A program made the translations under genes and the position numbers. The notes below the pieces were generated by a model. It saw only the letters and a list, made by a program, of their open reading frames with translations, was not told the DNA's origin and searched no databases. From Candidatus Iainarchaeum sp. (GTDB taxonomy: Archaea > Iainarchaeota > Iainarchaeia > JAGGVJ01), in NCBI GenBank assembly GCA_021158055.1, contig JAGGVJ010000018.1, forward strand, positions 1 to 46,175: DNA of 46,175 nt, in the 5' to 3' direction. Positions within the stretch are counted from its first letter, which is position 1, and each line of letters opens with the position of its first letter. Positions 1-46,175 of the stretch are shown here, one piece after another.

Positions 1-1
1 A

Positions 2-1162
2 GGTACAAACTCAATACACTGTTCAGGAAGTAAAAATTACAACTATATACCTGTAGTGGGCAACACAGGTGTCCTTATAGACTCATCACAGTACCATATT
101 TTTACAGTTATCTGGAATTCACCAGTAAGTTCATGGTATATGGATTATGCAAATCAAGTAACTGGCAATACATCCATACCAACAGTTGATTTACGTCCCG
201 GTTTTTGGATACAGAGTTCTGCTGGCAACCTAGACGTAGACTGGATCCGTGTCCGCAAATACGTTTCTTTAGAACCAACCGCAATCCTGGGTGCGCAGGA
301 GCAGTTTGGCGCCCCGGTTGTAACTGAGATAATCCTTAATTCTGCGTCTTTTGAAGTAGGTGATTCAGTGACCGCAACTGCTACTGCAACTGATCCGGAT
401 AACGATCCGATTATTGAGTTTGATTTTCGTGTTTTGGACGGGCTTGGAAACGAAGTTGCAAATCCCGCACCCCCAAATTCAGGCGCTTACTCATTTGTTG
501 CTGTTGGCGAGCCCGGTTTGTGGCAGGTGAAAGCAAAGGCGAGTGACGGGGAGTACTGGGGGCCTGAATCCACGAAAGAAGTGTTTGTGAATGATTCAGG
601 TCTTGCGACTGCGGGCTTGAGTTTTAGTGACGGCGTTAACTTGAACACTGAGTTGTTTGAGGGAAAAGTGGTTCTTTCAGGCACGCAGACAAACGGGAGT
701 TTCACGACCAGCGCTATTGAGCCGGTGAATTTCAGCAAGTGGGGGGTTGTGACGTTTTCAAAAACCACTCCCGGATTGTCAACACTTACAGTAGACGTTT
801 TAGACGCGTCAGACGATTCGGTTTTAATCGCGAATGTAAAGAGCGGGCAGAACATTTCGCAGTTTGAAGCCAGTGCGGTTAAGCTGAGGGCAAATTTCAC
901 TTCAGGCAGTTCTCCGTCTTTGGATTTGTGGGACGTGAGTTATTATTCCCGGTTCAAAATAACTGTAACCAATTGCTCGGCTCCTTATTCCGGAGACGTC
1001 ACTGCAGAAGCAGTGCGGGTAAGTGATTCAGCTGAATTCGGCCCGTTCACCGGAACATGGGGACAGGTGTTTGTTGAAGTCCCGCCCGGAGTATACAACA
1101 TTCAGGCGTGCATCCCTGCAAACGGAAAATGCAGCTGGAAGTACAACGTGGAACTTGCGTGA
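2..1162 (+). CDS. C-terminal part of a secreted/surface protein (LamG-like start, Ig-like repeats); reading frame open to the left window edge
   Basis: Frame of ORF 56..1162 has no stop upstream to base 2 (GTNSIHCSGSKNYNYIPV-VGNTG...). C-terminal ~280 aa are clearly homologous to ORF 44728..46173. Confidence 0.8.
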   Translation, partial: GTNSIHCSGSKNYNYIPVVGNTGVLIDSSQYHIFTVIWNSPVSSWYMDYANQVTGNTSIPTVDLRPGFWIQSSAGNLDVDWIRVRKYVSLEPTAILGAQEQFGAPVVTEIILNSASFEVGDSVTATATATDPDNDPIIEFDFRVLDGLGNEVANPAPPNSGAYSFVAVGEPGLWQVKAKASDGEYWGPESTKEVFVNDSGLATAGLSFSDGVNLNTELFEGKVVLSGTQTNGSFTTSAIEPVNFSKWGVVTFSKTTPGLSTLTVDVLDASDDSVLIANVKSGQNISQFEASAVKLRANFTSGSSPSLDLWDVSYYSRFKITVTNCSAPYSGDVTAEAVRVSDSAEFGPFTGTWGQVFVEVPPGVYNIQACIPANGKCSWKYNVELA

Positions 1163-1261
1163 TGATTAAAACAAACACTAAAAAACACACAATAAAACAA
1201 CCATGCAAAACTAACAACATACCACATATTACTGTGCAAAACAAAAAAACATCAAACAACG

Positions 1262-1798
1262 GTGAAAAAATTGATTGTAATAACCGGAACACCAGGAACA
1301 GGGAAAACAACTATTGCAAAAGAGCTTGGAAAAACATTAAACAAACCTGTTTTCAGTGAAATTGACCTTATTTCAGGCAAAAAAATCGGTGAAAAAAACA
1401 AAGACAATGAATTTGAAGTTGAGCTTGAGTCACTTGAAAAAGAAATAAACCGACTTTCAGAGGACTGCATTGTTGAAGGTCACATGCTCTGCGAGATAAA
1501 AACACCTGCAAGCATTGTAATTGTATTGAGGTGCGACCCCAAAAAACTTGAAAAACGACTTTTGAAGCGCCACTACAAGACAAGAAAAGTAAACGAAAAC
1601 ATCTGCTGCGAGCTGATTGACTACTGCCTTCAGAAGGCTGAAGAACACTACCCCCACGTTATTTCAGTGAATGCCAGCGGCTCGCCTGAAGAAACTCTTT
1701 CAAAAACCATAAACGCAGTAAAAGGAAAATTCACAGGAGACCTCGTTGACTGGAGCAGCCAAATCGCAGAATTCTCAAAGAAACAAACTCCAAAATGA
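1262..1798 (+). CDS. Archaeal adenylate kinase AK6/Fap7-type P-loop kinase
   Basis: GTG start; N-terminal P-loop MKKLIVITGTPGTGKTTIAKELG; IVEGHMLCEI and LRCDPKKLEKRLLKR as in AK6/Fap7. Confidence 0.85.
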   Translation: MKKLIVITGTPGTGKTTIAKELGKTLNKPVFSEIDLISGKKIGEKNKDNEFEVELESLEKEINRLSEDCIVEGHMLCEIKTPASIVIVLRCDPKKLEKRLLKRHYKTRKVNENICCELIDYCLQKAEEHYPHVISVNASGSPEETLSKTINAVKGKFTGDLVDWSSQIAEFSKKQTPK

Positions 1799-1814
1799 AT
1801 ATCTCAAAACAACA

Positions 1815-4800
1815 TCAACCAAAAACCTTTCTTGGAACCCTCTTTCTTTCAACAGGCTTTTCCCCTGTTTTTTTGAAACGAAACCAATAGACTCCAAAAC
1901 ACAGGACCAGCACTGCAAAAAGAATCCACGGGACAACACCAAACTCACCGCTGTTTTTCTTTTCATCAACCAAAACAAGCATGCCTGACCTGACATACCT
2001 TGAAAGAAACGCTGAAGTCGCAAACTTTTTCTCTTCAAAAAGAGCCTTTGAATCCTCGAGCAAAACACGGCTTTCAGCCAGTTGAGCACTTGACTCTGAC
2101 GAAGCCAAAGCCTCTTTTTCACTCAGCTCAACCAAAGCAAGCGAAAGCTCTGACTCACTCGCCTCCCTTGCGTGGTCAATTACAAGAGCCCTTTTTCTGA
2201 GTTCTGAACCAACATTGCTTTCAAGAGCATCAAACCTTGCAAAACAATCTTTCTGGACAACCTCGACAAATGACCCGATTGTATCTTCCCCTTCAACACA
2301 CTCTTTTTCAAGCAATTCAATATCCTGCCTGAACCGGTTGTCTTTGTTTTGCGCTGTTTCCACTGCAGACTCACTCACCAAAAAACCAAACCCTGTGTCA
2401 AGCGCTTTTTCAATCACATCATCTTCAAGTTCCGGTTTTACAAGAACAGACATAACTTCTGTAGCATCGGCTGCTGCCTTAATCTTTTCAAAAAGCGAAT
2501 CAAGGTTTTCAGCAAACGATGCCATTTGTGCCTTTATATCTTTTTCAATGCAGTTTTCTGACTCAATCAAAGAATTCTCTGTTTCAATAAAAAATTTCCT
2601 TGACTGCGGATCATTCAAATAAACCGGCAGGTTTTCAATCAGACTATTCAGGTTTGAAACTGCCGCTACGCTTTCACCGGAAGGGTTTTCAAGCATGTCC
2701 AAAACATTGCGCAGGTTTGAAGCGCTTTCAAACAACGCCTGAAACTCTTCAAACAAATCATTGGTCTGCGACTTGAATTCATCGCTTCCCTCAATAACCT
2801 CAAGCGCGTAACCAAGAACATCTATCGCTTCTGCAATATTACCTGACAAACACATCTTTTGCGAACGTGCAAACTCGTTGTCTGCAAAAAGAAGGTCCTG
2901 CGCAAACTCTTCAGTTATCTCAAAAGACTCAAGGTTCAGGCGGACCTGCAAAAATTTATCTGACAACGCCTCATACTCCAAAGACAATTTCTTTAAATCA
3001 AAAACCTCTTCCCTGCTCTTGTCAATGCCTGTTGAAATAGACTGTGCAGCAACCGCAAACTCTGAAAGGCTCATTTCTGGATAATTTTCCATGAGTTCGC
3101 TTAGTTTCTCTTCAAAGCCCTCAAACAAGGCTTCATTTAAAGGCAGTTCTTTTTCAAGCTCGTTAATTTTTTCCTCAAGCGCTGACAACACGTCTTCCTT
3201 TGCCTGATCTGAGGAATCAAAGCAAAAAGAATACTCTGCCCTTGAAACACCGTGTGACTGAAGGGACTTCAAAACAAAAAACACATTGTTTGAACTGCTT
3301 CCGAAATAATCAAAACCGCTTATGTCTGAAGAAGACTTCAAAGAAGCTTTTTCAACACCTGAATACGGAAGATCAAAATGAATCCTGACGTCCGTCAAAT
3401 CAAACCCGGTATTGTTTATTATCACAATATCTGTTGAAGACTCAACACAACCGCCAGTATCTTCACCCAGCTTCGGCACTGAAAACCGAAGTGAAACAGG
3501 ATCAAGCAGTTCTGCTTTCAATTCCACTGCCTGCTTTCCCTCCCTGATATTTAAGAGCTTTATTTTAGAGTCGCTTGATTCAAAATCAGCTTCAATAAAA
3601 TGGCTCAAGTCAAAAGTTGTATTGACCCACAACTCGTCAAAATTTCCTTGCGCATCCACTTCAAACAACAGTTTAACATCTGCGGATTCGTTTGTTGCTC
3701 TTTCAACCAGGTATTTCTCAGATTCAATAATCGCAGGCACAAAGGAAAACTCCATTGAACACGAATGACTTCCTTGGGCAAGCTCTTCAAAAAACAAATG
3801 TATTTTGCCGTCCAAAAAATAAGTCTTTATCGGTTTTTGTGTGCAGCTCTTCAGCGAACTGTCAGACACCTGGGAATAAGGAATTGGAGAGTCAATTGAC
3901 AACAGAACATTTTCAATTAATCCAAACGGGTTTGAAAAAAACAACACCAGTGTTGACTCAACCACCTCACCGGCAACAGGTTGTGATAAAAAAAGCCACT
4001 TCTTGCGCGTGCCAAAAGAAATCACTTCAGAGGACTTCGCATGCATTGACTTCAAAATTGATTCTATTTCCAAAAGGTCTCTTTCTATCTGTAAAATTTT
4101 CCCAATGGCATTCAAACCAAACCCAGTTGAATCCGATTGAACAAATGACTGTATATCATCCGATAGTTCACGCGCTCTTGAAACCTCTTCAAAAACTGAA
4201 GAATCAACTGCCAAAATCAATTTCCTGAGTTTTTTGTGTTTCTCAAAAACAGGTCTTGAAAACAGTTCAAATTCCACTTCAATCAACTCAGAAAGACGCT
4301 TCGCAAAAGACAGCGATTCCAAAGCTTTCCCTGAAGCAGACTCCAGATCATTGTTCTCAGCACTTGCCTTTGCTTTTTTCAAAGAGGACTTTGCAGAATA
4401 CAACAGCTCAAAAAGAGGCTCCTTTGACCCGCTGTCAATTTCAAGCGCAAGCAAACTGCGTTCCAACCCAGCAAGCAAACGCCCTGCGTTTTCAACTTCG
4501 TACAGGCCGCTTGTTAAAGGGTCAAGAACAATTTTTTTCACGCGCTCAATCTCAAGTGCGGCATTGACCAGCACAGCCACGCGCACACCAAGAGGCTTTG
4601 TGCGGGAACCGTTAACATTTTCTTTTTGAACACGCAGTTCCTTTTCTGCAAACCCGACCAGCCAGCCGGTTGTTTCATCAATGCCCGCGGTCTTTTCAGA
4701 AGACAGCCCTTCAACCAGCCTTTCAAGGTCCTGAACCCTCAATTCATACGCCTGCCTTGCCTTTGATTCTATATTATCCATGCCTGACACGACTTTTTCC

Positions 4801-6095
4801 TGGCTATCTTCCAAAACCATGGCTTTTCGCAATGCAAGACGCAAGTCAATTATGCCTGAGGACAGGTAATTATCCTGCTTGAGCGCGTATGTTTTTTCAG
4901 CTTTTTTCTTTAAGAGTTCTATTTCCGAAATTTTTTCCTCAAAATTTTCCAGCAGTTCTTTTGGAGAGGTAAAAAGAGTGTTTGACGCTTCAAACCAGCC
5001 GTTGTTTTTTCCGAGAAGTTCATTTAAACCGGACAGAACAACATCATTTATTTCGTAGAGGTCTTCTGATTTAAAGCGCGAGTGTGCGTCTTTTATCTCC
5101 AAAACCCTCTTTTCCAAATCCGCCAGACTCTGAGTGCGGTCAGACTCCATGTCTTCAAGAATTCTCAGTGAATCAGCCGTAAACGAAAAAGAAGACTTGA
5201 AAAGACTATCCCCTCTCAAGCCCACTCCTTTTTTCATTGCGCTTCCAAGAAGATAAACTTTCGGCCTTTTTCCTGAAGAGATCATCTCCTCGATTTCTGA
5301 ACGCGACTCTGAAACAACATCAGAATAAAAAGGGACAACCAGGTCAAAAGCCAGTGCCTGTTCATGCAAACCAGACAGTTTTGAAAGCCCTGAAGCACCG
5401 ATGAAAAAATACTCCACCCACAAAAGAGAAGAAAAAGGCTGCTCTTTTTCAAGAGAATTAATCACATCTTTCATTGCCCTTGAATTTCCCACAGCAGAGT
5501 GAAAGTCCTTTAGTGCGCTTATGGATGCCTGCGTTTCATTAAACCTTCTGAAGACCTCTGCCGAATAATTCGGATCATCTGCTCCGGCGCGGTCAAGTTC
5601 TTCCTGAACAGACAAAGCCATTTCAGTCATTCCTTCAACAGAGTCGTCAAAAGAATCAAGGGAATCTGAAACAGTTTCATAAAACTCATAAGCAGACGAA
5701 ATAACCCTGTCGTAGTTTCTTTCATCTGCCTCGCATTCCTCTTCAACTTTGTAAAAGGCTTTTTTTGCTTGCGTCAAAGAAAACCATGTTTCTGCAATTT
5801 TCAAGGCGTTTTTTTCAGCCAGGTTTTTTAGATTATATTTTTCAAAAAGTCTGCTGTCAAAATCAGAAGAAAGAATCGATTTAACTGCCAGCGAATCATC
5901 TTCTTTTTCCAGAGGAATAACCGAAACCCGGTCAATGCCACTTGACAGTACAGTTTTGCATACAAAAGACGCTTCCTTATCTTCAAGCGCATCTTTTTCC
6001 ATTTCATCTCCCCCAGGAAAAGAAATGCACCCGAAAAGCAGCGTCATCGCAAAGAGGAGGACAAGCCCCCTCTTTGTTTTCAAATTCCCTGCCAT
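1815..6095 (-). CDS. Giant predicted lipoprotein with long coiled-coil ectodomain and C-terminal TM helix
   Basis: ATG at 6095 (MAGNLKTKRG); lipobox LLFAMTLLFGC; >1300 aa of Glu/Lys/Leu/Ser heptad-rich sequence; C-terminal TM VPWILFAVLVLCFGVYWF with basic tail. Confidence 0.8.
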   Translation of the reverse strand: MAGNLKTKRGLVLLFAMTLLFGCISFPGGDEMEKDALEDKEASFVCKTVLSSGIDRVSVIPLEKEDDSLAVKSILSSDFDSRLFEKYNLKNLAEKNALKIAETWFSLTQAKKAFYKVEEECEADERNYDRVISSAYEFYETVSDSLDSFDDSVEGMTEMALSVQEELDRAGADDPNYSAEVFRRFNETQASISALKDFHSAVGNSRAMKDVINSLEKEQPFSSLLWVEYFFIGASGLSKLSGLHEQALAFDLVVPFYSDVVSESRSEIEEMISSGKRPKVYLLGSAMKKGVGLRGDSLFKSSFSFTADSLRILEDMESDRTQSLADLEKRVLEIKDAHSRFKSEDLYEINDVVLSGLNELLGKNNGWFEASNTLFTSPKELLENFEEKISEIELLKKKAEKTYALKQDNYLSSGIIDLRLALRKAMVLEDSQEKVVSGMDNIESKARQAYELRVQDLERLVEGLSSEKTAGIDETTGWLVGFAEKELRVQKENVNGSRTKPLGVRVAVLVNAALEIERVKKIVLDPLTSGLYEVENAGRLLAGLERSLLALEIDSGSKEPLFELLYSAKSSLKKAKASAENNDLESASGKALESLSFAKRLSELIEVEFELFSRPVFEKHKKLRKLILAVDSSVFEEVSRARELSDDIQSFVQSDSTGFGLNAIGKILQIERDLLEIESILKSMHAKSSEVISFGTRKKWLFLSQPVAGEVVESTLVLFFSNPFGLIENVLLSIDSPIPYSQVSDSSLKSCTQKPIKTYFLDGKIHLFFEELAQGSHSCSMEFSFVPAIIESEKYLVERATNESADVKLLFEVDAQGNFDELWVNTTFDLSHFIEADFESSDSKIKLLNIREGKQAVELKAELLDPVSLRFSVPKLGEDTGGCVESSTDIVIINNTGFDLTDVRIHFDLPYSGVEKASLKSSSDISGFDYFGSSSNNVFFVLKSLQSHGVSRAEYSFCFDSSDQAKEDVLSALEEKINELEKELPLNEALFEGFEEKLSELMENYPEMSLSEFAVAAQSISTGIDKSREEVFDLKKLSLEYEALSDKFLQVRLNLESFEITEEFAQDLLFADNEFARSQKMCLSGNIAEAIDVLGYALEVIEGSDEFKSQTNDLFEEFQALFESASNLRNVLDMLENPSGESVAAVSNLNSLIENLPVYLNDPQSRKFFIETENSLIESENCIEKDIKAQMASFAENLDSLFEKIKAAADATEVMSVLVKPELEDDVIEKALDTGFGFLVSESAVETAQNKDNRFRQDIELLEKECVEGEDTIGSFVEVVQKDCFARFDALESNVGSELRKRALVIDHAREASESELSLALVELSEKEALASSESSAQLAESRVLLEDSKALFEEKKFATSAFLSRYVRSGMLVLVDEKKNSGEFGVVPWILFAVLVLCFGVYWFRFKKTGEKPVERKRVPRKVFG

Positions 6096-6110
6096 CCCCA
6101 ATTCAAAAGT

Positions 6111-6169
6111 TCACGTGAACAAAATAGTATAAATAGCTTTTCAAACTGTTGCAACTCAAAGTGGTTGCA
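6111..6169 (-). promoter_or_regulatory. Promoter module A: TATA-like box with upstream inverted repeat TGCAAC-N8-GTTGCA
   Basis: Minus strand: TGCAAC(6169-6164) N8 GTTGCA(6155-6150), then TATA-like ctatttata, ~33 nt upstream of ATG at 6095. Near-identical copy exactly 380 bp away. Confidence 0.65.
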
Positions 6170-6305
6170 GTATAATGCTGTTAAAATCGTTTGCAAGGTA
6201 TGCTAAAATCGCTGGCAAGCCAGTTAAAAACCATTAACAAACCATGTTAAGGTTATCAGCAAATAACAGATAATAAGTAACAGATAATCAATGATATGCC
6301 TAAAA

Positions 6306-6482
6306 TTAATCCTTATTGAAAACCCCACAGACATCCTTCAAATACGGGTACCGGCCAATCAGCTTTTTTGTTTCTTCCCTCATTTTCTCTTCTGAAATAT
6401 CATCAGCAACAAAATCCAGGCTTAACAAGACATACTCCCTGATTCCTTTTTTATTCCCTGCTTCCAGAGCACCACCCCCGCT
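6306..6482 (-). pseudogene. Short coding remnant behind a copy of the upstream gene's promoter
   Basis: Minus-strand open frame SGGGALEAGNKKGIREYVLLSLDFVADDISEEKMREETKKLIGRYPYLKDVCGVFNKD*; in-frame TGA just upstream and no in-frame start; poly-A run suggests a frameshift. Confidence 0.4.
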
Positions 6483-6490
6483 TCAGAAAT

Positions 6491-6549
6491 TCACGTGAGC
6501 AAAATAAAATAAATAGCTTTTCAAACTGTTGCAACTCAAAGAGGTTGCG
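6491..6549 (-). promoter_or_regulatory. Promoter module B: near-identical copy of 6111-6169
   Basis: Same tcacgtga..aaaata...aaatagcttttcaaactgttgcaactcaaag.ggttgc sequence; inverted repeat kept in 5/6 of its right arm. Confidence 0.65.
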
Positions 6550-6556
6550 TTTTTCC

Positions 6557-9500
6557 TCAGGGAATATGTGACTCCCACATTTCTTTTATGTAATTGGCGT
6601 TGCAGTCGCTGTTTGCCCAAGTCCCAAAATTCTTGAAGTTGTATATGTTTGGAACAGAGCCTGAGTCGTCAAACAAAACATTTTCATGCTCCAGATAATC
6701 TTTTAAGTCGCCCGCGCTTATCTCGTTTTTCCTCCAGTACTTCAACCCCGAACAAAAGCTGTTCATGTTGGGGGAGCAGGTGCCTGTGTTTTCCTGGAAA
6801 GTGTCGACTGCAAGTGGATCATCAGCAAAAGAAATTGATGACTCCTGTTCAAACGCGTTTTTTTCCTGTGCCGCACTGAACGTTAAAACAGAATCGCCGG
6901 CAGCAGCTGGAAACACAACTGTATTCACGGCCACGCCGGTGTTGATATTATGATATTCATCATCATCACCAGAGTCATCACACCACCACGAACTTTCAAA
7001 GTCCCAGGTGCTGCATCCAAAATCCCCTTTATCTATGAACTTATCATCGCCGCATAAGTCATCTGATTCATTTGATATGGCAGAACTACATGTGCTGTTT
7101 TCAGATTTCACCATCGGCGCAAGAAACAAGTTGTAACTGACAGCAAGGTCGCTTTCATCAATCGGATACGTGTGATAGAACAAAAGAATGAAATACTGGT
7201 CCGAACCAAGTTTTTCCCCCAACTTTGCGCTAAGTTTTTCAGTTGAATAAACCTTAAAAACACTGTTGTCTGCATGGGTTGCGCTGCAATAAGATGAAGC
7301 GCCGCAATTGTTTCCCTGGCCGGAGCTTATTGCTTCAAGAGAATCCCCGTCTGAAGTGTACCTCCCAACCAATTTTTCCCCGAAATCGCTTACTTTGGCA
7401 TCCCCCTGCTTCAGATTAAGAATCATGCCTCCAAGCGAATTATCTTCGGAATTATTGTAGACTGCAAAAATCCCGTAAACTGTTTTAGTCTTGTGAGTAA
7501 GCTGCCTTATTTTCCCACACGCTCCAACCATAACTTCCATTGCCGGCTGGTTCAAAACCGCAGAAAATGCCTTGTTTGATTCCTCTGTGTCTTCAATTAT
7601 CATTTCTGCGAAATCACTTAGTTCAACATTGTAATCCAGTTCTTCCTCTTTGGTTGCGCCGGCATCAAGCTCAAACTTCTCAAAAGAAATTGAATCTGTC
7701 CCGTCAGCAAACTTTGCGTTTAAAACTTCAACACTGAAAGAAATATCTGAAACCTTTTCCTCGGAAGTGTTCGTGACTTTGATTGTGGTTCCCGCTTTCA
7801 ATAAACCGTCGTCTTCCCACACTTCCCGTGAATTTTCAAACAAGACCTCAATGCCGCAGGATGACGGCACATCGCTTCCCTGGCAAACAGAAGAGCTGTC
7901 GATATTGCTGTGGTCAAAGGAAATCGGGTTGTCGGTGCCGCCACAGGTAGACCTTTCCTGCTGCTTATCACTTCCTGAATTGGATTCGTTTTTTATGTGC
8001 GTGGTTCCACCGCAAGGCACGCTGTCTTTTGTAATCTCCCGCATTGACTCTTCATTCATCCCGGTAAAAAGAACCAGCTTCTTGCCATTGAAATCATCGC
8101 ATTTCCCGCTTTGGGCAATATCCTCCCATGAATTCAGCGCATAACGGTTCACTCCCTCGCTTCCGCCCTTGAGCCCCCAAAAGCTCCCGACATACTGAGG
8201 ATAGCACTGATTGCATTCAACAAAAGCCGTGCAGCTGAAAAGACACCTGTAATAATATGCACTTCCAGCGCAACCGGAACACGTGGGCGGGTTGCCTGAC
8301 GACACAGTGTGGCAATTGTTACTCTTATACACTTTTTTGCCTGAAGGCAGGTACTTGACAAGCAAACTGTTGAGTTGCGCGTCAGTTTTTTTAGGCCAGT
8401 CGCATGCCGGCTCCGGGGGCGGGCCACAGTTGCTGCACCCTCCGGTACACCCTTTGCTAACTGTCAGACTGGAATGAGCTCTTCCAAGCCTGCAGCATTC
8501 AAGCCTGTTCTGAGAAATGTCAGTTGTCGGAGCATCAAGCTCTTCTGTAGTCAAAACCCTCAAATCTTCAGAGCCGTCAATCATTGAAGGAAAATCAGCC
8601 TTACTGTCCAAAAGAAACAAACTTACCATGTCAAAAAATCCCAGTTGCTTTAAATAACCGTAATCATCCTTCACTAACTTTCCATTGTCACATATCTGCA
8701 GGGCAGTGGCGGAATAACTGCCGGTCCCTGAAACATTCTGGTAAGTGCGCTTTGTAGAACAGGCACCTGTGAAAGCCGAAAAAGACCCGTAAACCCAGTC
8801 AACGCCGCATTTTCCGTTCAGGTAGCGCAGCAGGGAATCCTCGCCCGGGTGGCCGACAACTATCTTGTGGTACCTGCTAAAAGCACTCATTATCGACGAA
8901 TCGCTCCCGAAAATACCTCTTGCAAAAGAAATCGGAACAACCGCTTTCCTGAAATCATCCCATTCAGAGGAAGGGGTGACGCACTTTTTGAAAGAATCAT
9001 CCGCAAAATCAGAAAACAATGAAATGCTGTTTCCCGAGCCGTTATCTGCCTGCCTGTCATCAAAAAGAACAACGGTGTTGAAAGCCTTCATTTCACCTGA
9101 ATCAGCGGAAATATCCCCGACAAGAGGCCCCACCGTTGCAAGCGGCTCGTCGCAAATCTGCGAAGGTTTAAAAGGAGACTCGTTAAATTTCGGGATAAAA
9201 ACATTGTCTTTTGCATAGACAAGCGCATTGTCAGTGATTGCCGCAACCACAATCCACATGTTGGCCCCTACTTTTGCAGGATAAACAGCATATGACTCCC
9301 CGATAAATGCGTTCCCACCATAACCGATGAAAACCGACTTTTCAGAACCCGGGCCGTTCACGCAATAAAACACAGGGTTGCCTGAAGCCGGGTCGTTTAC
9401 TGCGGCAAGCAGGTTCACTGACTCAGGGTCCTGCGGATTGCCTGACGCAGACGAATCCTGCTGCGCGCTCCAAACCAGCACAATATTGTAATTATCCCTG

Positions 9501-12500
9501 TCCGGATCCGAATACAACTCGTCAAAACTCTTTACATTTTCAAGCGGAACACCTATTTTTTCCGCAATGGATTCAGCTGTTTCTTTTTCTTTTGAATCGC
9601 CGTAAGCAATCCTCATCAGGCAAGGGCCCCCGCCAGAACGGGTTTTTTCAAGGGCAATGTCATGATTTTCCTCGCTTCCCAAAGTTTTTTTCCAGATATA
9701 GGCCATTAACGGGTCACTGCTCAGCGAAGTGTCTCCAAGCCGCCATGCAATGCTTTTTCCCTTTGGATCCAGTGAATTCAAAGGCGTTGAATCGCGGTCA
9801 TCTTCAATCATGTCAAAACACAGCTCCTCATCGCTTGAAACGCAATGCAAATGATGTGAATCATAAGGCACAAACGCAGCGTCTGAAAAAACACTGTAGC
9901 TCATCGGCTCGCTCAGTTCAATCTTCACTTCCCTTGAAGACGCAGGGTTCAGCCAGTTGTTTGAAGAAACCGACGCATTGTCCCAGGTATCTTTTATCAT
10001 GCGCCACAAATACCTTGCGGCCTCGTCAGAAGAACACTCTGTTACGCTGCAGTCGTTTTCCTCGTCAGAAATCACGTGAATATTTATGTAATTCTCCCCT
10101 GTTGCGGAAACCAAGGTGCCTGACTGACCGGCTGAAACCGTGAAACTCAGGTCTGTTCCGGCAACATCTGAAGGGACAAGGATTTCCTCAATCATCCATT
10201 CAGAAGAATCTTCCTTGAAATTTGCGTCTTTTTCAATGGGTTCAACAAGCGGCTCGGAATACTTCACAGTCACATTGTCAACCTGTTCCAGCCGGTTTCC
10301 CTCAAAATCAAACACGCGGATTCCTATGTCCTTCACTTTTGCCTCAACAGGTTTCGTGAACTCCAAAGGCACAAACAAATAATCGTCACCATCCTTTATT
10401 GCAACCCTGAGCATCTGCTCCGGGTTCTCGCTGACAACAATTGAAATCCCGTCAAAAGCGGCTTTGTATTCCATGGCGGAATAAACAAACAAAGCCTCCA
10501 GATGAATCGGGTATGTCCCTTCTTCACTCGGGGCGGTCAAAATTGCCTTGTATTTTCCGATCTGCGGGCTGTAAGTCATTTCAATGGTTTCCGGTGAAAA
10601 AGACGGTGCAGACAACTCAACAGTTGCCTCGGAAGACACTGAATTTGCCCACTTCACAATCGCTTCAACATCCACTTCTTCTCCCGGCGCCACAACCAAC
10701 GGAGACGCAGAAACATCTGCAAAAACAAGTTCGCCTGAATCCGACTCAACAGGTTTGAGTTTGAACGAAGCTGAACCGACCGCGGGCTCACTGCCTGTCT
10801 GGACAGCACGCAAGTCAACAACATAAGAACTAAACTCCGGATTTGACGGGACATCAAGGTCCCTCAACACAAAAACGCACTCTGACGACAGGTACTCTGT
10901 AAGTTTTTTGTCTGAAAAACCGAACTGGACAGAAGACGCGAAAACATTCACGTCATCGTCCAAGTCAAGGATTTTGCCGTAAGCTTCTCCGTCGTCTGTC
11001 ACGCGCCTGACAACCCTGACTTTCACGGGTCCCGCGTCAACTCCTTTCGGCACATCTCTTGTGTAACTGGTCCCGTTGTGTTCTTCGTCCTCGCTTCCGA
11101 AATAAAAAACCACGGAAAGCTCTTGTTCAGAGTTCGCGGAAACCGTAACCGTAAAAGTTTTTTCAGCACTTAAATGCACACCTGACACACCCCATTCCGC
11201 TTTAATTGTAAACACCATGCTCTTGTCAGTCAAAGGCGCGCTTATCCCTGCCTTGTAAGCCAGCAGGCCATTGTCAAAAACCATCGGCTTGAAAGAAGAC
11301 GAATCCCCGCTCCTGTAAGTGACCATGGCATTTTTGACCAGATTTGTGCCTGCAAAAACTTTTGCCGAAAGCACGAAATCCTCCCCGAGAGCAACAGCGT
11401 AATTCGGCATTACATCCTGTATTATGAGGTTTTCAGGAGACACTGCAAACTCAAGCCGGATCGGCAGGTCAACTCCCTTTGAATCCATTGAATAAATCCT
11501 TGACTTGAACTCTTTGAACTCAAGCGGAACACCTGTTACCATTACCTTGTATTTGAAATTGGGTTCAAGCATGATTATTTCAGTCCACGGCAAAGACGAA
11601 ACGGAAAGCGAACCGTCAGACTCCGAACCCCTTATCTTTTCGTCAAAACTGCTCCACAAAGTGACTTTTACTTTGTCTGTCACAGCCTCTCCCGCCGCAA
11701 GCACTTTTATTCTAAGCGGCGCTCCCTTGAAAAGAGTTATTTTCTGCTCCGCCAACCCGCCTGCAAATATCCTCACAAGTCTTTTAATGCGGTAATCAGA
11801 ATACAGAGAGTAACCTGTGACATTTGCGTACACCTGCGCATTTGCAGGGATGCCTTTGAAAAGCACACAACCAGTATTGGTGGTTTCCCCCCTTGCAATC
11901 TCATGATCTTCGTCGTTGAACACAATCACTGTCGCCTGTTTTGCAACGGTCTTCCCTGCCTTGACACAGACATTAAACCTGCCTTTCTCTGCTTTTTCAA
12001 TCGGGGTTATTGAAACATTCCGGACTTCAACCGAACCTGCCTTTACCTTGAAAGAGCTTGTGCTCTCATCAACAAACCCTTCTTTTGAAACAAACACATA
12101 CAGCTCTTTACCGCTTTCGGTCCTGATATCCGCGCGACCGGAACCGTCTGAAACGCCGGATGAAACAACTGTTTTTGTTTCAAAATCCTTCAGCTCAACA
12201 GAGGCACTAACCACAGCACCTGCATTGACACTGTTGTGAACCGTAACTTTTACGACACCGCTTGAATAATCAGGAGAAAAATCAGGATTTTCCTCCACTG
12301 CTTCGTCAAGGCACGACTTCAGATTAAAAACCAAAAGCGACTCGTTTTCTTCAACAACAAGGGTTTTTAAAGATAAAAACTTTTGGCAGACAGATTTTCC
12401 GTCTTTTTGCAGGTCAACTGAATAACTCCCTTTCGCAAGACCTTCAAACAAAACCTTTCTCTCAGGGGACTTTACATTTTCTGAAAACTGCGCGCCGTCA

Positions 12501-12832
12501 TCTGACTCCAGCACAAGCTTCGCTTCAAAGCCCTGGTAATCTTCAATATGATCCATCAAAACCACTGCTGAAAACGTGGTTTGTGCAGGGAAAACCATGG
12601 GAAACAACAAAAAAGCCAGAATAACAAGAAACAGTGCCGGGATTGCAACAGGCGAAATACCTGTATTCTCCCACAAAGAAGCAGATGGAACCCCCTTGTC
12701 TTCAATTGAATCAAGCGCGTCCCAGCAAAACTCATCAGCGCCCTCGTAAAAATCCGTGAGGTAATCAAAAACAGAATCATAGGCATCATAAAGCCAGTCC
12801 GGAATCATGTCAGACACACTCATATTTTTCAA
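6557..12832 (-). CDS. Giant (2091 aa) membrane-anchored surface protein with N-terminal TM and repeated beta-sandwich-like ectodomains
   Basis: Single ORF; TM IPALFLVILAFLLFPMVFPAQTTFSAVVLM near N-terminus; carboxypeptidase-regulatory/Ig-like segments; Cys-rich C-terminal third. Confidence 0.8.
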   Translation of the reverse strand: MKNMSVSDMIPDWLYDAYDSVFDYLTDFYEGADEFCWDALDSIEDKGVPSASLWENTGISPVAIPALFLVILAFLLFPMVFPAQTTFSAVVLMDHIEDYQGFEAKLVLESDDGAQFSENVKSPERKVLFEGLAKGSYSVDLQKDGKSVCQKFLSLKTLVVEENESLLVFNLKSCLDEAVEENPDFSPDYSSGVVKVTVHNSVNAGAVVSASVELKDFETKTVVSSGVSDGSGRADIRTESGKELYVFVSKEGFVDESTSSFKVKAGSVEVRNVSITPIEKAEKGRFNVCVKAGKTVAKQATVIVFNDEDHEIARGETTNTGCVLFKGIPANAQVYANVTGYSLYSDYRIKRLVRIFAGGLAEQKITLFKGAPLRIKVLAAGEAVTDKVKVTLWSSFDEKIRGSESDGSLSVSSLPWTEIIMLEPNFKYKVMVTGVPLEFKEFKSRIYSMDSKGVDLPIRLEFAVSPENLIIQDVMPNYAVALGEDFVLSAKVFAGTNLVKNAMVTYRSGDSSSFKPMVFDNGLLAYKAGISAPLTDKSMVFTIKAEWGVSGVHLSAEKTFTVTVSANSEQELSVVFYFGSEDEEHNGTSYTRDVPKGVDAGPVKVRVVRRVTDDGEAYGKILDLDDDVNVFASSVQFGFSDKKLTEYLSSECVFVLRDLDVPSNPEFSSYVVDLRAVQTGSEPAVGSASFKLKPVESDSGELVFADVSASPLVVAPGEEVDVEAIVKWANSVSSEATVELSAPSFSPETIEMTYSPQIGKYKAILTAPSEEGTYPIHLEALFVYSAMEYKAAFDGISIVVSENPEQMLRVAIKDGDDYLFVPLEFTKPVEAKVKDIGIRVFDFEGNRLEQVDNVTVKYSEPLVEPIEKDANFKEDSSEWMIEEILVPSDVAGTDLSFTVSAGQSGTLVSATGENYINIHVISDEENDCSVTECSSDEAARYLWRMIKDTWDNASVSSNNWLNPASSREVKIELSEPMSYSVFSDAAFVPYDSHHLHCVSSDEELCFDMIEDDRDSTPLNSLDPKGKSIAWRLGDTSLSSDPLMAYIWKKTLGSEENHDIALEKTRSGGGPCLMRIAYGDSKEKETAESIAEKIGVPLENVKSFDELYSDPDRDNYNIVLVWSAQQDSSASGNPQDPESVNLLAAVNDPASGNPVFYCVNGPGSEKSVFIGYGGNAFIGESYAVYPAKVGANMWIVVAAITDNALVYAKDNVFIPKFNESPFKPSQICDEPLATVGPLVGDISADSGEMKAFNTVVLFDDRQADNGSGNSISLFSDFADDSFKKCVTPSSEWDDFRKAVVPISFARGIFGSDSSIMSAFSRYHKIVVGHPGEDSLLRYLNGKCGVDWVYGSFSAFTGACSTKRTYQNVSGTGSYSATALQICDNGKLVKDDYGYLKQLGFFDMVSLFLLDSKADFPSMIDGSEDLRVLTTEELDAPTTDISQNRLECCRLGRAHSSLTVSKGCTGGCSNCGPPPEPACDWPKKTDAQLNSLLVKYLPSGKKVYKSNNCHTVSSGNPPTCSGCAGSAYYYRCLFSCTAFVECNQCYPQYVGSFWGLKGGSEGVNRYALNSWEDIAQSGKCDDFNGKKLVLFTGMNEESMREITKDSVPCGGTTHIKNESNSGSDKQQERSTCGGTDNPISFDHSNIDSSSVCQGSDVPSSCGIEVLFENSREVWEDDGLLKAGTTIKVTNTSEEKVSDISFSVEVLNAKFADGTDSISFEKFELDAGATKEEELDYNVELSDFAEMIIEDTEESNKAFSAVLNQPAMEVMVGACGKIRQLTHKTKTVYGIFAVYNNSEDNSLGGMILNLKQGDAKVSDFGEKLVGRYTSDGDSLEAISSGQGNNCGASSYCSATHADNSVFKVYSTEKLSAKLGEKLGSDQYFILLFYHTYPIDESDLAVSYNLFLAPMVKSENSTCSSAISNESDDLCGDDKFIDKGDFGCSTWDFESSWWCDDSGDDDEYHNINTGVAVNTVVFPAAAGDSVLTFSAAQEKNAFEQESSISFADDPLAVDTFQENTGTCSPNMNSFCSGLKYWRKNEISAGDLKDYLEHENVLFDDSGSVPNIYNFKNFGTWANSDCNANYIKEMWESHIP

Positions 12833-13020
12833 AACCTTTTTTCAAAAAAATAAAAACTAAATCAAGGAATCAACCAAAACCAAAAAAACTTCAAATCAAG
12901 TTTAACTGTTTCAGGCAACAAGTCCAACTGCCTCAGGCAAAACCCAAATCAGCCCCATTACCTGAATCAACCCCCATTAAGACAAACAAAACCAACTATA
13001 TAAATCTAAACACACCTCCC

Positions 13021-14052
13021 CTAAACACACAACCCGCCAGAATCCCGCAAACCGCTGCCTTCAGTGGCACACAATTCAAACGTGAAAGAATACCTTGCAG
13101 GACTGCTGACGCCGTTTGAAACAATCAGGTACTCTGTGCGGTTATCAATTAACTGGCCCTGAACCCTGATTTTTTTAACTGTTTTTTTCACCCATTCAAC
13201 ACCACCCGAATCTTCGTGTGAGCCGGTCCCCCTTACCAGACTGCTTTCTGAAAACCATGCGCTTTCAATTGAAATACCGTCATCGATAAGGCAACCTGAA
13301 AGAGAGTTGAAATAACTTTCAAGGGTGCTGTTCAGGTCCTCTTCAGCGGCAGTGCCTGTCGAACCAATGCCTACCAGACCTGAAATCTCTGAATTGAACT
13401 TTGCCTTCAATTTATTTTCAACAATCCACGCGTACCTGAAAACGCGCACTCTCGGGTGAAACGCCTGTTTTTGAAGGGCCTTGGCCTCCACCCTTGACTT
13501 GAATCCGCTGGTCGAAAGAGACGAATCCTCAAGCACAACAAGGGGTTCAGGGTCAACCACACTCTGCATCCTGACAATAAACGTGCCGTCTTCACCCGAC
13601 GCAAAATCATCAAGGCACTCAATGCCTGCCGCCAAACTCCCTGCACTTGTATCCCACTCGTTCATGAAAACATTGTATTTTGAATCAGAATACACTGTTA
13701 TCTGGGTATCTGCAATCGTTGTTGCAAACTCTGTCTTTGCAATGCTTCCAAGCTCATACAAAATCGAATCATGAATAACATCAAATTCAACAGACTCGGT
13801 TCCGTGATCATATTCGCCGTGGTTTATTGTCATCAACTCGCCGAGCTTCTCTTCAAGCATCCAGTCAGACGCATTAAAAACATCCACAGTGACCCTGTTT
13901 GCATGAAACGCGACCTCGCGGAACTTCAAAGTATCCTGAAGCATCATATTTAACCTCGCGTCCTCTGAAGACAACAAATTCACAGTGCTCAACACCAGCA
14001 AAAAAACCGCAATGCCCATCATCGGCGAAATCAGCACGAACCCTTTGCGCAT
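13021..14052 (-). CDS. Pilin-like/secreted protein with N-terminal hydrophobic helix
   Basis: ATG at 14052 gives MRKGFVLISPMMGIAVFLLVLSTVNLL; ORF-track start at 14241 seems too far upstream. Confidence 0.65.
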   Translation of the reverse strand: MRKGFVLISPMMGIAVFLLVLSTVNLLSSEDARLNMMLQDTLKFREVAFHANRVTVDVFNASDWMLEEKLGELMTINHGEYDHGTESVEFDVIHDSILYELGSIAKTEFATTIADTQITVYSDSKYNVFMNEWDTSAGSLAAGIECLDDFASGEDGTFIVRMQSVVDPEPLVVLEDSSLSTSGFKSRVEAKALQKQAFHPRVRVFRYAWIVENKLKAKFNSEISGLVGIGSTGTAAEEDLNSTLESYFNSLSGCLIDDGISIESAWFSESSLVRGTGSHEDSGGVEWVKKTVKKIRVQGQLIDNRTEYLIVSNGVSSPARYSFTFELCATEGSGLRDSGGLCV

Positions 14053-14278
14053 GAAACAAATTTGTAAAAGGTTATTAATAAATTGCAGCCCTTCTCCATA
14101 ATTTACCAATCCCACTTTAACTGCTTTGTTTAATAATAAGCCCATACTTTCAAAATATACAAACCAGTTACACAAACAAACTACACGAACAAGAGACAAA
14201 CCAAACAACCAAAAGACAAACTGCACAAACCAACCAAACAAGCGCTTTGCAGATTAACAAAAAACCAAGGTAAAACCC

Positions 14279-14791
14279 ATGCTTAAAAAAGGACAGGAAT
14301 CAGCGCCGTTTGAACTTCTTATCGGGGTCATCATAATGATTGCCGTCGTCACACTCGGAACACTCATCATAAACTCAATGAACGAATTCTCATGCAACTC
14401 GCAAATACAAAAAGCAACCCTTAACCTGTCAAACACACTGCTTGAAGTGGAGCGCGGGGCACCCGGAACAATCCGCGACGTGAAAATACACGTCCCGCCG
14501 TGCGCTGCAGGAATCTACCTCTATCACAACCCTGAAAACTGCAACAACTGCATAAGGCACCCGGGAAAATGCTGGACAGCAAACTACCTTTTAAACAACG
14601 GCAACTCCGGACTGACCTGCGTCGACATACCTGAAAACAGCATCATTGAATCAGAAATAGACACCGGGCGCGAAAACGACAGCTTTCCGATTTCACTTAA
14701 CTCAGACGCAAGCTTTGGAAGCGGAAACTACTGGATAAAAATAGAAAAAATGCCAAGTGGTAAACTTGAAATCAAAAAAGTCACAACATAA
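14279..14791 (+). CDS. Archaeal type IV pilin-like protein (class III-like signal peptide)
   Basis: MLKKGQESAPFELLIGVIIMIAVVTLGTLI: charged N-terminus, GQ-x-S and hydrophobic helix. Confidence 0.7.
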   Translation: MLKKGQESAPFELLIGVIIMIAVVTLGTLIINSMNEFSCNSQIQKATLNLSNTLLEVERGAPGTIRDVKIHVPPCAAGIYLYHNPENCNNCIRHPGKCWTANYLLNNGNSGLTCVDIPENSIIESEIDTGRENDSFPISLNSDASFGSGNYWIKIEKMPSGKLEIKKVTT

Positions 14792-15317
14792 AACAGCGCT
14801 TTTCTGCTGCAGCAAAACACCTTTTTTACCCTGCAGCAAAACACGCGGGCAGGCAGACTGGGTGCTTTCAAAAGTAACCCTTTTGATTTACGTCATGATA
14901 ATGATGGTTTTCCTCACAAGCTTTTGGGACACAAGCTCAAAAAAAGTAAACGAACGCATAGCAATTTCAATGGCACAGGACATCGCAAGCAAAATAGACT
15001 TCGTGGTAAACAGTTCAGGGAAAAACACATTCATGTACATTCCCCTGCCAACATCCCCTTACGGGGCTGACCAACAAAAAACCCTTTACTCAGTCCAGAT
15101 AACCTCCAAATTCGTGCGCGTCGAACTTGAAAACCAGCAGGGGTACTCGCTTATAATCCCGGACAAATACTTTCCGGAAACCACAGACCCACACTATACT
15201 GAAATAGATGACAGCGCAACCCCTGCCCTGGACATCGACCCGAAAGAAACAAACAGCGGAGTGGTTCTTCTTGTAAGCAAACAAGACAACGCAATAAAAA
15301 TAAAGGTGGGTGAATGA
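14757..15317 (+). CDS. Small pilin-like membrane protein
   Basis: TRGQADWVLSKVTLLIYVMIMMVFLTSF followed by extracytoplasmic domain; overlaps upstream CDS; start uncertain (GTG 14757 or downstream). Confidence 0.6.
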   Translation: MVNLKSKKSQHKTALFCCSKTPFLPCSKTRGQADWVLSKVTLLIYVMIMMVFLTSFWDTSSKKVNERIAISMAQDIASKIDFVVNSSGKNTFMYIPLPTSPYGADQQKTLYSVQITSKFVRVELENQQGYSLIIPDKYFPETTDPHYTEIDDSATPALDIDPKETNSGVVLLVSKQDNAIKIKVGE

Positions 15318-15835
15318 AAAACAAAACTCTTCAAAACCCAAAAAAGCCCCGCGGGCAAATGAGCACGCTCGGGGAAGACCTTCCTGCCTTTATCCTGATC
15401 ACAATCGGCGTTGCAATGCTTCTCGTTGCAATCAGCGGAACATGGAGCACTTTCAACGAAAAAAACATTGTGATAGATGAAAAAAAAGCAGTCATCGAAA
15501 TAATTGAAAGCGTGAAAGGAAACGGAGTCATAAACCCTTCAAAAATAGAACTTGAAGGAACAGACGCAGACGGAAACACGCTCTGGGAAAAGTGGCAAAA
15601 TCTTGACACCCTCAAAAAACGATACGGAGTAGAATTCAATGCAAAATTTTACAGCCACAAACCGGAAACAAACACCTGGGAAGAAATTCTTTCAGGAATA
15701 AACTTCGGCCCCGACCCAGTGTCAAGTGACACAAGAACAACAATCCTTTCCGCACCCCTTGCAATAAAACACGGCGGGGACGAATCACTCACTTACAAAA
15801 ACGGCAAAGTCAAGGTGACAATCTGGAAAAAATAA
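15314..15835 (+). CDS. Small pilin-like membrane protein
   Basis: KKPRGQMSTLGEDLPAFILITIGVAMLLVAI; 4-nt overlap with the upstream CDS. Confidence 0.65.
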   Translation: MKNKTLQNPKKPRGQMSTLGEDLPAFILITIGVAMLLVAISGTWSTFNEKNIVIDEKKAVIEIIESVKGNGVINPSKIELEGTDADGNTLWEKWQNLDTLKKRYGVEFNAKFYSHKPETNTWEEILSGINFGPDPVSSDTRTTILSAPLAIKHGGDESLTYKNGKVKVTIWKK

Positions 15836-15840
15836 CCAAG

Positions 15841-16494
15841 ACCGACAGCACATCAAATGCGCCAAAAAAACACCTGGCTGCGACAAAAGGACAGGGAACC
15901 GCAGTTGATCTGATATTCTTTCTCGTGATAATCTCCATTGCCGCCACAATGCTTGGCAACGCATGGGAAAGCTACGGAACAACCGCAATGCACATAGAGG
16001 AATCAAACCTTGAAACCGATTACCTGCGGGGCATAATGTCAAACATTTACTGGGTAACCCCTGACGGAAACTGGACACCGCCAAACACCAAAATGAGCAA
16101 CAAATCAGTCGCATACTTTGTGGCACAAGACCTTTCAGACGGCTCGCTTGACAACCTGCCGGAACCGATGCACGGACAAGCATACCTGAAACACATGCTT
16201 GATACCTACCTGTCCGACAGTCCAAAAAACAGACACTATGCAGTAATCACCAAAAACTCAGGCCACGACATTGACTCTTTCGGAGAACTGTCCTTTACCG
16301 ACGACGACACAAACACAACCTGCCACGCCAACCACGGAATACCCCCGGACTACAACCAGATAGTGAAAAACACGGAAGTGTCGTCTGTTGAAATACCCCT
16401 GAAAACCTCCTTTGGCACACCAACCTCAAGCAACCCGAAAAAAGGAATAGTTAAAATCAGCGTGCTCAGCTGGAGCGGAGACGTCTGCGCGTGA
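15841..16494 (+). CDS. Small pilin-like membrane protein, start codon unresolved
   Basis: Annotated GTG 15925 cuts the hydrophobic helix; frame is open upstream and reads ...HLAATKGQGTAVDLIFFLVIISIAATML. No ATG/GTG/TTG found in that extension. Confidence 0.5.
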   Translation, partial: TDSTSNAPKKHLAATKGQGTAVDLIFFLVIISIAATMLGNAWESYGTTAMHIEESNLETDYLRGIMSNIYWVTPDGNWTPPNTKMSNKSVAYFVAQDLSDGSLDNLPEPMHGQAYLKHMLDTYLSDSPKNRHYAVITKNSGHDIDSFGELSFTDDDTNTTCHANHGIPPDYNQIVKNTEVSSVEIPLKTSFGTPTSSNPKKGIVKISVLSWSGDVCA

Positions 16495-16588
16495 GAAATG
16501 CTTTTCAATGACATTTGATAAATTACGATGGTAGTTGTCTGCGGAAAAAAGTGAAATTAGGGAAAAACTTTATTTCCTTTTTGGCTTT

Positions 16589-16660
16589 GAGTAAACTACC
16601 CCTTGCTTTCACAAAGGACTTCTTGAGTGAACTACCCCACCCTAGCGGATGGGGCTTTTT
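16589..16660. mobile_element. Possible IS200/IS605-type terminal end remnant (hairpin plus repeated gagtRaactacccc)
   Basis: gagtaaactacccc (16589-16602) and gagtgaactacccc (16625-16638), then ccccaccctagcggatgggg hairpin and T-run; no transposase/TnpB ORF nearby. Confidence 0.4.
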
Positions 16661-16716
16661 GATTAAAAAATAAAAATACAAAAAACAATATAAGCACCAA
16701 ACACGCAAATGAAACT

Positions 16717-17349
16717 ATGGCCAACACAACTTCAACAATTTCAATAAGCCAGGCAACCCTGCTTTTGAAAATCGCAAGGGAATCAATAAAACAATACCTT
16801 GATGACCGCTCCTTTTTTGATATTGAACCATACAAAAAAGAACTCCCTCAAAAACGAGGGATCTTCGTCACTTTAAAAACATACCCGAGCAACATGCTCC
16901 GGGGGTGCATCGGATTTCCAATGCCTGTAGAAATCCTTGCTGAAGCCGCAAGAGACACAGCGCTTTCAGCCGCTTTCACCGACACTCGTTTTCCAAAACT
17001 AAAAAAAGAAGAATTATCTGACATCACAATAGAAATATCTGTCTTGACCCGACCGAAAAAAATAGAAATTGAAAACACAGAAGAACTCAAAAAAAACACT
17101 GAAAAATACATCCACGTCGGAAAAGACGGGGTGATCGTGAGTTTCAAGCACTGCTCGGGACTGCTTCTTCCGCAAGTTGCAACCGAACAAAACTGGGACG
17201 CCAGAACACTTCTCGAGCAAACGTGCGTCAAAGCAGGGCTTTCAGAAAACTTCGCGTTTGAACCCGAACTTGAAATACAAACCTTTCAGGCGCAAATCTT
17301 TTTTGAAGAAACACCAAACGGAAAAATTCTGGAAAAGCAAAACCCCTGA
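16717..17349 (+). CDS. AMMECR1 domain protein
   Basis: GIFVTLKTYPSNMLRGCIGFPMP...AARDTALSAAFTDTRFPKLKKEEL...ITIEISVLT signature. Confidence 0.9.
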   Translation: MANTTSTISISQATLLLKIARESIKQYLDDRSFFDIEPYKKELPQKRGIFVTLKTYPSNMLRGCIGFPMPVEILAEAARDTALSAAFTDTRFPKLKKEELSDITIEISVLTRPKKIEIENTEELKKNTEKYIHVGKDGVIVSFKHCSGLLLPQVATEQNWDARTLLEQTCVKAGLSENFAFEPELEIQTFQAQIFFEETPNGKILEKQNP

Positions 17350-17428
17350 AAACTACCACCCCTGAAAAACAAATCCTAAAAACCACGAAAAGATAAAAGT
17401 ATAAATCAAGCAAACCACAAAATTAATC

Positions 17429-18637
17429 ATGCAACAAACACAACAAACCGGCCAAAAACAAACACTACACCCCCCACAACAACCGCACATGCAGGAAGAC
17501 AAATTCAAACAAGTTGCAAACCAGATAAGAGACCTTGAAACACGCCAAAAACAAGCAGCTGACGCAATAATCTCCGCAGACAAAGAACTGCACTTATTCA
17601 ACACAATAAAAAACGAACCAAAAAACATGACTGTTGCAGGAGTGGACGGCGGACTTCACCTCAGGCGGTTTCACGGCGCAGACCTCATACTTACCCGCGC
17701 GGCAGCAGCCATTTTTTCAATCGAAAACCAAAAACTGAAAAAAACAAGATACTCACCCGAACTGATACCCCAACCCAAACCATACTGCCTGACAAACGCA
17801 CTCGACAGCGAAGAATCAATGATAAGCGCTTCCATACACCGGTTAAGGGAAGAGATAACAACTGCAATTTGCGTTGCAGAAAAAGAAAACGTCGAACTCC
17901 TGCTCCTTGACGGCTCGATATTCCCGCAAAACGCAGACAAACCGCGCGCAGGAAGCAAACTGAACACAGAATACAACTCACTCCTCTCACTCTACGAAAA
18001 ACTCTACAAGACCTGTGAAAAAACCAACACAACACTTGCGGGAATAGTCGAAGACTCACGGGGAACAATATTCTGCACAACACTCGTTGAAGACCACGCA
18101 AAAAAACTCGAAGAAAAAAACAAAGCAACAGCACTCAAACTGACAGGCAACAAAAAAACAATCGAAACATCAACAGACACAACACTGCTGTTCTTTGCAA
18201 TGAAAAAAAAGCAATACACCACACCACAACCCTACTCAAAAGACCCGCGCAAACACCCAGTGCTCAAAGACTTTCCAAAAGAAATCCCGGAAAAAATAAA
18301 AGTAAGCTACCTGAAAAACTCAGAGTTTGACAGGCCCCTTAGGATTGAATTCATGCTGAATGACAGTAAAGGTACAGGGAAAGGAAAAGAGGAATGTATT
18401 GGGGGAAATGATAATAACAAGAGTGGGAGGATTAAAAGCGAGCAAAACTTAATGGAAAAAATCTTTTTCCTTTCCAGTTCTTTTCGAACCTACGCCTACC
18501 CCACAGTACTCATAGAAGCAGACCTGCGCGCAAAACTCAAATACGAAGAAGTTGAATTCGCACTGAATTCAGTGATTGACCAGGCGCGAAGCACGTCAAT
18601 CCTTCTGGAATTAAGAAGGGATTCAAGGCCGTTTTGA
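17429..18637 (+). CDS. nurA: NurA-family 5'-3' nuclease
   Basis: MTVAGVDGGLHLRRFHGADLILTRAAAAIF; ELLLLDGSIF; adjacent to herA. Confidence 0.8.
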   Translation: MQQTQQTGQKQTLHPPQQPHMQEDKFKQVANQIRDLETRQKQAADAIISADKELHLFNTIKNEPKNMTVAGVDGGLHLRRFHGADLILTRAAAAIFSIENQKLKKTRYSPELIPQPKPYCLTNALDSEESMISASIHRLREEITTAICVAEKENVELLLLDGSIFPQNADKPRAGSKLNTEYNSLLSLYEKLYKTCEKTNTTLAGIVEDSRGTIFCTTLVEDHAKKLEEKNKATALKLTGNKKTIETSTDTTLLFFAMKKKQYTTPQPYSKDPRKHPVLKDFPKEIPEKIKVSYLKNSEFDRPLRIEFMLNDSKGTGKGKEECIGGNDNNKSGRIKSEQNLMEKIFFLSSSFRTYAYPTVLIEADLRAKLKYEEVEFALNSVIDQARSTSILLELRRDSRPF

Positions 18638-18782
18638 TGATTGATCCATCAATTATTTATCAATTGAAAAAGGAATTTCATTATTCATTATATTGTTCAA
18701 CACACATATTATTGACACACAATTATAATCAACACAAACACGCGAAGGTGATTTTATAACTGAAAACAATGAAACAACCGCG

Positions 18783-18902
18783 TTGCTGAAAGAAATATCA
18801 AGCGACTTAAAGGAAATAAAAGAAAGTTCAAGAGACACTGCCCAGCTTCTTGCGTTGCTGAACTCGGAAATGCAAACGCTCAGGAAACGGTTCGGCGGGT
18901 GA
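18783..18902 (+). CDS. Possible small helical ORF between nurA and herA
   Basis: TTG frame (M)LKEISSDLKEIKESSRDTAQLLALLNSEMQTLRKRFGG*; start is weak. Confidence 0.3.
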   Translation: MLKEISSDLKEIKESSRDTAQLLALLNSEMQTLRKRFGG

Positions 18903-18948
18903 TCAGGAACAAAAATCACGAACACAAATCAAACAAAAAAACACAAAC

Positions 18949-20514
18949 GTGAATCAAATGGAAAAATACGAACCGGTTGAAATAGGAACAGTTACATCGG
19001 GACCTGATTCCCCGAGCCCGCTCAAAGTCGACTTTGTTGTCTCGCCGCAAAAAAGCGTGCACACCGGAGAATACGTTGTGGTTGAACAAGACGGGGGGCT
19101 TTTGATACTTCAGGTCCGGAACCTTGTGACATCAAACAGATACTTTGAACGCGCGGAAAGCATCCAGGAATTTGAGCGAAGCGGAAGACCCATCCAGACC
19201 CAGTTTCCAACCGCGGACTGGGAATACCTTGTCGCGGAAACGCGGCCTCTTGGAGTTTACAAGGAAAAGCAGTTTTTAAGGCCCACTTTCCCGCCAAGCC
19301 CCGGCGACAAAATCCAAAAAACCCCGAAAGCGCTCCTTGAAGAATTCCTCGGCTTTGAAAAAAAAGCAGGCATTCACATGGGCTCGCTTGAATTCCATGA
19401 CGTTCCCGTAAACCTGAACATTTCAAAACTTCTTCAAAAACACGTTGCAATCCTTGCAATGAGCGGGGCGGGAAAAAGCTACCTTACATCTGTTCTTCTC
19501 GAAGAAATACTTGACAGAAAAACAGAAGACGGAAGAATCGCAACCGTCATAATCGACCCGCACGGCGAATACTCCGGTTTCGCGCGCTCGCCTGAACCTG
19601 GTGACAACGAATCTGTTGACTACTCAGACAAGGTTTCGCTCATGAAAGCATCCGACATAAGGATTGGAGTGAGCAGCCTTAATGCATACGAACTTGCGTC
19701 TTATTTTATTGACAGCAGCGGAGCGCAGAAAAGAGAGCTTTCGCGAATCATCGACGAACTCAAAAGGGAAATGAAACAAGGGCTCGGACCATACAATCTC
19801 AGAAAAATAATGCAAAAATTAGACGACGACGCCGAAATAAACACCAACGTAAAATTGCCTCTCTTGTCATGGCTAAAAGAACTTGAGTACCTGAATCTTT
19901 TTTCCGACATCGACTACCCCAACATTTCAGACATCGTAAAACCGGGAAAAGCAAAAATTGTGGACTTTTCAGGAATAACCGACCTGCGAAAAAAACGAAT
20001 TATAACGTCATTCATCTCAAAAAAAATGTTTTCAAAAAGACGAAACAAGCGCATTCCACCGTTTCTACTTGTGGTTGAAGAAGCGCACCAGTTTGTGCCG
20101 GAACAGTCAAGACAAGGCGAAACCCCTTCAAAATCAATCCTTGAAACCATTGCGCGCGAAGGAAGAAAATTCGGTGCATCACTGTGCCTTATTTCCCAGC
20201 GCCCCATAAATCTTTCAACCACAATTCTTTCGCAGTGCAACACACACATAATTCTGCGGATAACAAACCCATACGACCAAAAACACATCGGGGAAAGCTC
20301 TGAAGGAATAGACCAAAAAGTTCTTGACATGATCACAGTCCTGCGGGTCGGGGAAGCCCTGATTGTGGGTGAAGCCGTGCGATACCCTGTTTTTGTAAAG
20401 GTAAGGAAGAGGAAATCGCGCAAAAGCCCGCATGAAAAAACATTGCAGGAAGCCGCAATAGAATTCGAGAAAAAACAAAAACAAGACCTTGACGACCTCG
20501 ACGCATTCATGTAA
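18949..20514 (+). CDS. herA: HerA-type bipolar DNA translocase/helicase
   Basis: N-terminal HAS-barrel-like region; Walker A ILAMSGAGKSYLTSVLLEE; VIIDPHGEYSGF; LLVVEEAHQFVPE; ISQRPINLSTTILSQCNTHIILR. Confidence 0.92.
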   Translation: MNQMEKYEPVEIGTVTSGPDSPSPLKVDFVVSPQKSVHTGEYVVVEQDGGLLILQVRNLVTSNRYFERAESIQEFERSGRPIQTQFPTADWEYLVAETRPLGVYKEKQFLRPTFPPSPGDKIQKTPKALLEEFLGFEKKAGIHMGSLEFHDVPVNLNISKLLQKHVAILAMSGAGKSYLTSVLLEEILDRKTEDGRIATVIIDPHGEYSGFARSPEPGDNESVDYSDKVSLMKASDIRIGVSSLNAYELASYFIDSSGAQKRELSRIIDELKREMKQGLGPYNLRKIMQKLDDDAEINTNVKLPLLSWLKELEYLNLFSDIDYPNISDIVKPGKAKIVDFSGITDLRKKRIITSFISKKMFSKRRNKRIPPFLLVVEEAHQFVPEQSRQGETPSKSILETIAREGRKFGASLCLISQRPINLSTTILSQCNTHIILRITNPYDQKHIGESSEGIDQKVLDMITVLRVGEALIVGEAVRYPVFVKVRKRKSRKSPHEKTLQEAAIEFEKKQKQDLDDLDAFM

Positions 20515-20719
20515 CTGCTATCTGAGGCAAACTGAAAACAAAAACTTGCTTTTAGCGGCAGATTACCGGCAAGTATACTGTAACCACTATTCTGTTGGCA
20601 TTCCCGACCGCACACACTCTAAGCGTTGTGTTTTTAACTTTTACGAGTGCCTTGCGAACGGTCTTATGGGCAACATACTCTTACATCATGGTTTACTTCA
20701 AAACCCCCTTTCTTCTTTC

Positions 20720-23206
20720 ATGAAAAAGATTGCGGGCATGGTTGTCGGGGCAGACCACATCATAAAAAACAACAATACATTCGTGCGGCTCTGGATCCGC
20801 TCTGATAAAAAACAAGCCGTGTGCAAGGTTTTTGAACCGTACTTTTTCATAGAGCCTGTTTCTGTGCATGCAAAAAAACTTGCCGAAACAATATCCAAAA
20901 TGCGTGTGTCGCATGAAAAAAACAACATAATTCTTCAGGCAAGCGCAAGCAAAGTTTCTGTTGAATCGCTTGAAACAAATTCTTTAAAAAAAGAAGTGAT
21001 AAAAGTTTCCTTCAAAACCCCTGTCGCTTTAACTGCTTTCAAAGTATTCCTGGAAAGCGAACCGGGAATGAGGCTGTTTAACTGCGCCATTTCTCCTGCG
21101 CGCCAGTTCATGCTTGACAACCACATAAATTTCTTTGAATCGTTTGAGTTTGAGGTCGCGGGAAAATTTAACCTTGCAGGGGAAAAATACCCGATGAACT
21201 ATTTTTTGAACGCCGGCCCTTCAGATAAAAAATTCAACGAAATAACCGCGTCAATTTACGTCAACTCTGATTCAAGCTCAAACCCTTGCTCTCACTGCTT
21301 TGACAAAAAAAAGGAAAAATTCATTAATTGGGTTTCAGTCAGTTGCGAAACAGGAGAAAAAAAACAATTTTACAACATATTCAATGACTCTCAAAGAGAA
21401 CTTCGCATGATTGAAGAAGTGAAACTGTTCCTGGACAAAATTTCACCTGACTTCATCACAATCTTTGGAAAAGAAAACGGAATTTTCCGCCTTGTAAAAA
21501 GAGCTTGGGAGCTAGGTGGAAAAAACTCGTTTAAACTCACTGACTTCGGATGCGACAGCACCCCCGTTGCCTTTGAAGTCTTTGAAGACACTGTGCTTGC
21601 CGGCAGGACAATAATTGACATTGAACAAACTGAAAAAATCAGTTTCCACCCGACTTCAAAACTTTCGGACAACCGCTTTGACAAAACCGGTAAATCAGGT
21701 TTTTCAGCCAGACCGCCCGAATCAATTGAATCTGTTGCCAGGCTAAAACTATCAAAAAAATTAAAACCGATCCAAAGACCCGCGCCTCAAAAAGAAGAAA
21801 TTCAAAAACGCTCTGACTGCCTTTTGGAACTTGGCAGGATGCAGGTCCCGACATTTATTTTCATTTCAAAAAAAACCTGTGAAATACCGCATGCCTTGCG
21901 CAGTAATTTTTCAAAACGCACCTCGAAAAGCTATCTTGAAAAAATATTCACTAACGCCAAACAACCGATTTATCTATATGAAAATGAAACCGGTGAAAAA
22001 ACAGAACCTGATTTCAAAAAAAGCAAACATCTTCCGCCAAACACAACTGATTGCGCCCCGAAAGGAGTATACTCCGATGTTGAAGAACTGTCCCTGAACA
22101 ATGCACTCCCGCTGATAACCCTGTTAAAAAATACCTGTCCGACAACCATGAACTGCAATTGCTGCAAACCAGTGTTTTCAACAGACATCCGAAGAACAAA
22201 CTGCGCGCCTTCTTCAGAAGTAACTGTCGTGTTCAAAAAAGACCACTTTTTTTTCACAAGCTTTGACGAGTCCTGGGCAGCGAAACACCACGAGTCAGAC
22301 GCCAAAAACAGGCGCGCACGCGAACAACTCAAAAAAACGTTTTTTTTAAGGACCATCCCGACAGGCCCGTTTAAAAAAATGGAAAAAGCAAACGTGCTTC
22401 TCGGAGACGCTATGGAACTTGTTAAAGACGGTGACGCTGATTTTCTGGAATTCAAAAAAAATCATACGACATGGTTTTGCAAAAACAAAAACGGCATTCT
22501 TCCAAAAGGCATTCTCAACCTTAATGACGAAAACAACAACAAAAGAGAAAAAGGTTTAGCTGCCAACATCACTCAAAAAAACAAGGGAATTATGACTTAC
22601 TGCCTGCCGCAACCGGAAAACCACCAAATAAGCGACTGGCTTAAAACAAATGTATTGCAAAACACACCTTTTCTTGGAAAAGACTTTTCGCACGCAATAA
22701 ACTCCTTTTTTACGTTTTTTGCAAACAAACTGAAAAAGGAATGCAATACAACCGGCTTTACATTTTATCACATTGAAGGCAGTTCAATTTTTGTGGATGC
22801 AAAATCGTCAAAAGTATTAAAACACTTCTGCAGTGAAAAACTGGGATCAAACACCCTGAAAAAAACGATCCACTGGAACAAAATTCTTTTAAAGGGACCG
22901 CTTGGCGTAATGGCAGGGATAACAAAAGAAGGGTTGTTTGAATCCATTCAAAAAGAAGACATTCCAGTACATGCAAATCAAAAAGAGGTCACCAAGTGTT
23001 TCCTGTGCGCAGGCAATAAGAAAAGAAACGAAGAAACATTGACTGTTGCAAAAAAATACATTACGAAAAACAATTCAACAGCTGAACCACAGTTAACTTT
23101 TTTTGAAGGTTTTGAACTGCCTGTTTTAACTGTCAAAACACGCGCTTCAAACACAGCAAAACAACTTGAAATCAATGCGACAGCAAATTCACAACAGCAA
23201 ATCTGA
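20720..23206 (+). CDS. Divergent, probably catalytically inactive family-B DNA polymerase homolog
   Basis: PolB-like N-terminus (DHIIKNNNTFVRLWIRSDKKQAVCKVFEPYFFIEP; LFNCAISPARQFMLDNHINF); exonuclease-region scaffold (ISPDFITIFGKENGIFRLVKRAWELG); palm-like YHIEGSSIFVDAK and KILLKGPLGVMAGITKEGL. ORF-track start 20489 overlaps herA; ATG 20720 fits better. Confidence 0.65.
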   Translation: MKKIAGMVVGADHIIKNNNTFVRLWIRSDKKQAVCKVFEPYFFIEPVSVHAKKLAETISKMRVSHEKNNIILQASASKVSVESLETNSLKKEVIKVSFKTPVALTAFKVFLESEPGMRLFNCAISPARQFMLDNHINFFESFEFEVAGKFNLAGEKYPMNYFLNAGPSDKKFNEITASIYVNSDSSSNPCSHCFDKKKEKFINWVSVSCETGEKKQFYNIFNDSQRELRMIEEVKLFLDKISPDFITIFGKENGIFRLVKRAWELGGKNSFKLTDFGCDSTPVAFEVFEDTVLAGRTIIDIEQTEKISFHPTSKLSDNRFDKTGKSGFSARPPESIESVARLKLSKKLKPIQRPAPQKEEIQKRSDCLLELGRMQVPTFIFISKKTCEIPHALRSNFSKRTSKSYLEKIFTNAKQPIYLYENETGEKTEPDFKKSKHLPPNTTDCAPKGVYSDVEELSLNNALPLITLLKNTCPTTMNCNCCKPVFSTDIRRTNCAPSSEVTVVFKKDHFFFTSFDESWAAKHHESDAKNRRAREQLKKTFFLRTIPTGPFKKMEKANVLLGDAMELVKDGDADFLEFKKNHTTWFCKNKNGILPKGILNLNDENNNKREKGLAANITQKNKGIMTYCLPQPENHQISDWLKTNVLQNTPFLGKDFSHAINSFFTFFANKLKKECNTTGFTFYHIEGSSIFVDAKSSKVLKHFCSEKLGSNTLKKTIHWNKILLKGPLGVMAGITKEGLFESIQKEDIPVHANQKEVTKCFLCAGNKKRNEETLTVAKKYITKNNSTAEPQLTFFEGFELPVLTVKTRASNTAKQLEINATANSQQQI

Positions 23207-23395
23207 ACAACTTTACAGGCCTATCTGAACATCTTACAGCATTATCCAGACATTTTTGCCGATATGTGGGCAAAGCATATAAAAACAAAAGTGCATAATA
23301 TAAAAGTCAAGTGATAAAAACACCAAAACACTGTTTATCAATTTATAAACACAATTTAACCACAAAATAACAACAAAACATAAAAACAATCAAAT

Positions 23396-23435
23396 GCACT
23401 GATAGTGCCTGAATTTTTAATTCAGTTTCAGGAGG
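23396..23435 (+). promoter_or_regulatory. Structured 5' leader of rps17e with alternative hairpins near the Shine-Dalgarno
   Basis: GCACT-gat-AGTGC; CTGAATT-ttt-AATTCAG; alternative CCTGAA (23408-23413)/TTCAGG (23427-23432) overlaps AGGAGG (23430-23435), ATG at 23442. Confidence 0.45.
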
Positions 23436-23441
23436 ACTGAC

Positions 23442-23633
23442 ATGGGAAAATTACTTACAAAAAACATAAAAGGAATGGCAGACAGGCTCGTCGAAGAGTT
23501 TCCGGACAAGTTTTCAAAAGAATTTGACAAAAACAAGGAAGCACTTGAAGAACTCAAAGTTTCGCCTTCAAAAACAGTGAGAAACCTCACTGCAGGATAC
23601 ATTGCAAGAAAAGTAAAAAACACCAAGGACTAA
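23442..23633 (+). CDS. rps17e: Ribosomal protein S17e
   Basis: MGKLLTKNIKGMADRLVEEFPDKFSKEFDKNKEALEEL...VRNLTAGYIARKVK; AGGAGG upstream. Confidence 0.88.
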   Translation: MGKLLTKNIKGMADRLVEEFPDKFSKEFDKNKEALEELKVSPSKTVRNLTAGYIARKVKNTKD

Positions 23634-23693
23634 ATCTTTGTGTTTAACCGGCAAAAATAACCGAAATACATTGTAAAAACAACTTGCAAACAA

Positions 23694-26423
23694 TCAAACA
23701 AACGCTTCTTTACTGCTAACTTTTGTAACGCCGTCCTCATCCTTATTTCTCTCAAGGCAATAAAGGCTTCCGCTAACTGATTTTTCCATTGCCTGCTCGT
23801 GTGTTATCAAAAATATCTGCTCAACAATTGTCGGCAGGTGGTCATGAAGCGCTTCTGCAAGCAATTCAACACCGGGAGAATCAAGGTTGTGAGTCGGCTC
23901 GTCAAGCATCAGCCAGCTAAGGTTGCCAGTGAGCACGAAAGAAAACGCTATCCTAAGAGCCAGGCACGCAACAGACCGCTCTCCCCCGCTTACATGGCCT
24001 TCAACAGAAACCCACTGGCCCATGCGGTTTTTAAGCTGAAGAGAATAAGCCCCGCTTTCAATGCTCAGCCTCGCGCTTGAGTAATCCCTGTAAACATAAA
24101 TTCTCGGCCAAACATCCTCCAGGAACACATTTATTTCCTCAATGAAATTTTTCCTCAAGATATCCTGAGTATCTTCAAGAGCCAGAGAAAAAATTCTGAA
24201 ATTGTCGCGCCTGTGCTTCAGCAAAGACGCTTTCTGAAGCATGTCCTCAATGGTTTTAATCTGTTTTTTGATATCTGCCAAGTGACTTTCCTGGCTTTCA
24301 ATTTCCCTTAAAAACCCTTTCACGCGTTCTTTTTTTGCCGAAACTTCAGACAGCAGCGCGGAAACTGCCTGCCGCGCATTTTCAAGCTCTGACTCGTCAA
24401 AAGCAAGAACTTCAATTTGCCTTGAGGTCTCAGCTAAATCTTTTTTCAAAGCAGCAATTTTTTCTTCAAGCTTTTTTGCTTCACACACCGCCTCAAGATC
24501 TCTCTGTTCAGCTTCAAGCTTGTCTTTTTTTGAAGAATCAAACCTGGAGCTGATTTTTTCCACGTTTTTTTCAACAGTTTCAAGAGTTTTGCGCCAGTTA
24601 ACCTGATTTGACTTCACATCACACAACCTTGCAATAAAGGACTGCGACTTTGAAAGCGACTCCTTTTCAATACGCAGCTTTTCCAAATCTTTTGAAACCT
24701 CAAAACGCATTGACTTGCTTGAGAGGATTTTTGACTCTGTCAGCTGCAGGTTTTTTTCCAGCTCAATCAGTTTTTTTTCAAAAAACAACTTTTTTTCAGC
24801 CAACTCTTTTTTGCCTGCAACAATCGCAGACACCTTAATTCCTTCTTCTGCGAGTTCACTGATGTTTTTTATCTTTTCCGAAACAACTGCCATATCGTGT
24901 TTTATCTTTTTGGTTTCGGCATTGTCTGATTCAATGACCGCGGTGTTTTTTTCAATCAAACGCTGTCTTTTCTCATGACTTATATCACTTTCACAAAGAG
25001 GGCATTTACTGCCGGTTTTTTCAAGCCCTTTAACCACTTCTTTCCGCTCGCGCAAATCCGCAGCCAAAAGAAAATTTTTCTTTTCAAGAGACAAAAACTC
25101 TTTTTCAAGAGTAGTTTTTTCCAGGCGAAGATCATCTGTGGATCTTCCGGCAGTCCTTCTTTTAAACAATTCCTGCTTTTCGTCTATTTCCCGCGCCTTT
25201 AAAACCGCTGACGCAAACTCGTTTTCCCCGGAAGCCCGTTCACTTTCAATGCGTGCCTTTTCCCCGTGAAGCATTTTCGCGGTTTCCTCAAGTTCCTTTG
25301 ATTTTTTTTCAAAACCGGCAAGTGTTTTTTCAACGCCGTCAAGTTTTTGGCTGACATCTGCCGGTTTTGTTTCCATGATCACTTTTTTCAACTCGACTCT
25401 CAAAGAAACAGCTTCTTCATCAGCAGAATTCAGTTTTGCTTCAAGCAAATTTTTTTCTTTCAAAAGAGGATCAAGCATGAGTTCAAACTCTTTCATCTGC
25501 TTCAAGGACTCTTTCACGGCAGCCAGCTTTTCATTCGGGCCTGTCAAGGTCAAATAACCTGCATTATGTGCAAAAACCGCTTTCTTTTCTTCAAGCTGAA
25601 TTTCAAGGGAATCAACAGAGCTTGAAAAACCTGCTTTTTTCCTGCTGAAAACATTGAACTTTTCTTCTTTTTCAACCTGTTTTTTTACAATCCGGCCTGC
25701 TTTTTCAATCTCACTTTCTTTTTCAACAACTGTTTTTTCAAGCGCGCCTTTTTCAAAAACCAGTTTTTTTATTGTTTCCTCAAGTTCTTTTTCTGCTTTT
25801 TTCTGCTCTTCCGGACAAGATGACTGCAAAGCTGATTTAAAGTCCTTTACCTTTGTATTTGCAGTGTTCAACACTTTATTCATGTTCACCCTTGCTTTTT
25901 CATACCTGTCTATCCCGAGAAGCTCGTCGATCAGCTCTTTTCTTTTTCCAGGTTTGACCTCAAGAAAAAAATCAAGGCGGTTCTGGTTGCTGTAAATTGC
26001 CCTTGAAAACAAGTCGTAGTCAATTTCAAGAATACTCTCAACGCGCTCTGTCACAAAAGAAGTTTTCGGGGATTCCAAAAGCTTCCAGGTATTTTTCCCC
26101 CGTTTTTGGCGAAGCTCGCTTAAAGTTGTCCCGCGTCCTTTTTCTATCCTGCGCATCACTTTAAACAAGTTTCCGTTGCAGAAAAACTCTGCCTCAACTT
26201 CCGCTTCACTCATTACGGAAGGCTTGTTCATTAGAACGTCGTCAAGCTTGAGTTTTTTCTGCTGCAAATCAGGGAAAGTTCCGAAAAGAGCAAAACTAAT
26301 CGCATCGGTAACTGAACTTTTTCCTGCGCCGCTTATCCCGATCAGCGCGTTTGTTCCCTTGCTGAAGACAAACTCTGTGTTCAGATGAGATTTCCAGTTT
26401 TTTAGCTTGACAGACGAAATCAT
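23694..26423 (-). CDS. rad50: Rad50 SMC-like ATPase
   Basis: FSKGTNALIGISGAGKSSVTDAISFALFG; zinc-hook CPLC in long coiled coil; VSGGERSVACLALRIAFS; LSWLMLDEPTHNLD. Confidence 0.93.
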   Translation of the reverse strand: MISSVKLKNWKSHLNTEFVFSKGTNALIGISGAGKSSVTDAISFALFGTFPDLQQKKLKLDDVLMNKPSVMSEAEVEAEFFCNGNLFKVMRRIEKGRGTTLSELRQKRGKNTWKLLESPKTSFVTERVESILEIDYDLFSRAIYSNQNRLDFFLEVKPGKRKELIDELLGIDRYEKARVNMNKVLNTANTKVKDFKSALQSSCPEEQKKAEKELEETIKKLVFEKGALEKTVVEKESEIEKAGRIVKKQVEKEEKFNVFSRKKAGFSSSVDSLEIQLEEKKAVFAHNAGYLTLTGPNEKLAAVKESLKQMKEFELMLDPLLKEKNLLEAKLNSADEEAVSLRVELKKVIMETKPADVSQKLDGVEKTLAGFEKKSKELEETAKMLHGEKARIESERASGENEFASAVLKAREIDEKQELFKRRTAGRSTDDLRLEKTTLEKEFLSLEKKNFLLAADLRERKEVVKGLEKTGSKCPLCESDISHEKRQRLIEKNTAVIESDNAETKKIKHDMAVVSEKIKNISELAEEGIKVSAIVAGKKELAEKKLFFEKKLIELEKNLQLTESKILSSKSMRFEVSKDLEKLRIEKESLSKSQSFIARLCDVKSNQVNWRKTLETVEKNVEKISSRFDSSKKDKLEAEQRDLEAVCEAKKLEEKIAALKKDLAETSRQIEVLAFDESELENARQAVSALLSEVSAKKERVKGFLREIESQESHLADIKKQIKTIEDMLQKASLLKHRRDNFRIFSLALEDTQDILRKNFIEEINVFLEDVWPRIYVYRDYSSARLSIESGAYSLQLKNRMGQWVSVEGHVSGGERSVACLALRIAFSFVLTGNLSWLMLDEPTHNLDSPGVELLAEALHDHLPTIVEQIFLITHEQAMEKSVSGSLYCLERNKDEDGVTKVSSKEAFV

Positions 26424-26517
26424 AAAAGCCCCATTGTATAACAGGGCTCAAACTAATTATACTTTTACAATACCGGCACGCAAACATCAATCAACACAAT
26501 TGACAACACCACATAAC

Positions 26518-27777
26518 TTAAAACCTGCGTGAATCAATTTTTCTTGCTTCCGCTGCTTTTTTATGTGCTTCAAGCCCTTCCAGGCCAGCCAGTTCCGACG
26601 CTAATTCCACAAATCTGCTGCTCGTTTCCTTTTCGATATTCTGGTAAGTAAGAATCTTCAAAAAATCCTTTACTGAAAGCCCACCAGTGTAACACGCGGC
26701 ACCATTGGTTGGTAGAACGTGGTTTGTGCCGGTGCAATAATCCCCGAAAACCTCTGCAGAAAACTCGCCAATGAACAAAGACCCATAATTGTTTAATTTC
26801 GGCACAACCAACTCCGGGTCTTTTACAAAAATTTCCAAATGCTCAGGGGCCCTTAAATTTGCCAAAGTTATGCATTCATCCAATGAGTCTGCTGTGATAA
26901 TCAAACCGTTTTTTAAAGCCAGTTCAATGACTTTTTTTGTTTTCAAGACACTAATCTGTGTTTTTACCTGGTTTTCCACCTCCAAAGCCAACTCTTTAGA
27001 CGTTGTGACCAGCTCAGACCTTGCATCCGGATCGTGTTCAGCCTGCGCCAACAGATCCGCTGCAATAAACCGGGGATCCCCTGTTTCATCTGCTATTATA
27101 AAAACCTCGCTTGGGCCCGCGAGAAAATCAATACCTACCCTGCCGTAAACCTCTTTTTTTGCTGCAGTCACATATTTATTGCCAGGGCCGACAATCTTAT
27201 CCACTTTAGGCACTGACCCAGTTCCAAAAGCCATTGCCCCAATTGCCTGAGCCCCGCCAATATTGAAAATTCTGTCAGCTCCGGCAATATCAGCAGCAAC
27301 CAGCATTACGGGCGTTATCTTTGGGGAGCAGACAATAACCTCGCTTACCCCTGCAATTTTAGCAGGTATGACGCACATCAAAACAGTGGACGGCAAAGGA
27401 TACCTTCCGCAGGGAACATAGCACCCGGCTCTCTTTAACGGGACTACCCTCTGCCCGACAGAATTGCCTTCAATTCTCACTTCAAAATCCCTGAAAATCT
27501 TAAACTGCTCCCCTGCAAAAAAAGAAATGTTTCCCGCGGCCTCTTTCAAAACAGCTATCGTTTTTGTGTCTACTTTTTTGTATGCTGCTTTTATTTCTTC
27601 TCCATTAATCTCAAAATTTTCAAGTGACAGCCCGTCGTACTTCCGGGTGTATTTCCTGATAGCATCATCGCCGTTTATCCGGACATCCTCAAGGATTTGC
27701 TTTACTATGCCGACTTCTTCAAACTCCTTTAACTCAAAAAAATCACTTTCCAAATCACTGAAATTCACAATTTTCAT
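26518..27777 (-). CDS. hisD: Histidinol dehydrogenase
   Basis: PLKRAGCYVPCGRYPLPSTVLMCVIPAKIAGV; VDKIVGPGNKYVTAAKKEVYG; IDFLAGPSEVFIIAD; AEHDPDARSELVT; GTNHVLPTNGAACYTGGLSVKDF. ATG at 27777 preferred. Confidence 0.95.
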   Translation of the reverse strand: MKIVNFSDLESDFFELKEFEEVGIVKQILEDVRINGDDAIRKYTRKYDGLSLENFEINGEEIKAAYKKVDTKTIAVLKEAAGNISFFAGEQFKIFRDFEVRIEGNSVGQRVVPLKRAGCYVPCGRYPLPSTVLMCVIPAKIAGVSEVIVCSPKITPVMLVAADIAGADRIFNIGGAQAIGAMAFGTGSVPKVDKIVGPGNKYVTAAKKEVYGRVGIDFLAGPSEVFIIADETGDPRFIAADLLAQAEHDPDARSELVTTSKELALEVENQVKTQISVLKTKKVIELALKNGLIITADSLDECITLANLRAPEHLEIFVKDPELVVPKLNNYGSLFIGEFSAEVFGDYCTGTNHVLPTNGAACYTGGLSVKDFLKILTYQNIEKETSSRFVELASELAGLEGLEAHKKAAEARKIDSRRF

Positions 27778-27937
27778 ACCTGCCACCTTCTGACCAACAA
27801 TAACAATAGCTAACAACTGGGTTACCATCCACATATTTCCCACAGTTAATCCCACATATCCCCCACTTCTGTTTTATAAAAACCTTTTGCCAAAAAAGGC
27901 TTGAACTTTTTGCAAAGACAGAATTTATAAAAGGACA

Positions 27938-28465
27938 GTGCTTATTATGTCTATCATGAAAAACGAATACCAGTACAAGTTTCCCATCAGCAGCAGGAAT
28001 GACTTCACAGAGAAACTGCAATCCGAAAACATCAAATTAACAGAGCCAACGATTCACACATATACTTATTTTGAACTGCCTGTTAAAACAAGTGCTTTTG
28101 CGGTTCTGCGCATCAAGGAATCAGCAGGCAAAGAAACAATAGACATGAAAATAAGAAACAACCAAAGCGGCCAGTGGGAACGGTTTGAAACACAAGTTGA
28201 GGAGCCGAATCAGCTCAGGAAAATCCTTGAAGGCCTTGGATGCAATCCCATCGTCACATTCAGGAAGACCAGGCAAACATTTGTCAACAGTTTCATTCGT
28301 CTTGATCTGGACTCAACAAAAGAATTAGGCACTTTTCTGGAAACAAAATTTTTAGCAGACAACAAGAAAAAAGCTGAGGAATTTTTGGCAGACCTGGAAA
28401 TTGATGTGACAAAACACGACAAGAGAAGCGTCATAGAAATATACCTCTCAAAGAAAGCCCTGTGA
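27938..28465 (+). CDS. CYTH-domain (CyaB/ThTPase-like) protein
   Basis: N-terminal EYQYKF, basic/acidic beta strands, KTRQTFVNSFIRLDLDSTKELGTFLETKF. Confidence 0.75.
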   Translation: MLIMSIMKNEYQYKFPISSRNDFTEKLQSENIKLTEPTIHTYTYFELPVKTSAFAVLRIKESAGKETIDMKIRNNQSGQWERFETQVEEPNQLRKILEGLGCNPIVTFRKTRQTFVNSFIRLDLDSTKELGTFLETKFLADNKKKAEEFLADLEIDVTKHDKRSVIEIYLSKKAL

Positions 28466-28487
28466 AATGCACATTCCGCTTATTTTT

Positions 28488-28883
28488 TTACACAGTTTCC
28501 CAGGAAAAAAGCAACCCCTGCTTTTTCAATTCCTCAAGAACACCAGCAGCTTTCCTCCTGCATTTTGAGGTGTCTGCCACAACATCCCATTCCGCAAGGT
28601 TTTCACGAAGCACAAACCTTGATTCAGTTTTCAGAAGATCAATCCCCTGTTTTGAAAACTCTGATGCAACACGTGCAAGAGAACCTTTTACATCACTCAG
28701 CTTAAGTGAAAACCGCTCTATCCTTGCGTTTTCAGGAAACGCGTAAAGCTCCATGATCCCTTTTTCAAAATCTGCTGAAAGCATGAGAGTCGAGTCCTCG
28801 GTCAAGCCCAAACTGTCGCGGATGTCTTTTGGAATTATAATTCGACCTTTAGAATCAAGTTTTAATGAAGTCGTTTTATGCAT
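28488..28883 (-). CDS. AbrB-type DNA-binding domain fused to an ACT-like domain
   Basis: MHKTTSLKLDSKGRIIIPKDIRDSLGLTEDSTLML (SpoVT/AbrB) followed by RIERFSLKLSDVKGSLARVASEFSKQGIDLLKTES (ACT-like). ATG lies inside the hisS end: aATGCATAA. Confidence 0.75.
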   Translation of the reverse strand: MHKTTSLKLDSKGRIIIPKDIRDSLGLTEDSTLMLSADFEKGIMELYAFPENARIERFSLKLSDVKGSLARVASEFSKQGIDLLKTESRFVLRENLAEWDVVADTSKCRRKAAGVLEELKKQGLLFSWETV

Positions 28884-30297
28884 TTGATTCACCGCCGTTG
28901 ATTTTTTCAACAACTGCTTTTAAATTTGTTAAATTTAACAATTCTTCTTTTCCCGAACCCATTTCACGCAACGTTACTTTTCCCTCTGCAAAGTCCCTTG
29001 AACCAACTATCAAAACCCAAGGTATTCCTTCTGAATCACAGTATTCAAACTGTTTAGACAATTTTCTTCCAATCAATTCAGATTCAACATTCAATCCAAA
29101 CTTTCTTAGTTCAAATGCAATTTCTGAAACTTTTTCAGTAACATCAGAACCTGCTGAAGCTACAAAAATTTGGGTTGCAGTGTTTTCTCCAAACGGCAAA
29201 TTCATTTCTTTCATAACTTCCATCAATCTGCTTGGTCCAAAACCCATTCCTGTTGCTGGAAGATCTCGTTTTCCAACAATACCCATAAGCTCATCATATC
29301 GCCCGCCACTGCAAACGCTTCCGAAATTCTCAAACCCTTCAACAACAGTTTCAAACACAAATCCTGTGTAATAATCCAAACCACGGATTTTGCTCAAATC
29401 AAGTTTTGCATCCACACCAAGTTTTTTTGCATTATCAATTATTTGAACTATATTCTTTAACTCCTGCGAATCAGTTCCAAGAAGAGCAGTTGCTTTTTTC
29501 AACGGGTCGCCTTTCTTCTCAATAAACTTAAGCAAATCAGTTGATTGTTTTTCTGACAATTTCTGTTTTTTCAGTTCTTCTCGAACCCCTTCAACATCAA
29601 TTTTATCAATTTTATCTATTGCTCTAAAGACACCATTTTTATCCCCTGAAATTTCCATTTTTTCAAGTACTTTTTCAATAAGTTCCCTTGAATTCACTAA
29701 TATTTTTGCTTTTTTAATCCCAAAACCACGAAGCAATGCATTAACAACTGAAAGTATTTCAGCATCAGCAACAGCTGAATTGACTCCAATAAGTTCCACA
29801 CCAAACTGCCAGTGTTCCCTAAACCTGCCTGCTTGAGGTCGCTCATAACGCCATTGAGGTGCAATGTAACAAAATTTTATAGGAAGACGCATATTCGGAT
29901 TGCCTGCAACAACCCTTGCAACAGGAATTGTCATATCAAACCTCAACCCAAGCTCCCGTCCTGATTTATCTTTAAAATGATAAATTTCATTCTTAACATC
30001 TTCTCCACTTTTTGTTGAAAGCAAACCCAAATTTTCAAACGCAGGAGTAAACACTTCCTTGTAACCAAAACTTTGAAACACATTTACTGCTATGTCCATC
30101 ATTTTCCGAAACTTATATGATTCAGGGGGAAGAATATCCTGTGTTCCGCGAGGCGGCTTCGGATCTGGTATAATACCTCCACCCGAAACTAATTTCTTTT
30201 TACCTAAACTCATTTTCTTTTCACCTAAACTCATTTTCTTTTCACCTAAACCCATTTTCTTTTCACCTAAACCCATTTTCTTTTCACCTAAACTCAT
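28876..30297 (-). CDS. hisS: Histidyl-tRNA synthetase with repetitive N-terminal extension
   Basis: KPPRGTQDILPPESYKFRKM; FGYKEVFTPAFENLGLL; LRFDMTIPVARVV; WRYERPQAGRFREHWQFGVELIG; RGLDYYTGFVFE; CSGGRYDELMG. Confidence 0.93.
   Translation of the reverse strand: MSLGEKKMGLGEKKMGLGEKKMSLGEKKMSLGKKKLVSGGGIIPDPKPPRGTQDILPPESYKFRKMMDIAVNVFQSFGYKEVFTPAFENLGLLSTKSGEDVKNEIYHFKDKSGRELGLRFDMTIPVARVVAGNPNMRLPIKFCYIAPQWRYERPQAGRFREHWQFGVELIGVNSAVADAEILSVVNALLRGFGIKKAKILVNSRELIEKVLEKMEISGDKNGVFRAIDKIDKIDVEGVREELKKQKLSEKQSTDLLKFIEKKGDPLKKATALLGTDSQELKNIVQIIDNAKKLGVDAKLDLSKIRGLDYYTGFVFETVVEGFENFGSVCSGGRYDELMGIVGKRDLPATGMGFGPSRLMEVMKEMNLPFGENTATQIFVASAGSDVTEKVSEIAFELRKFGLNVESELIGRKLSKQFEYCDSEGIPWVLIVGSRDFAEGKVTLREMGSGKEELLNLTNLKAVVEKINGGESNA
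30193..30297 (-). repeat. Five tandem 21-bp units encoding M(S/G)LG(E/K)KK at the hisS 5' end
   Basis: Plus strand unit tttcttttcacctaaactcat, five contiguous copies with 1-2 substitutions; every unit carries an in-frame ATG. Confidence 0.95.
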
Positions 30298-30439
30298 TTA
30301 ATTCACCAACATAAAAAAATAAAACTTTACTGGACATCTTAAATAATGTACATTAACAATAAACATTCAGAATATATAAAAGGTGGGTAAATAGTGGGAT
30401 TATGTGTTTGTTAAAAAACAATAAACATAAACTAAAAAA

Positions 30440-30533
30440 TGGGGTCCTGGGGGGGATTCGAACCCCCGACAGGAGATTTCCGCTCTTGGAAATCCACAGT
30501 CTCCTATGATAACCAGGCTTCACTACCAGGACC
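30440..30533 (-). tRNA. tRNA-His(GTG) with 16-nt intron at 37/38 (intron 30478-30493); encoded G-1 and CCA
   Basis: G-1 GTCCTGG/CCAGGAC C73 CCA acceptor; D stem GTGA/TCAT; anticodon stem GGAGA/TCTCC, loop CTGTGG[ATTTCCAAGAGCGGAA]A; T arm GGGGG TTCGAAT CCCCC. Confidence 0.9.
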
Positions 30534-30589
30534 ACTAAACCAAAAACAAAATCAAAAAATGAAAAAAATAAAACGAAAACAATGCCGGA

Positions 30590-30853
30590 TTATCTCCTGC
30601 AAATGTCAATCACTTCAACCAAATCAACACCTTCAACTGCTTTAAGTTTTTCTTCTATTTCATCTGCTTTTCCTTCCACTTCCGGAACAACAAGCTCAAC
30701 AACAATTGCTTTGAGCCCGAACGCAAGTTCTTCTACTTTTTCATTATAAACTTTCACGTCAGACGGGAGGGCGCTTTTATAATTTTCCAACACGGAATCA
30801 AACAATTCCGGACCGTCACTCACTATTTTGTATGTCACTGCCAATTCTGCCAT
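30590..30853 (-). CDS. Translation elongation factor 1-beta (aEF-1B)
   Basis: MAELAVTYKIVSDGPE...ELAFGLKAIVVELVVPEVEGKADEIEEKLKAVEGVDLVEVIDICRR. Confidence 0.9.
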   Translation of the reverse strand: MAELAVTYKIVSDGPELFDSVLENYKSALPSDVKVYNEKVEELAFGLKAIVVELVVPEVEGKADEIEEKLKAVEGVDLVEVIDICRR

Positions 30854-30897
30854 TCAATCAACTCCGATTTAAGAACATTTACCTTAGGCATTTGCCC

Positions 30898-31056
30898 TTA
30901 CGGCCCTTCAAACCCGCACTCGGGACATTTGTAACTATTTGACAATTCCCTGCACTGAATGCACCTGATAATAACTGCTTTGTTGCAGTTGGGGCACTTT
31001 AGTTCAACGTAATCATTTGTCACTTCTCTATTGCAAGTACTGCATTTTTTTGTCAT
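30898..31056 (-). CDS. Small archaeal zinc-ribbon protein (52 aa, missed by the ORF track)
   Basis: MTKKCSTCNREVTNDYVELKCPNCNKAVIIRCIQCRELSNSYKCPECGFEGP*; four CxxC knuckles; GAGGGGAG upstream of ATG. Confidence 0.85.
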   Translation of the reverse strand: MTKKCSTCNREVTNDYVELKCPNCNKAVIIRCIQCRELSNSYKCPECGFEGP

Positions 31057-31057
31057 T

Positions 31058-31140
31058 TAATCTCCCCTCTAAAATAATCTCCCCTCTAAAATAATCTTCA
31101 CTTTAAATTAATTTTCCTCTAAATTAACCGTCTTCTAAAC
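31058..31140 (-). repeat. Five 16-17-bp tandem units (two exact, three degenerate) containing the Shine-Dalgarno-like GAGGGGAG
   Basis: taatctcccctctaaaa at 31058-31074 and 31075-31091, then taatcttcactttaaat, taattttcctctaaat, taaccgtcttctaaac. Confidence 0.75.
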
Positions 31141-31490
31141 CTAAAAATCAATAAAACCAGAAAACTAACACTAAACACATGCTAATTAGCTAACTAAACC
31201 ACTGCTTTTCAAAAATAATCCAATTCGTCAATTAATGTATAAGTATATTTGACATAGTATATTTAACATTTTTTCTTTTTAAATTTGTTTGATTAGCTTG
31301 GTTAACTTCAAAATTACCAGATAATAATAATAATTATAAACAAATTAAATACATGTAATATACATAATATAGTAATACATATGACATATCTTACATCCAA
31401 AAACAAACCTTGTCGCATAACTTAAAACAACACCGATCAATCAAAAACAATATCAGTCAATCAAAAAACAAAAAATTAAGAGGGATTTGC

Positions 31491-33209
31491 TTGAAAAAAT
31501 TAATCTTGTTTGCAATATTTTTATCAATTCTGACAAACGCGTCTGCCATGACAAACTATTACTTCCTGCACGAATTTCCAGTGTACGCGTCATTAAATCA
31601 CCCTGATTCGATAGAAGTGTCAATAAAAATACAGCCAAAAGTCATCTCGCTTACAAGACTCGACATCTCCATAGAAGCAGAATCATCCTGCAGCGCTGTC
31701 AAAGTAAAAGGCATTGAAACGCGGGACCCGAGCCCAAGAGACGAATGGTACACAATAGCCGAAAAAGACACTGTAACATTCAAGGGAAACCTCCACTGCA
31801 CCCCAAAAGAAGTAACAAGCCCCAACACAACATGCGTCATTGACGAAGGGCTTCCGGAAGCCAGATTCAAGATAACCGCAGACAAAAACCAGACAAAAGA
31901 ATGCAACATAATATTCAACTTCAGACGCGGAACACGAGACCTCACTGACCTGCAGACCCTCATGAAAGTACAGGTAAAACCAATGGCAGAAGAAGGACAA
32001 ATACAAACCTCAAAAACAATCATCGTGAAAAACCGTGAATGGCACAGTGACTGGGAAACAATCAATTCAACCGAAGGCGAAGGCACCATGACTCAAATGA
32101 CCGGAATTACAAGTGTCAGCGAATCACTTTTTATGCCTGACTATGACATGGAAAGCCTTGAAGTCACAAACATACTGAAACTGGACATCGGGGCGTTAAA
32201 AAACATAAAAGCAACCCCCAACTACGAAAACATGGTGAAAACAACCAGAAAACTTGAAACAAGTTTCGAGGATTTGCCTGCAAACACCGAAATAAACATC
32301 ACATACGACTACTCTTCAATGAGCTTCACTTCAGCCATTTCATCCATCCCCCCAACAAGAACCACTGACTATGACGACCTGGTATTTGAAGCAAAAAAAG
32401 CGGACTTAAACTGCAGTGAAGAAGGGGAAAACATAAACACCACAGGAAAAGCGTGTTGCGAAGGACTTTCTGCCTGCTATGACAACATCTGTGCAACAAG
32501 CTGTCCGTGCGAAAACGACTGCGTTGACACACCTTCAATTGATGCAACGTGCAACACAACCACAAACTCGTGCTTCAAATGCATAAAGGAAAACAATGAA
32601 ATTCAAGATGGACTTGAATGCTGCAGCGGCCTTGAAAAATGCAGGGACGATGTATGCCGGGAAGTCTGTTCAATTGCTGTTTGCGGAAACAACGAAAAAG
32701 AAGACGGTGAAGAATGCGATTTCTCCGCGGAAACAACAGGATGCACCACAGGGTATGAGTGCAGCAATTCATGCGAATGCATTCTGGAAATCGTTGTTCC
32801 GGAAGGCACAATCAGGCTTGACAAAGGAATACCGACACAAATAGGCATCTGCGGTGACGACAATGAAAAAGAAGATACTTCCGGATGCATTGAAATAAAG
32901 GCAATTGACATTGAAAGCGACAGCTTTTCACTTGAAGTAACAGACACGGACAACTGCCTCAAAGAAAACGCGAACTGTGTTCTGGAATACAAGCAGTTGA
33001 AGCCAAATGACAGCGTGCCTGTGAAAAACAACATAATTACTGTTGACTCAATCGCCGGCGACACCGTGTTTGTAAAAATAAGTGAAAAAAAACAAACAAA
33101 AACAACAACTGAAGAACCCATTGACTACAAATGGATAATGGGAGGGATGGTCGCATTAATCGGTGTTTTTGGAGTTTACTACTACTATAAAAAAACAGAA
33201 CTTGTATAA
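31491..33209 (+). CDS. Secreted Cys-rich surface protein with C-terminal TM anchor
   Basis: Signal peptide LKKLILFAIFLSILTNASA; Cys-rich block CCEGLSACYDNICATSCPCENDC; C-terminal YKWIMGGMVALIGVFGVYYYYKK. Start uncertain (ORF 31410). Confidence 0.7.
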   Translation: MKKLILFAIFLSILTNASAMTNYYFLHEFPVYASLNHPDSIEVSIKIQPKVISLTRLDISIEAESSCSAVKVKGIETRDPSPRDEWYTIAEKDTVTFKGNLHCTPKEVTSPNTTCVIDEGLPEARFKITADKNQTKECNIIFNFRRGTRDLTDLQTLMKVQVKPMAEEGQIQTSKTIIVKNREWHSDWETINSTEGEGTMTQMTGITSVSESLFMPDYDMESLEVTNILKLDIGALKNIKATPNYENMVKTTRKLETSFEDLPANTEINITYDYSSMSFTSAISSIPPTRTTDYDDLVFEAKKADLNCSEEGENINTTGKACCEGLSACYDNICATSCPCENDCVDTPSIDATCNTTTNSCFKCIKENNEIQDGLECCSGLEKCRDDVCREVCSIAVCGNNEKEDGEECDFSAETTGCTTGYECSNSCECILEIVVPEGTIRLDKGIPTQIGICGDDNEKEDTSGCIEIKAIDIESDSFSLEVTDTDNCLKENANCVLEYKQLKPNDSVPVKNNIITVDSIAGDTVFVKISEKKQTKTTTEEPIDYKWIMGGMVALIGVFGVYYYYKKTELV

Positions 33210-33243
33210 AAATGCAAACAAACAAAAAACCTGGTGCGCATAA

Positions 33244-34632
33244 CTAATCCTTGTAATTGTTATGCCACCACAAGGGTTTTTTGAGCAGGTAACTGTAAAA
33301 AAATTCACTTACCTGCCTGTTTTTGTTTAACTTCAAAAGATCGTTTCCTTCAACAACTTCAAATCCTTTTGAAATACTTTTCACAATGTTTGAAGAAAGC
33401 TGCAGTTTTTTTGTTTTCGCGCGTTCTAAAAAATCTTTAAGGAAAAAAGAAACATCCACAAATTCGCGCTTCACTTCAGTTACCCAAAAACCATTTTCAA
33501 CCCACGGACCTGTTTTTTGTTTGCTGTATTTTTTCAGGAATTTTTCCTGATTCAGTTCATCAGTTACATGCGGACCGATTTTTTTCTTTACATGTGGAAG
33601 GCACGGAACCTCAATTTCCAGCAAAATCAACGCGTTTGACTTTTCATCGGTCCAAAAATCACTTCTAAACACCTTGAACTCGTTTTTGTCAAGGTTTCTT
33701 ACAAGAGTATCTGTGCTTTTTCTAAGCTGGGGCCAAAGAATGTCAGGCAACACTTTTTTGTCCACACCAAACTTCAAACAAATTATTCTTGTTCCCCTTT
33801 CCTTCACTTCCTTTGAAAGATTTTGCCCTGAAATCTTTTTCTTTGGGTTTTTGAAAAAAAATTCTTTGCTTGGCCTTATTAAAAAATGCCTTGCTCCGGA
33901 AATAAACTCCCCGAATTTTTCATCAGATACTGCCGCCGCCATGTTACGGTTTTTGTCCACGGGATCCACGACAATCAGTGAATGGTCTGATTTTCGAAAA
34001 CTTTCTTCCTTGCTGTGTCCTGCAAGGTCAATAAATGTTGGTTTCTTCCACTTTGAAGCAGCTTTCAAAACATTTTCAAACGAGTTGTATTCCAGCACCA
34101 GCATTTCGCAAAGTACGCCTGAAAAACCGTTTGTTCTTGCCTCGGCGCCGTACACGTCAATCCCGCGGCAGAACTGCTTTAAGAGCAACACTTCTTTCTT
34201 TTGAAGTTCCTTAAGGTGGGTTGAGACAAACTTTGCGTGAAAAGGAGTCCTGTCAACAGCTGACTTGAGTTTAGAGGCATCAGCAACATCAAAACAAGGC
34301 ACAATCTCTATTTCCCTGCCGCCGGGTATTTCTTTTTTTATGTATGGGTGTTGTGCGTAATGCATTTCAAACCCGGGCAAAACCCGCCTGCCAATAGTTA
34401 TTATTTTTTTCTTGAGTTCGTCAATTGAGAAAGTTTCCCTGTACTTTACAAAGATGTCAACGTCCCCCGAACCGCGAAGTTCCGTTCCCCTTGAAAGAGA
34501 ACCGACAAGCTCGCACGTCACCTTGTCTTTAGAAACAGACTCTATCTCTTTCATTATTTGCCTGGCATGCTGTATTTGTTCAGCGCGCACTTTCGGAAAG
34601 GGAGTAATTTCTTCAATAACTTCTTTCAGCAT
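33244..34632 (-). CDS. cca: Archaeal CCA tRNA nucleotidyltransferase
   Basis: ELVGSLSRGTELRGSGDVDIFVKY class I nucleotidyltransferase motif, HYAQHPY, GFSGVLCEMLVLEYNSF. Confidence 0.9.
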   Translation of the reverse strand: MLKEVIEEITPFPKVRAEQIQHARQIMKEIESVSKDKVTCELVGSLSRGTELRGSGDVDIFVKYRETFSIDELKKKIITIGRRVLPGFEMHYAQHPYIKKEIPGGREIEIVPCFDVADASKLKSAVDRTPFHAKFVSTHLKELQKKEVLLLKQFCRGIDVYGAEARTNGFSGVLCEMLVLEYNSFENVLKAASKWKKPTFIDLAGHSKEESFRKSDHSLIVVDPVDKNRNMAAAVSDEKFGEFISGARHFLIRPSKEFFFKNPKKKISGQNLSKEVKERGTRIICLKFGVDKKVLPDILWPQLRKSTDTLVRNLDKNEFKVFRSDFWTDEKSNALILLEIEVPCLPHVKKKIGPHVTDELNQEKFLKKYSKQKTGPWVENGFWVTEVKREFVDVSFFLKDFLERAKTKKLQLSSNIVKSISKGFEVVEGNDLLKLNKNRQVSEFFYSYLLKKPLWWHNNYKD

Positions 34633-34653
34633 TTTTTTAATACAAACCACCGT

Positions 34654-36582
34654 TCATTCTTTGCCCTCAACGGTTTTATCTGCCTGGGCAGCTGTCTCGT
34701 TTGCCGGCTGCGAATTACCTGCCTTTCTCTCGGGGGGATTGTCAGAATCTCTTTCAGGATTATCAGGGTTGCTTTCCAAGTCATCACTTTCTTCCCTGAC
34801 AACCGGGTTGTCAACAAGCACCTTCTCTCTTTTTACAGACATGCTTTCAATCATCTTTTCCAAAGTCGACTTTACGAGTTCTTCAGAAAACCCTGATTCC
34901 CGACTGCATTTTTTAAGGTCAAAATCATTGTGCAAAGAAATGTACTTCCCAATAATATTTTCAATGGGCTCCAGAAAATCATACGGAACGCTTCCAAGAG
35001 AATATTTTATTACAAAATACCTGGCTCCGGCACTGCCGGCAGTTCCCTGGCCTCCGGCGGGGACCTGCGGCGATGCACTGGTTTGCGCCGGTTCCTGCAC
35101 CTGAAAACCGGTTTTTTCAGACCGGCTTAAAGGCAACTTGCCTGAAAAACTGTTTATCTTTTCAGTAATCGCATTCACTGAACCCATTATCCTTGAAAAC
35201 GGCCGGGGTTTTTCCTCAATAATATAATCCGGGTGAAGAACATCCTCTTTCCAGGTAATCTCCCCTCGTTTTCTTCCAAGGGGAATAAAACTCCTGAAAT
35301 GGAACAAAATTAGAAGAACGATAATTGACATGGCTGCAAAAGGAGCAACTGAAAACACCAGCAAAGTCATGCTGTCAACATCAAATATGCTTGAATAAAC
35401 CGGCACGTCTTGCTCTGAAAAAATCTCAGTAAATTCGCTTCTTGAAACTTTCATGCCTCTTGCAACATCAATGTAAATCCATCTGTCTGTGAAAACCGCT
35501 ACAAAATACTCTCTTGACCGATCATATGTTCCGATAATCATCTTGCTCGGCAAACCGACCGCGTGCATTATCTCACGCATTGCGTATGCTTTTTCAAGTT
35601 TGGTCCCCCCGGATTTAAGAACCACGCTCACATCAGCAATGTTTTGATTTATCAAAGAGTCCTTTTTCGTGTGGGTTGAAGCTATGCGAATTCTTTGCAA
35701 GACGCTGTCGACTATCTCATTTTTGTCCTTTGTATTTGCAATAATGGTGCGGACCAGGTTGACCAGGTTCTCTGTATTCTCCTTTTTTGTTATTACGCCC
35801 CTGTCAACCAAAAGCCACGGAGTTAAACTCTCGTTCGGATCCACTATGAAATTAGGCCAATACTGTCTTTTGGGAACAACATACGCGGGGGAAAACTCAA
35901 GGTTCAAAGAAGAAAACCTGTTTGATTCCACTTTTTGGTCCCATTTAATATTGTAAGGTGAGTAAACAACAAAATCATCCCCTCTTTTTCCAATTAACGC
36001 GCTTGGAAACTCGTTGAACCTGAGAAGAATGTTATTTCCGCCTATACCATACTTTGAATCTGAAAAAGACACCAGTTTTTGACTCAAAAGCTCGCTTTCA
36101 TCCCTTGACATGGGTGTAAACACCGTAAACGCGGAACCGAACGGAACCCCAAAATCAAAACTTTGGTCTGCAACAAAAGTTTCCTCGCTAAAGTTGTTTG
36201 TAACAATAACAGCAGTTACTTTTGTTTCTTCAAATATTACGTCGGCAGTCAGCACTACGTCATTTCCCTGTTCTGCCGAGTACCGCAAAACAAGACTGTT
36301 AAAACTTAACGAAACCCCCAGATCAGGCTCTGTCTTGTCAAGTTTCCAGTCCAGGGTTGTATTATTTACCTTTGGAAGAAAATCAGTTTTAATCACATTG
36401 TTTAACTCAACAACATACGTTCCGTTGGCCTGTTCTGAAAGAAGCGCCATGTATGTTTTTGAAGCGATAAGAATTTTTGAGCCGTCAGACGTTTTCTCTA
36501 TCACGGTAATCGCACTGGAAAAACCCATCAAAAGAACCAAAAACACAAACACAAAAACTAATTTTTTCAAAATACCACGCAC
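34654..36582 (-). CDS. Membrane protein with degenerate transglutaminase-like domain
   Basis: Signal peptide; KLEKAYAMREIMHAVGLPSKMIIGTYDRSREYFVAVFTDRWIYIDV; TM VAPFAAMSIIVLLILFHF; Pro/Gln linker and cytoplasmic tail. Confidence 0.65.
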   Translation of the reverse strand: MRGILKKLVFVFVFLVLLMGFSSAITVIEKTSDGSKILIASKTYMALLSEQANGTYVVELNNVIKTDFLPKVNNTTLDWKLDKTEPDLGVSLSFNSLVLRYSAEQGNDVVLTADVIFEETKVTAVIVTNNFSEETFVADQSFDFGVPFGSAFTVFTPMSRDESELLSQKLVSFSDSKYGIGGNNILLRFNEFPSALIGKRGDDFVVYSPYNIKWDQKVESNRFSSLNLEFSPAYVVPKRQYWPNFIVDPNESLTPWLLVDRGVITKKENTENLVNLVRTIIANTKDKNEIVDSVLQRIRIASTHTKKDSLINQNIADVSVVLKSGGTKLEKAYAMREIMHAVGLPSKMIIGTYDRSREYFVAVFTDRWIYIDVARGMKVSRSEFTEIFSEQDVPVYSSIFDVDSMTLLVFSVAPFAAMSIIVLLILFHFRSFIPLGRKRGEITWKEDVLHPDYIIEEKPRPFSRIMGSVNAITEKINSFSGKLPLSRSEKTGFQVQEPAQTSASPQVPAGGQGTAGSAGARYFVIKYSLGSVPYDFLEPIENIIGKYISLHNDFDLKKCSRESGFSEELVKSTLEKMIESMSVKREKVLVDNPVVREESDDLESNPDNPERDSDNPPERKAGNSQPANETAAQADKTVEGKE

Positions 36583-37133
36583 TCCACTACATTATATACT
36601 GGTCCTGCGGGAGTTAACTTACTTTCCCACAATTGCACTTCATTGATATTAATGTCAAAAAAATAAAAGTCGGTAGCATTTAATATTGTTTCTGTTAATT
36701 TTCGGTTTGCATGTGATTTAACACGGCCGATGGTTATGTGCGGAACAATCCCTTTCCCAGCCAAACCCTGTTTTTTCTGCAAAGTTGTGAGTTTTTTAAC
36801 CTGAGAGAGGTTTTCAATTGACTCAATCAAACCAGTCAACTTTTCACTTCCTGCGCCAAAACCAGCAAACAAAACCCTTGAATTAGAATCTGACGGAAAA
36901 GCATGAACTCCCTTTGCTTCCGCTTCAAAACCCTCAAACCCAGTGTTTCTCACTTCATCAAAAGCACACAAAGCATCACTTTTTGAAACTTCGCCGAGAA
37001 AAACAACAGTGATGTGAATATTTTCGCGTTCGACAAACTTTATTTTCACACCGCATTCAGAAAACTTTTCCTGAAATTTCACAATTTTTTCCTGTTGGTT
37101 TTTCTGAAGCGGAACTGCAAAAAAATACCTCAT
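36567..37133 (-). CDS. thpR: RNA 2',3'-cyclic phosphodiesterase/2'-5' RNA ligase family
   Basis: Two HxTx motifs (HITV, HITI); MRYFFAVPL N-terminus; next to cca. Confidence 0.88.
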   Translation of the reverse strand: MRYFFAVPLQKNQQEKIVKFQEKFSECGVKIKFVERENIHITVVFLGEVSKSDALCAFDEVRNTGFEGFEAEAKGVHAFPSDSNSRVLFAGFGAGSEKLTGLIESIENLSQVKKLTTLQKKQGLAGKGIVPHITIGRVKSHANRKLTETILNATDFYFFDININEVQLWESKLTPAGPVYNVVECVVF

Positions 37134-37236
37134 AAAAAATATAATAACAAAACAATCTTAAAAAAGTTATCAATAAACAACATTAAAAACTGAAAAAATT
37201 ATCAATGCTAAAACAAACCCTAAAAATAAACAGGTT

Positions 37237-37956
37237 TTAAAAATCAGACATTCTTGACTGGTCTTTTTTGAGCTTTGTTATTCCGGAATCAGAACTTATC
37301 CTGCTTTCAACAGGCCCTTTTTGACCATTGTATTTTGAGTTCCGAGAAGCACCGTAAGGGCGCTCTGCAGGCACATTCATTGTAAAAAGAGAAAGCTGGC
37401 ACACCCTCATACCGGGCCAAAGCGCCACAGGAACTTTTCCAAGATTGGTTATCTCCAAAGTTACCTGCCCCTCAAAACCCGGGTCTATGTAACCTGCTGT
37501 CGCGTGGATTATAACCCCGATCCTGCCAAGCGAACTTCTTCCCTCAAGCCGCCCAACCAAATTAGCTGGAATTTTTACTTTTTCAATGGTTGTCCCCAAA
37601 ACAAACTCCTGGGGATGCACTATGAACGGCTTATCCTTTATTTTTATGATTTCTGTAATGCCATAATCTTTTACTCTCTGGCTCCCTTTATCAGATTGAA
37701 CAGCCGAACTGTCGGAATCGCTTTTCTTTTTGTTCAAATCCTTGTCCTGCTTGTCTTTAACAGACCAGAGAGGTTCAACATAATTCAACGGGTCAATCAA
37801 AAAAGATTCCCTTTGCTTGAAAATGCGAAACTCGTCTCCCAACCTCAAGTCAACTGAAGCAGGTTGCAGTTGAACATTCATGTCTTCAATTGGTTCAATA
37901 ACAAGAGTGCCTTTTCTCAAAAGCTCTTTTATCTCCGAATCCGCAAGCACAGTCAT
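37237..37956 (-). CDS. dcd: dCTP deaminase (with low-complexity insertion)
   Basis: QLQPASVDLRLGDEFRIF; HPQEFVLGTTIEKVKIPANLVGRLEGRSSLGRIGVIIHATAGYIDPGFEGQVTLEITNLG. Confidence 0.92.
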   Translation of the reverse strand: MTVLADSEIKELLRKGTLVIEPIEDMNVQLQPASVDLRLGDEFRIFKQRESFLIDPLNYVEPLWSVKDKQDKDLNKKKSDSDSSAVQSDKGSQRVKDYGITEIIKIKDKPFIVHPQEFVLGTTIEKVKIPANLVGRLEGRSSLGRIGVIIHATAGYIDPGFEGQVTLEITNLGKVPVALWPGMRVCQLSLFTMNVPAERPYGASRNSKYNGQKGPVESRISSDSGITKLKKDQSRMSDF

Positions 37957-38050
37957 TAAATCACTTGAAAAACAAAACAATTACTGCCAACATAACAAAC
38001 ACAATCCAACTTTTTATTACTTTTCAGTTTAGTCTTCCGTGCATTTCAGT

Positions 38051-38839
38051 TCAATTTTCCATGCTCCCGTTTTCCTTTGCTTCAATTATTGGAGCCTGAA
38101 GCTCTTTTCTTACAAGGTTCCTTACCATTTTTGTCTTGTTTGGTTTTTTACTCCAAACACCGTTAAACCGGCCGTTTGATTTTGTTTCCGCAAAAAGAAG
38201 CTCGTTCCAAAAAGGTACTATGAACAAAAAATCTTTTACCTTGTCGCTTTCAGACACCCAGACCTCAATATTTACATGGGTTTTTTCTGCAGCCCCCTCT
38301 TTAAACCCTTCAGCGGCCACATGCACATTTACCTTAACACCTGATTCCGCCAAAGAAGTGTAATACTTTATGTCTTTCATGAAATTTGAGTACTTTTGAA
38401 GACCAACCTGCAGCACAAGTTCCTCGCCTGCATGCTCTCTTGCGTGGTTTAAAAGCTGGGCTTTTATCTCTTCAAACCTTGAATTGAAAAATTCAGGGCT
38501 TGCATTCTCAAAAGCAAGGTCGTCGGATGCAAAGTTCACAAGCGACAATACCTTGAACCTGAAACTCCCGTCAATTTCATCAACACCTATTTCGGCAACC
38601 GCTGTCTTTGTGCTAACAACTTTTACAACGGGAAGATTTCTCAAACCAGCCTCGCCCAAAGTTTGAATCAAGTCAGCGGATATGTGACTGAACGCAACTT
38701 CAAACATTAAAATTCCTTCGTTACCGATCACTGTCTTGATTTTTTCAGCAAGTTCAAGACCCCTTGACTCATCAAGATCTTCAACAATTATTTTGTTTTC
38801 CTGCCTGCCAATCAAATCATTTATAATCAACTTTACCAT
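38051..38839 (-). CDS. Conserved-looking hypothetical protein
   Basis: 262-aa ORF MVKLIINDLIGRQENK...; good coding character; family not recognised. Confidence 0.6.
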   Translation of the reverse strand: MVKLIINDLIGRQENKIIVEDLDESRGLELAEKIKTVIGNEGILMFEVAFSHISADLIQTLGEAGLRNLPVVKVVSTKTAVAEIGVDEIDGSFRFKVLSLVNFASDDLAFENASPEFFNSRFEEIKAQLLNHAREHAGEELVLQVGLQKYSNFMKDIKYYTSLAESGVKVNVHVAAEGFKEGAAEKTHVNIEVWVSESDKVKDFLFIVPFWNELLFAETKSNGRFNGVWSKKPNKTKMVRNLVRKELQAPIIEAKENGSMEN

Positions 38840-38857
38840 GAAATCACCATTAAACGG

Positions 38858-38946
38858 CTACAAACCGCCATTGAATAACTACAAACCGCCATTGAATAAC
38901 TACAAACCGCCATTGAATAACTACAAACCGCCATTGAATAACTACA
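38858..38946. repeat. Four exact 21-bp tandem repeats plus partial copy, just upstream of the 38839 start
   Basis: ctacaaaccgccattgaataa x4, contiguous. Confidence 0.95.
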
Positions 38947-39143
38947 ATATACCCAAAAAACCGCAATATGCCCAAAAACACCTGGAATTTCAAACATTAA
39001 AAACAAAAAATTACCCGCCGCCGGCACGTGCAAAAACCAAGTGCTACCCAATGCAAAATAAATTCATAACACAATTATGTAATATATTATGAACAAACTC
39101 ATTTATTTACATATTTATTTAAAAACAGGTTTGTATTCATATA

Positions 39144-39392
39144 TCATTTAACTTCAGATTGCTTCTCAAGAGACGAAAGAAAATCGTCATCGCATTCCTT
39201 TTTTGCGGTCAGCAACAGTATCTTTGACTGCAACTCTGAAAGGTCGTCTGAAAAACCCGTTTTTTTGGCGTTTTTCATTTTTGCCCTTTTCCCGCATCGC
39301 CTGCACGACACGGTTTTCGACTTGCTTTCGCAGACAAAAAATGAACAACACTTATCGCAATAAATCAACACATATCTCTCCACAAACACCAC
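39144..39392 (-). CDS. Small zinc-ribbon protein
   Basis: YCDKCCSFFVCESKSKTVSCRRCGKRAKMK. Confidence 0.6.
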   Translation of the reverse strand: MVFVERYVLIYCDKCCSFFVCESKSKTVSCRRCGKRAKMKNAKKTGFSDDLSELQSKILLLTAKKECDDDFLSSLEKQSEVK

Positions 39393-39538
39393 CGCACAAA
39401 AACATTAACCAATTACCCACACTCAAAAACCCGACTCACTGCTAAATGATATAAGTTAATATTTAGCCATTCCATAAAATAGTATGGTCAAAAAACTTGC
39501 TTCCGGGCTGGGTTGCAGTTCACGCTGAGGTGACTTAA

Positions 39539-39598
39539 ATGAAAATTGCTGTTCTTGGTCCAAAAGGAACATTCACCGAAATATCCGCACTCAAGTAA
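39539..39598 (+). pseudogene. 19-codon prephenate-dehydratase N-terminus-like stub
   Basis: ATG...TAA encodes MKIAVLGPKGTFTEISALK; preceded by gaggtgactta. Resembles the PheA start KxAxLGPxGTFTE. Confidence 0.4.
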
Positions 39599-39622
39599 CA
39601 CACAATTGTTAAAGGTAAAAAA

Positions 39623-40138
39623 ATGAAACTCTCAACAGTTATCCGGTTGATTGCGTTTCCGGGGGTGGCTGTTCACGAAACAGCTCACTTTCTTGCATGC
39701 TCTGTCACAGGGACAAAAGTCACAAAAACACGTCTGCTGATGTCCCGCGGGAACGGATTCATTGAACACGAACGGCCTTCAAACATAGTTTTTGCAGCAC
39801 TAATCACTGGGTTTCCCCTTGCACTCAACACTTTAATCGGGTTCATGTTATTCGGTGTCTTTTTCACAAACACTGACTTAGTTGTTGCCGCGACATCTCT
39901 CTGGCTCGGGATATCATGCGCAATACACGCTTTTCCAAGCAGCTGCGATGCACTAAACCTTTGGAACCGGTGCGTTGAAGACCTGAAACAAGGCAAAATT
40001 TTATCCGCGCTCTTCTTCCCTGCAGCAATACTTCTTATGGTGACAGACAAACTCCGGTTGCTGTGGTTTGACCTGATATTTGCCGCAATGCTGTTCTTTT
40101 TTTCATGGGCCGTGTTTTCCGGCGCGCTTTCGTTTTAA
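39623..40138 (+). CDS. Membrane protein with HExxH-like HETAH motif
   Basis: AVHETAHFLACSVTGTKV then several TM helices. Confidence 0.6.
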   Translation: MKLSTVIRLIAFPGVAVHETAHFLACSVTGTKVTKTRLLMSRGNGFIEHERPSNIVFAALITGFPLALNTLIGFMLFGVFFTNTDLVVAATSLWLGISCAIHAFPSSCDALNLWNRCVEDLKQGKILSALFFPAAILLMVTDKLRLLWFDLIFAAMLFFFSWAVFSGALSF

Positions 40139-40156
40139 CTGACTGTGAAAAATCAG

Positions 40157-40693
40157 TTACTGCTGCTTTTGCTTGCTGCTGTAATTGTTTTGGGAATCCT
40201 TGTTTTCTCTATTCATTACACACAAAACAAGTTTTTCAAGAAGGTCAGGCAGGCTGTTTTTTAACTCTGCGGAAAGCGACTCTCCAAACTCCAGTTTTTT
40301 CGGCCTCACGCAAAACAAGTCAACTTTCCTGCAAAGACGCGAATTTTCCTGTTTTTCAATCATCCTTGCAAGGTCAAGGGCTGAAAAATTATGCGTGCCC
40401 CTCAAAAAAAAACTGTCTTCAATCTCCTGCGAGTTGAAAACAGCGCATTGTCCCGGCAAATTGTCAATCATGGCAGCGTCCACTATGACCACGCGGTCAA
40501 AACCCCTGCATTTTGAAGCCGCAAAAGGATCAATTGATTCAACAACAAGGGCACTTACCTCGCAACCCTTCAAAAAAAGGTTTTGGCTGTTGCGTTTTTG
40601 CCTGATAAAATCCTCAAAAAGATTAACAAGCTTCGGACCAACGCCGTCATCTGAAAAAAAAGAGTTTCCAACCCCGATAACCATTGTTTTCAT
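40157..40693 (-). CDS. Hydrogenase-maturation-type endopeptidase (M52 family)
   Basis: VIGVGNSFFSDDGVGPKLV; RVVIVDAAMIDNLPG; THNFSALDLARMIE. Confidence 0.8.
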   Translation of the reverse strand: MKTMVIGVGNSFFSDDGVGPKLVNLFEDFIRQKRNSQNLFLKGCEVSALVVESIDPFAASKCRGFDRVVIVDAAMIDNLPGQCAVFNSQEIEDSFFLRGTHNFSALDLARMIEKQENSRLCRKVDLFCVRPKKLEFGESLSAELKNSLPDLLEKLVLCVMNRENKDSQNNYSSKQKQQ

Positions 40694-40712
40694 AACTGAA
40701 GACCTGCATGCA

Positions 40713-41339
40713 TTAATTTTTTCTTTTATTCATTGCCTTTTCTATCTCCGACCCAAACCTCTTGAGCTGCGCACGGTTCAATCTGATCCTTGAGTTTGCC
40801 TCGTTTAAAACAAACAACAAATATTTTTCGTCGGCAAGAAAAACACCCTTGTCCTTTATCGGAAATTCAAGCTTGTTGGAGCCCATTATCTCAACAACGT
40901 TTTTCCCTTCAGACATTGAAAAAATACCCCCTCGCCTAACGCCTGCATTTTCTTTTGCTTTAAGAATCATTTTGCAGTCCTCAATTGTTTTGCAGACAAT
41001 GTGGATTATAAACGGTTCTGTCTTGAAAAAGACTGTGTTTTCTGAAGGTTTTTTTAAAGCAGAAAACAATTCATCCCCGGTTACTTCCCTGTGCCATTTG
41101 CCTGTCCAGCGCGACCTGTTTTTTTTGCCGTCGGTGTCAAGAAGAACTGTTCTTCCGGAACAGCTTGAACTGGTAAAAAAATTATCCTGCAAATTAATAA
41201 ACCTGCACAAAGGCACTATTTCAGGGTCAACCTGGCTCTCGCGAACAGACCTTTCAAACTGGCCGACGTGCCAGCTCTTGAGCTTTTCAAACCTGACGTC
41301 TTCAACACCGGTGCCCATGATAAAAATGCGGTTCTTCAC
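40713..41339 (-). CDS. taw3: tRNA wybutosine-synthesis protein Taw3 (TYW3-like)
   Basis: INLQDNFFTSSSCSGRTVLLD; WHREVT; EPFIIHIVCKTIEDCKMILKAKENAGVRRGGIF. Confidence 0.85.
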   Translation of the reverse strand: MKNRIFIMGTGVEDVRFEKLKSWHVGQFERSVRESQVDPEIVPLCRFINLQDNFFTSSSCSGRTVLLDTDGKKNRSRWTGKWHREVTGDELFSALKKPSENTVFFKTEPFIIHIVCKTIEDCKMILKAKENAGVRRGGIFSMSEGKNVVEIMGSNKLEFPIKDKGVFLADEKYLLFVLNEANSRIRLNRAQLKRFGSEIEKAMNKRKN

Positions 41340-41499
41340 CTATTTAAAACTCAACAGTTATAAAACAAAAAACAAAGGATTACATGATTATATATCAAAT
41401 AATTATATATCAAACCACACTTACATATCATCAGGAAAAAATCAACAGCAAAAAACCGACAAAAAAACTAAAGGAAAAACCAACTGAAGGCGTAAAACT

Positions 41500-42054
41500 A
41501 TGGTGCTTGGAATTACCGGAATGCCGTGCGCGGGAAAAACAACATTGTGCGAAGTATTCAAATCAATGGGTTTTGAAGTCCACGAAATGAGCTTGGTTGT
41601 GAAAAAAGAGCTTAAAAAGCGAAAACTTGAAGAAAGCAACACAAACATGAGGGAAATCGCAACGCAACTGCGCAGGGAATTTGGCGAAGACGTTGTTGCA
41701 GCGCGTCTGGTCAAGGACATAAAAAAATCAAAAAACAAAAACATCATCATCAGCGGGGTGCGCTCATTTGACGAAGTCAAATGCTTTTTAAAAGAATTCA
41801 GTGATTTTAAATACGTTTCTGTTCTGGCCCCAGCCCGCACAAGATTCAAGCGCAGCCAGTCAAGAAAAAGAAGCGACGACCCAAAAGACTTCAAAGGGTT
41901 CATCTACCGCGAAGAAAAAGAACTTGGGTGGGGGCTTGCAAAAGCAATTGTTCTTGCAGACTACTTCATTGTGTCAGACAACCCCACAATCCAAGAATTT
42001 AAGGAAAAATGCCGCGTGTTTGCAGAAAAACTGCTTGCGAAAAAATCTGTGTGA
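41500..42054 (+). CDS. UPF0200-type P-loop nucleotide kinase
   Basis: MVLGITGMPCAGKTTLCEVFKSMGFEVHEMSLVVKKE; IIISGVRSFDEVKCF. Confidence 0.8.
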   Translation: MVLGITGMPCAGKTTLCEVFKSMGFEVHEMSLVVKKELKKRKLEESNTNMREIATQLRREFGEDVVAARLVKDIKKSKNKNIIISGVRSFDEVKCFLKEFSDFKYVSVLAPARTRFKRSQSRKRSDDPKDFKGFIYREEKELGWGLAKAIVLADYFIVSDNPTIQEFKEKCRVFAEKLLAKKSV

Positions 42055-42125
42055 AAAAACCCTTCAGCTTTAAACCGGCAAAAATCCGAAACTGTTATAT
42101 AATTTGAAAGCCCCAAATTAATAGC

Positions 42126-42938
42126 ATGCGTGGCTTGTTTTTTTCCGTCTGGTTCACTTGGGTGATTTTACTGCTTTCTTTCGGATACTCACAAGTCCTG
42201 ATTGAAAGCCCTATAAAAGCCACCCTTTCGCTTCAAGACCCCATCAACATAGGTAGTGTGATGCCCGGTCAGTCTTTTTATTTTGTGATGAGTTCTTACT
42301 GCGGTCCGGAATGCGATGAAGAATGGGACACTGCGACAATAGAACCGGAATCGCTTCCAAACGGATGGACTGTGGACGGCGGCGACTGGAACCTGCCCTC
42401 ATTCCAGGTAAGAATCAAAGTGCCTGAAAACGCGGAAAAAGGAAACCAGGTTCTGAAAGTCAAAATGTATGACCACGGGGAAACCATCCCTTCAGAATAC
42501 GGGCTGGTGTCAGTCAATGTATCAAACACTCTTCTGTCGCTTGAAGCAGAATCAAACCAGTCGATAACCGCGCTTGAAAACGAACACATAAAATTCTATG
42601 TCCAAAACAACAGCCTTGGAGAAGCAAGCCTAATCGTATCCTCTTCGCTTCCAAGCAAATGGTGGGGGAAACAAAAAATAAAAATCCTTCCAAAAACCAA
42701 AAAACAATTCATGCTGCCTGTAAGAGTCATGGAAAGCGGAAACTACGAAACAGAACTCATCTTAAGTTCTGAAAAAACAAACGCGATACAAAACATTGAA
42801 AAAATCAACATCGAAGCCATCCCAACCATAAAAAGCAAACTCGTTGCACCAAGCCACGGTTTTCCGGTTTACCCTGTTTCCCTGCAACCGATTTATTCAC
42901 TCATGGGCGCGATCAGCTTCCTGTTCGACGGGCAATAA
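42126..42938 (+). CDS. Secreted beta-sandwich-like surface protein
   Basis: Signal peptide MRGLFFSVWFTWVILLLSFGYSQ; VPENAEKGNQVLKVKMYD; C-terminal hydrophobic segment. Confidence 0.65.
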   Translation: MRGLFFSVWFTWVILLLSFGYSQVLIESPIKATLSLQDPINIGSVMPGQSFYFVMSSYCGPECDEEWDTATIEPESLPNGWTVDGGDWNLPSFQVRIKVPENAEKGNQVLKVKMYDHGETIPSEYGLVSVNVSNTLLSLEAESNQSITALENEHIKFYVQNNSLGEASLIVSSSLPSKWWGKQKIKILPKTKKQFMLPVRVMESGNYETELILSSEKTNAIQNIEKINIEAIPTIKSKLVAPSHGFPVYPVSLQPIYSLMGAISFLFDGQ

Positions 42939-43055
42939 ACACATTCAACGCACCCCTTTACAGCCGCTTTCTAATATCTAACCCTTTGGTTGCTTTGTAA
43001 AGCAAAACAACCAACAACCAGAAAACAAAAAACAAACAACAAAAAACGATGCCGT

Positions 43056-44654
43056 ATGACTCCATTGAAAAACTGCTGCAGGAAAATAATCGATTCGATA
43101 CTTGAAGGAAAAATAAAAAGCCGCTCAAAACTCAATTACTTCAAAAAGCTTTACTGCAAGGAATACAGAATCAGCCTTCCCACAAACCCAAAAATAATGT
43201 CTTTTGCAAGCAAGTCCGAAATTCAAAAAATAACCCCCATCCTGTTAAAAAAACCGGTCAGGACACTTTCGGGAGTGAGCCCCGTTGCGGTAATGACTTC
43301 GCCTGAAAAATGCCCCCACGGAAAGTGCATCATGTGCCCTGGAGACCTGAACCGCGCACCTCAAAGCTACACCGGCGACGAACCGGCGGCAATGAGGGGA
43401 ATACACCACAATTTCGACCCGTTCAGACAAACTGCAGCGCGGCTGAAACAACTTGAACTCTCAGGCCACTGCTGCGACAAGACAGAACTCATAATCATGG
43501 GCGGGACTTTCACCGCGAGAGAAAAACAATACCAGGAATGGTTTGTGAAAAGGTGCTTTGACGCATTAAACGAAAAAACCTCGGGAGACCTTGAAACAGC
43601 GAAAACACTAAACGAGACAGCAAAACACAGGTGCGTCGGCTTGACTGTTGAATCAAGGCCTGATTATCTGATGAAAAAACAAATAAACGAAATCCTGAAA
43701 CTCGGCGCAACCAGGGTTGAAATGGGCGTGCAGTCGCTTGACGACAAATCACTGGAGTTTATTGAACGGGGCCACGGAGTAAAAGAAGTGATCGACTCAA
43801 CTGCCCTGCTCAAGGACTCTGCCTTCAAGGTGACGTATCATATGATGCCGGGGCTGCCTCTTTCAAACCAAAAAAAAGACATTGCCGGCTTCAAAAAACT
43901 GTTTTCAGACCACCGGTTTCGCCCGGACGGACTAAAACTGTACCCGTGCATGGTGCTTGAAGGAACAAAACTTTTTGAGTTGTGGAAAAACAAAAAATAC
44001 AATCCTTATACAAGCGAAGAAGCCGCAACAACCATTGCCGAAATGAAAAAATTTGTTCCCGAATACTGCAGGATACACAGGGTGCAGCGCGACATTCCGG
44101 TAGGCAGGATAGCTGCGGGAGTGGATAAGTCAAACCTGAGACAGCTCGCTCAAAAAGAACTTGACAAACACGGGAGGAAATGCAGGTGCATAAGATGCAG
44201 GGAAGCAGGCCTTGGCGCTTACAGGGGAAAAATCAAGGTTGATCCAAAAACAGCTGAATTAAGACGCCTGGATTACAAAGCAAGCAACGGAAAAGAAGTT
44301 TTTTTGAGTTTTGTGGAACCTGAAAACGACCTTTTGTTTGCTTTCCTCAGGCTCAGAAACCCTTCTCACCCTTTCAGGGAAGAACTCATAGACAGTGCTC
44401 TGGTGCGCGAACTCCACGTTTACTCAAGAGAACTGCCGATAGGTGGAAAAAGCACTGAATCACATCAGCACAAGGGGTTTGGAAAAGCCCTTCTTGCAGA
44501 AGCAGAAAAAATAGCTTTTGAAGAATTCGGCTTCAACAACCTGAGCATCATAAGCGGAGTCGGCGCAAGGGAGTATTACCGGAAGGCGGGTTACTCAAAA
44601 AACGGGGCGTTTATGAAAAAAGTTTTAAATAAAGCAACTTCGTCCACAAAATAA
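43056..44654 (+). CDS. elp3: Elp3 radical-SAM/GNAT tRNA-modification enzyme
   Basis: CPHGKCIMCPGD CX4CX2C; GVQSLDDKSLEFIERGH; C-terminal GNAT ELHVYS...GFGKALLAEAEKIA...GAREYYRKAGY. Confidence 0.94.
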   Translation: MTPLKNCCRKIIDSILEGKIKSRSKLNYFKKLYCKEYRISLPTNPKIMSFASKSEIQKITPILLKKPVRTLSGVSPVAVMTSPEKCPHGKCIMCPGDLNRAPQSYTGDEPAAMRGIHHNFDPFRQTAARLKQLELSGHCCDKTELIIMGGTFTAREKQYQEWFVKRCFDALNEKTSGDLETAKTLNETAKHRCVGLTVESRPDYLMKKQINEILKLGATRVEMGVQSLDDKSLEFIERGHGVKEVIDSTALLKDSAFKVTYHMMPGLPLSNQKKDIAGFKKLFSDHRFRPDGLKLYPCMVLEGTKLFELWKNKKYNPYTSEEAATTIAEMKKFVPEYCRIHRVQRDIPVGRIAAGVDKSNLRQLAQKELDKHGRKCRCIRCREAGLGAYRGKIKVDPKTAELRRLDYKASNGKEVFLSFVEPENDLLFAFLRLRNPSHPFREELIDSALVRELHVYSRELPIGGKSTESHQHKGFGKALLAEAEKIAFEEFGFNNLSIISGVGAREYYRKAGYSKNGAFMKKVLNKATSSTK

Positions 44655-44727
44655 AAGAATAAAAAACTGTTTTGTTTTCTTCATCTATAAAGGCGATTGA
44701 CTATGGTGTTTTACACAAACTCATGCA

Positions 44728-46173
44728 CTACACAAGTTCTGTGCCATAACCCCAACTGCACTTATTAAAAGCAGGAATGCAAGCTTTTATGTTGTAAATT
44801 CCAGGGGGGACCTCAATTAAAATCTGTCCGCTGCTGCCAGTGAATGGGCCGAATTCTTCTGAATCACTTGCTCTCACGGCCAGCGCAGTAACCTCGCCAG
44901 AATAAGGATTAGAACAATTGGTCACCGTGACCTTAAACTGAGTGTAATAACTCGCATCCCACAAACCCAAAGACGGGGAACTACCGGCAATAAATTTCGC
45001 CCTCAGCTTAATTGAAGTGGCTCCAAGACCTGAAATGTTCTGCCCGCTTTTGATGTTTGAAACAAGAACTGAACTGTCTGTCGCATCCAAAACATCAACA
45101 ATCAGAATCGAATCACCGGGCGTGGTCGCGGAATAAGTTACGAGACCCCACCTGCTGAAATTTACCTGTTCAAGAGCAATTGTTGTGTACGTTCCAGTCG
45201 TCTCCCCGGCAGAAAGCACCACACTACCGGCAGAAAACTTTGTATTGTCATAAACCCCGCTCAAAAGTCCGGGATCAACCACTGCAAGAAACGGGTCATT
45301 AACAAACACTTCTTTAGTAAATTCATAACCCCAGTTTCCTTCCTCATCCTTTGCCTTTACATTAACCTGCCACAAACCCGGCGCTCCTTCAGCAGCGAAA
45401 GAATAAACATTTGAGGCCTGTGCAGGTGGATTAAAAACCACACTTCCAACACCATCCAGAACCCAAAAATCATACTCAGCAACAAAGTCACCCTGCGGAT
45501 CAACCGCGGTTGCAGTTGCAACCACATTATTCCCCAAATCAAAAGAAGGCAAATTAAAAGAAAGATCTTCAACAACCGGGCCAAGAGCAAGAACAACCTC
45601 ATAATAAACCGAACCATCCTCACCATAATTATTGTTATAACCCCAACTGCCACTTGCAGTCACACGCTCCTCAGCAAAATCTTTCATTACATAATACACG
45701 GCAACCCTGCCACCACCACCGCCACCGCCATCATAATAACCATTACCACCCGAGCCACCATTCGCCTCAATAACACCAGCCCCGCTCAAAACACCAGCCA
45801 CAACATAAACAGAACCACCAGAACCCCCACCACCACAATAATTACCCGAACAACCACCACCAGCACCATCCGCAGAAACAACACCATCAACAACCAACGA
45901 ACCACTCACCACCAAATAAACAGAACCACCACCAGCACCACCCTGCATACCACCAACATTCGTCGCATCACCACCACCAGAACCCAACTCAACCGGCTGC
46001 GTCAACGAAGAACCATAAGCCACACCACCAACACCATTATAACCATCACCACCAGCACCACCAAAACCAGCACCACCACCACCAAGCGAACTAGTAACAC
46101 CCTTACCAGCACCACTCGAACCAGAATACCCCTTACCATTCACACTAATCCTACCACCAGACTCAACAGTCAA
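44728..46173 (-). CDS. C-terminal part of a Gly-rich surface protein, likely truncated by the right window edge
   Basis: Gly-rich N-terminal half in this window; C-terminal ~280 aa homologous to ORF 2..1162. Confidence 0.75.
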   Translation of the reverse strand: MTVESGGRISVNGKGYSGSSGAGKGVTSSLGGGGAGFGGAGGDGYNGVGGVAYGSSLTQPVELGSGGGDATNVGGMQGGAGGGSVYLVVSGSLVVDGVVSADGAGGGCSGNYCGGGGSGGSVYVVAGVLSGAGVIEANGGSGGNGYYDGGGGGGGRVAVYYVMKDFAEERVTASGSWGYNNNYGEDGSVYYEVVLALGPVVEDLSFNLPSFDLGNNVVATATAVDPQGDFVAEYDFWVLDGVGSVVFNPPAQASNVYSFAAEGAPGLWQVNVKAKDEEGNWGYEFTKEVFVNDPFLAVVDPGLLSGVYDNTKFSAGSVVLSAGETTGTYTTIALEQVNFSRWGLVTYSATTPGDSILIVDVLDATDSSVLVSNIKSGQNISGLGATSIKLRAKFIAGSSPSLGLWDASYYTQFKVTVTNCSNPYSGEVTALAVRASDSEEFGPFTGSSGQILIEVPPGIYNIKACIPAFNKCSWGYGTELV

Positions 46174-46175
46174 AT

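Follow-up and report, generated by a model that had tools for sequence, protein, structure and literature searches.

A polymerase-like gene between herA and rad50

The window, by which we mean the whole 46,175-nucleotide stretch of DNA analysed here, carries nurA and herA on one strand and rad50 on the other, all three recognised by Pfam and arranged as a preliminary description of the sequence had them, with an 828-residue open reading frame between herA and rad50 (Table 1). This frame begins with ATG, ends exactly where it had been said to end and contains no internal stops; PolBx is the name that we use for the PolB-like family to which its product belongs. Elsewhere the same genome encodes both an intact PolB of 847 aa and the large subunit of PolD, as well as a 438-aa Mre11-like phosphoesterase that is probably Mre11. 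We note that the Rad50 of the window is 909 aa long, compared with about 685–800 aa in most relatives at this locus.

Table 1. Positions of the genes and protein regions at the PolBx locus of the window, and of reduced PolBx genes in other genomes.
Feature	Positions	Strand	Evidence
nurA (nuclease)	17429..18637	+	PF09376, E 2.2e-13
herA (hexameric ATPase/helicase)	18949..20514	+	PF01935, E 4.3e-37
PolBx, PolB-derived, catalytically degenerate protein	20720..23206	+	828 aa
PolB-type N-terminal domain, residues 1-142, with FEPYFFIE and SPARQFMLDNHINFFESFEFE	20720..21145	+	HMM alignment of residues 2-306 to PolB profile 4-290
3'-5' exonuclease domain remnant, residues ~143-330; ExoI/ExoII acids lost; deleted in other members	21146..21709	+	
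N-terminal domain, second part, residues ~335-412	21722..21955	+	Family alignment
Palm, motif A region up to CxCC knuckle, residues 448-484; S458 in place of motif A Asp; C479, C481, C482 kept	22061..22171	+	
Family-specific insert of ~90-100 aa between CxCC and WFC	22172..22465	+	High-confidence model
WFC, residues 585-587, equivalent to second cysteine after motif A in PolB	22472..22480	+	
Fingers and second part of palm, residues ~593-709; EGS (686-688) in place of motif C DTD	22496..22846	+	
C-terminal tail replacing thumb	22847..23203	+	No alignment past residue 711; low pLDDT
rad50, convergent to PolBx	23694..26423	-	PF13476, SMC_N, weak zinc-hook match
Remnant of PolBx gene, genome family f2	L184:4632-5645	-	
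Remnant of PolBx gene, genome family f2	L192:4765-5874	-	
Remnant of PolBx gene, genome family f2	L188:3210-4325	+	
Remnant of PolBx gene, genome family f2	L186:31-906	-	

Window PolBx is a real, highly diverged homologue of B-family DNA polymerase (PolB), as the preliminary description had claimed. Scans with Pfam, NCBIfam and PADLOC matched it to no family, a Pfam DNA_pol_B search of the whole genome missed PolBx and picked up the intact PolB alone, on another contig, phmmer against the PDB gave nothing beyond a chance hit on a designed protein, and a search with the window protein as sole query returned no relatives. The homology is seen with profiles: an HMM made from 20 PolBs of the phylum scores 46.5 bits (E 8.8e-17), and hhalign against PolB gives a probability of 97.3% for the window protein alone (E 2.4e-11) and 99.2% when its family is included, over residues 3–711. 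The aligned span takes in the PolB N-terminus, the N-terminal domain, the exonuclease remnant, motif A, the CxCC knuckle, WFC, the fingers and the motif C hairpin, and with profile and structure matches in the N-terminal, palm and finger regions PolBx has the fold of a B-family polymerase. Among the segments that had been matched to PolB by eye, PYF, ISPARQFMLDNHI with DIPFAKRYLIDKGL, SPDFITIFGKENGIFRLVKRAWELG with ExoII, and LKNTCPTTMN after motif A all hold, but the match to 'KKRYA' has no support, no alignment extending to that region. The AF2 model of window PolBx (mean pLDDT 53.5) is usable for the insert only; its Foldseek matches are PolBs, for a model too weak to give them weight. For L107, a Diapherotrites member of 501 aa, the AF2 model has a mean pLDDT of 86.9 and a pTM of 0.85, and the best 50 PDB matches listed by Foldseek are all B-family polymerases, headed by Pyrobaculum PolB (5mdn, E 1.9e-10).

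As read from alignment with the genome's own intact PolB, the window copy is without the catalytic residues of both polymerase and exonuclease, much as had been predicted. In ExoII, N274 and D279 are replaced by G250 and I255; the motif A aspartate, D475, corresponds to S458; and D612-T-D614 of motif C corresponds to E686-G-S688. In motif B, K560 aligns with D639, at a place where the alignment is uncertain. The suggestion that ExoI reads SIY stands in part: this segment (178–180) is the nearest one and has no acidic residue, but the ExoI DLE itself falls in an hhalign gap, with SIY not firmly aligned to it. Window PolBx has neither the motif A Asp, the motif C DxD nor the thumb of an active B-family polymerase, thumb homology being undetectable in its C-terminal tail (hhalign ends near residue 711), and of the ExoI DxE and ExoII Asn/Asp of a proofreading exonuclease it has only the two ExoII replacements and a gap with no acid nearby. 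The insert in the window copy follows the pattern NxxPSSxVxV ... H524 ... R534 ... PxGPF ... LxDAxxL.

Distribution and reduction of the PolBx family

A profile search places PolBx members, usually of about 500 aa, in 67 of 87 genomes of the Iainarchaeota/Diapherotrites, a phylum of very small, uncultured archaea, the remaining matches being the ordinary PolBs of the phylum. By tblastn, relatives of about 500 aa are found in 38 of 55 related genomes through their most conserved stretch (one match, in G049, is an ordinary PolB). A scan of the whole collection with two family motifs matched only Diapherotrites-type and other archaeal MAGs, on contigs labelled Candidatus Diapherotrites, Iainarchaeum, Forterrea or archaeal MAGs, though distant relatives may exist outside the phylum; in phages, the only matches were weak ones of motif A to phage PolB. 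The family forms a single clade (100% UFBoot) in which window PolBx is sister to all other members (95% for the rest); it is the first-branching copy, and still has a remnant of the exonuclease domain.

Aligned with PolB (hhalign 98.7%, E 3.7e-16), the family has a single large insertion, positioned exactly between CxCC and WFC, and its profile matches the real PolB genes of the phylum at motif A and at the fingers and motif C, with E values down to 1e-10. The ~500-aa members have lost the exonuclease domain, in place of which there is a short variable linker, as well as the thumb, and they end after motif C; what the family has gained is the insert of about 90 aa between the conserved cysteines (CxCC...WxC). 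Invariant residues are concentrated in CxCC and WFC, the insert and the N-terminal domain, and are mostly intact in the window copy. For example, C261, C263, C264, H303, R312, P325, G327, P328, D341, W361 and C363 (numbered as in L008) occur in 64–67 of the 67 members, and all 11 positions are kept in window PolBx. The new insert is among the most conserved parts of the protein, along with the N-terminal domain, and the least conserved regions include the fingers and motif C. Both motif C positions are acidic in just three of 53 members; the motif A Asp is retained in 49, and because most members keep it there may be residual binding of metal or nucleotide.

The genes around PolBx are conserved along with it. 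Among the 67 genomes with a member, 50 have herA upstream in the same orientation and 57 have a convergent rad50 downstream, and many of the loci counted as being without one or the other end at the edge of a contig or of the fetched region. In a sample of 21 loci the nurA, herA, PolBx and rad50 clusters have 18–21 members each and the next cluster has 12; nearly all the loci share one order and orientation of these four genes, and the other neighbours vary. PolBx has the linkage to nurA-herA and rad50 that marks the HerA-NurA end-resection machinery. No PADLOC defence model matches PolBx, and HerA and Rad50 match generic HerA/AAA models only. There are departures from this arrangement: in genome family f7 (G009, G053, G036 and G057) no herA, nurA or rad50 is found in the stretch covered around the gene, 16 kb long in G009 and shorter in the others, and in at least two fairly complete genomes, G012 and G016 (completeness 92–93%), herA faces rad50 with no PolB-like gene between them, from which it follows that PolBx is dispensable in some lineages.

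Several other features of these genomes were noted. Genes of about 380–420 aa between herA and PolBx in some genomes were considered as candidates for an Mre11 inside the locus and rejected, as they encode Na/Ca exchangers, a Fic protein or DUF2330. Some HerA genes of relatives contain inteins or intein-like inserts (L081:10088-12406, minus strand, Intein_splicing PF14890; L087:4586-7147, plus strand, LAGLIDADG_3), and further HerA reading frames of 850–1136 aa look similar to these. Ordinary PolB frames of 1213–1268 aa, in which the DNA_pol_B match falls into two pieces, as an intein would cause, are present in G045:C43, G029:C45, G024:C61, G046:C51, G071:C66, G047:C77 and G079:C36, and G074:C10 has two full PolB genes close together on one strand (4859-6085 and 9026-10252, in frames of 841 and 836 aa), possibly the result of a duplication.

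In the small genomes of family f2, the gene directly behind nurA-herA encodes a protein of only 290–370 aa. These reduced proteins keep the N-terminal PERQFL, FLEN, LLPxS and LxDA motifs and are without CxCC or the palm motifs; four of them match the PolBx family by hhalign at 98.6%, and the match to PolB is gone. The succession from PolB to the window form and on to proteins of about 500, 430 and 300 aa looks like a step-wise erosion of the core around the N-terminal domain and insert, with the steps in the order that the sequences suggest. The phylum-wide spread of PolBx, its fixed place at the nurA-herA/rad50 locus, the conserved Cys-flanked insert and this apparent erosion had all been missed in the preliminary description. 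The family is apparently undescribed so far: our full-text searches of open-access papers turned up no inactive PolB in a HerA-NurA locus and no such Diapherotrites family, and an arCOG or other database entry may exist.

The relationship of PolBx to PolB2

PolBx had been compared with the predicted-inactive PolB2 group. What defines PolB2 is an operon with iRadA and PPB2 (arCOG07300) together with its place in the PolB tree, and most members are without the first motif C Asp (PMC11791011, PMC4104785); a decayed exonuclease domain is found in PolB2 as well (PMC11791011). Our comparison used haloarchaeal PolB2-like genes with small upstream genes, whose identity as PolB2 is taken from gene order and motifs. 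In the maximum-likelihood tree the PolBx family groups with PolB2 (91% UFBoot), but a place beside the phylum's ordinary PolB survives the AU tests (p 0.51 with LG, 0.66 with C20), and both branches are long; over the PolB2 and PolB3-like origins p ranges from 0.45 to 0.66. The PolBx family HMM gives 10–48 bits with the ordinary PolBs of the phylum, and 11.5 bits with the sole PolB2 matched of the six; sequence by sequence, these scores speak for the ordinary PolB. No iRadA or PPB2 neighbours were seen at the analysed PolBx loci, which have nurA/herA and/or rad50 instead. Because there is no iRadA/PPB2 operon and the tree is not decisive between PolB2 and PolB3-like origins, membership of PolB2 is unsupported, and the motif C acids are not conserved either.

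Sulfolobus Dpo2 aids DNA synthesis, though it was first predicted to be inactive, and PolBx could by analogy be a strongly diverged PolB2 translesion member or sister that still does so. The bootstrap value, the motif A Asp of most members and the similarly decayed exonuclease all fit with this, but we consider it unlikely in view of the equally good tree beside the phylum's own PolB, the HMM scores, the absence of iRadA and PPB2 from the loci, the loss of both motif C acids and the thumb, and the presence of a separate PolB2-like gene in G026. The latter gene (L126:1245-3386, G026:C2) encodes a second PolB, of 714 aa, which groups with the haloarchaeal PolB2-like proteins at 100% and contains DFASMYPS and no DTD; it is probably a PolB2 in the Iainarchaeota.

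A proposed role in DNA end processing, and comparison with known systems

The PolBx family is under purifying selection. In the closest pairs omega (NG86) is 0.04 (G009/G053), 0.13 (G024/G073), 0.20 (G029/G045), 0.21 (G039/G046) and 0.23 (G028/G074), these pairs being from lineages other than that of the window and more distant pairs being near saturation. Since the catalytic residues are lost and the gene is nonetheless conserved beside genes for end trimming, it has probably been reused as a structural helper in repair, where a structural role in repair or replication had been suggested from the outset, and this is a role that the dead residues, the conserved locus and purifying selection support. 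We propose, with a probability of roughly 0.6, that PolBx, a PolB derivative without catalytic activity, serves as an accessory or scaffold subunit of the end-processing machinery HerA-NurA(-Mre11-Rad50). The N-terminal domain and what remains of the palm and fingers would bind DNA ends or single-stranded DNA, and the insert, which may bind a metal ion, would dock HerA, NurA or Rad50; PolBx would then hold DNA in place to be resected, or to be passed on to RadA or an active polymerase, and would synthesize none itself. Counting against a HerA-NurA subunit is that conservation of a neighbourhood can outlast function. The broader picture, in which a whole archaeal phylum has made a polymerase into a dedicated non-enzymatic subunit of HerA-NurA-Rad50, its parts eroding around a Cys-flanked docking insert and the window copy being the earliest-branching and least reduced form, seems to us an even bet.

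PolBx might instead act in replication, binding primer-template, PCNA or PolD/PolB as a polymerase decoy or regulator and being merely co-expressed with herA-nurA. Its polymerase origin makes binding to DNA junctions plausible, and the 500-aa form keeps the fingers and palm scaffold; we doubt this explanation, as the 290–370-aa versions keep N-terminal and insert motifs and not the palm, and as the PCNA-binding-like C-terminal peptide of the phylum's PolBs (KQSSxxxFF-type) is lost, the window copy having only a non-canonical QLTFF. That the gene is a decaying pseudogene or a passenger with little function is disfavoured, and strongly so. Catalytic loss, progressive shortening, fast evolution and absence from some genomes would all be expected of one, but the frames are open in nearly all genomes, omega is low, C, H, R, P, G, D and W residues are invariant in 62–67 of 64–67 members and mostly kept in the window, and the same locus recurs in tens of genera. 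It is scarcely conceivable that the window copy is a working full-length PolB with alternative catalytic residues, near full length and with E686 at the first motif C Asp position as it is, when motif A and the second motif C position have serine for aspartate, ExoII has Gly and Ile for Asn and Asp, there is no thumb homology and the model is of low confidence outside the insert.

Accounts of archaeal end resection usually name four proteins: NurA, HerA, Mre11 and Rad50. The PolBx locus resembles the archaeal HerA-NurA-Mre11-Rad50 locus in its clustered nurA, herA and rad50, and differs in having its Mre11-like gene elsewhere and the gene for an inactive PolB in the cluster. An extra gene that most genomes of a single DPANN phylum conserve at this locus, and that neither Pfam nor NCBIfam detects, gives a direct lead towards a new component, and for annotators these 'hypothetical proteins' are polymerase-derived. 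The strongest sequence match is with the ordinary PolB3-type PolB of the Iainarchaeota (G000:C36, 847 aa, L001), which shares the N-terminal domain, palm, fingers and the CxCC...C after motif A; compared with it, PolBx is without catalytic acids, has a decayed or deleted exonuclease, has lost the thumb and C-terminal peptide and has gained the ~90-aa insert, and the PolBx series presents a graded natural stripping of an enzyme to what would be a scaffold. With PolB2 (Dpo2), PolBx has in common that it is a diverged archaeal PolB paralogue with a broken exonuclease, an altered motif C and a link to DNA-damage genes, but PolB2 keeps motif A (DFSSLYPN), usually the second motif C Asp and the iRadA-PPB2 operon, whereas PolBx has NurA-HerA and Rad50 as neighbours, no motif C and a new insert.

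Inactivated PolBs are also found beyond the archaea. Chordopoxvirus F12 has reportedly changed from a PolB into a protein that is no polymerase (PMC4304020); it differs from PolBx in being viral and in having an unrelated role. Yeast cannot do without the inactive C-terminal PolB half of the eukaryotic Pol epsilon, which binds the replicative helicase CMG (PMC7544198). Like PolBx this half is a PolB module that has been inactivated, is retained for structure and has a link to a helicase, CMG in the one case and, as we propose, HerA in the other; unlike PolBx it is fused to an active polymerase and belongs to a different lineage, and the binding of PolBx to HerA is a proposal from the genes. 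PolBx would be another inactive polymerase tied to a helicase, beside the C-terminal half of Pol epsilon.
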